From NCBI RefSeq assembly GCF_904846075.1, contig NZ_CAJGZH010000003.1, positions 124,001 through 188,000 on the forward strand: DNA of 64,000 nt. Direction: 5' to 3'. The DNA comes from Psychrobacter glacincola (GTDB lineage: Bacteria; Pseudomonadota; Gammaproteobacteria; Pseudomonadales; Moraxellaceae). Every line of letters starts with the position of its first letter. Position 1 is the first letter of the stretch. Positions 1 to 64,000 of the stretch are shown here, in pieces. Below the pieces are notes generated by a model that was not told the DNA's origin, made no database searches, and worked only from the letters and a program-made list of their open reading frames with translations. A program made the translations under genes and the position numbers.

Positions 1-414
1 ACTATTAATGACAAAGGGCAGGTAATATCTTGAGAGTCTATTGGTCATTTTTATCATCCAGAGTTTCCAGTGTCGTTAAAATTTAGAGGGTATGACGATA
101 GTCAATACGCATTTTTTAGTTCTAGCTGCAATGGTATCGGTGGTCCTTATATTTTGATGAAAGATTATACATTGCTAGTTGGCTCGGGACCACAAACGCT
201 CATGGGCTGCGGTGTTACTGGTAATAGAATTGAGGGCGAGCTTGCTAAGCTTATTAGTAATAGCCAGAGCACTCTTAGTTTGAGTTTGCAACCTTCACAA
301 TCAATATCGCCAACAGCAGACGATCAGACTGATATGCCTCGCTATAATTTATTGCAAACAATGGAGACTGCCGAAACCTTAGTATGGCAAAACGAAGTAA
401 AGAAAATACCGTAA
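1..414 (+). pseudogene. META-like domain protein, 3' part, with an in-frame stop
   Basis: The open frame from 70 (GTG) gives 114 residues containing SSCNGIGGPY followed by PQTLMGCG, the kind of Cys-Asn-Gly and Met-x-Cys pattern seen in META/HslJ-like domains of secreted proteins. The same frame continues upstream to base 1 and is open except for one TGA at 31-33; the codons on both sides read as plausible protein (INDKGQVIS, stop, ESIGHFYHPEFP). No ribosome binding site precedes the GTG at 70. I therefore read this as the end of a gene that enters from the left and carries a nonsense codon, rather than a gene starting at 70. A genuine short gene from 70 cannot be excluded. The domain assignment is tentative. 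Confidence 0.45.
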
Positions 415-613
415 ACAATTTTCAAACCCATACGATACTTACATTTATTAACCGATTGTTGCGCATTTGATGAATAACTATATCTAATCCTTAGCTATAC
501 TGATGACGACATTAACGAATGTTTATAGAAATCAAAAGGTATTTATCTATAAACCTTCAAGAGTTAGCTTCTTATCAAAAATAACTAAGTATTAAAAATA
601 ATTGGAGATAATA

Positions 614-1171
614 ATGAATAAGACGATGCTTGCAAGTGCGCTATTATGTGGTTCAGCGTTAGTAATGACGGGTTGTCAAACCGTCGAAGGTCAAATGCAA
701 ACTGGCAATCCACTTAGCCAACCTGCCTTAAAATCTACTATCAATGCAGTCGCTGGTAATAAAAATGAAGTGGGTCAAGTATTCTTACGCCCTGTGGATG
801 GCGGCGTACAAGTTTACGGTAAGCTGATGAATTTGCAGCCGGGCAAGACAGTCTCACTACATATCCATGAAACGGGTAGCTGTGCTGATATGGGTAAAGC
901 GGCAGGTGGTCACTTTAATCCTGACAATAAGCCTCACTCTAATCCTGACGATATGAATGGTCATGCTGGCGACTTGCCTAACCTGACTGCCAATGCAGAT
1001 GGCGTGGCTACTATTAACTATGTGAATAAGAAAATCTCTGTCGCTGATGCTGGTAAATATAGCGTTAATCGTCTAGCCTTTATCGTGCATAGCGGTGCTG
1101 ATGACTATACTAGCCAACCAGCTGGTAATGCAGGCGACCGCGTTGCTTGCGGTATCATCGAAAAGAACTAA
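614..1171 (+). CDS. sodC: Cu-Zn superoxide dismutase, lipoprotein (SodC)
   Basis: Periplasmic enzyme that converts superoxide to hydrogen peroxide and oxygen. The 185-residue protein starts with a lipoprotein signal peptide ending at MTGC (lipidated Cys21). The SodC signature is clear: HIHETGSC, GGHFNP and a HAGDLPN segment for the copper and zinc ligands, and a C-terminal GDRVACGII with the second disulfide cysteine. The ATG at 614 is chosen because GGAG lies six bases upstream; an in-frame TTG at 602 overlaps that site and is unlikely. It stands alone, followed by a strong terminator and the convergent topA. Confidence 0.95.
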   Translation: MNKTMLASALLCGSALVMTGCQTVEGQMQTGNPLSQPALKSTINAVAGNKNEVGQVFLRPVDGGVQVYGKLMNLQPGKTVSLHIHETGSCADMGKAAGGHFNPDNKPHSNPDDMNGHAGDLPNLTANADGVATINYVNKKISVADAGKYSVNRLAFIVHSGADDYTSQPAGNAGDRVACGIIEKN

Positions 1172-1217
1172 TAGCATATGAACTTAGCTGTTATTGATAT
1201 CACAAATATGAATAGCA

Positions 1218-1252
1218 CAAAAAAACCTCTTAGATTCTAAGAGGTTTTTTTT
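1218..1252 (+). terminator. Terminator after sodC
   Basis: Perfect stem AACCTCTTAGA / TCTAAGAGGTT with almost no loop, flanked by A-rich and T-rich runs, so it can serve sodC on this strand and probably topA from the other side. Confidence 0.85.
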
Positions 1253-1340
1253 GTTCAAAATTTTATAGCTTAAAACAATATTGGTGATACAGAAGCTCAT
1301 ATATTAACAATCAATCATCAAGATAAAAAGTAAAGGAGAC

Positions 1341-4022
1341 TTACTCCTCTACCCACTTGCCATTACGCCAATACACACCCCAACGTGTGGCCTTGCCATT
1401 TTTCTCAGAGCCGATATATTGCTCCTTCTTCTTACGTGACCAGCGTAAAATGGTTGGATTACCATCTGGATCTTCATCTGGACCTTCAAACAAATACTGA
1501 AATTTATCTTCCATTTTATCTTTGATTTCGCGTAGCTCAGCCAGCTTTGGTGCGCGTGTCTCGCGTACTTTCGGGAATTTAGAAGCCGCCAAGAACATCC
1601 CAGCTGCTCCTTCACGCAAGATAAAGTAGTCATCGTGCTTGGTTGATTTCAGCTCTGGTAGATGAATAGGATCCATGCGCGGCGGTGCGGCTTCGCCTGT
1701 TTTTAACACTTTACGGGTGTTATCACATTGCTGACAAGCGAAGTAAGGACCAAAACGTCCCGTCTTTAGCTCCATTTGTCCATCGCACTTATTACAGTCA
1801 ATGGTTGGAGAATCAGAGCCAGGCACTTCGAATTTGCCTTCTTCTAAGACATAACCATCACAATCAGGATTGTTACCACACACATGCAGTTTCAGACCGC
1901 CATCGACGATATAACCATTCATTGCCGTGCTACATTTCGGGCAACGCTTTTTCTCCATCAAATCGCGAACTTCTGCCGCTTCATCATCACCTTCTGCCTC
2001 ATCAAGATTGGCAAAAGCTTCGACGGGCATTAAGTTCTTAGTGCCTTTACAGCGCTCTTTTGGCGGTAAATTATAGCCAGTACACCCTAAGAATACACCC
2101 GTTGAGCCAGTACGTAATTGCATTGGACGATCGCAAAGATCGCAATGCACGTCTGGTACGTCAGTTGGATCATTTGGACGCATGCCGTCTTTTTCTTTGG
2201 CGCGATCAAGCGTTGTTTTGAAGTCGCCATAGAAATTATCAAGGACATCTTTCCAATCTGTATCACCTTCTGCCACATGGTCAAGCTTGTCCTCTAGCGC
2301 GGCGGTAAAGGTATAATCCATCAAATCTGGGAAGCTTGCGGTTAGTCTGTCGGTAACGATATCACCCATTTTTTCAGCAAACAGGCGCTTGTTCTCAAGC
2401 TTCACATAGCCGCGATCTTGAATGGTCGAGATGATAGACGCATAAGTTGATGGACGACCGATGCCCTTTTTCTCAAGTTCTTTCACCAAACTTGCCTCGG
2501 TATAGCGCGGTGGCGGCTTGGTGAAATGCTGACTCGGATCGAGCTTATCTAGTATTAATTTATCGCCTTTTTTCACATCTGGTAATAAGGTATCGTCAGT
2601 TTTTGCCGGTGGCATAACTTTGGTATAACCATCAAATACTAACGTACGACCACGTGCTTTTAACTCGACATCATTGGCAGCGACGAATAGATTCACTGAC
2701 AAGTATTTTGCTGGCAGCATCTGACAAGCGACAAACTGACGCCAAATCAGCTCGTACAGGCGGATGGCATCACGCTCAACCCCTTTAAGCTGCGTTGACT
2801 TCATATTGACGTTAGAGGGACGAATCGCCTCATGCGCCTCTTGTGCGCCTTGTTTGTTGCCGTAGAAATTTGGCTTTTCGGGTACGTATTTTGCGCCATA
2901 GCTGTCTTCGATATAGCCACGTACCGCAGCAAGTGCATCACCAGATAAGAAAGTCGAGTCGGTACGCATATAAGTAATATGACCCGCTTCGTATAAGCGC
3001 TGCGCCAAAATCATGGTCTTTTTAACTGAAAAGCCCAATCGTGTGCTGGCTGCTTGCTGCAATGTCGAGGTGATAAACGGCGCACTCGGACGCGATTGCG
3101 TTGGCTTCTCTTCACGCTCTTTGACGATAAAGTCACTTGAGTTAAGAGTTTCTAAGACTTTATCTGTCTGCTCTTTATTGACGAGCTTAAGCGTTTTGCC
3201 GCCTTGCTTGGTCGCCTCTAAGCGAATCGCAATTTGCTCAGCGTCCTTTTTGCTATTGGCAACGTGAGTATCGGCATGAATTTGCCAATACTCTTCTGGT
3301 ATAAAGGCGCGAATTTCATGTTCTCTTTCTACGACCAAACGCATAGCAACTGACTGAACGCGACCTGCAGAGAGACCGCGAGCAACCTTTTGCCACAGCA
3401 GCGGCGATACCATGAAGCCAACGACACGGTCTAAAAAGCGCCGCGCCTGTTGGGCATTGACACGATCGATATCAAGTTTGGAGGGCTGCTTAAAGGCATT
3501 TTGAATGGCAGATTTGGTAATCTCGTTAAAAACCACACGCTCATACTTACTGTCAGCGCCGCCGATGACTTCTTTAAGATGCCAAGCAATCGCCTCACCC
3601 TCTCTATCCATATCCGTTGCCAGATAGATTTTGTCAGCGTCTTTGGCTAAAGCTTTCAGCTCTTTGATAACCTTAGTCTTGTTAGGTAACACTTCATAAA
3701 CTGCTGCCCAGTCATGTTCTGGATCGACGCCCATGCGCCGTACCAAGGCTTGCTGGGTTTTTTCTTCTTTGCTTAGACTGTCATCTTTTTTGGTCGTTGT
3801 TGGTTTTTTTGCACTTTTGCTTGCGCCAACTGGTAGATCACGGACATGACCAATACTGGAGCGCACGATAAAGTCATCGCCAAGGTACTTATTGATTGTT
3901 TTTGCCTTGGCAGGTGATTCTACAATCACCAAAGACTTGCCCTTTGGACTGCCTTTGGGATTACCAGCAGCGGGCGCTGGACTTTTTTTGGTTGCGGTTT
4001 TTGCCATATGTGACGACACCAT
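1341..4022 (-). CDS. topA: DNA topoisomerase I (TopA, type IA)
   Basis: Relaxes negatively supercoiled DNA by transient single-strand cleavage. The 893-residue protein has an N-terminal Toprim domain ([13 protein letters not shown] near residue 31, acidic motif TDMDREGEA), then the type IA core with the active-site tyrosine in [11 protein letters not shown] (Tyr351), and C-terminal zinc-finger repeats of the form C-x2-C...C (about residues 630-780). The N-terminal 28 residues are Lys/Pro/Ala-rich. Either ATG 4022 or an in-frame ATG at 4007 could start it; neither has a good ribosome binding site. Monocistronic, convergent with sodC. Confidence 0.97.
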
Positions 4023-4294
4023 TATTATATGAGTAAATTAAAAGTAAGAATAAATACAGCAGCATGGCAATTTATAATTGTGAGTTATAGTAGCGCGGTG
4101 AATCATTATAGTAATAGCTGCTTAAAAAAACGTTTATAAAACAAACAATAACCATAAGATAAAGAGTCAGTTATAAAGACGTTACACTGCTAAGCGTTAC
4201 ACTGTCAACTGTAAATGACTGAGAGTTTGCCAAAAGTGCTTGCATATTGCTTATAAATGGAGATTAAAAAATGATTTTCTACCTTGTAGCCGTT

Positions 4295-4891
4295 TTATAG
4301 GCGCTTTTGCATCTCTGACGCCCATTGTTCAAGCTGTTTTTTGAGCACCAACAAATCTGCTTCGATCAATTTTTGCTGATAAGCAGGATTGGATGAAGGA
4401 CGCACATAAGCGATATCTTCCCAATAAATCACGATACTATTGGCCTTAGTCAGCAAACCTTTAACAAACGGCTCAATACTGACTGGCAAATCTAGCGGTG
4501 CTTTATCCAAGCTAAAATTGGTCTTCTTGATAATCGTATTATTAGTGCTGTTATTAGCACGAATCGCACTTGGAATCGTGAGCTTAACATCATCTTTGCT
4601 TGTATCGACAAAACTACTATCTGGTCGCCATTGCCCATCAATCACTTGATAGCGTGTGTGCGGCAGCTGCACATCATCTAACACCAAACAGTATTGACCT
4701 AACATTCCACGCCCATATTCGTTGTCTTTACCTTTGATCCAATCAGGACAACTCACCAGCTTTGGATTCAATTGTAAACGACGCGCGGTCATGCGCAGCT
4801 TATCCAAACGCTGATCGATACCGTTAGGTTTGAGCGCCATCATACTCCCTAATACAAATAGTACAATGATAACGCCAATGAATGTTCCCAT
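4295..4891 (-). CDS. Hypothetical protein with one N-terminal membrane helix
   Basis: 198 residues, not recognised. Residues 3-19 (GTFIGVIIVLFVLGSMM) form a single hydrophobic segment, and the rest is soluble and probably periplasmic, with a basic region (DKLRMTARRLQ) after the helix and one cysteine pair (Cys48, Cys68 region). The C-terminal end is rich in Glu, Leu and Lys (LLVLKKQLEQWASEM), likely helical. No transporter or enzyme motif was seen. It lies downstream of, and in the same direction as, nothing obvious: the spacer to topA is about 270 bases. Probably a conserved family protein of Moraxellaceae, but that is a guess. Confidence 0.7.
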   Translation of the reverse strand: MGTFIGVIIVLFVLGSMMALKPNGIDQRLDKLRMTARRLQLNPKLVSCPDWIKGKDNEYGRGMLGQYCLVLDDVQLPHTRYQVIDGQWRPDSSFVDTSKDDVKLTIPSAIRANNSTNNTIIKKTNFSLDKAPLDLPVSIEPFVKGLLTKANSIVIYWEDIAYVRPSSNPAYQQKLIEADLLVLKKQLEQWASEMQKRL

Positions 4892-5324
4892 GATGGTCCG
4901 GCCTTTTGGATAAATGAAAATGTACTAAAAAATAAAACCGCTATTATCTATACAACAGGCTACAACAAAGACAGTGATTGCCCAGCTAACTATAAAAAAG
5001 CAATCATTGATTGTTTGAGCAGTAACTTTTAACCAGTCATTTTCTAACCAGTAGCGTTCTAATGAGCGGCTGTTTCACGAATGATTGTCTAAATACTGGC
5101 TACTATATAGAAGCTTATAATGAGCACGAACCGTTAAAAATCAAGCATGATGAATTGATAACCACCAATCACTCACGTTTTCGAATCTCGATGGCTTGGC
5201 TATATGTGCTAATAGATCAAACACTTAACTCGAATAAAAAACAGCATAATAACGAGATACAAAAATTTGTCATCATCAAAAAGTGCTATGATAAACCATA
5301 ATTTTAAACGCGCGCAGGTTTATT
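4892..5324. other. Gene-free spacer, 433 bases
   Basis: Separates two divergent envelope-protein genes and must contain both promoters. It is AT-rich. A 79-codon open frame at 5062-5301 has no ribosome binding site or recognisable content and I do not call it. The motif TAACCAGT occurs twice about 18 bases apart near 5031-5055; no other structure was seen. Confidence 0.5.
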
Positions 5325-5864
5325 ATGAATTATCTTCTTAAGCGAAACTCATCGACCGCTTCACTAGCGAGCAAATGTGTCCATCAACTCATGAGTAAAA
5401 CTGGGCTTACCCTCTCGCTAGTAGGCGCTGCCTTATTTACCCTATCAGGCTGTGCAACGACGCAAAATCTTACCCCGCAGCAATGTCAAGAAAGCAACTG
5501 GCAAGAAGTCGGCTATGCTGATGGCTTACAAGGGCGTTCAGGTGCTTATTTCGGTCATTACGCTGATAGCTGCGCAAAGGTAGGTGGTCCCATGCCCAAC
5601 CGCATACAATGGGAGCAAGGGCGACAGCAAGGTCTCAAAAGCTACTGCACCGAGCTTAATGCTTATAAACTTGGTCGCGAAGGCTACGACTGGCAGCCCG
5701 TTTGTCCGCTCGAAGGCATCGAAAAGCTAGAAGAAGCTTACGCGCAAGGACGTTACTACTATATCCGTCAACGTGATCTCGATTACCTACGTTCGCCTTA
5801 TCCGTTTGGCTACGGGCCTGGGCGCTTTGGTTACGGCTATCATCCCTTTGGCTATGGCTGGTAA
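5325..5864 (+). CDS. DUF2799-like outer-membrane lipoprotein
   Basis: 179 residues. A long N-region leads to a lipobox LSGC (Cys43 from this start; Cys21 if the in-frame ATG at 5391 is used, which would be a more usual signal length). ATG 5325 is kept because CAGG lies upstream, while 5391 has no site. The body matches the DUF2799 pattern: a Cys-rich YADGLQGRSG repeat, WEQGRQQGL, then YCT and a second G-x-x-G-Y-D-W-x-P-VCP motif. The tail is strikingly Gly/Tyr/Phe-rich (repeats of YPFGYG, GRFGYGY, HPFGYGW). Function is unknown in this family. Confidence 0.75.
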   Translation: MNYLLKRNSSTASLASKCVHQLMSKTGLTLSLVGAALFTLSGCATTQNLTPQQCQESNWQEVGYADGLQGRSGAYFGHYADSCAKVGGPMPNRIQWEQGRQQGLKSYCTELNAYKLGREGYDWQPVCPLEGIEKLEEAYAQGRYYYIRQRDLDYLRSPYPFGYGPGRFGYGYHPFGYGW

Positions 5865-5875
5865 AAAGAAAACCC

Positions 5876-5911
5876 CAATGAGTACTTAATTTGAGGTTTA
5901 AGTACTCATTG
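5876..5911. terminator. Stem-loop after the DUF2799-like gene
   Basis: Perfect 14-base arms (5876-5889 and 5898-5911) around an 8-base loop, 11 bases after the stop codon. The following T-run is loose, so termination is likely but the efficiency is uncertain. Confidence 0.6.
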
Positions 5912-6021
5912 AGGCTGGAGAAAAGTTTATTATTTTTGTTTTATTATTATATTAGCTACCTTTTTGATGGTTGGCTATCTAACAAACATCATATGATAAT
6001 CATATCGTTTATAGACTCGCC

Positions 6022-6423
6022 TTATTCATTGACAAAGGCTATCTTGGTAAGTCCTGCTTGACTGGCAGCGGCTAGCACTTGAGCAACCGTGTCATACTTA
6101 CTGTCTTTGTCAGCACGCAATTGTACAGAAGGGTCTTTACCTCCAGCACTTTGCTGTTGTAACCGTGCCTCTAACTCCTCCATGCTAATCGCATCGCTGT
6201 CCCAAAATATCCCTGCGTCTTTATCGATGCTAATTTGAATAGCCTCTGGTGGCGCCTCATTTAACGCAGCACTGGTCTTCGGCAACTCTAGTGGCACTGT
6301 CGGATTCAGTACGGTCGCCGTCAATAGAAATATAATCATCAATACCAGCATGATGTCGATAAGCGGAATGAGGTTCATCTCACTCATACTTTGACTGTCA
6401 TCATCACCCAATTGAAATGCCAT
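6022..6423 (-). CDS. exbD: TonB-system energiser ExbD
   Basis: Inner-membrane partner of ExbB that uses the proton gradient to drive TonB. From ATG 6423 the protein has 133 residues: a short cytoplasmic tail, one membrane helix with the conserved aspartate in NLIPLIDIMLVLMIIF (Asp23), then a periplasmic domain ending in KIAFVNE. A TTG at 6435 in frame is ignored because the ATG has a GAGAG upstream. Last gene of tonB-exbB-exbD, about 80 bases after exbB, all on the minus strand and likely one Fur-controlled transcript. Confidence 0.92.
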   Translation of the reverse strand: MAFQLGDDDSQSMSEMNLIPLIDIMLVLMIIFLLTATVLNPTVPLELPKTSAALNEAPPEAIQISIDKDAGIFWDSDAISMEELEARLQQQSAGGKDPSVQLRADKDSKYDTVAQVLAAASQAGLTKIAFVNE

Positions 6424-6505
6424 AATCACTCTCAATACATTTGGTTATTCGCAATATAGCTCGCTTGACTATCGCCTAACGGACTGTCCCATCAATGGAT
6501 AATCG

Positions 6506-7195
6506 TTAAGGCTGCGACGCGGCTGAATTATGATAATGAGTCACTTGCTGAGCATCTGCTGCGTTTGAGTGCATACCCTTTGCTAACGAATCTTGGGTAA
6601 CAGTCGATTTGCTGTCCGTTAACGGCTGCTGGGTAACGACCATTTCGGCAGAACGTGCCAATAAGTCATGCGCTCTATCGTTGGCGTGATACATCACGCG
6701 GCGATTGATACGCACTGCAAGGTTATAAAATACCACGGCTGGAATCGCCACGGCGATCCCCAAACCTGTCATGATAAGTGCCTCACCGACTGGCCCTGCT
6801 ACTTGTCCCAAGCCTGCTTGCCCACTCATGCCAATGTTATGTAGCGCATGAAAAATTCCCCATACCGTCCCAAATAAACCGATAAATGGCGCAATTGCGG
6901 CTGTCGTCCCAAGAATAGGTAAGCCGCGCTCACTGGCAAAACGGTAACGACCAATATGCTTGAGTAAGATCTGCTCAGTAACCAAACGGCGAGTAGTGGC
7001 ATCTGCTGCTATCATCTCAGCCTGTTTTACTTGAATCTGCTGACTCAAATCATCTGCAACATTGGCGGCCAATTTGCGGCTTTGTAGCACACGAATGATG
7101 CCTGTTACCCAAGAAAGAATAGATAAAGCAAGCAACAAAAAGAACAACGTTTTTGTCACCATGTCGCTGATTTGCCAGTATTGCATAAAGTCCAT
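6506..7195 (-). CDS. exbB: TonB-system proton channel subunit ExbB
   Basis: MotA/TolQ/ExbB-family proton channel protein, 229 residues. Three membrane segments are visible: residues about 13-35, then APFIGLFGTVWGIFHAL, the family signature, and LGIAVAIPAVVFYNLAV. The ribosome binding site AAGGAGT lies just before ATG 7195. The C-terminal 40 residues are polar and of low complexity. Placed between tonB and exbD, as expected for the complex that powers outer-membrane iron uptake. Confidence 0.93.
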   Translation of the reverse strand: MDFMQYWQISDMVTKTLFFLLLALSILSWVTGIIRVLQSRKLAANVADDLSQQIQVKQAEMIAADATTRRLVTEQILLKHIGRYRFASERGLPILGTTAAIAPFIGLFGTVWGIFHALHNIGMSGQAGLGQVAGPVGEALIMTGLGIAVAIPAVVFYNLAVRINRRVMYHANDRAHDLLARSAEMVVTQQPLTDSKSTVTQDSLAKGMHSNAADAQQVTHYHNSAASQP

Positions 7196-7273
7196 GTCAG
7201 ACTCCTTTGTATTTTATTACCATTGTTCGATTATTTGCGATTGCGCCGATGCTTGGTACTAATAACCATGTAT

Positions 7274-8263
7274 TTATGGCACATTATAAGTAACAGGTAA
7301 TGTGACATTACCGACGACTGGCACGCCATTTTTAGTAAAAGGTCTGAATTTTCCAGAGCTTACTTGACGCTGCGCCTCTTTATCTACTATTGAATTGCCT
7401 GAAGATTGAGCAACCCGGGCGCTATCAATACCGCCCTGCTTATTCACTCTTAATATCAATACCACTTTGAATGTATCACCCGAAGATGCTCTACGAGCGG
7501 CTCGAGTAGGAAAGCTAAAGTTTGGCGCTGATGCCCAGTCTGCAGCACTAGCAGTAAAGCTCACGGGTTCATTACTTGCAGCGGCTGCTGCTTTTTGCTC
7601 GGCATCTTTAGCCGCTTTGTCTTCTGCTGCTTTTCTGGCATTCGCTTCGGCTTGAGCCTCTTGGGCAGCCTTGGCATCGGCTATTCTCTTAGCGTCTTGC
7701 ACTGCTTTATCATGGGCTTCTTGAGCGGCCTTTTGTGATTCTGCTGCTAGAATTTTACGTCGTTCTTCAGCTTCACGTTGACTATCAGCCATTGAGGTAT
7801 CGACTTTCGATTCTACTATTGGCTTTTTCGACATCTCTTTTTTAATAATGTCAGGCTTCTTTTTTTCTACTTTTACGACAGGTGCTATATCAGCCTTTTT
7901 GGCTTTTACCACCGGTTTTTCTGGTGTATTTTGCTTAGCCTTCACTACTGGAGCTACTTTAGGTTTTGACGGTGCCGGTTTTTTAGGTTCAGGTTTTTTA
8001 GGTTCAGGTTTTGACTCTGTTTTAGGCGCTGCTTTTTTGGGCGTTACTTCCTGAACTTTTTCTACTTCAGGGACGGCCGTTTTGACAGGTAACGTCACCA
8101 TCTCTATCTCGATAGGTGGGGTGTCTTTTTTTGGTTCAACTTTTATCTCAGGAGTCTTGATCGCCACCAATGCGACTGCCGTCAGCACGTGCAAGCCCAC
8201 CACTATAATAATAGCTGCGAGTATCAATTTAAGTGGTGGCGCGTCTAAATCCGTTGAACTCAT
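7274..8263 (-). CDS. tonB: Energy transducer TonB
   Basis: 329 residues. One N-terminal membrane anchor (about residues 12-34), then a long periplasmic spacer rich in Lys, Pro and Glu, with KPEPKKPEPKKPAPSKPK repeats and an Ala/Lys/Glu helical stretch (residues about 155-225), then a TonB C-terminal domain (about 240-329) containing DTFKVVLILRVNKQGG and ending in LPVTYNVP. It couples the ExbB/ExbD motor to outer-membrane receptors such as the one at 14642-16711. The gene starts 48 bases downstream of a Fur-like box. Confidence 0.93.
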   Translation of the reverse strand: MSSTDLDAPPLKLILAAIIIVVGLHVLTAVALVAIKTPEIKVEPKKDTPPIEIEMVTLPVKTAVPEVEKVQEVTPKKAAPKTESKPEPKKPEPKKPAPSKPKVAPVVKAKQNTPEKPVVKAKKADIAPVVKVEKKKPDIIKKEMSKKPIVESKVDTSMADSQREAEERRKILAAESQKAAQEAHDKAVQDAKRIADAKAAQEAQAEANARKAAEDKAAKDAEQKAAAAASNEPVSFTASAADWASAPNFSFPTRAARRASSGDTFKVVLILRVNKQGGIDSARVAQSSGNSIVDKEAQRQVSSGKFRPFTKNGVPVVGNVTLPVTYNVP

Positions 8264-8310
8264 AACACCCTAATATTCATTAACCGAGGTAGAATGGCGT
8301 AGATAATAAT

Positions 8311-8329
8311 GCAAACGATAATTATTATC
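8311..8329 (-). promoter_or_regulatory. Fur-like box before tonB
   Basis: By my count 15 of 19 bases match the Fur consensus GATAATGATAATCATTATC, and the site lies about 48 bases upstream of the tonB start, where it would block the promoter. It fits iron repression of tonB-exbB-exbD. Confidence 0.6.
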
Positions 8330-8502
8330 AATAATAAATTTATAATAATTTTGCTTAGCAGGCAAATGATTAGCTAATAATTTAGCGTTATTAATAAGCA
8401 AAACCTACTTAATCATTCGACCATCCTTTCTCAAATATCGCTATACAGAGTTATTTTGCCAAGGCCGCCACAAATCATAAATAAAGTGACGTAATAAAAA
8501 CC

Positions 8503-8536
8503 ATTATCATTTGTATTGATAATGAGTCTCAATTAA
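8503..8536 (+). promoter_or_regulatory. Fur-like operator before the siderophore ABC operon
   Basis: A dyad ATTATCA-N7-TGATAAT (8503-8523) runs into GATAATGAGTCTCAATT (8518-8534), a classical partly overlapping Fur-box arrangement. It lies in the 513-base divergent spacer (8264-8776) between tonB and the siderophore-binding protein gene, about 240 bases upstream of the latter. No gene was seen in that spacer. Confidence 0.55.
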
Positions 8537-8776
8537 TTTATCATAGCCCCTAATCGACTGCGAATCTTTAAGATTACAAAATCTCAAGATATTAAGGCAT
8601 GTTGAACGTCTCAATAGCTAAGCGTAAAAACAACCCATAAAAAATCATAACGTCAAAAGTAATACCGTCGAGCATTGTATGGTGTGAAGCATTACATCGA
8701 TGAAGTTCTTTTTACTTTTATATGACCGATTATTTGATACATCCTTTGTCCAACCAGCTGATATACCGAGTTATTT

Positions 8777-9826
8777 ATGTCTATTACTTTATTGCCTAAC
8801 CGCTCTACTCCTTTTTTCAAACGCCCTTTACTGACTGCCATGGTGACCGCTCTGGTTGCTACGATCAGTGTGACAGGTTGTAGCTCACCTGAATCTAACG
8901 ACTCCGAGCCCGCTGACGCTAAGACTGAAAATCAAACAGCAGATCATGCCTCGAATGTCGCTAATAACGATGCGGTCTCTGTTGAAAAAATCACGGTCGA
9001 CACGGTAAAAGGTAATGTCGACTTGGCAATGAATCCATCGCCGTTGGTGGTCTATGATATGACGTTGATGCAGGATTTGGCCGCGCTTGATGTTGCTGTC
9101 GATGGTATGCCAAGCGGTCTAAAATTAGACAACTTACAGTCTAAGACACAGCCTGAACCAAAAACTGTCGGCACCGTATTTGAGCCAGATCTTGAGGCGT
9201 TGAACGCGATGCAGCCGCAAGCTATCTTGGTCGGCTCACGCATGGCAGAAAAATATGATGCGCTGTCCAGTATTGCGCCAACGCTCGACATGACGATTGA
9301 TACCGCAAATATCTATGAATCGAGCAAGCAGCGTTTGCATGATTTGGGTGCATTGTTCGGTAAGAGTGCTCAGGCAGCGAAACTGCAAGGCAATATCGAC
9401 GGGCTCATTGATGAGACCAAAACATTAACCAAAGATAAAGGTAAAGGCTTAGTGGTCATGGTCAACGGCAATAAGCTGTCTGCCTACGGCGACAAATCCC
9501 GCTACGGTTTTATCCATACCGTACTTGATATTCCAATGGCAGATGACCAAATCGCCGATGCGCGCCACGGTCAGCCAATCTCGTTTGAATACATACAAAA
9601 AACCAATCCAGACTGGTTATTCGTCGTCGATCGCAGTGCCGCCATTGGTGAAGATGGTGCTGGTGCCAAAGCCGTATTGGACAATCCATTGGTCGCGCAA
9701 ACCAACGCATGGAGTAAAAATCAAGTGGTTTACCTTAGCCCAGACTCATACCTTGCCTTTGGCGGTTATTATCAATGGATGCAGGATTTGACGACCATCA
9801 AAGAGGCTTTTGCTAACGCTAAATAA
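8777..9826 (+). CDS. Siderophore-binding lipoprotein of an ABC importer (FatB/CeuE/FetB type)
   Basis: Periplasmic receptor that hands a ferric siderophore to the permeases encoded next. 349 residues, lipobox VTGC with Cys35, followed by an Asp/Glu/Asn-rich linker and a helical-backbone binding-protein fold. The segment FVVDRSAAIG followed by GAGAKAVLDNPLV and the end AFGGYYQWM resemble FatB, CeuE and VctP, which bind catecholate-type siderophores. First gene of a four-gene transport operon. No strong ribosome binding site precedes the ATG. The exact ligand is not known; the FatB-family assignment is from recalled motifs. Confidence 0.88.
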   Translation: MSITLLPNRSTPFFKRPLLTAMVTALVATISVTGCSSPESNDSEPADAKTENQTADHASNVANNDAVSVEKITVDTVKGNVDLAMNPSPLVVYDMTLMQDLAALDVAVDGMPSGLKLDNLQSKTQPEPKTVGTVFEPDLEALNAMQPQAILVGSRMAEKYDALSSIAPTLDMTIDTANIYESSKQRLHDLGALFGKSAQAAKLQGNIDGLIDETKTLTKDKGKGLVVMVNGNKLSAYGDKSRYGFIHTVLDIPMADDQIADARHGQPISFEYIQKTNPDWLFVVDRSAAIGEDGAGAKAVLDNPLVAQTNAWSKNQVVYLSPDSYLAFGGYYQWMQDLTTIKEAFANAK

Positions 9827-9874
9827 ATGATGCGTTAAATAAGCAATATGCTAAACAAGCGTCATTCGTTTTTA

Positions 9875-9900
9875 GGCAACTGTCATCACTGTCAGTTGCC
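9875..9900 (+). other. Intercistronic stem-loop in the siderophore operon
   Basis: Perfect 8-base arms GGCAACTG / CAGTTGCC with a 10-base loop, between the binding-protein gene and the first permease, without a T-run. Such a position suits transcript stabilisation or partial attenuation, giving more binding protein than permease. This role is inferred. Confidence 0.5.
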
Positions 9901-9927
9901 AACCCTCACTTTAAGCCAGTAGCTGAT

Positions 9928-11028
9928 ATGCCGTTATTTTCCTCTCGTGCGCAGACCAGCGTCAAAGCCCGCCCTACTTTACCAGCCGAATCAACGAGTT
10001 GGCAAAAAAGCGCAAGCCGTGGTCTAAGCTCTAAAAATCGCCGTGCTTCTATACCGCCGTGGTTAATCAACACGGGCAGCCTCATTATTATGGGGCTTTT
10101 GGTGTTATTAAGCTTATCAATTGGTGTGGCTGATTTTTCGTGGTCAGGTATATTTCACAGCCTTATCAACCATAGCGCCAACTCCGACAGCTCACTGCTA
10201 CTGGTCAGTCGCCTACCGCGTACCATCGCTATTATCTTGACCGGTGTTTCCATGGCAGTTGCTGGGATGATTATTCAAGTGGTGCTCAAAAACCGCTTCG
10301 TTGAGCCATCGATGGTCGGTGCAACTCAAAGCGCCGCACTGGGATTATTGGTGGTTAGCCTGCTATTTCCAGCCAGTGCGCTCATTGTCAAAATGGGTGT
10401 GGCTACCATCGCCGCGGTATTTGGTATGATGCTGTTTATGCTACTGATCCACCGCATTCCGCCGACGGATTTTTTAATGATCCCGCTAATTGGTATCGTC
10501 TTCGGTGGCATTATCGAGGCAGTGACGACCTTTATTGCTTATCAAACAGAATCGTTACAGATGCTCAGCGTTTGGCAGTTTGGTGATTTCTCTGGCGTCT
10601 TAGCAGGTCGTTACGAGCTGTTATGGCTGACAGGCGGATTGTGCGTGCTGGCGTATATCATTGCTGACAAGCTGACCATCGTCGGTTTGGGTGACAATAT
10701 CGCGCTCAATTTAGGCATCAGCAAACGACAAGTGACGTGGGTTGGCGTTGGTATGGTGGCGATGATGAGTGCAGTTGTCGTTGTCACCGTTGGCATGATT
10801 CCTTTTATTGGTTTGGTCGTGCCTAATATCGTCAGCCGATTGATGGGGGATAAATTGCGCCGTAGCTTACCAGCAGTGGCATTATTGGGCGCTTCGGCAG
10901 TGCTATTGTGCGATATTATTGGACGCTCGATTCGCTATCCATTTGAAGTGCCTGTTGCGACGGTTTTTGGGGTGGTCGGTACAGTACTGTTTTTATGGCT
11001 ATTATTACGTGCGCCTGCTGAACAATAA
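9928..11028 (+). CDS. Siderophore ABC transporter permease 1 (FecCD family)
   Basis: 366 residues, FecCD/BtuC family inner-membrane subunit. The first 45 residues are hydrophilic and basic, an unusual extension, then about nine or ten membrane helices. The family motifs are present: LVSRLPRTIAIILTGVSMAVAGMI near residue 90, and IPFIGLVVPNIVSRLMG with a following DKLRR, the ATPase-coupling loop. Pairs with the second permease and the ATPase downstream (FatD/CeuB-like). The start ATG has only a weak ribosome binding site, and an internal start closer to the first helix is possible. Confidence 0.88.
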   Translation: MPLFSSRAQTSVKARPTLPAESTSWQKSASRGLSSKNRRASIPPWLINTGSLIIMGLLVLLSLSIGVADFSWSGIFHSLINHSANSDSSLLLVSRLPRTIAIILTGVSMAVAGMIIQVVLKNRFVEPSMVGATQSAALGLLVVSLLFPASALIVKMGVATIAAVFGMMLFMLLIHRIPPTDFLMIPLIGIVFGGIIEAVTTFIAYQTESLQMLSVWQFGDFSGVLAGRYELLWLTGGLCVLAYIIADKLTIVGLGDNIALNLGISKRQVTWVGVGMVAMMSAVVVVTVGMIPFIGLVVPNIVSRLMGDKLRRSLPAVALLGASAVLLCDIIGRSIRYPFEVPVATVFGVVGTVLFLWLLLRAPAEQ

Positions 11029-11143
11029 AATAGCTCGTCATAAAGTTTTTATTCATAACGACTGATCAAACCTCTTTGCATCTTCTCTTTCTTTTATCGT
11101 TGTTTTGTCTGATTAGATAAGCCTAGCACTATAGGATTTACGC

Positions 11144-12205
11144 ATGTTTTCACCGTCTAAGCCTAGCGCCACAGCCAATAACACTATAGATAACAGTGCT
11201 TCAGAAAATAACGACAAAACTACTTTTGGACAAAGTTGTCTTGCGCGACTCTGGACATTTATAGTCAATCACCCAAAATCTATTGCCGCTATCATATTGC
11301 TGATCTCAACCATCCTATTTCTGACAGTCAATGTCAACGGCCATTGGGACTTTGCGCTACCGCTGCGAGGTAAAAAGTTACTGGCGTTAATGGTGGTCGG
11401 GTATGCGATTGGCGTATCGACTTTATTGTTTCAGACTTTGACGCACAACCCTATCTTGACGCCGTCATTGCTGGGCTTTGACTCGCTATATGTTTTATTA
11501 CAAAGCCTGTTGGTTTTCTTTTTGGGCGCAATAAGTTTTACCAGTATCAATCCTCTTGCCAAATTCACCCTTGAAATTGTTTTAATGTTTGGCGCGTCAT
11601 TATTGTTATTTAAGCTGCTGTTTTCAAAAAGCAGTCAGGATCTGACGCGACTGATATTGGTCGGCGTTATCTTTGGGGTCTTGTTTCGCAGCTTATCAGC
11701 CCTGATTGCCAGATTGATCAATCCTGATGATTTCGTCGTCGTGCAATCTGCCAGTTACGCACAATTCAATACAGTCAATCCTCAGCTGCTTGGTATCAGC
11801 ATTGTTATCTGTGCCATTAGCGCACTGTTTATCTGGCGCTGGCGTTATCAATGTGACGTATTGATGCTTGGCAAATCACAAGCCATTAACCTCGGTATCA
11901 ACTATCAACGCTTGGCATTTGGGCTATTAACGGTCATTGCGGTATTGGTCGCCACGGCAACCTCATTGGTCGGTCCAGTGACTTTCTTTGGGCTGTTGGT
12001 TTGTGCGCTAACCAATCGTATCGCTCGCCATATGTATCACAGCGAGCGTCTGATATTGGTCAGTTTGGTGGCGATGATTTGCTTGGTACTCGGTCAGATG
12101 ATATTTGAGCAACTATTGGGCATGGCAGGTGTGCTATCGGTGGTCATTGAATTGGCTGGTGGTTTGGTATTCTTAATATTGATTTTTATGACTCAGCGTC
12201 GTTAA
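11144..12205 (+). CDS. Siderophore ABC transporter permease 2 (FecCD family)
   Basis: 353 residues, second FecCD-type subunit (FatC/CeuC-like). A 40-residue Ser/Asn/Thr-rich hydrophilic N-terminus precedes the first helix; then LMVVGYAIGVSTLLFQTLTHNP, the counterpart of the family gating helix, and a C-terminal TSLVGPVTFFGLLVCALTNR coupling motif. ATG 11144 follows an AGGA. The spacer from the first permease is 115 bases, a little long for an operon, but direction and content argue for one unit. Confidence 0.87.
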   Translation: MFSPSKPSATANNTIDNSASENNDKTTFGQSCLARLWTFIVNHPKSIAAIILLISTILFLTVNVNGHWDFALPLRGKKLLALMVVGYAIGVSTLLFQTLTHNPILTPSLLGFDSLYVLLQSLLVFFLGAISFTSINPLAKFTLEIVLMFGASLLLFKLLFSKSSQDLTRLILVGVIFGVLFRSLSALIARLINPDDFVVVQSASYAQFNTVNPQLLGISIVICAISALFIWRWRYQCDVLMLGKSQAINLGINYQRLAFGLLTVIAVLVATATSLVGPVTFFGLLVCALTNRIARHMYHSERLILVSLVAMICLVLGQMIFEQLLGMAGVLSVVIELAGGLVFLILIFMTQRR

Positions 12206-12305
12206 TATCGTGCTTATTTAATAATCACTGACCTAGTAGCCAATCATCTAAAAACCATTGATATATTAATGAAAAATCAGATCCTTTGTAAAAGTAAGAA
12301 CCACT

Positions 12306-13076
12306 ATGATTAAACTCAATAACATCTCGCACCATATTGGTAAACAGCAAATTCTTCATGACATTACGTTGTCGTTACCAAGCGCCCAAGTGATCGCCTT
12401 GATTGGTCCCAATGGCGCGGGTAAATCTACTTTATTTTCGGTCATGGCACGCTTGCAACCGCTACAGTCGGGACAAGTCAGTTTCGCTGTAGATAATGAG
12501 GAACGTGATATTGTTAGCTGTCATGCGCGAACCTTGTCCAAAACTGTGGCGATGCTTGGACAAGACAACCAAGTACAAGGACGACTTCGCGTGCATGAGC
12601 TGCTGATGTTTGGTCGTTACCCTTATCACCAAGGGCAACCGACGGCGGACGATCAGCAAAAAGTGCAAGAAATTATCGAACGTTTTGAGCTTGCGCCATT
12701 AGCCGAGCGTTTTTTATCGACACTATCAGGTGGGCAGCGTCAGCGAGTATTGATTGCGATGATTGTTTGCCAAGATACGCCGTATTTGTTGCTCGATGAG
12801 CCGCTGAACAATTTGGATATGTACCATGCTGGTCGCCTGATGCGTGAGCTACGCGAGTTAAGCCATACTCAGCAAAAAACCGTGGTCATCGTGCTGCACG
12901 ATATCAATCAAGCTGCGCAGTTCGCCGATACCGTGGTCACCATGAAAGAGGGTCAGGTGATGGCTGTCGGTCAACCTGCAGATGTCATCACCCAAGCAAC
13001 CATGAAGGATCTGTATAACGTCGATGTGACCGTGCTCAATCATCAAGGTCGCCCAGTGATTGTCGATGCGGTTTAA
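12306..13076 (+). CDS. Siderophore ABC transporter ATP-binding protein
   Basis: 256-residue ATPase of the iron-siderophore importer. Walker A GPNGAGKST (residues 34-42), signature LSGGQRQRV, Walker B YLLLDEPLNNLD, and the switch histidine in VIVLHDINQAA are all intact. It completes the binding protein / permease / permease / ATPase set. It ends 25 bases from the convergent PepSY gene. Confidence 0.93.
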   Translation: MIKLNNISHHIGKQQILHDITLSLPSAQVIALIGPNGAGKSTLFSVMARLQPLQSGQVSFAVDNEERDIVSCHARTLSKTVAMLGQDNQVQGRLRVHELLMFGRYPYHQGQPTADDQQKVQEIIERFELAPLAERFLSTLSGGQRQRVLIAMIVCQDTPYLLLDEPLNNLDMYHAGRLMRELRELSHTQQKTVVIVLHDINQAAQFADTVVTMKEGQVMAVGQPADVITQATMKDLYNVDVTVLNHQGRPVIVDAV

Positions 13077-13101
13077 GTACAGCATATCTTATAGTTGCTC
13101 T

Positions 13102-14511
13102 TTAATGGCTGGTTTCGCGTAATCGCTTCAAAGAGTTGTCTTTAACCGTCAATTTTTGCTTTTGCTTTAATCGACTTTGACGCCCTTTGACCCATAAATA
13201 CACACCTGTGCCAGACAATACCGCCACGGCTAACCCCGTCAATGCTAAAAATATTTGATACAACAAATGACCTACGCCATGGCTGATATGACCCATGTGT
13301 AGCGTTGCCATCCATTGATCAGCTTGATTACCAAATGAGCTTTGATAGCCAAAATTAACACGCTCGACATTGCCTGTTGCGGCGTCAACCATGATAGATG
13401 ACGCACCGCCTTTTTTACCGATATCTTTATTGGTTTTAAAGCGCATTTGCCATTGATTGTCCTCTTCTACCCAACGCACTCCCAATAGCTGCTGGACGCT
13501 GACGCCATTTTTTTGCGCGGCGATCTCTGCCTGCCTGCTTAAATAAGCGATGCTATTAGCCTTGTCTACCTTATTAGTACTGTTCATATTAGTGCCAATA
13601 GTAGTCGCCTCATCACTACTAGATTCAGTGTTTATCGCAGGCTTATTTTGTTTATCTCCTTTGCCTTCATCTCTACCTTCAAGTCCTACCAGCGCTTGCA
13701 TTACAGGCTGATATATCGGTTTCAAATTAAAACCAACACTCGACCATGCAATGACAAACAACATGAGCCAGAGCCATAAGCCAAACGCATGATGCAAATC
13801 ATAATTAAGCTTAAAAGTATTGGTTTTTCGGCGGATTTTCCAAGCAGGTAGCCAGCGTTTAAAAAATGAAGCGCGGGGTTTGCCAGATGGTTTTCTCAAT
13901 GCGGCCTGTTGAGATTTATTGGCGCTAACTGCTCTTGGAAAGGTTAAATAAAAGCCAATAAAGCAATTAATCGTCCAGATTAAAGACACGATACCCAATA
14001 CTAATTTGCCGATATCACCTAGCAATAAATCTCGGTGCAACCAAAATACCTTGTACATCGTATTGCGCCATGCCCACGCCTCTTTATCACGTGTACCGAT
14101 AATTTCACTCGTAAAGGGATTGATATAGACCTCTTGAAATGGCGCTTTGGGCTGATTTTTGGCGCTTTCACCTCGGACTCTATCGACCGAAAAAACCGCT
14201 GATTTGTTCAGCTCTACTGACGTTGGCATACTAGAAAATTGATACTTTGGATAGGCGCTGATAACAGCATCATGCAGTGAGGCGATCGGTAGTGGCGGCT
14301 TGTGTTGCGCTTCAATATTTGCCAGCTTGTGATTAAACACATCATCCAGCTCATCATGAAACGCCAATAGCGTGCCCGTGATACCAGCAATGATCAAAAA
14401 AGCGGCCATCGCAAGCCCAGTATAACGATGAATCCATAAACAGCTCTGACGCAACGTAGGGGGAAATGAAGTCATTAGTATTGGTTTTTTATTCATCGTT
14501 TCTTTATTCAT
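13102..14511 (-). CDS. PepSY-associated membrane protein (PiuB family)
   Basis: 469 residues with four or five membrane helices: one near residues 28-52 (IHRYTGLAMAAFLIIAGITG), one near 160-190, one near 245-265 and one near the C-terminus (GHLLYQIFLALTGLAVAVLSG). The N-terminal RYTGL-x-HDELD arrangement and the WLHRDLL motif are typical of PepSY-TM/PiuB proteins, which accompany siderophore receptors and may reduce or release iron in the periplasm. A polar, Ser/Thr/Asn-rich insert lies around residues 290-320. The gene lies downstream of the receptor on the same strand, with a terminator between. Confidence 0.85.
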   Translation of the reverse strand: MNKETMNKKPILMTSFPPTLRQSCLWIHRYTGLAMAAFLIIAGITGTLLAFHDELDDVFNHKLANIEAQHKPPLPIASLHDAVISAYPKYQFSSMPTSVELNKSAVFSVDRVRGESAKNQPKAPFQEVYINPFTSEIIGTRDKEAWAWRNTMYKVFWLHRDLLLGDIGKLVLGIVSLIWTINCFIGFYLTFPRAVSANKSQQAALRKPSGKPRASFFKRWLPAWKIRRKTNTFKLNYDLHHAFGLWLWLMLFVIAWSSVGFNLKPIYQPVMQALVGLEGRDEGKGDKQNKPAINTESSSDEATTIGTNMNSTNKVDKANSIAYLSRQAEIAAQKNGVSVQQLLGVRWVEEDNQWQMRFKTNKDIGKKGGASSIMVDAATGNVERVNFGYQSSFGNQADQWMATLHMGHISHGVGHLLYQIFLALTGLAVAVLSGTGVYLWVKGRQSRLKQKQKLTVKDNSLKRLRETSH

Positions 14512-14578
14512 TGGTTATTTTGATTGGTATTTAAAAAAATTATGATTGCTATCACATGCTTCATCATTTACTGACCAT

Positions 14579-14611
14579 AAAAAAGCCAGCTATCCTATAC
14601 AGACAGCTGGC
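14579..14611 (-). terminator. Terminator after the TonB-dependent receptor gene
   Basis: Stem GCCAGCT (14585-14591) and AGCTGGC (14605-14611), with a run of T on the minus strand right after the stem. It separates the receptor gene from the PepSY gene, so the latter may have its own promoter or depend on read-through. Confidence 0.75.
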
Positions 14612-14641
14612 CCTTTCATCTATCATCAAGTGACAATAAGA

Positions 14642-16711
14642 TTAGAACTGATACGTCAATGACGCTTTAATATTACGACCTTTCTCAAAGTCAGTAGCAA
14701 CATCATCAATCGGATTTAGACGAGATGAGTGGCTCGCATAAGCTTCATCAAAAAGATTATAAACGCCAAGCGTGGCTTTTAATCCATCAACTTGTTTTGG
14801 CGAATAATTCATAAAGATATCATGAACATTATAGCTTGGTTTTTCAATCTCATTTTCAGACGCATTCGGCTTCACTGAAGCAACATAAGTACTGCGCCAG
14901 CCGATATCTGTGGTCTCTGTTGGGGCATAAGCCAGATTGACCATATATTTATCGCCTGATTCTGAGCTGCTTCCAGTCACTGAAGGAATACTGTAGCCCG
15001 TTTTTTCACCTTCGCTGCGTGCGCGTGAATAGCTCAAACCCATACTAAAGTTATTCATTTTATAGTCGGCAGCGAGCTCAACCCCTTTAATTTTAAAATC
15101 TTCATCTTTATTGATGACGCCTTGACATTCACCACCTAATTGTCCAGTGACACAGTCTAAGCCAACGCGAGTTCCGCCGGAACGAACAAATTCGATGTAG
15201 TTTTCGATATCGGTTTCAAAGTATTTACCGCTTAGTTGTAGTGCATCACCGGCTACCGTTAGGTCGCGTAACGTTGTAAGGATACCCACTTCAGCATTAG
15301 ACCCTTCTTCTGCTTTTAAGTCATTATTAACGTAAGTTTTATCACCATTTGAATTAAAAATGGTTTGGCTTAAATCAGGACCATTAAATAACTGCGTGTA
15401 GCTGGCAAATACTTGCGTCAATGGTGCAATCTCATAGCTTGCGGCAAGTGCACCAACGACATTATCATAGGTTTTGCCACCAGAGATAAACTCAGGAGAT
15501 TTGTAGCGGTCATAACGCACACCAGGTGTTAAAGTGAGCTTACCATTTCTCCATTGGTCTTCTAGATATACTGATGTATTGGTTGCCTCGTCTGACCCTG
15601 TTTTAACGAAGTCGCGCTCCATCTCCGATTCTTTTTTGTAATGCTCAATACCAGAGATAAGTTTGTGTGTGCCAACATTCGTAGCAATGTCACTGGTGTT
15701 TTGGATTTTTGCGCCTGTGGTTTGAACTTCGGCGTTAAAATCAAAACCTGGATCATTGATATAATCAGAATCACGCAAAATGCGGGTTTTGGTTTGATAC
15801 ACGTTGGTATCTACATCAATCAGTGGGTTGCTAGGATTAAAGCTATAATCAATACCATAAGTATCGCGCTTCACCTGTTGCGGAATTGGAGCCTCAGAGC
15901 GGCTAGGGAAGTCTGGACGGAATGGGAAAATACCTTTCTTTTCAGTTTGGCTGAAATTTGCGCCAATATGATGGTCATCGGCAATATAAGCACCCGCCTT
16001 TAATAAGATGCTTTCAGTTTTACTGTCTTCAAACAGCTCACGACCGTTACCATCTTCGCCAGAATCGCTATCGCGCTTGCCATAGTAAGCCAATAAGTCA
16101 ACATTGTCCGTTGGTGCGGCATATACAGTCGTTGACGTTAGTAGCTCGTCATTATTACTGGCATAGCCTGCGTGAACTTTCGCTCCTATTCTTTGACCCG
16201 GTTTCAGCAAATCCACTGCATCAACGGTTTTAAAGGCCACCGCCCCGCCAATGGCATCATTTCCTAGCGTGACAGAATTGTTGCCAACTGCCACATCTGC
16301 TTGCTTAAGCAAGTCAGGGTCAATAGTAATGTCACCCATATGATAAAAAAGTTTGCCTTCTTGACGCGCCCCATCGATAGTGACTTTTAGGTTGCTGTCT
16401 TCAAGACCACGGATACGAATACGCTGATTGACCGCTGAGGTACCACCTACCGTAACCCCAGGAACGACATTCAAAAAATCGCTCAAATGGCTGGCTTGCT
16501 GCGCTGGCGTATAGTCTTCTATGTAAACAGAATCGGTTTGCACTTTATCACGTACTGAGCTATTGGCTGTCACTGTAATGGTCTGCAACGTGGTGCTTGG
16601 CATGTCTTCTGCAGGTGCTGCACTGACTGCTTGTGACCATAATACCGCTGCCACGCCCATGGACAATACCGTCATTTGACTAGATAGTTTTGATAACTTT
16701 ACTTCACGCAT
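14642..16711 (-). CDS. TonB-dependent outer-membrane receptor, probably for a catecholate siderophore
   Basis: 689 residues. Signal peptide ends near AVSA (about residue 31), followed by a TonB-box-like LQTITVTA. The plug domain has the canonical VVPGV, IRIRGLED and VTIDGARQEG motifs and GNDAIGGAVAF, and the barrel ends in a terminal aromatic (LTYQF). Its neighbours encode a FatB/CeuE-like binding protein, so a FetA/FrpB-like ferric-siderophore role is the best guess; a heme receptor is the main alternative. ATG 16711 has AAGGTGAG upstream. A Fur-like box sits about 160 bases upstream. Confidence 0.87.
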   Translation of the reverse strand: MREVKLSKLSSQMTVLSMGVAAVLWSQAVSAAPAEDMPSTTLQTITVTANSSVRDKVQTDSVYIEDYTPAQQASHLSDFLNVVPGVTVGGTSAVNQRIRIRGLEDSNLKVTIDGARQEGKLFYHMGDITIDPDLLKQADVAVGNNSVTLGNDAIGGAVAFKTVDAVDLLKPGQRIGAKVHAGYASNNDELLTSTTVYAAPTDNVDLLAYYGKRDSDSGEDGNGRELFEDSKTESILLKAGAYIADDHHIGANFSQTEKKGIFPFRPDFPSRSEAPIPQQVKRDTYGIDYSFNPSNPLIDVDTNVYQTKTRILRDSDYINDPGFDFNAEVQTTGAKIQNTSDIATNVGTHKLISGIEHYKKESEMERDFVKTGSDEATNTSVYLEDQWRNGKLTLTPGVRYDRYKSPEFISGGKTYDNVVGALAASYEIAPLTQVFASYTQLFNGPDLSQTIFNSNGDKTYVNNDLKAEEGSNAEVGILTTLRDLTVAGDALQLSGKYFETDIENYIEFVRSGGTRVGLDCVTGQLGGECQGVINKDEDFKIKGVELAADYKMNNFSMGLSYSRARSEGEKTGYSIPSVTGSSSESGDKYMVNLAYAPTETTDIGWRSTYVASVKPNASENEIEKPSYNVHDIFMNYSPKQVDGLKATLGVYNLFDEAYASHSSRLNPIDDVATDFEKGRNIKASLTYQF

Positions 16712-16866
16712 AACACACTCACCTTATTGACTATCACAAATTAAAATTTTTAAGAGCTATTTACTGTTGAGCACAGCTTGTGGCAGTTGCACCGCTTATT
16801 GTTGAAAACCATTTTTTAGACGATTGGAGTCTTGACAAAGCCAAAGTCTTTCATACGAATAACAAT

Positions 16867-16885
16867 GTTAATGATAATTGTTAGC
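16867..16885 (-). promoter_or_regulatory. Fur-like box before the receptor gene
   Basis: 15 of 19 bases match the Fur consensus by my count (GTTAATGATAATTGTTAGC). It lies in the 656-base divergent spacer 16712-17367, whose other recognised element is the RutR-like site at 17149. It fits iron repression of the receptor. Confidence 0.6.
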
Positions 16886-17148
16886 ATTTAAATAATGAGA
16901 GGCATAATAACGAAGTATTAACAATTTGGCAATAATTAATGCGAGAAATTTAATATTAAAAAATAGCGCTAAATCTGGCTGGCTTATTCCATTTTGTTGC
17001 TTACTGTTTTTAGACGAGTAGAAATAGCCAGCAAACCAAATCCACTGCGCTATGTTCGTCTAATAGACTGTTATTATTTAAGAAATAAAGCCATCAACAT
17101 GAAAAAAAACGTTGCAATAGCCAACCCTTTCACTATACCCTTATATAG

Positions 17149-17165
17149 TTGACCAATTAGTCAGG
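17149..17165 (+). promoter_or_regulatory. RutR-like operator before the NCS2 permease
   Basis: TTGACCAATTAGTCAGG, an imperfect palindrome close to the RutR operator TTGACCA-N2-TGGTCAA. The same sequence in a slightly better form recurs at 19714 between the TetR-family regulator and uraD, and both are followed by TTTAA. The site is about 200 bases upstream of the permease start. Confidence 0.65.
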
Positions 17166-17367
17166 TTTAAACCTACGACTATTAGTCATATTAATAAATA
17201 ATAGCTAGCTGCTGATATTTATTAGCACAAGGATAAGTGCGACTCTTTGTGAGACAACTAAGCAATATGAAGATAAACGGTGTGTCGATATCCATCTCTA
17301 AACTCATCACACTGCTTAGCTCTCTCCACAGAGCTTGGACTAAAAGTCACTTTAGGAGGAAGCCAAG

Positions 17368-18777
17368 ATGAGCGAACACATTCAAGGGAACCCCGATTTA
17401 CTATACGGATTGCATGACCGCCCTACCCCTACAAAAGCCTTTTTGGGCGCAGTACAACACGTACTTGCCAGCTTTGTCGGTATCATCACCCCCTCATTAA
17501 TCATAGGCGGCGTCTTGGGTTTGGGGGAACATATCCCTTATCTCATCAGCATGTCATTGATGGTATCAGGGGTCGCTACCTTTATTCAGACGCATAAAGT
17601 TGGACCAGTCGGTTCAGGTCTTATGGCGTTACAAGGAACCAGTTTTGGCTTCTTGGCCGCGGTATTGGCAGCAGGTTTTGTGGTAAAAAACAAAGGCGGG
17701 AGCCCGGAGGAGATTCTCTCTGTTATCTTTGGCGTCTCCTTTCTTGGTGCCTTCGTTGAGATTTTCTTAAGCCAATTTATCACCAAACTCAAATCTCTGA
17801 TGAGCCCTATCGTTACTGGTTGTGTGATTGTGACTATCGGTCTGTCATTAACCAAGGTTGGTCTGACGGATTTGGCAGGCGGCGTGGGCGCTGAAGATTT
17901 CGGGAGTATACAGAATCTGCTGCTCGGTGGCGGAGTCTTGATCAGTGTGGTATTGATTAGTATTGTTAATAATAAAGTCATTCGCTCCAGTGCTATTTTT
18001 ATAGGGTTGATGCTTGGTCTGATCGCAGCCATTCTTATGGGACGTATTGATTTCTCTTTGGTCTCTGATGCCCCTATCTTTACGCTACCTGTGCCATTCA
18101 AGTTTGGCTTTGGGTTTGATTGGCAGGCTTTTATTCCTATCGCCTTTATGTATGTCATTACCAGTATTGAAACCTCTGGTGATTTGACGGCGACTTCGAT
18201 GATATCGGGCGAACCCATCAAAGGACCTTTATACGAGAAACGTATTAAAGGTGGCGTATTGGGAGACGGTGTCAACTCATTAATTGCGGCGGTGTTTAAC
18301 ACGTTCCCAGTGACGACTTTTAGCCAAAACAACGGCGTGATTCAGATGACCGGTATTGCCAGTCGCTATGTGGGCTTTTATGTTGGGGCTATCTTGTTCA
18401 CTATGGGGCTATTTCCTATTTTGGGTGCTATCTTTACCCAATTGCCAAAACCAGTCGTTGGCGGTGTGACGTTATTGATGTTTGCAACGGTAGCGACCGC
18501 TGGTATTCGCATCCTATCAACGGTCAACTTTACCCATCGCAATATCTTAATCATTGCCACTTCGCTAGGTCTGTCTATGGGCGTGGCTTTTGTTCCTGAT
18601 GTATTCGCACAGGCGCCGCAGCTTTTCCGTAATATCTTTGGTTCGGCGGTTACTATGTCAGGTATTGTGGCCATTACCCTCGATATGATTTTGCCCAAAA
18701 ACTACGGTGTCGAATTTGATACGGTAGAACAACATCTGGATGACGGTCTAAAGCCTCTTAGACAAAAGGCTTCTTAA
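17368..18777 (+). CDS. NCS2 nucleobase (urate/xanthine) permease
   Basis: 469-residue inner-membrane symporter of the nucleobase-cation family 2. About 12-14 helices; the family motifs are visible: QHVLASFVGIITP in the first helix, GSGLMALQGTSFGFL, the ETSGDLTATS signature in the substrate site, and TFPVTTFSQNNGVIQMTG. Strong ribosome binding site AGGAGG. Placed beside urate-degrading genes and sharing their operator, so urate or xanthine is the likely cargo; uracil is less likely given the context. Substrate not fixed by sequence alone. Confidence 0.88.
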   Translation: MSEHIQGNPDLLYGLHDRPTPTKAFLGAVQHVLASFVGIITPSLIIGGVLGLGEHIPYLISMSLMVSGVATFIQTHKVGPVGSGLMALQGTSFGFLAAVLAAGFVVKNKGGSPEEILSVIFGVSFLGAFVEIFLSQFITKLKSLMSPIVTGCVIVTIGLSLTKVGLTDLAGGVGAEDFGSIQNLLLGGGVLISVVLISIVNNKVIRSSAIFIGLMLGLIAAILMGRIDFSLVSDAPIFTLPVPFKFGFGFDWQAFIPIAFMYVITSIETSGDLTATSMISGEPIKGPLYEKRIKGGVLGDGVNSLIAAVFNTFPVTTFSQNNGVIQMTGIASRYVGFYVGAILFTMGLFPILGAIFTQLPKPVVGGVTLLMFATVATAGIRILSTVNFTHRNILIIATSLGLSMGVAFVPDVFAQAPQLFRNIFGSAVTMSGIVAITLDMILPKNYGVEFDTVEQHLDDGLKPLRQKAS

Positions 18778-18855
18778 ACGTACGTTAGAATAGTCAAATT
18801 CTTTACCAATCAGCATTGCTGTTCTAGTTCTGAAAATTGACTCTTTTAGCGCGCC

Positions 18856-18890
18856 TTAATACGAAAACATTCAGAATGCTTTCGTATTAA
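18856..18890. other. 35-base near-perfect palindrome between convergent genes
   Basis: TTAATACGAAA and TTTCGTATTAA arms enclose an inner CATTC-A-GAATG; only one A/C pair interrupts it. No T-run follows. It lies between the permease stop and the regulator stop, so a bidirectional terminator-like hairpin is the plain reading. Confidence 0.6.
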
Positions 18891-18927
18891 TGGCATCTTA
18901 TAGACGTAAAATAATAATACATAAGCA

Positions 18928-19593
18928 TTACTCAAGACCACAGCCACGCAAAATAAACGGCACTAAAAAGTCTGCCGCCCGCGCTTCATCCTGCTGATCG
19001 TACTCACTCTTTTCCATCAAACCGACAATTTCTGTCTCAAATTCTGCATATCGCTGCGTCGTTGCCCAAATCAAAATCAATAGCTGTAAAGGGTCAGCGA
19101 TGCCAATTTTGCCTTGCTCATGCCAAGTTTTCATCACTTGCGCCTTGTCTAGCGCCCACTTCTTCATGGTTGCCGACATAAATTCATGCAGATGAGGAGC
19201 ACCGCCGATGACTTCCAGCGCAAACAATTTATGGCGATTGGGATGAGCAAACGCTTGATGCAATTTGGTACGGACAAACTTTTCGATGACCGTTTTAGGG
19301 TCACTATCGACACTCATAGCAACCAAGCCATCGTTCCACTCTTGAATAATAGAATGCAGCACGGCTTGGTACAGATTTTTTTTATTCTTAAAGTAGTAAT
19401 GCACGTTGGCCTTTGGCAGCTCGGCTCTATCGGCAATACCTTGCATCGTCGCACCGCGAAAACCTTGCAGCACGAACTCCTCTTCTGCCGCCGCCAAAAT
19501 GACGGTTTGATTGTGGGCGCGGATATCTTGCTGATTGCGCTGTACAGGCGCGTCAGACGCGGCTTGTGGTTCTATATCGTTATGTTGAGCCAT
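18928..19593 (-). CDS. TetR-family regulator, RutR-like, of purine/ureide genes
   Basis: 221 residues with an N-terminal helix-turn-helix (AAEEEFVLQGFRGATMQGIADRAELPKANVHYYFKNK, about residues 35-70, given in parts: AEEEFVLQGF, TMQGIADRAEL, NVHYYFKNK) and a RutR-type C-terminal ligand domain. The first 25 residues are a polar extension. It is divergent from uraD, and the RutR-like palindrome at 19714 lies between them; a second copy is before the NCS2 permease. I infer it controls both, probably responding to a purine or pyrimidine intermediate. Confidence 0.8.
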   Translation of the reverse strand: MAQHNDIEPQAASDAPVQRNQQDIRAHNQTVILAAAEEEFVLQGFRGATMQGIADRAELPKANVHYYFKNKKNLYQAVLHSIIQEWNDGLVAMSVDSDPKTVIEKFVRTKLHQAFAHPNRHKLFALEVIGGAPHLHEFMSATMKKWALDKAQVMKTWHEQGKIGIADPLQLLILIWATTQRYAEFETEIVGLMEKSEYDQQDEARAADFLVPFILRGCGLE

Positions 19594-19713
19594 GATAAAT
19601 GTTACCTGTCATTATTGTGATGAATAAAGAGCAATATCCCAGCCAATAACTGGATTCATATGCTAATTTTTATGAAATATCATCAGTCTAAATAAAATAT
19701 TTGCATAAAGTAG

Positions 19714-19730
19714 TTGACCAAATGGTCAGG
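19714..19730. promoter_or_regulatory. RutR-like operator between the regulator and uraD
   Basis: TTGACCAAATGGTCAGG matches the RutR consensus TTGACCA-N2-TGGTCAA at nearly every position. It lies in the divergent spacer, about 120 bases from each gene, so it could serve autoregulation and control of the urate operon together. Confidence 0.72.
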
Positions 19731-19847
19731 TTTAAGCAGAATAGCTCATAGTAAACCAATTATTATTCGATAAATACTACTTTAGCATGAGATGTTATCG
19801 AGAGATGCTACTCCACTGCTTTTGTCAGCAAAGAAAAGGATGTCATA

Positions 19848-20369
19848 GTGAAATTATCTTTACAGCAGTTTAATGAGCTCTCAACAGCTGAGGCAATTTC
19901 ACATCTATTGACCTGCTGTACCAGCACCCATTGGGCGCAGGCTTTAGAAAAAAAACGTCCTTTTTCAGATATATCTACACTACTTGCCCATAGTGACCAC
20001 ACTTGGCAACAAGCACAGACAGCAGAAGCCCAGTTACTAGAGGCTTTTGATGGTCATCCACAAATCGGCAACGTCGACTCGTTAAAAGAAAAATACCGCA
20101 ACACGCAAGACAGTGCTGCCCATGAGCAGTCGGGTGCCAATGATGCCAATGACGAGGTGATTGAAGCTTTGGCTCAAGGCAATCAAGACTACCTTGATAA
20201 ATTTGGCTTTATCTTTATCGTATTTGCCACTGGTAAGAGCGCGCAGCAAATGCTCGATTTATTGTTAGCACGCTTGCCCAATGATCGCGCTACTGAGTTG
20301 GTCAATGCGGCAGCTGAGCAAAATAAAATCACCCGCTTACGTTTACAGAAACTGCTGAGTGACGCTTAA
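19848..20369 (+). CDS. uraD: OHCU decarboxylase (UraD)
   Basis: Decarboxylates 2-oxo-4-hydroxy-4-carboxy-5-ureidoimidazoline to (S)-allantoin, the last step from urate. 173 residues with the expected FDGHPQIG motif (catalytic His70) and KFGFIFIVFATGKSA. Starts at GTG 19848 preceded by AAAAGGA. First gene of the urate operon uraD-uraH-puuD-puuE-allE-allA; uraH begins 42 bases later. Confidence 0.93.
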   Translation: MKLSLQQFNELSTAEAISHLLTCCTSTHWAQALEKKRPFSDISTLLAHSDHTWQQAQTAEAQLLEAFDGHPQIGNVDSLKEKYRNTQDSAAHEQSGANDANDEVIEALAQGNQDYLDKFGFIFIVFATGKSAQQMLDLLLARLPNDRATELVNAAAEQNKITRLRLQKLLSDA

Positions 20370-20411
20370 CGCATTCAGCCCATCTGACTCATTTATATAA
20401 AAGGAATTATT

Positions 20412-20780
20412 ATGTCAGGTACTCTCTCATCGCATATTTTAGATACCCATTTGGGCAAACCAGCCGCTGGTATTGCCGTGACGCTAGATCGCGTAAGCGC
20501 AACTGGCGAGGCATCTCTATTAGCCAATGGCGTCACCAACGCGGATGGACGCGTGGCACCAGATAGCTGGTCTTTTGACCCAACGATTGATATTGCTGAA
20601 TATCACTTAGATGTTGGTCGTTATACCTTAACCTTTGATACGCAGTCTTATTTCGATGCACAAAATCTCACGGCTTTTTATCCACAAGTAGTCATCGATT
20701 TTATAATAAGTGATAACGGTCACTATCATGTACCGCTACTGCTTAGCGCACATGGCTACAGCACATACCGCGGCTCGTAG
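20412..20780 (+). CDS. uraH: 5-hydroxyisourate hydrolase (transthyretin-like, UraH/HiuH)
   Basis: Hydrolyses 5-hydroxyisourate, the product of urate oxidation, to OHCU. 122 residues with the transthyretin-like signatures SSHILDTHLGKPA at the N-terminus, TNADGR in the middle, and HVPLLLSAHGYSTYRGS at the C-terminus, the YRGS end being diagnostic of the enzyme rather than of vertebrate transthyretin. AAGGA precedes ATG. No signal peptide, so cytoplasmic. Lies between uraD and puuD in pathway-related order. Confidence 0.95.
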   Translation: MSGTLSSHILDTHLGKPAAGIAVTLDRVSATGEASLLANGVTNADGRVAPDSWSFDPTIDIAEYHLDVGRYTLTFDTQSYFDAQNLTAFYPQVVIDFIISDNGHYHVPLLLSAHGYSTYRGS

Positions 20781-20894
20781 TTATGTAGCATCACCATATA
20801 AAAGAACATCATAAAAGCACGTCGCCATAGCAAAACGCGTCGAAAGATTGAAAAAAGCTGAACAAAAGAAAATTGTAAAAAGGACATTTGCAAC

Positions 20895-22217
20895 ATGGGC
20901 GCTTATTATCTCGATTGGTTTAACTTATTTTTTCGCTGGTTCCACGTCATCGCTGGCGTGGCATGGATTGGTGCGTCTTTTTACTTTGTTTGGCTAGATC
21001 TTAGTTTACGTAAACCACCACAGTGGAAGGCTGACAAAGGCATTTCAGGCGACTTATGGGCGGTACATGGTGGCGGCTTTTATGAAATTGCCAAATATAA
21101 GCTTGAGCCCGAAGAGATGCCAAAGACCCTGCACTGGTTTAAATGGGAAGCTTATACCACTTGGCTGACGGGTATGGCGATGCTCTCTATCGTCTATTAT
21201 GCCAATGCGACTGCCTACTTGATTGATCCAAGCAAAGTCGATTTTGGTAGTAGTATCGGTGCCATCTCGACCAGTTTGTTATTTTTATTCGGCAGCTATT
21301 TCATTTATGAAGTGATTGTCCGCAGCCACTTGGGCAAAAACTCCTTCATTTTTAGCACCATTATTTTTATCCTATTAATCATCGCCTGCTGGGGTTCTTA
21401 TCAGCTATTTAGTGACCGTGCTTCGTTCATTCATATCGGTGCTATCTTAGGTACGGTGATGGCAGGTAATGTGTTCTTTGGCATCATGCCTGCTCAACGA
21501 GCGCTGGTAGAATGCGTGAGGCGTGGCGAAAAACCAGGCAAAGAAGTAGCGGACTTGGCACTACAAGCAAAAAACCGCTCGCTGATGAACAACTATTTTA
21601 CCTTACCGCTGATCTTTACCATGATTAGCAATCATTATCCGATGATGTACTCTCATGCTCACGGTTGGTTAGTATTGGTATTTGTGGGTATCATCACGGC
21701 TATTGTACGTCACTATTTTAACCAAAAGCATTTAGACAATCATAAGCCGCGTTATTTGGTCATCCCTGCTGTCTTAACCGTATTGTTAATTATTTGGATG
21801 CGCCCAGAACCAATTGAGCCATTACCTGCTGTCACTGCTGCAGTCGCTGCTGAAACGGCGACACCAAATAGTGTGCCACCAACAACTGATAGCGCAGCCG
21901 ACGGTTCTACTATAAGCAATGACTCTGTCTCAAATGAAAATATCACTGCCGACGTCGTGCCAGTAACTGCTTCTGCTGACGATGCCATTATGGATGTCGT
22001 GCACACGCGCTGTAGCACGTGCCATGCCGCTCAGCCTACTCAGCAAGGATTTGCCGCGCCGCCAGCTGGTATCATCTTGCAGACACCAACCGACATGAAA
22101 ACTCATAAAGCAAAAATCGTCACTGCTGTACAAACAGGCTATATGCCACTGGGTAATCTCACAAAATTGACGGATGAAGAACGTCAGCAAATGGTGGCTT
22201 ACGCATCGGGCTTATAG
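20895..22217 (+). CDS. puuD: Membrane urate oxidase PuuD with C-terminal cytochrome c domain
   Basis: 440 residues. The N-terminal 300 residues form about eight membrane helices with conserved DWFNLFFRWFHVIAGVAWIG, matching the PuuD urate hydroxylase family that replaces soluble uricase. After a Ser/Thr/Ala/Asp-rich linker (about 310-360) comes a cytochrome c domain with a heme motif CSTCH (Cys373, Cys376, His377) and a distal methionine candidate in GYMPLGN. Electrons from urate thus likely pass to the respiratory chain instead of producing peroxide. Part of the ureide operon. Confidence 0.92.
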   Translation: MGAYYLDWFNLFFRWFHVIAGVAWIGASFYFVWLDLSLRKPPQWKADKGISGDLWAVHGGGFYEIAKYKLEPEEMPKTLHWFKWEAYTTWLTGMAMLSIVYYANATAYLIDPSKVDFGSSIGAISTSLLFLFGSYFIYEVIVRSHLGKNSFIFSTIIFILLIIACWGSYQLFSDRASFIHIGAILGTVMAGNVFFGIMPAQRALVECVRRGEKPGKEVADLALQAKNRSLMNNYFTLPLIFTMISNHYPMMYSHAHGWLVLVFVGIITAIVRHYFNQKHLDNHKPRYLVIPAVLTVLLIIWMRPEPIEPLPAVTAAVAAETATPNSVPPTTDSAADGSTISNDSVSNENITADVVPVTASADDAIMDVVHTRCSTCHAAQPTQQGFAAPPAGIILQTPTDMKTHKAKIVTAVQTGYMPLGNLTKLTDEERQQMVAYASGL

Positions 22218-22314
22218 ATAAAGGTCGTAGATAAATATTACATGAATCCAAAGTTACGCCTTATTTTGCTTTAGTTGACTTAAGTTGCTTTAAAATATTT
22301 AGGATATATGGACA

Positions 22315-23295
22315 ATGAGTAAAAAAATAATCAGCGATTTCAATCAAGACGCCTACCCTCGCGACTTAAAAGGCTATGCTGACAAGCCGCCAAAAGCCAA
22401 CTGGCCAGGCGGCGCTAAAATCGCTGTACAGTTCGTCCTCAATATCGAAGAAGGCGCAGAAAATAGCGTGATTCATGGTGACGGTCAATCAGAGCGGTTT
22501 TTATCGGATGTCTTGGGTACGCCAGAATTTAACAATCGTCATCAGTCGATTGAGTCGGCATTTGAGTATGGTAGCCGTGTGGGTGTTTGGCGAGTATTAG
22601 ACACTTTTAAAGAATACGGTTTGCCTATTACGACCTTCACTTGCGCTGCTGCTGCCGAAAAAACGCCGCATATTATCGAGCGCATATTAGAAGATGGGCA
22701 CGAAATCGCCAGTCACGGTCTACGCTGGATTACTTATCAAAATATGTACCGCGAGACCGAGCGCGAGCATGTGCGCCGTGCCACTGAAATATTCGAGAGC
22801 ATGATCGGCGGTCAGCCGCTCGGTTGGTACACGGGACGAGATAGCCCCAATACTCGTGAGTTGGTCGCCGAACAAGGTGGCTATATTTATGACTCAGACT
22901 CTTACGCGGATGAGCTCCCTTACTGGCTCAATGTCAAAGTAGAAGACGGTAACAAAATCGCTCGTAAGCCGCATTTGGTCATTCCCTATACCTTAGAGAC
23001 CAATGACATGCGCTTTGCATCAAGCCCAGGCTTTACCAACGCCGAGCCTTTTTATCAATACTTAAAAGACAGCTTCGATACCTTATACGAGGAAGGCGCG
23101 CACACACCCAAGATGCTGACCATCGGTTTGCATTGCCGCATCATTGGTCGCGCCGGTCGCATCGTTGCCCTCAAAAAGTTTTTGCAATATATCACCAGCA
23201 AGCCCGATGTGTGGGTATGCCGCCGTGATGACATTGCCAAACACTGGTATAAAAACCATCCAGCCTCTGCCGATAACACTGCGAACTGGATGTAA
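22315..23295 (+). CDS. puuE: Cofactor-independent allantoinase PuuE
   Basis: Opens the allantoin ring to allantoate. 326 residues of the polysaccharide-deacetylase fold. Features: YPRDLKGYADKPP and WPGGAKIAVQFVLNIEEGAE near the N-terminus, the HEIASHGLRW metal-site-like motif, and TGRDSPNTRELV. Length and these motifs fit PuuE rather than the metal-dependent AllB. It follows puuD by about 100 bases. Confidence 0.93.
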   Translation: MSKKIISDFNQDAYPRDLKGYADKPPKANWPGGAKIAVQFVLNIEEGAENSVIHGDGQSERFLSDVLGTPEFNNRHQSIESAFEYGSRVGVWRVLDTFKEYGLPITTFTCAAAAEKTPHIIERILEDGHEIASHGLRWITYQNMYRETEREHVRRATEIFESMIGGQPLGWYTGRDSPNTRELVAEQGGYIYDSDSYADELPYWLNVKVEDGNKIARKPHLVIPYTLETNDMRFASSPGFTNAEPFYQYLKDSFDTLYEEGAHTPKMLTIGLHCRIIGRAGRIVALKKFLQYITSKPDVWVCRRDDIAKHWYKNHPASADNTANWM

Positions 23296-23350
23296 CCATA
23301 CGTTTAGACACAAATTTATTGCGGCACAACACCACTAAGGAACATCAACA

Positions 23351-24187
23351 ATGTCAACAAAGAGTACATATTACGCACCCACTGGCGGCTTGCCTCCACA
23401 AACACAACTGCTATCTGATCGCGCTATCTTCACCGAAGCTTATGCAATTATTCCAAAGCGCGTACTAACCGACATTGTAATTAGCTATTTGCCGTTTTGG
23501 ACAGGTATGCGCATGTGGGTACTTGCACGTCCACTTTCAGGTTTCTCTGAAACTTTTTCACAGTATATCGTCGAAGTTGAGCCTAATGGCGGCTCAGAAA
23601 AGCCTGAACTAGATGCAAACGCTGAAGGGGTTATATTCATCGTAGAAGGTGAAATGGATATTACTATTGAAGGCGTGTCGCATCATCTTGAAGCGGGCGG
23701 TTATGCATTCTTACCACCTGGCTGCAAATGGACGCTAAAAAACAATAGCGACAAGCACGTTAAATTCCATTGGATTCGTAAAGCTTATCAACACTGTGAA
23801 GGTATTGAAGTGCCTGAAGCCTTTGTAACCAGCGATCACGATGTTGAAGCGATTGAGATGCCGGGTACTGATGGCGTATGGGCAACCACCAGATTTACCG
23901 AGCAGTCTGATATGCGTCACGACATGCATGTGAATATCGTGACTTTCCAACCAGGTGGCGTGATTCCATTTGATGAAACTCATGTGATGGAACATGGTTT
24001 GTATGTCCTAGAAGGTAAAGCCGTCTATCACTTAAACGGTGAATGGGTAGAAGTTGAAGCAGGTGACTTTATGTGGCTACGCGCATTCTGCCCACAATCT
24101 TGTTACGCTGGCGGACCCGGTCCATTTAGATACTTACTATACAAAGACGTGAATCGTCATATGCCGTTTATTCGCCCAGCACGATAA
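23351..24187 (+). CDS. allE: (S)-ureidoglycine aminohydrolase (bicupin, AllE/YlbA)
   Basis: Releases ammonia from (S)-ureidoglycine to give (S)-ureidoglycolate. 278 residues with two cupin repeats: GVIFIVEGEMDITIEG...LEAGGYAFLPPG (about 95-130) and EHGLYVLEGKAVYHLNGEWVEVEAGD (about 215-245; quoted in parts as EHGLYVLEGKAVYHLN and EVEAGDFMW). N-terminal YYAPTGGLP is typical. Position between puuE and allA fits. Note that the enzyme that would produce its substrate, allantoate amidohydrolase, is not in the window. Confidence 0.92.
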   Translation: MSTKSTYYAPTGGLPPQTQLLSDRAIFTEAYAIIPKRVLTDIVISYLPFWTGMRMWVLARPLSGFSETFSQYIVEVEPNGGSEKPELDANAEGVIFIVEGEMDITIEGVSHHLEAGGYAFLPPGCKWTLKNNSDKHVKFHWIRKAYQHCEGIEVPEAFVTSDHDVEAIEMPGTDGVWATTRFTEQSDMRHDMHVNIVTFQPGGVIPFDETHVMEHGLYVLEGKAVYHLNGEWVEVEAGDFMWLRAFCPQSCYAGGPGPFRYLLYKDVNRHMPFIRPAR

Positions 24188-24319
24188 GCAATATAGCGGC
24201 ATAATCGTTCATTCGAATATGTCATTTATTCCCAGATGTTGATTTAATTCGCGTACGGGCTTATGGCAAAGTGGCTCATAGCAATTATAAACAGTGATCA
24301 CCAAAAGTAAGGCAAAGTC

Positions 24320-24868
24320 ATGAGTACTCTTATGAAGACTACGATCGTTGCAAGACCTTTAACCAAAGCTGAGTTTGCGCCCTACGGCACCGTAATCGAA
24401 CCCTATGACAAGGAAACACAGACGCCTGAAAATAGCTACCATATCAATAAAGGCTATGCCTGCCGCCATCACGCCATCGCTGAAGCCAAACTTGACGGCG
24501 GCGATGTCGGCATGAGTATCTTCCGCGCCAAAAAGCGTGAATTTCCTATTGCCTTATCGGTCATGGAATATCATCCGTTTGGCACGCAAGCGTTTTTTTC
24601 GATGAATGGTCAGGATTATATCGTCATCGTTGCGCCTGCTGGTGCGCCGCCACAGTCTGCAGATGATTTGACCGTGTTTTATGTCCAATCTCATCAAGGT
24701 GTGCAATACGATGCCAATGTCTGGCATCATCCGCTACTTGCCCTCGGTTGTGACTCTGATTTTTTGGTGATAGATCGTATCAATGGTGAAGGCAAAAACT
24801 GTTATGAGCTGGATATAGAGGATTGGCAGGTGCAAATTGAACTTGCCAGTGAGCACTCTTCCGTTTAA
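24320..24868 (+). CDS. allA: Ureidoglycolate lyase AllA
   Basis: Splits (S)-ureidoglycolate into glyoxylate and urea. 182 residues of the AllA fold, with [11 protein letters not shown] near the N-terminus, [25 protein letters not shown] and [19 protein letters not shown] (motif parts: [21 protein letters not shown]). AAGG lies upstream of ATG 24320. Last gene of the ureide operon; a stem-loop follows at 24900. Confidence 0.93.
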
Positions 24869-24899
24869 TTAGGGTCTGTAAACGAGCTGTTAACCATTC

Positions 24900-24945
24900 A
24901 TAAACATAAAGCCAGTTAATAAAAATTAGTTGGCTTTATGTTTAT
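24900..24945 (+). terminator. Stem-loop after allA
   Basis: Perfect 15-base arms (24900-24914, 24931-24945) with a 16-base AT-rich loop, 32 bases after the stop codon. It lacks a T-run, so it may be a terminator, an mRNA 3' end protector or a small repeat element. Confidence 0.45.
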
Positions 24946-25100
24946 AAATGTAGGATCCATCCTATATAAATAATCATCTTCCAAAACACAGTGCCCATCT
25001 AACAGCAGTAGCAAAACATCTACATAGGCTACTTGCCTTTTATGTACTATCATACTAGAATGCTGAAACGAAGTAAGCTTCCCTTTCCTTTTCCATTAAG

Positions 25101-25385
25101 ATGAATGTTATGAGCACAGACCCTTATCAAAGCTTATTAAGCCATTTAGCCAGTTGTCATGACAGCACCGCTATCGACCTGCTATTCAGTGCGCTATTGA
25201 CGGAAAAAGAGCAGCAGGAAATCGCCAATCGTATCCGCATTTTTGACTTGCTTGAGCGCGGTGTCACCCAGCGCGAGATATCCGAGCAGCTAGGTGTCGG
25301 TATCGCTACCGTCTCGCGCGGCGCCAAAGCCATGCAAGTTCACGATGTGAGTGCCTTACTAATTACTCATAGAAAACATTCATGA
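25101..25385 (+). CDS. trpR: Trp repressor family protein (TrpR)
   Basis: 94 residues, matching TrpR in length and pattern: LLSALLTEKEQQEIANRIRI (the dimerisation and tryptophan-binding helices; in parts LLTEKEQQEIANRIRI) then a helix-turn-helix QREISEQLGVGIATVSRG. It binds trp operators when loaded with tryptophan. ATG 25101 or 25110 could start; neither has a clear ribosome binding site. It lies 100 bases upstream of trpE, with a possible operator between. Confidence 0.88.
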   Translation: MNVMSTDPYQSLLSHLASCHDSTAIDLLFSALLTEKEQQEIANRIRIFDLLERGVTQREISEQLGVGIATVSRGAKAMQVHDVSALLITHRKHS

Positions 25386-25411
25386 AAGACACATCTGAAA
25401 AGGCCGCTTAA

Positions 25412-25426
25412 TTAGTTAGAAACTAG
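25412..25426 (+). promoter_or_regulatory. Possible trp operator before trpE
   Basis: TTAGTT-AGA-AACTAG is an imperfect dyad that contains the AACTAG half-site of TrpR operators, though the half-site spacing is not the canonical one. It is about 60 bases upstream of the trpE start, right after the trpR gene. Confidence 0.35.
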
Positions 25427-25484
25427 AACTTTAATTTGTCTTACTTTTTATTTGATCAACTATTGAACCAATTTGGATATTGTT

Positions 25485-26903
25485 ATGACCTCTCCTAACT
25501 TAAAACCTAACCAACCTGCTGCTATTGATATTCCTAGTAAACCACAGCGCATTAAACTCACGCAGGACATTGATTTCTTTGCGTTGTTTAAACGTATTGA
25601 GCGCGCTTTTGAGACTTGTTATTTGCTCGAATCATTGGGCGAAGATGGACATATGGCGCGTCATCATGCGATTGGTTTTGATCCAGTGATGACCATTGCT
25701 GCCATCGATCGTGCAACCCTCGCGATTACTGATAATAAAACTGCTGAAACTAGCCGTTATCAAACGGATAATCCTTACGAGCTACTGCGCAAAATTACGC
25801 CGCAGCACGTCATTGCTCGCGACCAAAGCGGTGGTCTTGTCGGTTATTTGGGTTACGACAGTGTCAATTTCTTTGAACCCAGTCTCAATGCTAAAGCGAG
25901 CGATGACTTTGAACCGTTTAAATTTGGCGTATATTTGGATGGTCTAACGCTCGATAAGATGACCGGTGAGATTTTCTACTTTTATTATCCAACTGCGCAG
26001 CAAGAAAACCGCATCGAGCAAATCAAAGCGCTACTTGATGAGCAAATTCCAAACTATGAGCCGCCTACAGTTGAGTTTTTGGGTGATGGCATGAGTCAAG
26101 AAGAGCACGCTAAAGCCGTCATGCAAGTCAAAGAAGACATCATCTCAGGGCGTATCTTTCAGTGTGAGGTTGGCTTTAAATCCAAATACCGTATTGCCGG
26201 CGATAAAATGCCCATTTATGAGAAATTGCGGTCGGTCAATCCGTCGCCGCACATGTATTTTATGAAATTTGCTCAGCAGTGCATCATTGGTGCCTCACCA
26301 GAACTGCTGTTTCGCTTGCGTCAAGGTGAGATGGAAACCTATCCATTGGCAGGCACCGCCAAGCGCGGCGTCGATGTCATCGAAGACCGACAGCTTGCTC
26401 GCGCATTACTAAATGATGCCAAAGAAATTGCCGAGCACAATATGCTAGTCGATTTGCATCGCAACGATATCGGCCGTGTGGCACAATTTGGCACCGTCAA
26501 AGTACGTAGTCTCATGGATATCAAACGCTTCTCACACGTGCAACATATCTCGTCTGAAATCGTCGGAATCTTGCATCCTAATGAAGATATGTTTAGCGCC
26601 CTTGCCAGTAACTTTCCCGCAGGTACTTTGTCAGGCGCACCAAAAGTTGAAGCGATTAAAGTGATTAATGAGCTAGAGCCAGATGGACGCGGTGCTTATG
26701 GTGGTGCGCTTGGATCGTTTAATTTCAATGGTGATTGTATTTTTGCCATTCCTATTCGTAGCCTATTCATCAACGGTGAGTCTGCCTATGCGCAAACCTG
26801 CGGCGGTAATGTTTATGACTCCAATCCTGCTGATGAATATCTAGAAATTCAGCGTAAATTGTCTGCCATTAAAGTGGTATTAGACAGTTTTATGAACCCG
26901 TAA
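25485..26903 (+). CDS. trpE: Anthranilate synthase component I (TrpE)
   Basis: Makes anthranilate from chorismate with ammonia supplied by TrpG. About 472 residues. An LLES motif near residue 47 (the tryptophan feedback site in TrpE), GLVGYLGYDSVNFFE, then the chorismate-binding core: FQCEVGFKSKY, GASPELLFRLR, PLAGTAKRG, HNMLVDLHRND and FPAGTLSGAPKVEA, AQTCGGNVYDS. ATG 25485 preferred to the in-frame TTG 25473. Neighbour TrpR and trpG support TrpE over PabB; the remaining trp genes are not in the window. Confidence 0.88.
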   Translation: MTSPNLKPNQPAAIDIPSKPQRIKLTQDIDFFALFKRIERAFETCYLLESLGEDGHMARHHAIGFDPVMTIAAIDRATLAITDNKTAETSRYQTDNPYELLRKITPQHVIARDQSGGLVGYLGYDSVNFFEPSLNAKASDDFEPFKFGVYLDGLTLDKMTGEIFYFYYPTAQQENRIEQIKALLDEQIPNYEPPTVEFLGDGMSQEEHAKAVMQVKEDIISGRIFQCEVGFKSKYRIAGDKMPIYEKLRSVNPSPHMYFMKFAQQCIIGASPELLFRLRQGEMETYPLAGTAKRGVDVIEDRQLARALLNDAKEIAEHNMLVDLHRNDIGRVAQFGTVKVRSLMDIKRFSHVQHISSEIVGILHPNEDMFSALASNFPAGTLSGAPKVEAIKVINELEPDGRGAYGGALGSFNFNGDCIFAIPIRSLFINGESAYAQTCGGNVYDSNPADEYLEIQRKLSAIKVVLDSFMNP

Positions 26904-26936
26904 ATTGCTTATATTTTGCCAAAGAGTTGATAACCA

Positions 26937-27584
26937 ATGAATGTTTTAATTATAGATAACTACGACTCGTTTACCTTTAATCTTTACCAATATATCGGTG
27001 AGATCTTACAGACGGTGGACAATGATAAAGCCGCAAACGTCATGGTTAAACGTAATAATGAGATAACGTTAGCAGATGTGCAGGCAATGAATCTTGATAG
27101 AATCATTATCTCACCTGGCCCTGGCGCACCTGATGATCCTGCCTACTTCGGTATTTGTGCTGAAGTAATTGAAGTCATGGGCAAGACGACACCGCTACTG
27201 GGTGTTTGCTTAGGTATGCAAGGAATTGCACATGTATTTGGCGGTGACGTGGTACGTGCTGGTGTACCGATGCATGGTAAGGTCTCATCGATTCGCCATG
27301 ATGGCGCGGGTGTCTATCAAGGCTTGCCACAAGAGATAGAAATCATGCGCTACCACTCATTAATGGTAAAAGCAGACAGCTTACCAGATTGCTTGGCTGT
27401 CACAGCCGTCGTCGCCAATGACGCTCATGCTCAGTTAAGCCTGACCGAATCAGCGCTAGCAGGTGATGAAATTATGGGGCTACAGCATAAAGACTACCCC
27501 ATCCAAGGCGTACAGTTTCATCCAGAGTCATTTGCAACTGAAGGTGCCAAACGCTTGCTGACGAATTTTTTGCTACAGTTGTAA
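26937..27584 (+). CDS. trpG: Anthranilate synthase glutamine amidotransferase (TrpG/PabA)
   Basis: 215-residue class I glutamine amidotransferase that feeds ammonia to TrpE. Hallmarks: IIDNYDSFTFNLYQY, ISPGPGAPDD, the nucleophile loop GVCLGMQG (catalytic Cys) and QFHPESFATEGA with the His-Glu of the triad. 33 bases after trpE. The protein could also serve para-aminobenzoate synthesis (PabA), as this subunit often does. Confidence 0.92.
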   Translation: MNVLIIDNYDSFTFNLYQYIGEILQTVDNDKAANVMVKRNNEITLADVQAMNLDRIIISPGPGAPDDPAYFGICAEVIEVMGKTTPLLGVCLGMQGIAHVFGGDVVRAGVPMHGKVSSIRHDGAGVYQGLPQEIEIMRYHSLMVKADSLPDCLAVTAVVANDAHAQLSLTESALAGDEIMGLQHKDYPIQGVQFHPESFATEGAKRLLTNFLLQL

Positions 27585-27735
27585 GTCATGATGCTTAAGT
27601 TTGGGAATATGACCCCAAAGGATAATAAGCTAAAGAGCAGCGTACTTCTAACTCAAATAAATTGATTTTTATGCCGAACTGACTTGTGTTAGTACTTAAT
27701 TAACGCTTTAATGGTAGACTAAAAAAACAAACAAA

Positions 27736-27765
27736 AGACAGCCCTTACTCGGGGTTGTCTTTTTC
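27736..27765 (+). terminator. Terminator after trpG
   Basis: Stem AGACAGCCC / GGGTTGTCT (one G-T pair) with a short loop, followed by TTTTCTT. About 150 bases after the trpG stop. Confidence 0.75.
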
Positions 27766-27866
27766 TTATGTCAGTATTGTATGATGCCATTAGCTAAAAG
27801 GCTTGGACAGTTTGAGGTTTTGAGTTTGGGCATGGGTTTTGATATCACATAAAAATAGAGAGCGAT

Positions 27867-28814
27867 ATGGCAAATACCGATGGCATAATGTCAGCGCGGC
27901 AGTCATGGATAGGCACCATTCAAATCATCACGGCGGCGGTCTGCTGGGGTACGTTAGGGATATTTTCAACCTACCTCAATCAAATTGGCTTTAGTGGTTG
28001 GCAGATTACGATCTTACGTATCGTGACCGCGGCTTTTCTTATTCTTGTCATGCTACCGAAATTATGGCCGCATCTTATCAAGCTTCGTCGAAAGCAGTGG
28101 CTTGGACTGGCATTGCAGTCTTTGATTGGCGTACTTGGTATGTCGGTATGCTACTTTTTTGCTGTGATCTATGTTGGTGCTGGCCCTGCGGTTGCCTTGC
28201 TTTATACTGCGCCTGTGTTTAGCCTATTGTTTTCGGCATTCTTGCTTGATGAATCTATCACTCGCCGGTCGGCATTACTGGCGCTCATGGCAGTATTTGG
28301 TGTTGGATTGACGATGTTGGGTGAGCAAGCACAAGTCAACTGGGGCATCCTATTAGGACTGCTAGCAGGCGTCTGTTATTCCTTATACGGGGTACTGGGC
28401 AAGCGCGCGATGCACGATGCTCACCCTGCGCCTTTGGTGTTTTTTACCTCTATTATCATCAGTGCTGGTGTACTGCTATTATTACCTGAAACCTATCAAA
28501 CCTATGGGCGGTTATTGAGCTTACCTTTACATACTTGGGGCTATGCCTTGGGGTTGTCTTTGATTGGAACCGTCGTGCCCTTTGCCCTTTATATGAAAGC
28601 ATTAGAGAAACTACCTGCCACTCGTGCATCAGTATTTACGATTTTTGAGCCATTGACTGCCATTGCCCTTGCCATACTATTACTGCATCAATCCTTATCT
28701 TGGATTCAATATGTGGGCGTGGTATTAATCTTACTGGCAGCTTTATTTAATGCCATATTAAACGGCACTGCCACTCGCGTACCACGCTGGCTAAAAAGAC
28801 GACAAAGAATTTAG
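27867..28814 (+). CDS. EamA/DMT-family transporter
   Basis: 315 residues, ten predicted membrane helices arranged as two EamA repeats: residues about 12-150 (CWGTLGIFSTYLNQIGFSG, GAGPAVALLYTAPVFSLLFSA) and about 160-300 (GLLAGVCYSLYGVLGKRA, KLPATRASVFTIFEPLTAIALA). These proteins usually export amino acids or related small metabolites. ATG 27867 follows GAG at a reasonable distance. Single gene between terminators at 27736 and 28864. Substrate unknown. Confidence 0.85.
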   Translation: MANTDGIMSARQSWIGTIQIITAAVCWGTLGIFSTYLNQIGFSGWQITILRIVTAAFLILVMLPKLWPHLIKLRRKQWLGLALQSLIGVLGMSVCYFFAVIYVGAGPAVALLYTAPVFSLLFSAFLLDESITRRSALLALMAVFGVGLTMLGEQAQVNWGILLGLLAGVCYSLYGVLGKRAMHDAHPAPLVFFTSIIISAGVLLLLPETYQTYGRLLSLPLHTWGYALGLSLIGTVVPFALYMKALEKLPATRASVFTIFEPLTAIALAILLLHQSLSWIQYVGVVLILLAALFNAILNGTATRVPRWLKRRQRI

Positions 28815-28863
28815 TGGTGACTTTTGATTATTTTAAATAGTTTTATATCTGTATTATCAAACG

Positions 28864-28914
28864 AAAAAAATCCCCAACTATAATTAATAGCTGGAGATTT
28901 TTTTATTGGAACGT
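28864..28914. terminator. Bidirectional terminator between EamA and cystine-importer genes
   Basis: AAAAAAATCCCCAACTAT and ATAGCTGGAGATTTTTTT form a stem with two mismatches and runs of A and T on either side, placed between convergent genes. Confidence 0.7.
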
Positions 28915-28978
28915 TACTTTAGAGCAAAGCATTGACACCATAGACAGTTGCTAAACAACTTGGACTGTCTTGATGATA

Positions 28979-29722
28979 TTATTGTTCAATACGCTGCAAA
29001 AAGGCCTGCGTACGTGGATGAGTAGACACTTCAAACATCTGCTTAGCGCTACCTTCTTCGACCACATGACCATCCTCAATTAACACCACATGATCCGCCA
29101 CATCACGAGCAAATTTAATCTCATGAGTCACAACGACCATCGTCCAGCCTTCAGATGCCAGTTGCTTCATCGTGCCCAGTACATCTTGTACCAATTCAGG
29201 ATCGAGCGCAGACGTTGGCTCATCAAATAATAATAATGACGGCTCGATAGCCAGTGCACGAGCAATGCCGATACGCTGCTGCTGACCACCAGATAGCTGG
29301 AACGGATACAGATCTGCCTTATCCGATAAGCCTACTTTATCAAGTAATGCCAGTGCCTGTTCGCGGGCTTGCGCCTTAGTTTGCCCTTGCACTACCGTCG
29401 GCCCAAGCATTAAATTCTCAATCGCAGTCTTGTGTGGAAACAAGTTATAAGATTGAAATACCATGCCTGATTTACGCTGCAGCGCCAGCAATGTTTTTTT
29501 CTTAGGCTTGGTAGCGAAGTCGACCGTTAAGCTACCATCATCAAAAGCAATGATGCCTTGATCAGGAATTTCCAGCGCATTCAAGCAGCGTAAAAAAGTG
29601 GTTTTACCAGACCCTGACGGTCCTAATATCACCACTACCTTGCCTTTTTCGATGGTCAAGTCGATGCCTTTAAGCACTTGATTGCCACCAAAAGCTTTGT
29701 GAATATTAGTGACTTGAATCAT
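28979..29722 (-). CDS. tcyC: Polar amino-acid (cystine-type) ABC transporter ATP-binding protein
   Basis: 247 residues. Walker A GPSGSGKTT, signature LSGGQQQRIGIARAL, Walker B LLLFDEPTSALD and the His switch VVTHEIKFA are intact. A short Lys/Pro insert (SLTVDFATKPKKKT) after the Walker A strand resembles the TcyC/TcyN subfamily. Last gene of a three-gene import operon with the permease 90 bases upstream. Specificity for cystine is inferred from the binding protein. Confidence 0.9.
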   Translation of the reverse strand: MIQVTNIHKAFGGNQVLKGIDLTIEKGKVVVILGPSGSGKTTFLRCLNALEIPDQGIIAFDDGSLTVDFATKPKKKTLLALQRKSGMVFQSYNLFPHKTAIENLMLGPTVVQGQTKAQAREQALALLDKVGLSDKADLYPFQLSGGQQQRIGIARALAIEPSLLLFDEPTSALDPELVQDVLGTMKQLASEGWTMVVVTHEIKFARDVADHVVLIEDGHVVEEGSAKQMFEVSTHPRTQAFLQRIEQ

Positions 29723-29813
29723 AAAACTTCCTGTTGTACTGATATCTGTTTGCTAATAACACACGCTTATCGACGCGGTATTACCATCCTATATTGCCCC
29801 CATTATCAAGGGT

Positions 29814-30551
29814 TTATTTCGCCACGTAGCGATCAAGTCTGGTTTCAAGCTTACCTTGAATAAAGGTTAAGAACAGACAAATACCCCAATAAATAATCGC
29901 CGCTTCGGTATAGACCAACATAAATTCATAGTTACGTGCGGTGATGATTTGCGCCTGCTTAAATAGCTCAGTCACCAATACCAATGACGCCAAAGAGGTG
30001 TCTTTTACTAGGCTGATAAAGGTATTGGATAATGGGGGTACTGACACCCGAAGTGCTTGCGGCAAAATGACATGACGAAAGGTTTGTAGATACGTCAAGC
30101 CTACCGTTGAGCCAGCTTCCCACTGTCCTTTTGGAATCGACAAAATAGAGGCACGCACCGTCTCCGATGCATAAGCGCCAATATTGAGCGAAAAGGCAAT
30201 AATCGCTGAGGGAAAAGGATCAAGCTTTACTCCGATACTTGGCAAACCGTAGAAAATAATAAATAGCTGAACCAGCATTGGTGTCCCGCGAATGGCGGAC
30301 ACATAAATACGGGCAAGTCTGTATATGATTTCATGGAACCAGCCAGCACGCGGTACGATACGAATCAGCGCTACTGTCAGCGCAATAGCCATACCAATCG
30401 CAAATGAGATCAATGCCAGCGGTATCGAATAATAAATACCGCCTTTAAGCATTGGCCAAAATGAACTGATGACAATTTGCGCCCGCGCAGGATCCATAAA
30501 TGGTAGTAGTGCCAGTAACTCAGCTAGCATTGACGTGATAGACGCTAGCAT
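29814..30551 (-). CDS. tcyB: Polar amino-acid (cystine-type) ABC transporter permease
   Basis: 245 residues, His/Glu/Gln/Arg-type permease with about five helices. The EAA-type coupling loop is [19 protein letters not shown]. The segment [20 protein letters not shown] resembles cystine permeases of the TcyB group. Start ATG overlaps the stop of the binding-protein gene (TAATG), so translation is coupled. A later start near MLAELL is possible. Confidence 0.9.
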
Positions 30552-31387
30552 TATTTTTGTTGACTTATATCAGCACCAAAGAACTCTTCGCTAAGCTTGG
30601 TCAGCGTCCCATCGGCTGCTAATGCGGCCATTGCTTCATTCAATTTTGCCACCACAGCGTCATCCCCTTTGATGAGTACTAAACCTGAACCAGTCTGCTC
30701 ACTCGCAGGCGCTGTCAGTTTGATCTCAAGTGCTGCATCTGGGAATTTTTTGAGATAATCCAATACTGCTAGATTGTCATTCATCGTGAAGTCAGCACGG
30801 TCTTGCTTAACCAGTTGAATCGCTTGCGCCATACCATCGACAGGGACGATTTCTGCGCCGTAGCGTTCTGCAAGCTCACCATAGTTGCTGCTTAGTGATT
30901 GCGCAGTACGCAGACCTTTTAAACCTTCCCACGAGCTATAGCGATTGTCATCAGTCGGTGCTAGTACAACCGCGCCCGACCAGCTATACGGCATGGCTTT
31001 GTCATACTTAGCCAAACGCTCAGGCGTGGTCAAGCTTACTTGATTGGCCACCATATCGAAGCGTTTTGAGTCAAGACCTGCCAGCATAGCATCCCACTGG
31101 GTCTCTTTAAATTCGACGTCTACGCCCAGTTTATCCGCAACTGCACGTGTCACTTCGACATCATAGCCAGTTAGCTTGCCACTCTCATCATGATAGGTAA
31201 ATGGCGGATAAGTACCCTCTGTACCGACGTTGATGGTGCCACCATTATTGATACGTTGCAGCAAATCAGAGCCACCCGTCGCGGCACTGTCTGTCGCATT
31301 GGTTTCTGCTTCATTGGTAGTAGACTGACCACAAGCGGCAAGTAGCATAGTACTGGCGGCAAGTGCTAAAAGAGTACGACGTTTCAT
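30551..31387 (-). CDS. tcyA: Cystine-type ABC transporter substrate-binding lipoprotein
   Basis: 278 residues, lipobox LAAC (Cys19), then a Ser/Thr/Asn-rich linker and a type II periplasmic binding fold. The run [22 protein letters not shown], followed by [23 protein letters not shown] and [14 protein letters not shown], is close to TcyA/TcyJ cystine receptors as I recall them (motifs quoted in part). First gene of the operon. Cystine uptake supplies sulfur; other polar amino acids remain possible. Confidence 0.87.
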
Positions 31388-31701
31388 AAGACGTCCTTAT
31401 AAGAGTGAATGAATAATGCAAAAAGGTATCGTGCCAATAAAACCATAGCAACAAATAAGGATAAAACCAGCACAGGCAAAGACTATAATAAAGTATTTGC
31501 GCCGCATTATTTAGCTTTGGCTGCTCGATTTGAGGATGCTCAGCATATTTTTCAATACCGTTTCTATATTATCTTTGAATTTTTGGACATTTTTTAAGCA
31601 GATCTTAACGTTATTATTGCCGATTAAATAGCCATTTATTCATATACTAGCGCACTTCAGAAAGAATAAACGTACAAAAACAGTGAGCATGCGTAAGACT
31701 A
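31388..31701. other. Gene-free spacer, 314 bases
   Basis: Lies between the start of the cystine-binding-protein gene and the stop of hutC, both on the minus strand. It should hold the importer promoter. No operator-like repeat or convincing terminator for hutC's upstream neighbour was seen. Confidence 0.4.
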
Positions 31702-32487
31702 TTATAATTCACCGGAGAATTGATAGCGATCGCCTGCATGCCACATCTTCACAAAGGTCAATACTCGACCTGCTGAATACGTCTGACGGCGCAATACCAA
31801 TGTCGGCGACTGCGGTGCGATTTGCAGTAGCGCGGCTATCTCATCTGGTGCCGCCAGTGCACGAATGGTATAGCTACCGCGCTCTAGTGGACTTTTGGCA
31901 ATGAGATAATCACTGGTGTTGACCACACTAAAATCCTGCTCAATAAATTCTGGCACCTTTTGCGCATCCACCCAGCGCTCTTCGAACTGTATGGGCTGAC
32001 CATCCGCAAAGTGAATGATTTTTACCTCGTATAAAACAGCAACGTCGCTACTACTATCTGCGCCAGTACTGTCATCCATTATGGTTGTGTTAGCGCTTGT
32101 ATTAGAAGACTCAGCTACTTCATCAATATCAAATTTACGCCGTAATTCATCGTCTAACATCGCAGCCATAAGTATGCGTTTACTCACCACTTGCGCCTGA
32201 TAATCGCGGTTGGCAGATTTTAAATCCTGCGCGATATTGCGCACTTCTACAAAAGTGTGATTGAACTGCTGCTGGGCGACAAACGTCCCCGACCCTTGCC
32301 GGCGCTCTAGCACTCGCTCTTCGCTCAGCTCTTTTAGAGCGCGATTGACCGTCATACGCGATACGCCAAACTCTTTTGCCAACGCCATTTCTGTAGAAAT
32401 TGCATTGCCCGCTTGCCATTTACCAGAGTGAATATTGTCTAATATGGCGTTTTTAATCCGCTGATATGCCGGGATTGTCTTTGTCAT
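31702..32487 (-). CDS. hutC: Histidine utilisation repressor HutC (GntR family)
   Basis: 261 residues. N-terminal winged helix (AYQRIKNAILDNIHSGKW, EFGVSRMTVNRALKELSEERVLERRQGSGTFVA; quoted in part) and a C-terminal UTRA ligand domain ending in VKMWHAGDRYQFSGEL. HutC represses hut genes and is released by urocanate. An Asn/Thr/Ser/Asp-rich insert (about residues 125-150) is unusual for the family. It is divergent from hutU, with a TTGTATATACAA site in the spacer. Confidence 0.92.
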   Translation of the reverse strand: MTKTIPAYQRIKNAILDNIHSGKWQAGNAISTEMALAKEFGVSRMTVNRALKELSEERVLERRQGSGTFVAQQQFNHTFVEVRNIAQDLKSANRDYQAQVVSKRILMAAMLDDELRRKFDIDEVAESSNTSANTTIMDDSTGADSSSDVAVLYEVKIIHFADGQPIQFEERWVDAQKVPEFIEQDFSVVNTSDYLIAKSPLERGSYTIRALAAPDEIAALLQIAPQSPTLVLRRQTYSAGRVLTFVKMWHAGDRYQFSGEL

Positions 32488-32658
32488 GTCCGTGTTTAAC
32501 CGTTAATTTCACCAATAATAGTAGCGCCATAATATCACGAGATAACGTCATGAACCTTGGCAAAACACTGTGACATTTATCTATCTACCAAAACCCTCAC
32601 AAAAATAATTGAGTCATTCATAAAAAATTGCTTGCATGAAAAAAGTATCTTTGATAAT

Positions 32659-32670
32659 TTGTATATACAA
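32659..32670. promoter_or_regulatory. HutC-type operator
   Basis: Perfect 12-base palindrome TTGTATATACAA in the 304-base hutC-hutU spacer, about 120 bases before hutU. This is the core of HutC operators described in Pseudomonas and enteric bacteria. It could govern both hutC and hutU. Confidence 0.72.
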
Positions 32671-32791
32671 CTTTACGATAGTGCTAAAAAATCTGTGTCA
32701 TCTAATCGATGTTTCGCTGAATTTATAGACTGACTGTAAAACACTTACTTTGATTACTTATCGTCTTAACAGATATCACAAGGATATGATA

Positions 32792-34510
32792 ATGACTACT
32801 GACCATGGAACCAATAAAGAGACTAAGCTGACTCGCCGTGATGAGAGCCGCGAAATCGCTGCGCCCACTGGCAGCGCCCTACATTGCAAAAGCTGGCTGA
32901 CCGAAGCACCGTATCGCATGCTGCAAAACAATTTGCATCCTGATGTGGCTGAAAACCCAAAAAGCCTAGTCGTCTACGGTGGTATCGGACGCGCAGCCCG
33001 CAATTGGGAAAGCTATGATCAAATCCTAGCGTCATTAAAAGAATTGGAAGACGATGAGACGTTGCTCGTGCAATCAGGCAAGCCTGTTGGCGTGTTTCAA
33101 ACGCACGAAAATGCGCCGCGCGTATTGATTGCCAATTCTAACCTTGTACCACGCTGGGCGACGTGGGAGCATTTTAACGAGCTCGATCGCAAAGACTTAA
33201 TGATGTATGGCCAAATGACCGCGGGTAGCTGGATTTATATCGGTACGCAAGGCATCGTGCAAGGGACATATGAGACCTTTGTGGAAGCAGGTCGTCAGCA
33301 TTATGATGGTAGCTGGGCAGGTCGTTGGATTTTAACCGCGGGTCTTGGCGGTATGGGCGGCGCGCAGCCACTTGCGGCTACTTTTGCAGGGGCAACTTCA
33401 TTAAACATTGAGTGTCAACAATCTAGTATCGATTTTCGCTTACGTACAGGTTATGTCGACAAGCAAGCCAATGACTTAGACCATGCTTATGAGCTCATCA
33501 AACAGCATACCGACGCGGGTGAAGCGGTCTCTATTGCCCTACTTGGTAATGCAGCAGACATCTTACCTGAGATGGTCAAGCGCGCCAATGCTGGCGGCAT
33601 GAAGCCTGATTTGGTCACCGATCAAACCTCAGCACATGACTTGATTAATGGCTATCTACCAAGTGGCTGGACAGTAGAAGCATGGAAAGCTGCCCAAGAA
33701 GATTCAGAGCAACATGCAGCACTCACCAAAGCTGCCGCTCAGTCTTGTGCCGTACACGTACAGGCGATGCTAGACTTGCAGTCAATGAACATCCCAACGA
33801 CCGATTATGGCAATAACATTCGTCAGGTCGCTTTTGATGAAGGCGTTAAAGATGCCTTTAGTTTCCCAGGTTTTGTCCCCGCTTATATTCGCCCGCTGTT
33901 CTGCCAAGGTAAAGGCCCATTCCGCTGGGTAGCATTATCAGGCGATCCAGAAGACATCTACAAAACAGATAAAAAAATTAAAGAGCTGTTCCCTGAAAAC
34001 CAACATATCCATCGCTGGTTAGATATGGCAAAAGAGCGCATTCAATTCCAAGGCTTGCCTGCCCGTATCTGCTGGTTAGGATTGGGTGAGCGTGATAAAG
34101 CAGGGCTCGCATTCAATGAAATGGTCAAAAACGGTGAGCTAAAAGGCCCTATCGTCATCGGCCGCGACCACTTGGACACAGGCTCTGTTGCCAGTCCAAA
34201 CCGCGAAACTGAAAGCATGAAAGATGGCTCAGATGCGGTATCTGATTGGGCATTATTGAATGGTATGCTCAACGTCGCAGGCGGTGCCACTTGGGTATCA
34301 CTACATCATGGCGGCGGCGTTGGCATGGGCTACTCGCAGCACTCAGGCATGGTCATCGTCGCAGATGGCACTGATGCCGCTGCCAAACGCTTGGCACGAG
34401 TGCTAGTCAATGATTGCGGCTCAGGGGTTATGCGTCATGCCGATGCAGGCTATGAGCTAGCGATCAAAACAGCGAAAGATTATGGTCTAAATTTGCCGAT
34501 GATTAAGTAG
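32792..34510 (+). CDS. hutU: Urocanate hydratase (HutU)
   Basis: Converts urocanate to imidazolone propionate using a tightly bound NAD. 572 residues from ATG 32792, chosen because AAGGA lies just upstream; a TTG at 32750 would add 14 residues. Recognisable segments: [56 protein letters not shown] (NAD site) and a C-terminal [15 protein letters not shown]. Second step of histidine degradation and first gene of the hut operon in this window. Confidence 0.96.
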
Positions 34511-34580
34511 CATACCCTTTATCCTTATAAGTAATTATTTGACATAAGGGTATCATCGACATTTTATCAAGGAGGATAAT

Positions 34581-35942
34581 ATGATTGAGCAAAATACGAC
34601 ACTAAATCTCAAGGATGCAGCAGCGACACCAATTGAAGCACTACTGTCTAAACCTATAGCGTTACTGCAACTGATAGTCTTTAGTGTTATCGGTTTGGTC
34701 ATGTTTTTTGTGCCATTTACCATTGGTGAGAAAAGCACGATTTTGTTCGATCATGGGGCAACTTATCTGGTTAATCAGCAGCATACATTGTCTGTGACGT
34801 TATTGTTTTTACTGATGATCTTTGGGGTAAGCAAGCCATTTATAGACGGCTCATGGCATAAAAACATTACCCATATAATCATGACTGTTTTTAAAATTAT
34901 CGGTCTGCTTTTGGCAGTGATGTATATCACGGACACTGCGCCTACTTTTATGATGGAAAAGGACATGCTGCCGTTTTTGTTTGAAAAACTGGCATTACCA
35001 GTCGGTATGATTGTACCGCTTGGGGCATTAATTTTAGCATTTTTGGTGGGCTTTGGTTTGCTCGAGATGGTCGGTGTGCTCATGCAACCGATCATGAAAC
35101 CTATCTGGAAAACCCCAGGTTCATCGGCGATTGATGCGGTCGCATCCTTTGTTGGTAGCTACTCTATCGGGCTGCTCATTACTAATCGCGTGTATTTGCA
35201 AAAGCAATATTCAGCGCGCGAAGCCATTATCATTGCGACTGGATTTTCGACCGTATCAGCGGCATTTATGGTCATTGTTGCCAAAACGCTTGGTCTGATG
35301 GAGTTTTGGAACCTGTTTTTTTGGTCTACGCTAGTGATTACCTTTATCGTCACTGCGATTACTGCTCGTATTCCACCCATTAGCCTTGTTGATGATAGCG
35401 TTGAACGTCCCGCTTTAGACCATAAACGTGGTACACGTCTGGCGGCAGCATTTGATTTGGGTTTGTCCACTTCACGCCGTGCCACTGACCTAAAACAAAT
35501 CTTATGGTCTAACTTTCGCGATGGGCTGACAATGGCAGCGGCGATTGTGCCTTCTATCATCGCGGTTGGCTTGACAGGATTGATATTAGCAAAGTATACG
35601 CCTGTATTCGATGCTTTAGGCTTGCTTCTTTATCCATTTACATGGCTTAGCGGCTTACCAGAGCCTCTGGTTGCCGCCAAAGGTATGTCAGCGGGATTGG
35701 CTGAAATGTTCTTGCCAGCACTGCTCCTCAGTGAGGCTGATATACTGACTCGCTATGTTGCAGGGGTCATCTCTATTAGCAGCGTGTTGTTTTTCTCTGC
35801 CATGATTCCTTGTGTGCTTGCCACTGAAATACCATTATCTGTCGGCAAAATGGTCATTATCTGGTTTGAGCGTGTGGTACTCAGTATTTTATTGGCTGCG
35901 GCATTCGGACATCTAGCCATGTACTTCAACTGGATTGGCTAA
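34581..35942 (+). CDS. YjiH-family membrane transporter in the hut operon
   Basis: 453 residues, about ten to eleven helices, with two nucleoside-recognition (GATE) type segments; GSYSIGLLITNRVYLQKQYSAREAIIIATGFSTVSAAF (quoted in part) is the family signature. It lies between hutU and hutH with a good GGAGG site at 34572 before ATG. YjiH-type proteins occur in hut loci of several gammaproteobacteria, so uptake of histidine or urocanate is likely, but substrate is inferred from position only. Confidence 0.82.
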   Translation: MIEQNTTLNLKDAAATPIEALLSKPIALLQLIVFSVIGLVMFFVPFTIGEKSTILFDHGATYLVNQQHTLSVTLLFLLMIFGVSKPFIDGSWHKNITHIIMTVFKIIGLLLAVMYITDTAPTFMMEKDMLPFLFEKLALPVGMIVPLGALILAFLVGFGLLEMVGVLMQPIMKPIWKTPGSSAIDAVASFVGSYSIGLLITNRVYLQKQYSAREAIIIATGFSTVSAAFMVIVAKTLGLMEFWNLFFWSTLVITFIVTAITARIPPISLVDDSVERPALDHKRGTRLAAAFDLGLSTSRRATDLKQILWSNFRDGLTMAAAIVPSIIAVGLTGLILAKYTPVFDALGLLLYPFTWLSGLPEPLVAAKGMSAGLAEMFLPALLLSEADILTRYVAGVISISSVLFFSAMIPCVLATEIPLSVGKMVIIWFERVVLSILLAAAFGHLAMYFNWIG

Positions 35943-36061
35943 AAAAACAAATTTAATAACAAGTATTATGTTAACTAAAAACATTTAAAAAACGTCATTT
36001 CAACAAAGACATGAATCAAAAATAATATAACCCATATGTCTTACAATACTAGGATCACCCT

Positions 36062-37624
36062 ATGAACGATATCAAAAAATTAACGCTACACCCTCGCCAG
36101 CTTAGCTTTAAGATGCTACGTGATATCTATGAGCAACCTGTCATATTGACATTACCTGAGAGTGCTTATAAAGCTATCGATGCCTCACACGAAGATGTGC
36201 GTACGATTATTGCTCGAGACAAAAGCGCTTATGGAATCAATACTGGTTTTGGCTTGTTAGCAAAGACGCGTATCAGTGATGATCAGCTTGAGCTACTTCA
36301 GCGCAATTTGATCGTTTCTCACTCAGTGGGTACTGGTGGAGCGTTACCAGACAGCGTCGTGCGACTGATTATGGTGATGAAAGTTGCCAGTTTGGCTCAA
36401 GGTGTCTCTGGTGTGCGTCGCGAGGTAGTAGATAGTCTACTGGCCTTAATCAATAATCAAATCACGCCAAATATTCCGGCAAAAGGGTCTGTTGGTGCTT
36501 CTGGTGATTTAGCGCCTTTATCACACATGACACTTGCAATGATGGGTGAAGGTGACGTGTTTGTCGCTGGCGAAAAAGTGCCTGCAGCAGAAGCTCTAGC
36601 TCAACATGGACTTGAGCCAATTACCCTAGCAGCCAAAGAAGGCCTCGCGCTTATCAATGGTACGCAAGTTTCAACCGCGCTAGCATTACGGGGTTATTTC
36701 TTAGCGCGTGATTTGCTTGAGACCGCCACCATCGTCGGCTCACTGTCGATTGATGCTGCCAAAGGATCGGACTCACCATTTGATGCGCGTATTCACGAAG
36801 TACGTGGCCATCATGGTCAAATTGAAATCGCCAAAGCACATCGTCAACTGATCAAAGGCAGTGCCATTCGTGCCTCACATGATGGCGAGCAAGACGATAG
36901 AGTTCAAGACCCTTACTGCTTGCGTTGTCAGCCGCAAGTCATGGGTGCCTGTCTTGATATCATCAATCAAGCAGGTAAAACGCTACTAATCGAATCCAAT
37001 GCCGTCACTGACAATCCGCTAATTTTTAATAACGAAGATGGCCCAGTGGCTATATCAGGTGGTAACTTCCATGCTGAGCCAGTCGCTTTTGCCGCTGATA
37101 TTTTAGCCTTGGCAATTGCCGAGATTGGTTCTATGTCTGAGCGCCGTGTGGCCTTACTTATCGATGCGACGCTGTCAGGTGGTCTGCCGCCATTCTTGGT
37201 TGATAACGCTGGGGTCAACTCAGGCTTTATGATCGCCCATGTGACAGCAGCGGCACTGGCTTCAGAAAACAAATCTATCGCCCATCCGGGTAGCGTCGAT
37301 AGCATCCCAACCTCTGCCAACCAAGAAGATCATGTCTCCATGGCGACCTATTGCGCACGCCGCTTATACGAGATGGCGCAAAATACTGCCACCATTATCG
37401 GTATTGAGCTATTGGCTGCCGGTCAAGGGATTGATTTTCATCGCGGATTAGAGACATCAGAGCCGTTGACTGTGGCGCATCAGAAACTGCGCGAGAAAGT
37501 GACTTTCTATGATAAAGACCGCTACCTAGCGCCTGATATCGAAGAGGCCAAGCAATTGGTATTAGACGGTACGCTTGCTGAGCACTGGCAGTCATTACGT
37601 AGCAACTGGTACGAGTCTAAATAA
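36062..37624 (+). CDS. hutH: Histidine ammonia-lyase (HutH)
   Basis: Removes ammonia from histidine to give urocanate, the first step of the pathway. 520 residues. The MIO prosthetic group forms from Ala146-Ser147-Gly148 in [14 protein letters not shown]. Other motifs: [41 protein letters not shown] and [19 protein letters not shown]. Length is as expected for the family (about 510). Follows the transporter after about 120 bases; hutG begins 28 bases after its stop. Confidence 0.97.
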
Positions 37625-37651
37625 GCGTTAGATAATAGAAGGGAATGAGCA

Positions 37652-38713
37652 ATGGCCATTACGAAAATTAGCACAACCGTGAGTCACACAGCGGCTGACA
37701 TGATGCTGTGGACTGGCCGTGCAGAGCCATTTGAGACGGCACGTGCCCGCTACTGGTATCAGCTCGCCCAGCCTTACGAGGATCAAAATATTGGGCTAAT
37801 CGGCTTTGCTTGCGATCAAGGGGTTAGGCGCAATCAAGGCCGCGTGGGTGCACGAGCTGCCCCACCTCTGATTCGCCGAGCGTTTGCGACACTGCCAGTC
37901 ATTGCGCCATTGCAAATACGATATGACAATCAACTGGCAACATTGCTAGGTGATGCTGGCGACATTCATTGTCACGACGATGATGACTTTGCCGCGCACA
38001 CTCTTGAGCAAGCTCAGCTCAAATATGCAGATAAGGTAAGCGCTATTGTCAAGCAAGGCGGCTTACCCATCGGGCTTGGCGGTGGTCATGCCATTGCTTA
38101 TGGTAGCTTTTTGGGATTGTGGCAAGCGCTACAGCAGACAGATATTACCAATGATATAGATGCACTGCCGCGTATTGGTATTATCAATTTTGACGCCCAT
38201 CTTGATATTCGTCAGTCGGATGTGGCGACTTCTGGTACACCGTTTCGCCAAATTGCCGAGCATCTTGACGCACATGGTCAGCCATTCAACTATTGCTGTA
38301 TTGGCGTCAGTCGGTTCTCTAACACGGCGGCGCTGTTTGATCGTGCCGAGCAATTGGGCGTGCATATCATCAGTGATGAAGACTGCCATTATCAGCCTTG
38401 GCAGATACTTGCCGATCAGGTTATAAGCTTTATCAATCAAGTTGAGGTGGTTTATCTGACCATTGATATGGACTGCTTGCCTGCCAGTGTTGTGCCCGGT
38501 GTGAGTGCCCCAGCGGCTTATGGCATTGAGCTTGGGTTTGTTGAGTGCATGGTAACAACCATTATGGCTACTGGTAAAGTAAAAATGGCCGACATTGCCG
38601 AGATTAATCCCACCTTTGATATTGATGCGCGTAGCTGCAAAGTTGCGGCAAGACTATTAGCGACTATTATAGAGCAGCATTTACTGACTCTACAAATAAA
38701 GACTTATGAATAA
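37652..38713 (+). CDS. hutG: Formimidoylglutamase (HutG, ureohydrolase family)
   Basis: Hydrolyses N-formimidoyl-L-glutamate to glutamate and formamide. 353 residues. Arginase-type manganese ligands are visible: GDAGDIHCHDD near residue 105, GGGHAIAYGS near 145, NFDAHLDIR near 180 and TIDMDCLPASVVPGVSAPA near 270. GGAATGAG precedes the ATG. This hydrolase makes the operon the short version that skips formylglutamate. Probable operon member with hutH and hutI. Confidence 0.95.
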   Translation: MAITKISTTVSHTAADMMLWTGRAEPFETARARYWYQLAQPYEDQNIGLIGFACDQGVRRNQGRVGARAAPPLIRRAFATLPVIAPLQIRYDNQLATLLGDAGDIHCHDDDDFAAHTLEQAQLKYADKVSAIVKQGGLPIGLGGGHAIAYGSFLGLWQALQQTDITNDIDALPRIGIINFDAHLDIRQSDVATSGTPFRQIAEHLDAHGQPFNYCCIGVSRFSNTAALFDRAEQLGVHIISDEDCHYQPWQILADQVISFINQVEVVYLTIDMDCLPASVVPGVSAPAAYGIELGFVECMVTTIMATGKVKMADIAEINPTFDIDARSCKVAARLLATIIEQHLLTLQIKTYE

Positions 38714-38772
38714 AACTTTAAAGATGAATTTTATATATTCACCTGACTATCAGTATTAAGCAGGAGCTTATT

Positions 38773-40098
38773 ATGAACAACTCTAGCGCACAGATACTCG
38801 ACAAATCTATCAATACTACAGAGGATAAAGACATCCTGACATCGTTTGACCACATCATTACCAATGTCAATCTTGCAACGTTTTCCGCCCATTACGGTTT
38901 TAATGGCAGTGACCATGTGCCTTATGGGCAACTGGAAGATGCTGCCATCGGTATTATTGATGACAAAATTGCGTGGATTGGCTCTAATAAAAAAATAACT
39001 GCGCACCTGTCGCATTACTCAGCAGGGCAAATAAAAAATGCTCATGGCGGCTGGATAACTCCCGGACTTATCGACTGTCACACTCATATCGTCTATGGTG
39101 GAAATCGCAGCAATGAGTTCGAGGCACGTTTGCAAGGCGCTAGTTATCAAGACATTGCGGCACAAGGTGGCGGTATCGTCTCAACTGTCACTGCCACCCG
39201 CGCTGCCAATATTGAATCGCTATTTGCACAAAGTGAAAAACGGTTGCTTGCACTGATGAAAGAAGGCGTGACCAGTATCGAAATCAAATCGGGCTACGGC
39301 TTAGATTTAGATACTGAACGCAAAATGCTCACGGTTGCTCGCCAACTTGGTGACAAACACAATATCCATGTGAGCACCACTTATCTAGCGGCTCATGCCT
39401 TGCCACCTGAATACAAATCTCACATGCAGGACCGCTCGGATGATTATATCGAGCAAGTGTGTACATGGCTACCAATTCTACATACAGAAGGCTTAGTCGA
39501 TGCAGTCGATGGCTTTTGTGAAAACATCGCCTTTAGCACTGAGCAAATCAGACGCGTTTTTGAGGTGGCACGCTCATTGAACCTACCAGTCAAACTGCAC
39601 TCTGAGCAGTTGTCTGATATAGGTGGCAGCGCCTTGGTTGCTGAATATAAAGGGTTATCAAGCGACCATTTAGAGCATTTATCAGCAGACGACATCAAAA
39701 AAATGGCGGCCAGTGATACCGTTGCAGTTCTATTGCCCGGTGCATTTTATACCCTGCGGGATACCAAGTTGCCACCTATTGAGGCATTACGCAGGCACCA
39801 AGTACCTATGGCTATTTCTACTGATTGTAATCCTGGCACTTCACCGCTTACCTCATTATTGCTTGCGATGAACATGGGCTGTACGCTATTTTACTTAACG
39901 ACTGAAGAAGTACTGGCAGGCTCAACCGTTTATGCAGCACAAGCGCTGGGACTGTCTAATAAAGGTAAAATAGAGGTTGGCTGTGATGCAGATTTGGTCT
40001 TATGGGATATCGCCCGACCTGCGGATTTGGCTTATCAGATGGGACTAAACCCTATTAACGGCATTATGGTTCAAGGCAAGTGGCGTGAGACGGTATAG
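38773..40098 (+). CDS. hutI: Imidazolonepropionase (HutI)
   Basis: Opens the imidazolone ring to form formimidoylglutamate. 441 residues of the amidohydrolase fold. Metal and active-site segments: [19 protein letters not shown] near residue 100, [32 protein letters not shown] and [12 protein letters not shown]. The N-terminal region of about 45 residues is somewhat longer than usual. AGCAGGAG lies before ATG 38773. Last gene of the hut operon, with a terminator 25 bases after the stop. Confidence 0.96.
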
Positions 40099-40121
40099 CG
40101 AACTCATCTAACTACTCACAT

Positions 40122-40161
40122 TAAAAAAGCCCCAGTCATTGAATGATTAGGGCTTTTTTAA
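40122..40161 (+). terminator. Terminator of the hut operon
   Basis: Stem AAAAAAGCCC / GGGCTTTTTT with an internal AGTCATT / GAATGAT continuation and a T-run. It closes the hut operon. Confidence 0.88.
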
Positions 40162-40262
40162 AAATAAATGCACAGCCTTGCTACCCCATTTTCAAAAAAC
40201 TGAGTAGCAAGAAAAACGACTATTGGCGATACCTATCATGTCTATCTGTCTAACTTACTTAG

Positions 40263-40847
40263 CTATTTCTTAAACTTATTGTTGAATACGCTGCCAGTAT
40301 TGGCATCAACATTTAGCCAAACGATACTATTACCTTTGAGGATATCAGCTTCATAATAGGACGCATGATCACTATAATCTCGGTCGTTTTTAAACTCAAT
40401 CTCGATAACACGGCCGCCCGATTGTTTTTCAGCAATTTTCATTGCCTGTTTAACATCAATCTTCGCTTGTTTAAGCGCCTTATAATCTACCAGATCATCA
40501 CTGTCTAATCGTTCCACATCCGTACTGATCACTCTACCATTCATGGCGTCGACTTTGATTTCATAGTTTCGGCTACTGGTTACAAATTCCATCTCATACA
40601 CACCGCCTTGCGCTTTATCATCATCGTGATCAAAGCTGGCACTCATCAATAGACCAGATGACTTTTTCGCCGCAATATTTATTGCTTGTTGTAAGCTTAT
40701 TCTACTGGCTTTGGCGGCTTGCACCTCACTTGCTAGCGGTTGCTGTGTAGATGCATAGATTGTCGTAGTCAACATAGCCGCACCCACTACTACTGCAGCA
40801 CGAGTACCCAAAGTCGTTAGCGAAAATGGCTTGAAAATCTTGCTCAT
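40263..40847 (-). CDS. Secreted PepSY-domain protein
   Basis: About 194 residues from ATG 40847, which has GGAGA seven bases upstream; a start at 40910 would place the signal peptide internally. Signal-peptide-like start (MSKIFKPFSLTTLGTRAA followed by a hydrophobic VVVGAAML) then two PepSY repeats of about 65 residues: SRISLQQAINIAAKK...GGVYEMEFVTSSRNYEIKVDAMNGRVI and KIDVKQAMKIAEKQSGGRVIEIEF, the second ending in WLNVDANTGSVF (quoted in parts). These domains inhibit or bind peptidases or occur in periplasmic regulators. Function otherwise unknown. Confidence 0.82.
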   Translation of the reverse strand: MSKIFKPFSLTTLGTRAAVVVGAAMLTTTIYASTQQPLASEVQAAKASRISLQQAINIAAKKSSGLLMSASFDHDDDKAQGGVYEMEFVTSSRNYEIKVDAMNGRVISTDVERLDSDDLVDYKALKQAKIDVKQAMKIAEKQSGGRVIEIEFKNDRDYSDHASYYEADILKGNSIVWLNVDANTGSVFNNKFKK

Positions 40848-40978
40848 AACGGTCTCCACAAAATTAATCTTATTGAGTGTTCTAAAATTATTATCTTTTA
40901 AAAAACACATATTATCAATAGGTCAATCGTATCACTTCATAAAAACCACTTTGACTATTCACGGTAGGGTTCATCCAT

Positions 40979-41016
40979 AAAAAACGCGCCTATCGTTAAA
41001 ACAGACGCGTTTTTCG
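40979..41016 (-). terminator. Terminator after gdhA
   Basis: Stem AAAACGCG / CGCGTTTT (extended with a mismatch) and a T-run on the minus strand, located just after the gdhA stop. Confidence 0.75.
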
Positions 41017-41042
41017 TTAGTAGGTGGCTATGATAAAAGTGC

Positions 41043-42389
41043 TTAGTTTAAAATACCGTAAGCAACCAATGCATCGGCAACTCGTTTAAAGCCAACGATA
41101 TTTGCACCAGCCATATAGTTGATATAGCCATTATCCGTTTGACCATACTGTTCTGAGGCGTCAGCTGCGCAGTCATGGATATTTCGCATGATATTTTTGA
41201 GGCGCAAGTCGATTTGCTCAAAGCTCTTATACTGACGGACTGAGTTTTGTGACATCTCAAGCGCAGAGACTGCTACACCGCCCGCGTTGGCGGCTTTGCC
41301 TGGGGCATAATGCACCCGGTGCAAACGAATATAGTCGATGGCTTCAGCAGTCAATGGCATGTTAGCACCTTCGACAACGTATGTGATGCCATTTTCAACC
41401 ATGAGCTTGGCATCTTCTTCATTGACTTCATTTTGCGTCGCTGATGGAATCGCGATGTCACCTTTGAATTGCCACGGCTTTTGCTTCGCAAACCACTCTC
41501 CACCATAAACATCGACGTACTCAGCCAACGGTTTGCTTTTTGCTTTTTGTGCCTTGAGCCAATCAATTTTTTCTTGATTCAGACCCGCTTCATCATACAA
41601 AGTCCCTTGTGAGTCTGACACAGTGACGACGATGCCGCCCAGCATATGGGCTTTTTCAGCAGCATGTAATGAGACGTTACCAGCACCTGAAACCAATACT
41701 CTCTTACCTTTGATATCGTCATTTTGCGCCGTAAGCATGTTTTCTAAGAAATACACCGCGCCATAACCTGTCGCCTCAGTACGCATCAAACTGCCACCGA
41801 AGCCAACGCCTTTACCGGTCAAAACCCCGCCGTATTCGTGCGTTAAATTCTTATACATCGCAAACATATAGCTGACTTCACGCCCACCCACGCCAATGTC
41901 ACCAGCGGGCACATCGATGTCTTTATTCACATAGTGATGTAGCTCACGCATAAAGGCATAGCAAAAACGGCGGATTTCACTGTCTGTTTTGCCTTTGGGA
42001 TCAAAATCAGAGCCACCTTTACCACCGCCCATTGGCAATCCAGTCAAAGCGTTTTTGAATATTTGCTCAAAGCCTAAAAACTTCAAAACAGATTGGTTGA
42101 CAGTCGGATGAAATCTCACGCCACCTTTATAAGGACCTAGGGCATTGCTGAACTGGACACGCCAGCCGCGGTTAACCTGAACTTCACCTTGGTCATTTTC
42201 CCAGTTAATACGAAAAGCAATAACGCGGTCAGGCTCAACGAGGCGCTCAAATATTTTAAAAGTATCATATTCTGGGTGGGCGTCGTATAACGGCGCAATC
42301 GTAATTGCAACTTCTTTTACCGCTTGAACGAATTCAGGTTGATGGGCGTAACGCGCTTCGACTTTTTCGATGGCCTGACTGATACTCAT
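41043..42389 (-). CDS. gdhA: NADP-type glutamate dehydrogenase (GdhA)
   Basis: 448 residues, hexameric glutamate dehydrogenase. Substrate site GGVRFHPTVN, TGLPMGGGKGGSDFDPKG (catalytic Lys), PAGDIGVGGREV, then Rossmann region with VLVSGAGNVSLHAAEK and VEGANMPLT. The sequence pattern (about 450 residues, GKGGSDFDPKGK) is the NADP-linked anabolic type that assimilates ammonia. It sits near the hut operon but in the opposite direction, with its own terminator. AAGGAAAAG precedes ATG. Confidence 0.95.
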   Translation of the reverse strand: MSISQAIEKVEARYAHQPEFVQAVKEVAITIAPLYDAHPEYDTFKIFERLVEPDRVIAFRINWENDQGEVQVNRGWRVQFSNALGPYKGGVRFHPTVNQSVLKFLGFEQIFKNALTGLPMGGGKGGSDFDPKGKTDSEIRRFCYAFMRELHHYVNKDIDVPAGDIGVGGREVSYMFAMYKNLTHEYGGVLTGKGVGFGGSLMRTEATGYGAVYFLENMLTAQNDDIKGKRVLVSGAGNVSLHAAEKAHMLGGIVVTVSDSQGTLYDEAGLNQEKIDWLKAQKAKSKPLAEYVDVYGGEWFAKQKPWQFKGDIAIPSATQNEVNEEDAKLMVENGITYVVEGANMPLTAEAIDYIRLHRVHYAPGKAANAGGVAVSALEMSQNSVRQYKSFEQIDLRLKNIMRNIHDCAADASEQYGQTDNGYINYMAGANIVGFKRVADALVAYGILN

Positions 42390-43025
42390 ATCTTTTCCTT
42401 AGGGTAAAAATGGTGAACGTGCTTACTTACACCGATGTCACGTCGTATGACAACAAACGAGAGGATTGTAGACACTGGTGTAAAACTGAAATTGCCTCGA
42501 CACGCTGGCTTGTGTAGAGACAAGTGGGATTAAAAAAGCTGACTGAATTTATGCCTAGATGCCATATTCAGAGACAAGAACATTTTTTATCTCATAATAT
42601 ATATCATTTTTGAGGCGTATAAGTCTAGTAAATATCACCATCATGAAAAGTTATAAGCGATTTTTATTGGCACAGTCTAGCGTGCGCCTTTGCATAGCAC
42701 CTTGAGATGCCGACTGACGAGCTTACAGATCTCATTGATTGTGCTAAAAATAGTCCTGTATTACTAAAAAATCTTTGTTTTTCTAATCTGTAAATAAATC
42801 AAATATTAATGGAAATTTGTGTATTGATAACCGTTAAGTAAAGACGAAAGGTCGATAATCAGCACCAAACGGTATAAAAAAACCAAAAACTTGGCTTTTT
42901 GCTTGAGCTGATGTATATCAATATTAACAGCAAGGGTTTATAATAGCTGACTTAGTCAACATTTATTCTCCACCATTACTAACTGTTATTTGATTAATTG
43001 AATAACCCGTCATAGAGAAAGCGTT
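42390..43025. other. Gene-free spacer, 636 bases
   Basis: Divergent spacer between gdhA and the Roadblock gene, long for this genome and AT-rich. It contains a terminator-like hairpin at 42877-42900 (AAAAAACCAA / TTGGCTTTTT, one mismatch) which might end an unrecognised small RNA running rightwards. A TATAAT at 42939-42944 lies about 80 bases before the Roadblock start. No coding frame was seen. Confidence 0.45.
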
Positions 43026-43388
43026 ATGCGTACAGATTCATTCCAGCAAATCTTGGAAGACCTAAACAGCTCATCAGCCGATGTTGAAGCATCTGCCCTT
43101 ATTTCTAACGATGGTCTGATGATTGCCTCAGCACTACCAACGGGCGTTGATGAAGACCGTGTTGGCGCTATGTCAGCGGCTTTATTGTCATTAGGTGACC
43201 GCGCAGGTCGTGAGTTGGCACGTGGTAGTATCGATCGTATTATGATTCAAGGTGAAAAAGGCTACGTGATTATGACCTCATCTGGAGATGAAGCGGTACT
43301 TACTATTATGGCAAAACCGAATGCAAAACTTGGTTTGATATTTTTAGATATCAAGCGTGCCTCAGAAGCCCTTGCAAAACTTATCTAA
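43026..43388 (+). CDS. Roadblock/LC7-domain protein (MglB-like)
   Basis: 120 residues made of a single Roadblock/LC7 domain: SADVEASALISNDGLMIASALP, then a helix DRVGAMSAALLSLGDRAGRELA, and strands IDRIMIQGEKGYVIMTSSG and AVLTIMAKPNAKLGLIFLDI (quoted in parts). Such proteins dimerise and often act on Ras-like GTPases (MglB with MglA). No GTPase gene is in this window. It opens a same-direction group with the PAS protein 273 bases later. Good TATAAT-like box upstream; ribosome binding site weak (AGAAAG). Confidence 0.85.
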   Translation: MRTDSFQQILEDLNSSSADVEASALISNDGLMIASALPTGVDEDRVGAMSAALLSLGDRAGRELARGSIDRIMIQGEKGYVIMTSSGDEAVLTIMAKPNAKLGLIFLDIKRASEALAKLI

Positions 43389-43660
43389 TTGGTAAATTTG
43401 GATTTTTGTCGATAATACATTTTTTATTATTTAACGTCATATAGCACATAGCGCGACTGATAAATATGACTTTAAATCAAAATGAGGTGACTGTCTCATA
43501 AAAAATATTTAAGATGGCACACATTATTTGTGTGGAATAATGGCCTGATAAATATTGGGACAACGACTGAGCTGAAAGGCAACATGATGTTATCGACAAC
43601 TACCACACCAGATTGGCTTTTTAATCATTATAAATATAACGATAAATAAAGGAGATTACG

Positions 43661-44155
43661 ATGGGTTCTCCAATCCCTGATGCACATAAGCCTGATATGC
43701 CCGCTGAGCAGATTACTCTGACTTATTATGATGGTACATCGCGGACTGTCTATGATACTGGTATTGAACGCCCTTATCCTGATGGCAAGCTGATTGTATC
43801 GCGCACCGATTTGGATGGTGTGCTGACTCACGTCAACGATGCTTTTGTCGAAATCAGTGGCTACAGCGTCGATGAACTTATTGGTCAGCCACAATCTATT
43901 TTGCGCCACCCTGATATGCCAAAAGCCGCTTATAAAGATTTATGGGATACCGCAGCGGCTGGGCAAAAATGGCATGGCTACGTTAAGAATTTATGCAAAG
44001 ATGGTAGTCACTATTGGGTCTATGCTACCGTTGTGCCAAACATTCGTCGCGGCGAAACAGTAGGTTATACCTCGGTACGCCGTAAGCCATCACGTAGCAA
44101 AATCGAAGCTGCTATGGCTCAGTATGCCCAAATGAATCAAAATGAGGAAGGCTAA
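43661..44155 (+). CDS. PAS-domain sensor protein (Aer-like, stand-alone)
   Basis: 164 residues. One PAS domain spans about residues 45-150, with SRTDLDGVLTHVNDAFVEISGYSVDELIGQP, LRHPDMPKAAYKDLW and WHGYVKNLCKDGSHYWVYATVVP (in parts): the same arrangement as the FAD-binding PAS of Aer and related chemoreceptors, where it senses redox state. There is no membrane segment, kinase or receptor domain, so the signal must be passed to a partner. AAGGAG precedes ATG. Next gene begins three bases after its stop. Confidence 0.85.
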   Translation: MGSPIPDAHKPDMPAEQITLTYYDGTSRTVYDTGIERPYPDGKLIVSRTDLDGVLTHVNDAFVEISGYSVDELIGQPQSILRHPDMPKAAYKDLWDTAAAGQKWHGYVKNLCKDGSHYWVYATVVPNIRRGETVGYTSVRRKPSRSKIEAAMAQYAQMNQNEEG

Positions 44156-44158
44156 ATC

Positions 44159-44908
44159 ATGACGACACACAATATGTTAATCGCCCCTGATTTTTCTCCT
44201 GAGCGTTTTGCAGGCTGGCACATGTTTAATATTTTGATTCAAAAACGTGCCAACCTAAATATGCATCTGAACATACCTACCTCACATGCTGAACAAGAAC
44301 AAATCATTGAGGCAGGTGACATTCAAGTTATCTATGCCAACCCATTTGATGCAGCTACTTTGATCCGTGAACAAGGCTATCGCGCTGTTGCACGCCCTAT
44401 CGGCAAATCGGATGAGATGGTCATTGCTGCTGCGGCAAACAGTGATATCAAGCGCTTAGAAGACATTAAAGCGGGTGCGACCGTAGCAATGGCAGACAAC
44501 CGTGATGTTAAGCTGATTGGCTTACGCTTGCTAGAAGCTGTGGATATAGAAGAGTCTGATCTTAACTGGGATATCACTGAGACTTATCAGGCAGCCGCCC
44601 GTAAAGTCATCAAAGGTGATGCTCAAGCGGCTTTCTTCTTGGCAGAGATTTTTCATAGCTTTTCACGCTTGACCAAAACTCAGCTGTCAGTGCTAATCGA
44701 AAGTGATTTGGCAGATATTAGCCATGTATTACTGATTAAAGATGGCTTTCCTGATACAGAAATATTCATGAATGCGATCCTGAACTTGCATAATGATGAC
44801 GATGGTAGAGAAGCATTGGCTGAACTTGGCATGCCTCAAGGGTTTGAAGCCATGGACGAAGAAGATGCTGAATTTATGATAGATTTGATGCAAACTTTAC
44901 TTGATTAA
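44159..44908 (+). CDS. PhnD-like substrate-binding protein without signal peptide
   Basis: 249 residues of the PhnD/PBP-type fold (phosphonate and similar ligand receptors): NIPTSHAEQEQIIEAGDIQVIYANPFDAATLI, RPIGKSDEMVIAAAANSD, then DNRDVKLIGLRLLEAV and KGDAQAAFFLAEIFH (quoted in parts). There is no signal peptide or lipobox and no permease or ATPase nearby, so it probably acts in the cytoplasm as a ligand sensor. It starts ATG three bases after the PAS gene stop, implying one transcript and translational coupling. Ligand unknown. Confidence 0.8.
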   Translation: MTTHNMLIAPDFSPERFAGWHMFNILIQKRANLNMHLNIPTSHAEQEQIIEAGDIQVIYANPFDAATLIREQGYRAVARPIGKSDEMVIAAAANSDIKRLEDIKAGATVAMADNRDVKLIGLRLLEAVDIEESDLNWDITETYQAAARKVIKGDAQAAFFLAEIFHSFSRLTKTQLSVLIESDLADISHVLLIKDGFPDTEIFMNAILNLHNDDDGREALAELGMPQGFEAMDEEDAEFMIDLMQTLLD

Positions 44909-45058
44909 TTATTACTTATTAATTGGCACGTTGCACCGTTTCGCTTAGTGAAGTCATAGGCTATTGTCGCTCAATAGTGGCTATATCATTTTGACCATAC
45001 GATATTAGCCATAAGTTGTTAGTCATACAATAGACACTATGACTTAAAGGACACTATT

Positions 45059-45676
45059 ATGTCTGATTTAGACCTTATCAAAGAAAATGAGATGGAAGCG
45101 CGCCGAGTATTTCGTTTATATTCGCGTAAAGTGTTTTTGGCACCCAATAACCGTCATTTTCATGAACAACGTATCAATGCCGCATTACTTTTGACCGAAA
45201 AAGAGCCGCTACAAGGTGCCGTCGCAGACTTTTTTTATGGCTGTTGGTATGACATCCCTTACGATGTAAATAACCTGTTTACGCGTATTAAAGATCGCTT
45301 GTACCCTCATGTCCAGCAAGGGTTTCGCGATTGTATTAGTAAGAAGCGATATATTCAACGCAATAGTATGCTGGCGACTCGCTGGAGTGTCCTGATATCG
45401 CCGTCTCTCAATGAGCAAAAACAGCGATTGCTTATCAGTAGCGATGATGCCAAAGAAATATCCAAAGACATCACCGCTGAGCTCATGCAGGCGCGTGAAG
45501 ATAAGGATTGGGGCACGATTGAGCAGATCGAAAACGAATTCTTTGCTCACTGTATCACTCGCAATGATCTACTTGCCTTCTCGCTAGTATGGTTTCGCTT
45601 GGGTAAAAGCGACTGGCAATTCGATGAGCGCTGGAACAACTGTCAACAGCATCTTGATCAAACCATCAAGACCTAA
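45059..45676 (+). CDS. Unknown protein in the Roadblock/PAS cluster
   Basis: 205 residues, not recognised. It is predicted soluble, mostly helical and rich in charged and aromatic residues: an N-terminal LIKENEMEARRVFRLYSRKVF, a Trp/Tyr-rich FFYGCWYDIPYDV around residue 60, and a C-terminal WFRLGKSDWQFDERWNN. It starts 150 bases after the PhnD-like gene with AAAGGACA before ATG and is followed 30 bases later by the next gene. Its role is probably tied to the cluster, but nothing in the sequence shows what that is. Confidence 0.75.
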   Translation: MSDLDLIKENEMEARRVFRLYSRKVFLAPNNRHFHEQRINAALLLTEKEPLQGAVADFFYGCWYDIPYDVNNLFTRIKDRLYPHVQQGFRDCISKKRYIQRNSMLATRWSVLISPSLNEQKQRLLISSDDAKEISKDITAELMQAREDKDWGTIEQIENEFFAHCITRNDLLAFSLVWFRLGKSDWQFDERWNNCQQHLDQTIKT

Positions 45677-45705
45677 TTTATCGCCGATTTAACCCTTTCA
45701 TCACA

Positions 45706-46332
45706 ATGGTAGCCGCTATGTCCTCTTACTTAAATGCTGATAAAACGTATCTAACCCTCACTCCAGCCGGTATTTTTGAGGCATTTTCACAAAGTGAGCC
45801 CACTGATGAACAGCTGTCATTACAAGACTTAATGTCCTATGGGGAGACGTTGCTCGCCGCTGATTGGCTTGAGCGTTATCCTGACGAATGGCTACAGAGC
45901 TTTATAGAACACGGCTGGATTGAAAAGCTGTCTTTGTTGTTACCCGCACCCAATCTGCCGTTGGACCAGTTTTTACCGTATGTGGTTGCCAGCTTATCCG
46001 GTAAACGCCGTGCCGCTATTGGCTCTGATGAAGGGTTTTGCCTAGCACGAATCGGTTACAGCCAAGAAGAAGCGGACATGCTAAGTGTTGCAGCTGCTGA
46101 CTTTTCAGGTTTTATGATCCGCCAAAAACAACGCGGCTGGGCGGTCGAAAGCCAAGCCATCTCGTTTTTTCAACAAGTTGACTTACTGATTCCTGAGACC
46201 AGCTTTGTGTTCTTATGGATTGATGGTTCAGGTTACGCCCTCATCATCGATGGCGAGCCTCTGACTAATAGCCGCGCCTTTGTTGAGATGGTATGGGCAT
46301 TGAAAACGTCTGGCTTAAGATTTCTTAGCTAA
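45706..46332 (+). CDS. Unknown protein with possible C-terminal Roadblock-like fold
   Basis: 208 residues. The first half (about 1-95) has helical LQDLMSYGETLLAADWLERYPDEWLQSFIEHGW. The second half looks Roadblock-like: a strand-loop-strand RRAAIGSDEGFCLARIG, a helix EEADMLSVAAADFSGFMIRQ, then strands FVFLWIDGSGYALIID and a last helix FVEMVWALKT. This is a judgement by pattern only. If right, the cluster has two different Roadblock-type subunits that might form a heterodimer. ATG 45706 or 45718 could be the start; neither has a strong site. Confidence 0.72.
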   Translation: MVAAMSSYLNADKTYLTLTPAGIFEAFSQSEPTDEQLSLQDLMSYGETLLAADWLERYPDEWLQSFIEHGWIEKLSLLLPAPNLPLDQFLPYVVASLSGKRRAAIGSDEGFCLARIGYSQEEADMLSVAAADFSGFMIRQKQRGWAVESQAISFFQQVDLLIPETSFVFLWIDGSGYALIIDGEPLTNSRAFVEMVWALKTSGLRFLS

Positions 46333-46742
46333 ATGTTAGAACAAATCTTATCCTGATACAGTATTGAAAGGATATTTTCTATGTATGCTTAGTTGGCTTA
46401 TTTATCCTTATCATTTCCAAACTTTGAAATAAGTGCCATGATGACTTCTTGAGAATTAATTGGATAAGACTCATTACTTATAGATTGAAAATCTTTAGGG
46501 GCAAATATTCTTTGAGCAATTTCTGATTTTATTTTATGTTGCTCTTCTTCAGGTAACGAGGCTATATAGGGATTGATAGCTTTCAAATCTAGTGATGTTT
46601 GAAGGTGTGTATACTGTTGCTGACGATGCTTAGTAGACTCACGCGCTAAGTAAGCAGCTGGCACAGATAATAAGAATACTAATGCTAATCGTAAAAGAGC
46701 ATTAGAAAGGTCGAAGCTTTGGTGTATAGACTCCCAAAAAGA

Positions 46743-46750
46743 ATATCCAG
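46743..46750. repeat. Target-site duplication, left copy
   Basis: ATATCCAG directly before the left end of the IS element; an identical copy follows the right end at 48053-48060. Confidence 0.88.
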
Positions 46751-48052
46751 GGGAGTTTCCCAAACTTTGTGTAACTGCTTATAATCCACTAACCGGAGAA
46801 TAAGCAATGACTACTCAATCTGACATTAAAAAACTGGCCGAGCAAATGGCCAGCAGCATGAACAGCTTTGATGATATCAAAGACTTCCAGAAGCAGCTCA
46901 TGCAGTCGTTTATCGACACTGCCCTTGAAGCTGAGATGGAAGACCATCTTGGCTACCCCAAGCATGAAAAGGCGGATAAGCCAAACAAGCGCAACGGACA
47001 TACTAGAAAGACCGTCCGCAGTGATAGCGGCGCGCTTGAGATCTCCACCCCAAGAGACCGTGATGGTGACTTTGAACCTGCGTTAGTGCGTAAGCATCAA
47101 ACCCGTATCAGTGGCCTTGATGATAAAATAATCATGTTTTATGCCAAGGGTCAAACCACCACTGAAATTGTCGAAACCATCAAAGACATCTACGACGTTG
47201 ATATATCAAGCTCTCTTGTCTCAAGAGTCACGGATAACCTCTTAGATGACATCACCGCATGGCAGAACAGGCCACTGAGCAGCATCTATCCTATCGTCTA
47301 TTTGGACTGCATCGTCGTGAAGATACGTCAAGACAAGCAGATCATCAACAAGGCTATCTATCTAGCGCTAGGTGTTGCTCTTAACGGTAAAAAAGAGCTG
47401 CTTGGTATGTGGTTATCAGAGAATGAGGGCGCTAAGTTCTGGCTGGGCGTTCTCACTGAGCTACAAGACCGCGGAGTACAAGACATCTTAATCGCTTGTG
47501 TCGACGGCTTAAAGGGCTTCCCCGATGCTATCAACACCGTTTATCCCAACGCTCAGGTTCAGCTGTGTATCGTGCATATGGTGCGTTACTCCATGAAGTT
47601 TGTACCATGGACGGATAAGAAGGCCGTAGCGGCTGATTTAAAGGCCATCTATGGCGCTGATACGCTTGAGATGGCAGAGGCCAATCTTGAGCACTTTGAT
47701 GAGGTGTGGGGCGAGAAATACCCGCACGTGGTTAAGTCTTGGCGCAATAACTGGGAGGGCTTAACGGTGTTCTTTGGCTACCCTAAAGACATCAGAAAAG
47801 CGGTTTATACCACCAATGCGATAGAGTCGCTAAACAGTGTGATTCGGACGGCGGTGAATAAGCGTAAGGTGTTCCCCTCTGATCAGGCTGCATTTAAAGT
47901 GGTCTATTTAGCAACTCAGCAGGCATCCAAAAAGTGGTCTATGCCCATTCGTAACTGGACGTCTGCTTTAAATCGCTTTATGATTATGTTTGATGATCGT
48001 ATTAGTAAGCATTTAATCTAAATGGCAGTTACACAGAATTTGGGATGGTCTC
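46751..48052 (+). mobile_element. Complete IS256-family insertion sequence
   Basis: 1302-base element bounded by imperfect terminal inverted repeats of about 28 bases (left 46751-46778, right 48025-48052; 22 of 28 positions match by my count, best in TCCCAAA and TGTGTAACTGC). A single transposase gene fills it. The 8-base duplication ATATCCAG on both sides marks a simple insertion, fitting the IS256 family (8-9 bases). Matched ends and an intact transposase suggest a recent insertion that may still be active. Confidence 0.93.
46807..48021 (+). CDS. IS256-family transposase
   Basis: 404 residues, full length. The DDE triad is readable: Asp167 in VYLDCIVVK, Asp233 in ACVDGLKGF and Glu340 in TTNAIESLNS, at almost the same positions as in IS256 itself. 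Other family segments: DHLGYPKHEK with the NGHTRKTV basic motif, ISTPRDRDG, and FFGYPKDIRKAVYTTNAIE. AACCGGAG precedes ATG 46807. It lies wholly inside the element. Confidence 0.95.
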   Translation: MTTQSDIKKLAEQMASSMNSFDDIKDFQKQLMQSFIDTALEAEMEDHLGYPKHEKADKPNKRNGHTRKTVRSDSGALEISTPRDRDGDFEPALVRKHQTRISGLDDKIIMFYAKGQTTTEIVETIKDIYDVDISSSLVSRVTDNLLDDITAWQNRPLSSIYPIVYLDCIVVKIRQDKQIINKAIYLALGVALNGKKELLGMWLSENEGAKFWLGVLTELQDRGVQDILIACVDGLKGFPDAINTVYPNAQVQLCIVHMVRYSMKFVPWTDKKAVAADLKAIYGADTLEMAEANLEHFDEVWGEKYPHVVKSWRNNWEGLTVFFGYPKDIRKAVYTTNAIESLNSVIRTAVNKRKVFPSDQAAFKVVYLATQQASKKWSMPIRNWTSALNRFMIMFDDRISKHLI

Positions 48053-48060
48053 ATATCCAG
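48053..48060. repeat. Target-site duplication, right copy
   Basis: ATATCCAG directly after the right end of the IS element, identical to 46743-46750. Confidence 0.88.
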
Positions 48061-48974
48061 CTATCACAATGATGACTGCCATGCAAAAAATTGATCCCCC
48101 TCTCAACCATTCGGCAGCTATTTTTTCTTGTTTTGCGCTATCTGCATACTCTGAGACAATCACTCTGCTTGCTGCATTACCTAGAAGCTGATCTAACTGA
48201 GCATTCTTATCATTAATAGCTTCTAGCTCTTCTTCGTATGCTACTGATATGCTCTTAATTTTACTATCGTATATACTTTCTAATGACTCTATTTCTTTTT
48301 TTAACCACTTAGCTTGACTCTCGCTTTCAGCTAATAAGTTTGTAATTTTATGCTGATGCTTTTCAAACTCTTTATTTGTTTCTCTTAATTGCTTCTTGAA
48401 GGATTTGTAGTCTTGCATATCACTCGATATCTGCACACGAGCTTCATTTGATAAAGATACAGTTAAAATTGGTGAGTTTTCTATTGTTTTTCTCAGTTCA
48501 TAAGAAATACTTTCTAGCTTATGAGCTAAAGCCTTAGTTTCTTCATCTACATCAATTTTCTTTAAGTTTTGACCAAATGCCGCACCATAAACACAAACGA
48601 TTTTAGCCGACTCAGCTATTTTTTCTGGACTATTTCCATCTAAGGAAATCTTATAAACTTCGTAATTTGCCACAAATCTATCAATGTAATCTCTAATATC
48701 TTTCGATACAGGTCTATTACCAATTCCATCTCGAACTTTGTTAAATAACTCTAATATATTAGCTATACCATTTTCGAACTGTAACAGCATATCTTCCATA
48801 GCACTTCCAATCTATATACATAAATCGATAATTATATATCAGTTTGAGTATACGAAATCCAATTAGTTTAACTAGGTAAATAATTACTTAAGCAAACTGC
48901 CACCTTGAATTGCCGTTTAAAGGTCACTTTTTAACATTTTCGCGGGATAGCTAAGAGGTTATTGATATTAATAA

Positions 48975-49016
48975 ACAAACAAAAAAGACGCTGTAAATAG
49001 CGTCTTTTTTGTTTGT
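48975..49016. terminator. Bidirectional terminator after the hdeD-like gene
   Basis: Perfect 18-base arms (48975-48992 and 48999-49016) with a 6-base loop and T-runs inside each arm. It ends the HdeD-like gene on the minus strand. Confidence 0.88.
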
Positions 49017-49030
49017 TGCTATAATTAAAA

Positions 49031-49552
49031 TTATATATTGCGCACCACAATTGATGGTATACGTGAATACATAATTAATGATATGCCGTTAGATATCAAC
49101 TCGACGGCCAACAGTATGCCAAGAATATACGTCGCTGACTGCGGATAACTGGTAAATATCATGATAGCCAATATAATCGAGAGCAGACCTGAGAGTAATA
49201 TTGGGATAAAAGCCACTGTCCGACGTAGACCGAAAGCAACAACAACTCTGACTAGACCTGTTGCCATAAATAAAATAGCAATTACCATGGTCAAGGTTAA
49301 TATGCCTTGCAACGGATCTTGTAATAATTCAATACCAATCAATACACCAAGTACACCGCCGATAGCAGCCAGCACTTTTCCAGTGGTACTATGTGCTCGA
49401 AACAAGGCGATAAACTGTAACACACCCACTAAAAGAAAGATAAAACCTGCTAACTGCTCAGCGGCCAAAGTGGCGCTAAGAGGATTAAAAAATGCAAAGA
49501 TACCGCCAAGAATACTAATGATGCCAATGACTAACCATAATGTACGATTCAT
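49031..49552 (-). CDS. HdeD/DUF308-family membrane protein
   Basis: 173 residues with six short membrane helices and the pattern of paired hydrophobic segments typical of DUF308: LVIGIISILGGIFAFFNPLSA, LAGFIFLLVGVLQFIALFRA, LLQDPLQGILTLTMVIAILFMATGLVRVV (quoted in parts) and YPQSATYILGILLAVELISNG. HdeD in Escherichia coli is linked to acid stress resistance; here the role is unknown. Stands alone, with an AAGG-containing site before ATG and a strong terminator behind. Confidence 0.85.
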   Translation of the reverse strand: MNRTLWLVIGIISILGGIFAFFNPLSATLAAEQLAGFIFLLVGVLQFIALFRAHSTTGKVLAAIGGVLGVLIGIELLQDPLQGILTLTMVIAILFMATGLVRVVVAFGLRRTVAFIPILLSGLLSIILAIMIFTSYPQSATYILGILLAVELISNGISLIMYSRIPSIVVRNI

Positions 49553-49677
49553 AAGACGACCTTATTTTACATTTAATAGAAAATAAATTATATCGCAAAC
49601 CTTACCTTGTGTTGTATAACGGTAGTAATATCTTCGAGTAGTCCTGTTAATATCAGGGTGTGGGCATTGATTTGTGG

Positions 49678-50253
49678 TCACAAGCCTGCTAACTGATTGT
49701 TCCACTGTTGCCGCGTCATGTTATACAGTACATGCTCAGCCAGCTGATGGTTAGGGTCAAGGGCTGGATGGTAGAAGTTGGCGCGGGTATTCATCATACC
49801 AAGGCGCTCCATAACCAATTGCGAGCGCTTATTGATAACCGCTGTGAATGACACAACCTCATCGAGCGACAGCTCAGTAAAAGCGAAATTCAGCGCCGCA
49901 CGTGCTGCCTCTGTAGCATAGCCCTGTCCCCAATAATCTTTATGTAGTCGCCATGCAATCTCGACAGCAGGGGCAAAAGACATATCTGCGTGGGTATCAT
50001 TCAAGCCAACAAAACCGATAAAATCATCATATGTTTTGGTGCTATCTTTTAAACTGACGGCCCAAAGCCCCCAGCCTTGATTAGCAATAAGCTGCTGGCA
50101 TTTACTAGCGATGATGTCACTTACTTTAGGCGTTAATAACTTGGGAAAATACTTCATTACCTCAGGATCAGCATTTATTTCAGCAAAAACAGCAAAGTCA
50201 CTTGCTTGCCATTGCCTGAGGTAAAGACGTTCTGTTTCTATCACATTTATCAT
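49678..50253 (-). CDS. GNAT-family N-acetyltransferase (RimJ/RimL-like)
   Basis: About 191 residues from ATG 50253 (a GTG at 50262 is the alternative). The acetyltransferase 3 pattern is present: ETERLYLRQWQASDFAVFAEIN at the N-terminus, EIAWRLHKDYWGQGYATEAARAAL with the acetyl-CoA-binding loop WGQGYATEA, and a C-terminal NKRSQLVMERLGM. It likely acetylates a protein or small molecule; the substrate cannot be told. Last of the minus-strand group ending before the HdeD-like gene. Confidence 0.87.
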   Translation of the reverse strand: MINVIETERLYLRQWQASDFAVFAEINADPEVMKYFPKLLTPKVSDIIASKCQQLIANQGWGLWAVSLKDSTKTYDDFIGFVGLNDTHADMSFAPAVEIAWRLHKDYWGQGYATEAARAALNFAFTELSLDEVVSFTAVINKRSQLVMERLGMMNTRANFYHPALDPNHQLAEHVLYNMTRQQWNNQLAGL

Positions 50254-50284
50254 TTTTATCACTTATGGATTGACACTATTAATA

Positions 50285-51025
50285 CTATTTATCCAGCCAG
50301 CCTTTTTGCTTGGCATGAGCAAGTTGCTCAGGATTATCGATATCATAGCTCAGTTGATTATTAACAACGGTACTTATCTGACTGGGCTTCAATTCTCTAA
50401 TTAAATAACGCAGCCCTTTATCGCCTACCAGCAATGATTGCCACTCTCTGAGTAAATCACAATCAATCGTTAAAGGTAAACCGATAATATTTTGCTTTAA
50501 TGCAGTGGCAGCAGACGTTTCATTTAAATTCATATTATTTGAATACTGCCAGCTACCATAAGCACTTGCCACTACAGACCGCTTACCTGCCAGCAGTCCC
50601 ATTAAATGCTGCTCATCGAGTAAAACTTGATCAACACCCATAATGACGACGCGCTCGATTAATGAACTTGTCAACTGCGTGACTGCCTCAATAGCCAAGG
50701 TCAAACTATACGCCATACCTATTTCAGGCGTAGAATTTACGACTATTTGAATCATAGAGTACTGAAAAGCCAATTCATTCATCGCACTGGCTATTAATGG
50801 CTGATTATCAGGAATGACTATAATAATTGCTTGCGGTTTTGTAGAAAGTGCAAGTTTAGTCATGAAGCAAATTAAGGGTTCGCCATCTTTACACAGTAAC
50901 TGTTTTGCTTGACCTAAACGCAGGCTCAGTCCACTGGCCAAAATAATGATCGCATGGTTTGGTGACTTTGATAGATTTATTGGCTTTAGTTGCGTAGATG
51001 CTAAAATAGATGCGTCGCTGCTCAT
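50285..51025 (-). CDS. Molybdenum cofactor nucleotidyltransferase, MobA-like (MocA type)
   Basis: 246 residues. The N-terminal nucleotide-binding motif ILASGLSLRLGQAKQLLCKDG (in part) and MGVDQVLLDEQHL, the metal-binding aspartate region, are those of the MobA-like NTP transferase group; MocA adds CMP to molybdopterin for xanthine-dehydrogenase-type enzymes. The start overlaps the xdhC-like stop by four bases, implying coupled translation with the molybdenum hydroxylase maturation genes. Extra residues between conserved blocks are rich in Ser, Thr and Ile. Confidence 0.82.
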   Translation of the reverse strand: MSSDASILASTQLKPINLSKSPNHAIIILASGLSLRLGQAKQLLCKDGEPLICFMTKLALSTKPQAIIIVIPDNQPLIASAMNELAFQYSMIQIVVNSTPEIGMAYSLTLAIEAVTQLTSSLIERVVIMGVDQVLLDEQHLMGLLAGKRSVVASAYGSWQYSNNMNLNETSAATALKQNIIGLPLTIDCDLLREWQSLLVGDKGLRYLIRELKPSQISTVVNNQLSYDIDNPEQLAHAKQKGWLDK

Positions 51026-52404
51026 GATAAATTTATCGTGGCACGAGCACTTGTAGCAGTCGTCTCTATAGAATCAATATGCGTAGAAAATAGCGTTGTA
51101 AAGTTAGTATTTGAAAGATGAGTGTCTGAGTTTTCTGCTGATAGGTTTTGATTATGCACGACCGCATTGACTTGTGCCATGATACCCAGTGCTAATGCTT
51201 CAGGACCATCGCCGCCCAGCTTATAGCCAATCGGATAATGCAGTTTTTTGATACCTAGGTTTAAAATGGCAGGGTTTGCAAACCTTGTACTAATTTCTTC
51301 GATTAAGCGCTCGGTACGGTAGCGTGGCCCTAGTTGTCCAAGATATTTATAGTGATTAGCATGCTCTAATAATACGCCAAGGCGAGCACGGTCTTGGCTG
51401 AGACTATGCGACATCAAAGCAACGGCAGCATTTTTACTGAGTTTTAGTAAAGTGTCACTATCATCTAACGCCAGTACCATCACTCTATCTGCCTGAGGAA
51501 AACGCCGCTGCGTGGCATATTGCGCTCGACTGTCTACCACTGTCACATGCCAATCTTGCAGCTTTGCCATCGTAACTAGCGGCATCACATCATTGCCAGC
51601 ACCACAAATCAGCAAACGTATCTGTGGTTGTAGGCGCTGAATCAGCCATTCTGTGGTACCGTCTTCGCCATCCACTTTAATATATTTAGCACTATTATCA
51701 AATATTTGATATTTCGCTAATACGTCAACAGTATGGATAGCTGTGCTTGAAGCATTAGATATCACTTTATCTGAATTATTAGCGGCGATAGCGGTGAGTT
51801 TTCCTGACTTGATATAATTATCTAGGTTAAGACGCACACCAATTTGAAGTTCAGAGTTTGAATTATTTTGGGTATTAAAATGGATTGTAGAGCGAATTAA
51901 AGTTGCTACCGTTACCGGCTGCTGAGACTGACGAACCTGACTGATGACATTTAACAAAGGTATTGCCGTTGCCAGCCTTTCAAACAATACGTGTACGCGC
52001 CCATTACAGCCTAATCCAAAATTTAACTCGTCCAAATCAATATCTTGTTCATCGTATTTATTGTCTGTGCCCTTATTATCATTGCCTCTATCAAAGTCAA
52101 AACCCTCTTCTGATACGCTCGCTCGCACATTACCATTTTCAGCATACTCAATATCATCGCCTGTTTGATAGACTTGCACGTTTGCACCTTGACGCGTGAG
52201 CCAAAAAGCACGTTTAATAATATGTGGCTCCAAGCAGCCGCCGCTAATCATTCCAACCGAACGACCATCTTCACAGATGAGCATCATCGCGCCTGCGCGG
52301 CGATAGGCTGACCCTTCGGTACGCACGACGGTTGCTAGTACAGCGTCAACCTGTTGTTGCTGAGCCTCGCATGCCAGCTTAAGAATATCAGCAATTTGAT
52401 TCAT
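51022..52404 (-). CDS. XdhC-family molybdenum cofactor insertion protein
   Basis: 460 residues. N-terminal XdhC domain with ATVVRTEGSAYRRAGAMMLI, GMISGGCLEPHI and LGCNGRVHVLF; C-terminal Rossmann domain with LLICGAGNDVMPLVTMA, VMSH-like MSHSLSQDRARLG and PIGYKLGGDGPEALALGIMAQ. Such proteins sulfurate and insert the cofactor into the large hydroxylase subunit. Two Asp/Asn-rich inserts (about residues 105-125 and 190-215) make it longer than usual (about 330-380). Lies between mobA-like and the catalytic subunit genes. Confidence 0.87.
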   Translation of the reverse strand: MNQIADILKLACEAQQQQVDAVLATVVRTEGSAYRRAGAMMLICEDGRSVGMISGGCLEPHIIKRAFWLTRQGANVQVYQTGDDIEYAENGNVRASVSEEGFDFDRGNDNKGTDNKYDEQDIDLDELNFGLGCNGRVHVLFERLATAIPLLNVISQVRQSQQPVTVATLIRSTIHFNTQNNSNSELQIGVRLNLDNYIKSGKLTAIAANNSDKVISNASSTAIHTVDVLAKYQIFDNSAKYIKVDGEDGTTEWLIQRLQPQIRLLICGAGNDVMPLVTMAKLQDWHVTVVDSRAQYATQRRFPQADRVMVLALDDSDTLLKLSKNAAVALMSHSLSQDRARLGVLLEHANHYKYLGQLGPRYRTERLIEEISTRFANPAILNLGIKKLHYPIGYKLGGDGPEALALGIMAQVNAVVHNQNLSAENSDTHLSNTNFTTLFSTHIDSIETTATSARATINLS

Positions 52405-52485
52405 AATGTCTCTTATATACTAGCTATCATTGATGTCCATATACGAACTATATCCATCATGACCAACTTATAAAACCAGTTTATA

Positions 52486-52516
52486 AAACCCGCTAATGAC
52501 TACAATTAGCGGGTTT
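52486..52516 (-). terminator. Terminator after the molybdenum hydroxylase large-subunit gene
   Basis: Perfect 12-base arms AAACCCGCTAAT / ATTAGCGGGTTT with a 7-base loop, between this gene's stop and the xdhC-like start. The maturation genes may therefore need read-through or their own promoter. Confidence 0.8.
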
Positions 52517-52543
52517 ATATTGTCCATCTATTTGACTAAAAAC

Positions 52544-55003
52544 CTACTCTGGTAGCTCATAAAGTAATTTGTCGAGGGTAATAGGAAAGTCATAAACTCG
52601 TACACCCACGGCGTTGTAAACGGCATTAGCAATAGCAGCGGCAGCACCGGCAATGGCTGTTTCGCCAATACCTTTTATATGCATTGGATTGGTGTAAGGA
52701 TCGTCCTCTTCTACCAAGATAACATCAAGCTGAGGAACATCCGCATTGACTGGGACATGGTATTCTGCAAGATTATGATTACATAGCCGACCGTCACGCT
52801 TATCATGAATAACCTGCTCCATCAATGCAGAACCAACACCAAATATCATACCGCCATAACACTGTGAGGTCGCGGTTTTGTGATTGAGGATACGCCCTGC
52901 TGCAAAGGCGCCTGTCATACGTTTAACGCGTATTTCACCAGTCACTCGGTGTACAGCGACCTCGGCAAAATTAGCACCAAATGACGCTTGGCGATGACTT
53001 TTTGCATTTTTACCCGGTGCAATTTGACCTTTGGCACTGAGTTTTTGGTCATCATATTGAGCGACGATATCGGCTAATGAATGAGTCTGGAAACTACTAA
53101 AGTCATATTCTTTCGATTCAGTTAGTGGGATTCCAGTTATTTCAGCTAACTTATCTTTTAAATCAGCCACTTTATCTACGATGTTATCGCTCAAACCTGC
53201 TACTTTTTCTTTTCCTGCTTCTATAACGGTTTCTACCACTGTTTCTACAAAATTAGCATCATGCTCACCTATCTGCTTAATTTGACCGTTATCCAGCTGA
53301 ATGGTGTCAGGGTATAGACCGACTTTTTCTGCGATCATTTCACGTAGCTGCTGACAAGCAAGGTAAATACTACTGCCTGAACTGGCAGCGCCCATACTGC
53401 CCCCTGAGCCTACCGCAGGTGGCAAACTGGTATCACCAAGCTTCATTTCAATATGATCTATTGGTAGCCCTAATAAATCTGCAGCAACCTGAGTAAATAC
53501 GGTATAAGAACCTGTACCGATATCGGTCATGTCTGTCTCAATCACAGCTTTGACGCCTAGTGCTTTTGAGTTATCTATTTGCAGGGTCGCCCGTGCTTCT
53601 GATGGCGCTAAGCTGTTGCCGCGAGCTGCCGCTGCCATACCCATACCCATCCACCAATCACCTTCTAAGCGACTGGCAGGCTTAGCATTGCGTTGATTCC
53701 AGCCAAACTGTTCAGCCGCTTGATCCATGCAGGCAATAAGCTTACGCGTGGAAAACGGGATGTCTTTACTAGGATCTTGCTCAGGCTCATTACGACAGCG
53801 TAGCTCGACAGGGTCTAGGTTGAGTTGCTCTGCTAATTCATCCATCGCACACTCAAGGGCAATCTGTCCGACTGCTTCGCCGGGGGCACGCATCGAGCCT
53901 GACAATACTTGATTCATATCTACTTGTTGGTAATTGACTCGGCGATTGTCACCGCGATACAGATAATGCGTAGAGAGCGCTGCTGGCTCAAAAAAGGCCT
54001 CTCCTGACAAATTACTAGAGACCGTCTCATGAATCATAGTGTCGATAATACCGTCTTCACTACAGCCAATTGCGATGCGTTGACGCGTGTTTGAGCGTCT
54101 AATCGTTGCCTCCATTACTTGCGGACGTGTCATAGTGATTAACACGGGACGACCCAATTCTTTTGCGGCGAGTGCGGCGGCTATCGATTCTGGAGAAATT
54201 CCCAGCTTGCTACCAAAACCCCCACCGACATAACGAGCGATTAATTGTACATTTTCTGGATCCAAATCTAACGCATCAACGATTTGCTTTTTGCACGAAG
54301 AAAGCATTTGATTAGACGAATACATAATCAGCTTCTCACCTTCCCAGTGAGCAAGCGTTGCATGTGGCTCCATCGCTGCGCTGTTTTGACTTGGGGTATG
54401 ATAAAAGCGATCAAGGGTTACTGCAGCATTTGCGAGGCTTTGTTCTGGATTACCCTTTTCTGAATTTTTATCCGAACCTTTTTTTTCATTAACCTCATGA
54501 GCATTTGGCAGCTCTGTCGTAAAGTTCAATGCCGCCTGCTCAGTCTCATCTTCATAAGTCACTTTGAGTGCTTTTGCACCTTCGGTCGCCGCCTCAAACG
54601 TCTCAGCGATAACAACCGCTATCGGCTGACCATGATAAAAAATCTCACTGACGCCTTGTTTAGGTGATTTAGTTGCACCGCCCTGTTGTGCATTGCGTAA
54701 AAAGTGCTCAGGATCAGTAACTACTTTAATAATGTTGGGAATACCCTCTAAAGAGCTGCTATCAATTTGCTTAACGCGTCCTTTGGCAATCGTTGCGCTC
54801 ACCAAAACACCATAGGCTTGATTGTCTAAATGAATCTCTGCCGTATAAGGCGCTTGACCACTGACCTTGAGTGACCCCTCAACTCGGTTGATGGGCTTAC
54901 CCACCAATTTACTCGCTGTTTTATCAAAAAGCGACTCAACTGGTGCATTCATCATCATCTTTTTGGTCGGTTCTGACGGCAATACTGAGTCCAATAATGA
55001 CAT
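52544..55003 (-). CDS. Molybdenum hydroxylase large subunit (PaoC/YagR-like)
   Basis: 819 residues, xanthine-dehydrogenase/aldehyde-oxidase family subunit that binds the molybdenum cofactor. Key segments: RYVGGGFGSKLG, MRAPGEAVGQIALE, GTGSYTVFTQVAA, GSGGSMGAASSG, and the catalytic glutamate in KGIGETAIAGAAAAIANA near the C-terminus. The YagR/PaoC subfamily is about 730 residues; the excess is largely a helical insert near residues 582-641. Together with the FAD and iron-sulfur subunits it likely oxidises aldehydes or a purine; the substrate is not fixed. Confidence 0.9.
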   Translation of the reverse strand: MSLLDSVLPSEPTKKMMMNAPVESLFDKTASKLVGKPINRVEGSLKVSGQAPYTAEIHLDNQAYGVLVSATIAKGRVKQIDSSSLEGIPNIIKVVTDPEHFLRNAQQGGATKSPKQGVSEIFYHGQPIAVVIAETFEAATEGAKALKVTYEDETEQAALNFTTELPNAHEVNEKKGSDKNSEKGNPEQSLANAAVTLDRFYHTPSQNSAAMEPHATLAHWEGEKLIMYSSNQMLSSCKKQIVDALDLDPENVQLIARYVGGGFGSKLGISPESIAAALAAKELGRPVLITMTRPQVMEATIRRSNTRQRIAIGCSEDGIIDTMIHETVSSNLSGEAFFEPAALSTHYLYRGDNRRVNYQQVDMNQVLSGSMRAPGEAVGQIALECAMDELAEQLNLDPVELRCRNEPEQDPSKDIPFSTRKLIACMDQAAEQFGWNQRNAKPASRLEGDWWMGMGMAAAARGNSLAPSEARATLQIDNSKALGVKAVIETDMTDIGTGSYTVFTQVAADLLGLPIDHIEMKLGDTSLPPAVGSGGSMGAASSGSSIYLACQQLREMIAEKVGLYPDTIQLDNGQIKQIGEHDANFVETVVETVIEAGKEKVAGLSDNIVDKVADLKDKLAEITGIPLTESKEYDFSSFQTHSLADIVAQYDDQKLSAKGQIAPGKNAKSHRQASFGANFAEVAVHRVTGEIRVKRMTGAFAAGRILNHKTATSQCYGGMIFGVGSALMEQVIHDKRDGRLCNHNLAEYHVPVNADVPQLDVILVEEDDPYTNPMHIKGIGETAIAGAAAAIANAVYNAVGVRVYDFPITLDKLLYELPE

Positions 55004-55005
55004 GA

Positions 55006-55998
55006 TTATGCTCCCTTGCCCGCTAATGCGCGCTGAATAACTTGTTTGAGTAGACGACGGGTCAGTGGTATTTTAAAATCATTTTGACCGCTGCCTTTGG
55101 CATCTTTTAGTAATAAGTCCGCCGCTTGTTTGATCACATCATCATTACCATTAGTGCCCGTTAGCAATGCCTCAACGGCTTCGTTGCGCCATGGCTCAGT
55201 ACCAATACCGCCGAATGCTAGGCGCACTGTGTCCAAACGCCCATTATCAGTCACGTCGATTATCGCGGCACAAGACACTAAGGCAAAAGCATAGGACGCG
55301 CGATCACGCACTTTGTCATAAGTGTGTATACCGCTGACAGGCGCTGGCAACACCACATGGGTGATAAGCTCACCAGACTCTAAAACATTTTCGATATGTG
55401 GCGTGTCTTTTGGCAAACAATAAAAGTCTTTAATCGCGATTGTACGCGTTGAACCATCCGTTTTTAACGTCTCAATAGTGACATCTAATAAGCGCATCGC
55501 GACAGCCATATCAGATGGATGTTGAGCAATACAGGACTCGCTAGTACCCAAAATTGCCAACGTACGATTTTCACCATTGATAGCTGGGCAACCAGAACCT
55601 GGGTTGCGTTTATTGCAGGCGCTGTCTGTCTGATAAAAATAGTAGCAACGCGTACGTTGCAATAGATTACCGCCCGTCGTCGCTCTATTGCGCAACTGTC
55701 CCGTCGCACCTGCCAAAATCGCCCGTGATAACACTGGGTAATTGGCAATGACCTCAGAATGCGCGGCCAAGTCGCTATTGGTCACTAGCGTACCGATGCG
55801 TAGGCCACCATCTGTAGTCTTCTCAATTTGTGCTAATGCTAAGCGAGTGATATCCACCAGCTTAACTGGCGTCTCAATCTCTAACTTCATTAAGTCTAAA
55901 AGGTTGGTACCCCCTGCGATAAATGAGGCGTCTTTTACGCTAGCAGATTGGGCTGCCTGCTCTGGCGCGGTAGCACGGCTATATTCAAAGCGTTTCAT
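55006..55998 (-). CDS. Molybdenum hydroxylase FAD subunit (PaoB/YagS-like)
   Basis: 330 residues. FAD-binding pattern SFIAGGTNLLDLMK near the N-terminus, ATTGGNLLQRTRCYYF, and a cysteine cluster CNKRNPGSGCPA, which in PaoB carries an extra 4Fe-4S cluster. The C-terminal CO-dehydrogenase flavoprotein domain contains LVSCAAIIDV and AFGGIGTEPWRN. It overlaps the small-subunit gene by four bases and lies two bases before the large-subunit gene, so all three are translated together. Passes electrons from the molybdenum and iron-sulfur centres to its acceptor. Confidence 0.92.
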   Translation of the reverse strand: MKRFEYSRATAPEQAAQSASVKDASFIAGGTNLLDLMKLEIETPVKLVDITRLALAQIEKTTDGGLRIGTLVTNSDLAAHSEVIANYPVLSRAILAGATGQLRNRATTGGNLLQRTRCYYFYQTDSACNKRNPGSGCPAINGENRTLAILGTSESCIAQHPSDMAVAMRLLDVTIETLKTDGSTRTIAIKDFYCLPKDTPHIENVLESGELITHVVLPAPVSGIHTYDKVRDRASYAFALVSCAAIIDVTDNGRLDTVRLAFGGIGTEPWRNEAVEALLTGTNGNDDVIKQAADLLLKDAKGSGQNDFKIPLTRRLLKQVIQRALAGKGA

Positions 55999-56642
55999 GA
56001 GCGACCTCCTGACGTATTACTTATAGTGTTATGGTTCGTCGTTTGGCTTCCTAATTGCGCTTCACTAGGTGGTGGCGACCAAATACCCGTCACCTCTGAT
56101 TTTTGTACTGCGTCAGTTTTAGATGAGTCATTCATTTCATTTTCTAGTACTTGTGAAATGGCCTTAATAATATTGGGATAAGCAGAACAGCGGCAAATAT
56201 TGCCACTCATACGCTCAGCGATTTCCTGCACCAGTAATCCATCAGGATTTTGCAAATCTGTAGTGACATGACTGGGCCAGTTTTGTTTAAGTTCATCGAT
56301 GAGCGCTGTTGCTGAACAAATTTGCCCAGGGGTACAGTAACCACATTGAAACGCATCATTATCTTTAAAGGCTTGTTGTAACTCCGATAATGATTCGGGC
56401 ATGCCAATACCTTCAATCGTGGTAATATCATCACCATCATGCATGACAGCTAATGTCAGACAAGCGTTAACCCGACGCCCATTGATAAGTATGGTACAAG
56501 CGCCGCATTGACCATGGTCACAGCCTTTTTTAGGCCCCGTAATTTTGAGGTGCTGGCGACAGACATCGAGTAAGGTCGTGCGTGAATCAAGATTGTCGAG
56601 CTGATAATCTTGCTTATTAATGGTTAAGTTCAAGGTAGACAT
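55995..56642 (-). CDS. Molybdenum hydroxylase 2Fe-2S subunit (PaoA/YagT-like)
   Basis: 215 residues. N-terminal plant-type ferredoxin cluster CDHGQCGACTILINGRRVNAC and second cluster CGYCTPGQICSA plus CRCSAYPNI. No signal peptide, unlike periplasmic PaoA, so this enzyme is probably cytoplasmic. The last 45 residues (after VLENEMNDSS) are a polar extension not seen in the usual 2Fe-2S subunit. First gene of the operon; four-base overlap with the FAD subunit. Confidence 0.92.
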   Translation of the reverse strand: MSTLNLTINKQDYQLDNLDSRTTLLDVCRQHLKITGPKKGCDHGQCGACTILINGRRVNACLTLAVMHDGDDITTIEGIGMPESLSELQQAFKDNDAFQCGYCTPGQICSATALIDELKQNWPSHVTTDLQNPDGLLVQEIAERMSGNICRCSAYPNIIKAISQVLENEMNDSSKTDAVQKSEVTGIWSPPPSEAQLGSQTTNHNTISNTSGGRS

Positions 56643-56942
56643 GCTGGCTTCTCGCTGGCAGATAATCAGAAAAAATAGGGTTAAACGCTTCTTAAAAGTC
56701 GCGCCAATCGATTTATTATGACTTATTAGAAATGTCGATTTGTTTTCACTTTGTAGTTATTACAGTGTAGTTTTTAATCTATGAAAACTTTACTTCTCAC
56801 TATTTTATCTCGCTTATTCATTATCAATTCTGTAAATGAAACTCAAACACTTACTTTATTAGCAAAAAAAATAGCGCTATAAACAGGCCGTTTATAACGC
56901 TATTTGAGTTCAATATAGTCAGTTAAAAATACCAGTCGGGCA
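56643..56942. other. Spacer with a nitroreductase terminator, 300 bases
   Basis: Holds the promoter of the molybdenum hydroxylase operon on its right-to-left side, and at 56871-56903 a terminator-like stem (ATAGCGCTATAAAC / GTTTATAACGCTAT, one mismatch, A-run and T-rich flanks) for the nitroreductase gene. Nothing else was seen. Confidence 0.55.
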
Positions 56943-57599
56943 TTATGCTTTAGTAATTATGCTCGCTTCACTCAATCGAGATTTTGGCAAATCGGCATTA
57001 AAATCGTCTTCACTACGATAACCAAGTGAGATAACGGCAACAGCTGTGTAGCCTTTGCTACGTAGCTCAAACTCTTCATCGAGTGCCTTTAGATCAGCGC
57101 CTTCCATCGGTACGGCATCAATGCCTAAAGTAGCAGCACCCAGTAATAATGCACCCATATTTAGATACACTTGCTCGACCAGCCAATGTGGCTCGTCTTT
57201 TTGCTCATAACGACGAATGTCCAAAAACATCTTGCGCACTTGATGTATTTGCTCTTTGAATTTTGGTTCTGCGAAGCGACCATCCGTATCTTCTTTATCC
57301 AATACTTCATGCAAAAACTCATCATCAGCATAGATACGACTACAGAAAATGATGACGTGTGAGGCATCTTTCACCTTTGCCGTGTTGAAATCAAACATCC
57401 CTTGCGTACCTTTTGCGATACGTGCCTTGCCAGCCTCATCATCAGCGATCACAAAATGCCAAGGCTGAATATTAGTGCTTGATGGGCTAAGTCGTAGGAT
57501 ATCCTTTAAACTTTGAAAGTCTGCTGCTGATATTTTTTTATTGGCGTCAAACTCTTTGGTGCTGTAACGCCAGTTCATGGCTTCAGTGATATTTTTCAT
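56943..57599 (-). CDS. NAD(P)H nitroreductase family protein (NfsB-like)
   Basis: 218 residues, flavin-binding nitroreductase fold. N-terminal WRYSTKEFDANKKIS, FMN-binding LRLSPSSTNIQPWHFVIA, and C-terminal LGIDAVPMEGAD with YTAVAVISLGYR correspond to the oxygen-insensitive NfsB group, which reduces nitroaromatics, quinones or flavin. Cytoplasmic. AATC-rich upstream region, weak ribosome binding site (GGAG in TTGGAGTC 57606). Single gene between the hydroxylase operon and the divergent frnE-like gene. Confidence 0.9.
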   Translation of the reverse strand: MKNITEAMNWRYSTKEFDANKKISAADFQSLKDILRLSPSSTNIQPWHFVIADDEAGKARIAKGTQGMFDFNTAKVKDASHVIIFCSRIYADDEFLHEVLDKEDTDGRFAEPKFKEQIHQVRKMFLDIRRYEQKDEPHWLVEQVYLNMGALLLGAATLGIDAVPMEGADLKALDEEFELRSKGYTAVAVISLGYRSEDDFNADLPKSRLSEASIITKA

Positions 57600-57925
57600 T
57601 TATGACTCCAAGATTTTTAGTACCGCCACTTTAAGCAAAAACCCGTTTGATGACCGTTACAGATTGGTTAAGTAGTCACCTATTTTGTTATTACGTTACT
57701 GATGATTCAGTGCATCGCTGAGTTATTTGAGCAGGTATTTGAACAGTTATTTAAGCAGATACTTATTAGACGGACACTCATTAAACAGTAACTTAGACGA
57801 TATTGTAATCGTTCCCTCATTCTCTTAGCATTAGTTAATTAGTATTGATAATGAGCATTGATTTATAAGGCGGTCGACCACAGACAGCTTATATAAAAAA
57901 TAAATACTGAATTAGGCAGATAGAT
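57600..57925. other. Divergent spacer with a short tandem repeat, 326 bases
   Basis: Contains the promoters of the nitroreductase and frnE-like genes. Bases 57723-57758 are three imperfect 12-base units (TTATTTGAGCAG, GTATTTGAACAG, TTATTTAAGCAG). No coding frame or terminator was seen. Confidence 0.5.
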
Positions 57926-58594
57926 ATGGAACATTCAAAGCAGTTATTCTCAGAGCAGCCACTACGCATCGATATCGTCTCAGACGTTGTTTGTCCTTGG
58001 TGCGTCATTGGTTACCGCCAGCTGGCAGAAGCCCTCAAGCAAACCAACACCGAACACGAGATTCACTGGCATCCGTTTGAGCTTAATCCAAATATGCCAC
58101 GCGAAGGACAAAATATGCGTGAACATATTATGGAGAAATATGGGTCGAGCAAGCAAGAATCTGATGCTAGCCGTGCTCGATTAATGGAAGCGGGTAATGA
58201 GGTTGGCTTTACGTTTAACTTTAACGATGACACGCGCATGCACAACACGTTCAACTTGCATCAATTGCTGCACTGGGCAGATCAGCAAGGTCGCATGCAT
58301 GACTTAAAGCAGGCGTTATTCGTCGCTCATTTTACCAATGGTCGCAATATTTCTGACAATGCCGTGCTTGCTGATATCGCAGCAGAGATTGGACTAGATC
58401 GTGATGAGGCACTAGCCGTGTTAGCAGACCAAAGGTTTGCTAAAGAGGTGCGCGCAGAAGAGCAACATTGGCAACAACAAGGCATTCAAAGCGTCCCAGC
58501 GGTAATTTTTAATAAGCGTCATCTGGTTAGCGGTGCACAAGGCGTGGAAAATTTCAAGAATATCTTGCAGCAGTTGGCTGACTTGCCAGACTAG
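57926..58594 (+). CDS. frnE: DsbA-family oxidoreductase, FrnE-like
   Basis: 222 residues, cytoplasmic thioredoxin-fold protein with the active site VVCPWCVIGY (Cys23-Pro-Trp-Cys26) near the N-terminus, and HWHPFELNPNMPREGQNM typical of FrnE/2-hydroxychromene-isomerase-like DsbA proteins. C-terminal SVPAVIFNKRHLVSGAQ closes the fold. Such proteins handle oxidative stress or polyketide-like substrates; the exact role is unknown. It is followed closely by the haloacid dehalogenase gene. Confidence 0.9.
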   Translation: MEHSKQLFSEQPLRIDIVSDVVCPWCVIGYRQLAEALKQTNTEHEIHWHPFELNPNMPREGQNMREHIMEKYGSSKQESDASRARLMEAGNEVGFTFNFNDDTRMHNTFNLHQLLHWADQQGRMHDLKQALFVAHFTNGRNISDNAVLADIAAEIGLDRDEALAVLADQRFAKEVRAEEQHWQQQGIQSVPAVIFNKRHLVSGAQGVENFKNILQQLADLPD

Positions 58595-58652
58595 CTTCTC
58601 TGAAAAATTTTTTTTGGCAAGATTTCGTTTGCTATTCCTAAAAGGATCCCTT

Positions 58653-59348
58653 ATGTCCTCTGATAAATCCCTTCCTATTATCGTGTTTGATGTCAATGAG
58701 ACGCTACTCGACATTACCACTCTTGAACCATTATTCGCTCGCCTATTTGGCAATAAAATGCTACTAAGAGAATGGTTTGCGCAATTGGTGCTATATTCGC
58801 AAACCATGACGTTATCAGGACTTTATACGCCTTTTGGCGAGCTTGGCGTCAGTGCCTTACAGATGACCGCTGATATTCATAACGTTAGGCTGATAGATAG
58901 TGATGTCGACGAATTAAAAGAGCGTATGAGCAAAATGCCTGCTCACCCTGATGTAGTTCCAGCATTAACCAAGCTGCGTGAGGCAGGGTTTCGACTGGTG
59001 ACGTTGACCAACTCAGCAAATAGCGCTTCCCCGACCCCACTTGAAAAAGCCGGCATCAGCCATTTTTTTGAACAGCACTTTAGTGTTGAGCAGGTAGCAA
59101 GATTCAAGCCTGCACCTGAAACCTACCAAATGGTCGCTCACGCATTGTCTATTGACGTATCGGGTTTGTGCCTTGTCGCTTGTCATCTTTGGGATACGAT
59201 TGGCGCGCAAGCAGTTGGCTGCCGAGGGGCATTTCTCACGCGACCGCACAATGCTTTATTATCAGCGCCAAACGTTCCAGCGCCAGACTTTGTCGCAGCA
59301 AATCTAACCACGCTTGCCGAACAGATAATTTTTTCCGCTCAAAAATAA
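58653..59348 (+). CDS. Haloacid dehalogenase, type II (HAD superfamily)
   Basis: About 231 residues from ATG 58653, chosen because AAAGGA lies just upstream; an earlier in-frame ATG at 58533 would overlap frnE by 60 bases. HAD motifs: FDVNETLLD (nucleophile Asp in motif I), LTNSANS (motif II), KPAPETYQ (motif III Lys) and CHLWDTIGAQAVGC (motif IV). The pattern is that of L-2-haloacid dehalogenases, though many are general phosphatases. Cytoplasmic. Likely cotranscribed with frnE. Confidence 0.88.
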   Translation: MSSDKSLPIIVFDVNETLLDITTLEPLFARLFGNKMLLREWFAQLVLYSQTMTLSGLYTPFGELGVSALQMTADIHNVRLIDSDVDELKERMSKMPAHPDVVPALTKLREAGFRLVTLTNSANSASPTPLEKAGISHFFEQHFSVEQVARFKPAPETYQMVAHALSIDVSGLCLVACHLWDTIGAQAVGCRGAFLTRPHNALLSAPNVPAPDFVAANLTTLAEQIIFSAQK

Positions 59349-59360
59349 TTGCCAATACCA

Positions 59361-59394
59361 AAAAAATGCCGCCCTATATAAGGACGGCGTTTTT
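59361..59394. terminator. Terminator between convergent HAD and frmA genes
   Basis: AAAAAATGCCGCCC / GGACGGCGTTTTT forms a stem with slight mismatches and A/T flanks suitable for either strand. Confidence 0.65.
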
Positions 59395-59455
59395 GGTTTA
59401 GCATACTGCTATTTTATAAGGCTAAATCTATAATCACTATTATTAATAATGATTT

Positions 59456-60604
<1,149 letters not shown>

Positions 60605-60703
60605 TTATGGGTTATTAAGCGCAGCCCTCTATTCAGCTTATCTTGCTTGTTGAATGGAGGCAAGCGGCAGTTGTAGCAGTCTGTAAAGCTTTATACTGAC
60701 TAT

Positions 60704-60719
60704 TATAGTTTTTTCTATA
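60704..60719. promoter_or_regulatory. Possible LysR operator in the frmA-lysR spacer
   Basis: Dyad TATAG-N6-CTATA between the divergent genes, with the T-N11-A form favoured by LysR-type regulators. The assignment is by shape and position. Confidence 0.4.
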
Positions 60720-60771
60720 GCGATAACAATGTGCTATATTTGCAAATATCTTTTACACAGTGGTAATAATC

Positions 60772-61665
60772 ATGCGCTGGGATGGTATTAGCGAATTTGT
60801 TTATGTAGCAGATTACGAAAGCTTTACGCGCGCGGCAAAAGAATTGGGCATTTCTACCGCGCAAGTCAGTCGGCAGATAAGCGCGTTAGAGAAGCGACTG
60901 AATATTAAACTGCTGTATCGCACGACGCGTAAGGTATCACTGACTGAAGAAGGTCGCGTGTTTTATCAGCATTGCCGCGGGGTGCTCGATGGCTTGGATG
61001 CGGCTGAGCAAGCAGTGAGCAATTTACAATCAAAGCCTCAAGGTAGGATTAAACTGACCGCTCCTGTCACTTATGGCGAGCAGCAATTATTGCCATTGAT
61101 CAATGATTTCATGGTGCAATATCGCGATATCGAAGTGACGGCATTTTTGAGCAATCAAAAAATCGACCTCATTGATGGCGGTTATGATTTGGCGATTCGT
61201 ATCGGCAAATTAAGTGATTCGACGATGATGGCAAAAAAGCTCAGCCGTCGTACCAACTTCGTTTGTGCTGCGCCCGCTTATCTCGAAAAATACGGCATGC
61301 CACATTCTTTGAGCGATCTGAGTCAGCATAACTGCTTACTTGGCACGCGTGACTATTGGCACTTTATAGAAGATGGCAAAATAGATTCTGGAAAAAATGC
61401 TGATAAAGAAAAAAACCTGCGCGTGTCTGGCAGTGTCCAATATAACAGCGGTCACAGTCTAGTTGATGCTGCGTTAAAAGGTCTGGGTATCGTGCAGCTG
61501 CCTGATTATTATGTGCAAAAATACTTAGCATCAGGTGAGCTGGTCAGCTTATTGAATAACTATCGAGAGCCTGAAGAAAGTATCTGGGCCATCTATCCAC
61601 ACAACCGTCATTTATCGCCAAAGATTAGACTGCTCGTCGATTATCTAGCAGAGCATTTGGTTTAG
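60772..61665 (+). CDS. LysR-family regulator, divergent from frmA
   Basis: About 297 residues from ATG 60772; a GTG at 60760 is the alternative. N-terminal helix-turn-helix (VADYESFTRAAKELGISTAQVSRQISALEKRLNIKL, in parts) and a substrate-binding domain ending in YPHNRHLSPKIRLLVDYLA. This layout is typical of regulators found beside frmA in other proteobacteria, where the effector is formaldehyde or a related signal. It faces frmA across a 190-base spacer. Function inferred. Confidence 0.9.
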   Translation: MRWDGISEFVYVADYESFTRAAKELGISTAQVSRQISALEKRLNIKLLYRTTRKVSLTEEGRVFYQHCRGVLDGLDAAEQAVSNLQSKPQGRIKLTAPVTYGEQQLLPLINDFMVQYRDIEVTAFLSNQKIDLIDGGYDLAIRIGKLSDSTMMAKKLSRRTNFVCAAPAYLEKYGMPHSLSDLSQHNCLLGTRDYWHFIEDGKIDSGKNADKEKNLRVSGSVQYNSGHSLVDAALKGLGIVQLPDYYVQKYLASGELVSLLNNYREPEESIWAIYPHNRHLSPKIRLLVDYLAEHLV

Positions 61666-61838
61666 CTATGCGTTTTGGCTTAGGCATTTTTTAAGGTGTG
61701 TTGCAATGCGAGGCTTTACTATGCGCGGTTTATTACGCACAATGCTACTAAGCACAAGGAATATTATGGTTCACACTAAATATTCGATGTTGTCAGCCAT
61801 CATTTGCTGAATAAACAATGACAATAAAAGGACTTTTC

Positions 61839-62357
61839 ATGCTTAAGATTCTCTCTATCGCTACCCTAGCTTTGGCCGTATCGTCTTGCGCCAGTGTGGG
61901 AAATATTTTAAACGCGCCTGATAAGATGCCATCAACGCCAGCAACGATGACTGCTATCAATGCCGAAAAAGGCTTGGTTACGCTGCAAAGCAATCATTCC
62001 GTGCAAGATACTGCTGATAAACTGGCGGCAATTATTGAAAGCAAAGGTATGAAAGTATTTGCACGCGTCGATCACCAAAAGAATGCCCAAGGTGTCAATT
62101 TAACATTAAGACCGACGCAAGTGATTATGTTTGGTAATCCAAAAGCGGGTACGCCATTGATGAATTGTGAGCAAAGCGTCGCTATCGACTTACCACAAAA
62201 AATCCTCATCAGTGAAGATGCTGATAAAAAAGTTTGGTTGTCGTACAATAATCCTGAATATCTCAAAGACCGCCATAATATCGAAGGCTGTGATACCGTC
62301 ATTGATAATATCTCAAAAGCATTAAATGCGGTCAGCACAGCAGCGGTTGCTAAGTAA
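61839..62357 (+). CDS. DUF302-domain lipoprotein
   Basis: 172 residues from ATG 61839, which has AAAAGGA upstream and gives a proper lipobox VSSC (Cys17). The DUF302 domain occupies about residues 45-155: DTADKLAAIIESKGMKVFARVDH, RPTQVIMFGNPKAGTPLM (the signature), and AIDLPQKILISEDADKKVWLSYNNPEYL (in parts). Function of DUF302 proteins is unknown; they can be cell-surface or periplasmic. Stands alone with a strong terminator behind. Confidence 0.88.
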   Translation: MLKILSIATLALAVSSCASVGNILNAPDKMPSTPATMTAINAEKGLVTLQSNHSVQDTADKLAAIIESKGMKVFARVDHQKNAQGVNLTLRPTQVIMFGNPKAGTPLMNCEQSVAIDLPQKILISEDADKKVWLSYNNPEYLKDRHNIEGCDTVIDNISKALNAVSTAAVAK

Positions 62358-62391
62358 TACTACACTCAAAAAACACGACCTAAAAAAACAG

Positions 62392-62428
62392 AAAAGGTGG
62401 GTTAGCCAAAACATAACCCACCTTTTTA
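62392..62428. terminator. Terminator after the DUF302 gene
   Basis: Perfect 13-base arms AAAAGGTGGGTTA / TAACCCACCTTTT with a short loop and T-run, between convergent genes. Confidence 0.88.
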
Positions 62429-62444
62429 TTTGTTTATGCATTTA

Positions 62445-62732
62445 TTACAAACAATCGGACTGTGCTATTTGTGTATGTAATTCTACTCTTAGCTTCTTTG
62501 CACACTCGATAATTTTTCTTCGATCGGCAGGAATTGCACCATACTCAATCGCTGTTTCTCGCATCTGCACAGTGACATCATAATGCGGATAGCTGGCGTT
62601 ACGGTGAAACAGGCGCGCATCTAATTCAATCAATGCTGCAAAATCATGCAATTCTTGTAATGTATCAGCTAATAGATGACACCACTTATAGCCTTTAAAT
62701 TCTATTTGCATAAAATCCACATATATCGCCAT
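62445..62732 (-). CDS. DUF4031-domain protein
   Basis: 95 residues. Typical DUF4031 segments: MAIYVDFMQIEFKG, CHLLADTLQELHDFA, RNASYPHYDVT and MRETAIEYGAIPADRR. These are small cytoplasmic proteins of unknown function found widely in proteobacteria. ATG 62732 is supported by AAGGTAGG upstream. Its stop is just before the convergent terminator, and its start lies 38 bases after the end of the frameshifted PACE gene. Confidence 0.85.
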   Translation of the reverse strand: MAIYVDFMQIEFKGYKWCHLLADTLQELHDFAALIELDARLFHRNASYPHYDVTVQMRETAIEYGAIPADRRKIIECAKKLRVELHTQIAQSDCL

Positions 62733-62770
62733 ACATCCTACCTTGCCTATTCATTTTTTGTCCTGAAGCA

Positions 62771-63189
62771 TCAATCAGCTTCAACAATAGGAAACACTCT
62801 GTCGTAAACCCAATTAAAGACAAAAGCATATACCAAATAAAATGTCGCCATAGCGATATCCATTTTAAAAGCATCCCACAAACTGATATCCAAGTACCAA
62901 GCAATGGCAGGTAAAAACAGCACCAGCAAACCACCTTCAAACAGTGCAGCGTGTAATATTCGTATAGGAACTGTCTTTTTTACATCACCACGTAGTTTAA
63001 GCAGGGCATTATCAATAAGATATTATAAAAATAATTCCACACCGTCGCGACGATAGAGCCTGCCAATGCTATTACACCCATTGAATGCAGTTCAAAGCCA
63101 AATACCCAACTTGCTAGCGGTGCAAAAATCAATAGACCGATGATTTCAAACCCTAAGGCATGGCGAATACGGTCTTTAGTGCTACGCAT
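62771..63189 (-). pseudogene. PACE-family efflux transporter gene, frameshifted
   Basis: The reading frame from ATG 63189 gives MRSTKDRIRHALGFEIIGL and the first two helices of the PACE (AceI-like) family, through SIVATVWNYFYN, then fails within eight codons. From about 63013 the next frame carries on exactly as the family expects: DNALLKLRGDVKKTVPIR, ILHAALFEGGLLVLFLP, then DIAMATFYLVYAFVFNWVYDRVFP and a stop at 62771. One missing T in a T-run near 63013-63015 explains everything. An intact gene would encode about 140 residues and four helices, and such proteins export chlorhexidine and related cationic compounds or polyamines. Confidence 0.8.
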
Positions 63190-63288
63190 GGTTTGTTCCA
63201 AATTTATCTATCATTTGTCCGCTCACTATCGCTAATAACTGTCGCTAACAAGTACTGCTAGTTAATAAGTACTGCTGGCTAAATGGAC

Positions 63289-64000
63289 TTATAATAAATC
63301 GTGTACATTTTTTTTCAGCTGCTTAAGTACTTTCTGGTATCCATTGTCATTGATTTCAACGGTACTTAAACGTCCATAGCGTAGCTGACGATAATCTTGT
63401 CTGATTTGCGTGATTTTTTCTTGAATAACGTCAGGATGATCACTGTCCGTTAATGTACTAGCATTACTTGTCTTAGCTTCATCATTGACATTTGTATCAT
63501 TGCGACTATCAATAGCACTGGCTAAGCGCTCAAGCCATGCTAGCTGTCCCTCGCTATCGGTACGAGCTAATGATTTATCTTGCTTAGCTATACGCTGTGA
63601 CAGCTGCATAAGTGGCAAATCTGCTGGATGCCAGTGCTTGCGGCGTCGATACCAGATGATAAATACCAAAATAACCATGACCGTAATAGCACTCGCCGCC
63701 AACCAGATAACTTGCTGCATGATAGATTTGATATTGAACCATTTAAGCAATGAGCCAGCTTGCTTATCCTTATCATAGCCAACGACGTCTTTTTGCCAAT
63801 AATAACTGGCTTGATCTGAGAAACGACGTAAGGTTTGTAGCATTTGATACTGTTGATAGTTAAACTGCGCACCTGCACCATCACCAAACATTGCTGCGCC
63901 TTGAGACTGTGTTAGCGCATCCATCCCTTGCTCCACACGCTCAGGAGCAACAAAGGCAGTGGGATCAACACGTACCCAGCCTTGACCTTCTAGCCAAACC
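63289..64000 (-). CDS. tgpA: TgpA-type transglutaminase protein, C-terminal part (partial)
   Basis: The gene enters from the right edge on the minus strand; only its 3' end is seen. At the edge the frame reads VWLEGQGWVRVDPTAFVAPERVEQG, the sequence after the catalytic core in TgpA/DUF3488 transglutaminase proteins. After this come a Gln/Gly-rich region, one membrane helix (about VIWLAASAITVMVILVFIIWY), then a cytoplasmic domain with Trp/Leu-rich AWLERLASAID and a C-terminal RQDYRQLRYGR. Catalytic residues lie off the window, so they are unchecked. Confidence 0.83.
   Translation of the reverse strand, partial: VWLEGQGWVRVDPTAFVAPERVEQGMDALTQSQGAAMFGDGAGAQFNYQQYQMLQTLRRFSDQASYYWQKDVVGYDKDKQAGSLLKWFNIKSIMQQVIWLAASAITVMVILVFIIWYRRRKHWHPADLPLMQLSQRIAKQDKSLARTDSEGQLAWLERLASAIDSRNDTNVNDEAKTSNASTLTDSDHPDVIQEKITQIRQDYRQLRYGRLSTVEINDNGYQKVLKQLKKNVHDLL

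Follow-up and report, generated by a model that had tools for sequence, protein, structure and literature searches.

The insertion sequence and its target site

The window analysed here, a stretch of 64,000 nucleotides from Psychrobacter glacincola, carries an ISPssp4-like insertion sequence of the IS256 family (1302 bp, positions 46751-48052, plus strand) inside a gene that is read from the minus strand, the whole arrangement occupying positions 46398-48799. The sequence ATATCCAG lies on both sides of the element (46743-46750 and 48053-48060), and the two copies enclose exactly 1302 bases, GGGAGTTTCC...GGATGGTCTC. The first-pass annotation, made from the letters of this DNA alone, had proposed an insertion with an exact 8-base duplication at this place, and both were confirmed base for base by reading the sequence and by scripted removal of the element. 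The chance of an 8-base match at fixed borders is 4^-8 (~1.5e-5). The matched ends that it had also described are imperfect terminal inverted repeats, the left one of 28 bp (46751-46778, plus strand) and the right one (48025-48052, minus strand) agreeing at 22 of 28 positions. A 21-nt core of these repeats was recovered by an independent search, and a search with 27 bases of the right end as the pattern, allowing up to three mismatches, gave one occurrence in the window and none in 100 shuffles.

The element encodes a transposase of 404 amino acids (46807-48021, plus strand), in which D167, D233, and E340 were assigned as the catalytic residues on the basis of what we take to be the DDE motif. 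The protein matched the Pfam model Transposase_mut (PF00872, E-value 3.9e-115) and the NCBIfam IS256 model NF033543 (1e-121, 406 bits against a cut-off of 150), in agreement with the proposed family. Staphylococcal IS256 belongs to the same family as the window element, the two having been compared via the family models.

Copies in the genome and known relatives

The host genome (five contigs, 3.30 Mb) contained seven matches to the element, comprising four near-identical copies, two copies of a sister element at 89% identity, and one end fragment. The 404-aa frame was kept in two of the four near-identical copies and in both sister copies. One near-identical copy (L002, G000:C1:1241672-1242973) showed no differences from the window copy over 1302 bases. 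In the copy L003 (G000:C1:531389-532692) one base was lost, and in L004 there was a small local change; the transposase frame was broken in both, either by decay or by assembly error. L003 and L004 share the ends of the window copy and are flanked by 8-bp duplications of their own (CTTTTTTT and CGCTTTTC, respectively), and the element borders therefore hold beyond the window site. L003 was inserted in a T-tract after a terminator-like hairpin, at a site that is empty in P. immobilis and thus provides a second empty site.

The two sister copies (L005/L006) have the 8-bp duplication CAGCGGAA within identical printed flanks and for this reason look like a duplicated segment. They are located on contigs C4 (29.6 kb) and C2, and a larger segment may be duplicated. 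No target duplication was found at L002, so that not all copies are simple insertions; an adjacent deletion is perhaps responsible. L002 lies near a phage-type integrase gene and near a fragment that is presumably IS3-like.

Members of the IS256 family have one transposase gene filling an element of ~1.3-1.5 kb, produce a target duplication of 8 or 9 bp, and transpose through circle intermediates. The window element has a DDE transposase, imperfect terminal inverted repeats, and a 404-aa reading frame in 1302 bp, and the duplication measures 8 bp at the window copy, L003, L004, and L005/L006, with L002 as the copy that has none. The accessible part of a review also places IS256 among the families with a circle-type intermediate (PMC9330008). 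The duplication seen in the window most likely arose from a staggered 8-bp cut during the usual IS256-type transposition, which transposase from an intact-frame copy would have carried out in the manner typical of the family.

The closest named relative of the window element, as judged by sequence comparison, is ISPssp4, whose plasmid record, assigned to the published plasmid on the basis of strain and length, aligned over the full length at 88.6% DNA identity with a differing left end. Since insertion sequences are regarded as the same element at a DNA identity of at least ~95%, an assignment to ISPssp4 was rejected, and by this rule the window element would rank as a distinct member of an established family. 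According to the accessible part of its description, ISPssp4 (plasmid pP32BP2 of Psychrobacter sp. DAB_AL32B) is also 1302 bp long with one transposase gene, shares the right end GAGACCATCCC... with the window element, and is flanked by an 8-bp repeat, in its case CTTAAAAA (PMC6514802). A full-length element annotated as encoding an IS256 family transposase was found at 90.3% identity on a Moraxella osloensis plasmid (CP040258.1). Other Psychrobacter genomes contained full-length copies with the same ends, at no more than 91% identity among the candidates scored, the best being in genome G078. Contig ends of that genome carry 111-base pieces with 97% identity to the window element, and a closer, collapsed copy may thus exist there. 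The copy counts across the genus are lower bounds, with three candidates scored per genome; for 14 genomes the scan was repeated, scoring as many as 29 candidates in each.

The interrupted gene

When the element and one copy of ATATCCAG were removed, the two gene pieces fused into one open frame 1092 bases long (363 codons and a stop), reading ...IAGYSFWESI... across the join exactly as the first-pass annotation had it. The 5' part of the gene (codons 1-249; 48053-48799, minus strand) continues in the window for seven codons into the element before reaching a stop, giving 256 amino acids in total, and the 3' part (46398-46750, minus strand) holds the second predicted membrane helix and the conserved C-terminal region. 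The break after residue 249 is near the end of the first predicted membrane helix, the hydropathy profile of the joined protein peaking at residues 237-255 and 264-282. The homologue of P. fozii was predicted, at low overall confidence (pLDDT 74.1, pTM 0.34), to be all-helical, with a long coiled coil that continues into a membrane helix and a turn separating the latter from a second one. In the alignment 33 of 39 invariant columns are situated behind the break, a count based on seven rows and biased by two of them being fragments without the N-terminal part; on this alignment the conserved C-terminal region lies mostly behind the break. The truncated product is probably non-functional.

Neither of the two gene pieces matched a Pfam or NCBIfam model at cut-off, and PADLOC gave weak matches only (best E-value 0.0041). 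The seven aligned family members searched against Pfam reached a best E-value of 2.9e-4, with hits spread over unrelated families, and all seven matched PHROG 29215, a group of unknown function. One weak phage match to the family was obtained (25% identity, E-value 4e-4), and a plasmid search with the gene family returned no match.

Using an intact homologue as query, with one genome per species, the gene was found in seven of 105 genus genomes, the window genome included. Six of these carry a close homologue, namely the window genome, P. immobilis 1617 (G008), Psychrobacter sp. JCM 18900 (G009), P. fozii CECT 5889 (G017), P. pacificensis (G079), and JCM 18903 (G089); the homologue in the seventh (G035) is distant (30%). 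Uninterrupted frames of 368-377 amino acids are present in JCM 18900, P. fozii, P. pacificensis, and JCM 18903, i.e., in four of the six close carriers. More remote homologues (38-44%) were found in Vibrio, Duganella, and Pseudoalteromonas. Between the window gene and those of JCM 18900 and P. fozii the C-terminal half hardly varies, whereas the N-terminal half has diverged strongly, a pattern that points to intragenic exchange or diversification.

A neighbouring gene of 208 codons stands beside the interrupted gene in all six close carriers, at a distance of ~1 kb in JCM 18900 and P. pacificensis. A survey of this neighbour covered 30 of the 79 neighbour-bearing genomes, and 22 of the 30 loci were counted after leaving out eight that lay on the other strand and had been read on the wrong side. 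The gene was present at four of the 22 loci and was not found within 1.5 kb of the neighbour at the remaining 18, and it is therefore considered accessory. At the 18 loci lacking the gene, the HdeD-like gene (12 loci) or the acetyltransferase gene (six loci), both also present in the window, was found in its stead.

The empty site in P. immobilis

A relative with an empty site deviating from the predicted join had been named in advance as the finding that would overturn the proposed insertion. The proposal stood up to this test: in 665 bases that span the join, the P. immobilis contig L012 was 100% identical to the empty allele as predicted, and it has ATATCCAG once. We assign a probability of about 0.96 to the reading that a multi-copy IS256-family element transposed into an accessory gene and cut its protein after residue 249. 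The recency claimed in the first-pass annotation is likewise upheld, by the identical flanks in P. immobilis and by the second genome copy with no differences.

Outside the element and the duplication, 3300 bp between positions 44597 and 49206 were without any difference from P. immobilis. The long blocks aligned to this species had identities of 93.8, 97.7, and 95.2%, the block at 97.7% including part of the tract. Going by the alignment, this stretch is best read as the product of a recent exchange involving the P. immobilis lineage. Its borders are uncertain because identity in 500-bp windows is patchy (80-100%) and another such window (53000-53499) also reaches 100%.

The intact joined frame and the exact repeats would be in keeping with the insertion acting as a reversible switch, in which precise excision between the 8-bp repeats would reactivate the gene. 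Restoration of the gene by such an excision, as put forward in the first-pass annotation, is true on paper. We consider a switch improbable, since in the single assembly available the insert is in place and no excised allele was observed, and since excision of IS256 is reportedly transposase-independent, in the words of the title of a paper on its mechanism, which suggests a rare event. A precedent exists in Staphylococcus epidermidis, where, according to the accessible part of a review, an IS256 insertion in sarA was reversed by clean excision (PMC11178275).

A second break in the same gene

The gene of P. immobilis is itself broken, at codon 176, where one piece runs into a contig end (L009) and the other begins at a contig start (L012). 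The two pieces overlap by four bases (TATA), and both contig ends carry the inverted termini of another element. The sequence at the C2-side end was found in nine copies at 100% in P. immobilis, the break site included, and in one further copy at 78%; a search of the window genome with this end gave no match. Only synteny, the inverted ends, and the four shared bases link the two contigs, the middle of the element being unseen, and the P. immobilis gene is apparently broken by another multi-copy element. The two short coding ends of this element had no Pfam match; judging from its motifs it may be IS630-like.

Multi-copy elements give rise to misjoins, and the P. immobilis contigs break at just such a place, which raises the question of whether the window element was misjoined into an intact gene during assembly. 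We regard this as very improbable, given that the window genome was assembled into five contigs and that the 8-bp duplication is perfect in the window and single in the empty allele.

The remaining alternatives, like the switch considered above, deal with what the insertion signifies and do not conflict with the transposition reading. The gene may already have been disposable when the element arrived, in which case the insertion would be neutral and uninformative on the gene; to this we give a little less than an even chance. An accessory gene with close matches in six of 105 genomes, broken in P. immobilis as well, in a genus rich in related elements, is what would be expected if so. However, the gene shows no lesion other than the insertion, its frame is unbroken once joined and does not differ from the P. 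immobilis allele at any aligned base, and its C-terminal half is highly conserved among relatives.

Alternatively, the gene may be a costly newcomer whose loss was favoured after acquisition, so that independent insertions were repeatedly picked up. An identical allele broken at two different sites in two carriers, and thus two broken genes among six close carriers, would fit selection of this kind, which we nevertheless think unlikely: four carriers are intact, the P. immobilis genome holds nine exact matches to the end of its break element (this place included) and a chance hit is thus not improbable, and the count covers this one gene, with n = 2.

Order of events

With an empty allele available whose flanks are identical, the events can be placed in a likely order, namely an exchange followed by two insertions. 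The gene region would first have been exchanged recently with the P. immobilis lineage, the window lineage would then have received the IS256-family element in the gene, and a different element would have broken the P. immobilis copy in a separate event. That one recent exchange was followed by two independent disruptions is, at n = 2, only suggestive. It is rather unlikely that the gene, shared by two sister species through the same exchange, was inactivated independently in both by different elements because producing this membrane protein carries a cost away from its donor background; if true, the pair would amount to a naturally replicated case of selection against a gene of recent acquisition. 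The insertion is routine in kind and is useful as a well-dated example. The break in the sister species, the accessory status of the gene, the 3.3-kb stretch with no difference, and the two broken transposase frames among four copies go beyond the first-pass annotation.

A 68-bp miniature element

A separate observation concerns a 68-bp sequence that resembles both ends of an IS256-like element of this kind joined together, and of which the window genome has a copy at L119:1501-1568 (G000:C1:1420788-1420855). Some match to it, the ends of full elements included, was obtained in 84 of 105 genus genomes, and full-length copies at 100% were found in at least 43 places in at least 37 of the 105, with at most eight candidates scored per genome. 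It was also present at full length and at least 99% identity on eight plasmid records (H12-H19) from Psychrobacter, Acinetobacter lwoffii, Moraxella osloensis, Klebsiella, and an uncultured bacterium. In the stretches read it adjoins copper-type, mercury, and other accessory genes. No recognisable description of the 68-bp element was found in the literature search, as far as the sources were accessible, and the accessible part of one paper (PMC10969869) contains no mention of IS256. The accessible part of another describes MITEAba12, which is related to ISAba12, mostly 113 bp long, and flanked by 9-bp duplications (PMC6382973). The 68-bp element may matter more than the insertion itself, with regard to the spread of metal-resistance modules among Moraxellaceae.

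Among the loci fetched, single exact copies had an 8-bp duplication in none of 19 distinct flank pairs, and the flanks were mosaic, a given left side being found with differing right sides and vice versa. In one Psychrobacter genome (G028, L129:2103-5849) two direct copies, of which one has a single mismatch, bound a 3611-bp segment that carries genes for a thioesterase, ArsB, an ArsC/FMN-reductase fusion, and an ArsR-like regulator. The outer borders of this unit, the sole composite pair seen, carry the exact 8-bp duplication CAATTGGC. The repeat that served as target occurs elsewhere in this genome in three uninterrupted copies (L149, L150, and L151), each of which shows the site once. This outer duplication and the three empty sites show that the arsenic-resistance operon moved as a composite unit.
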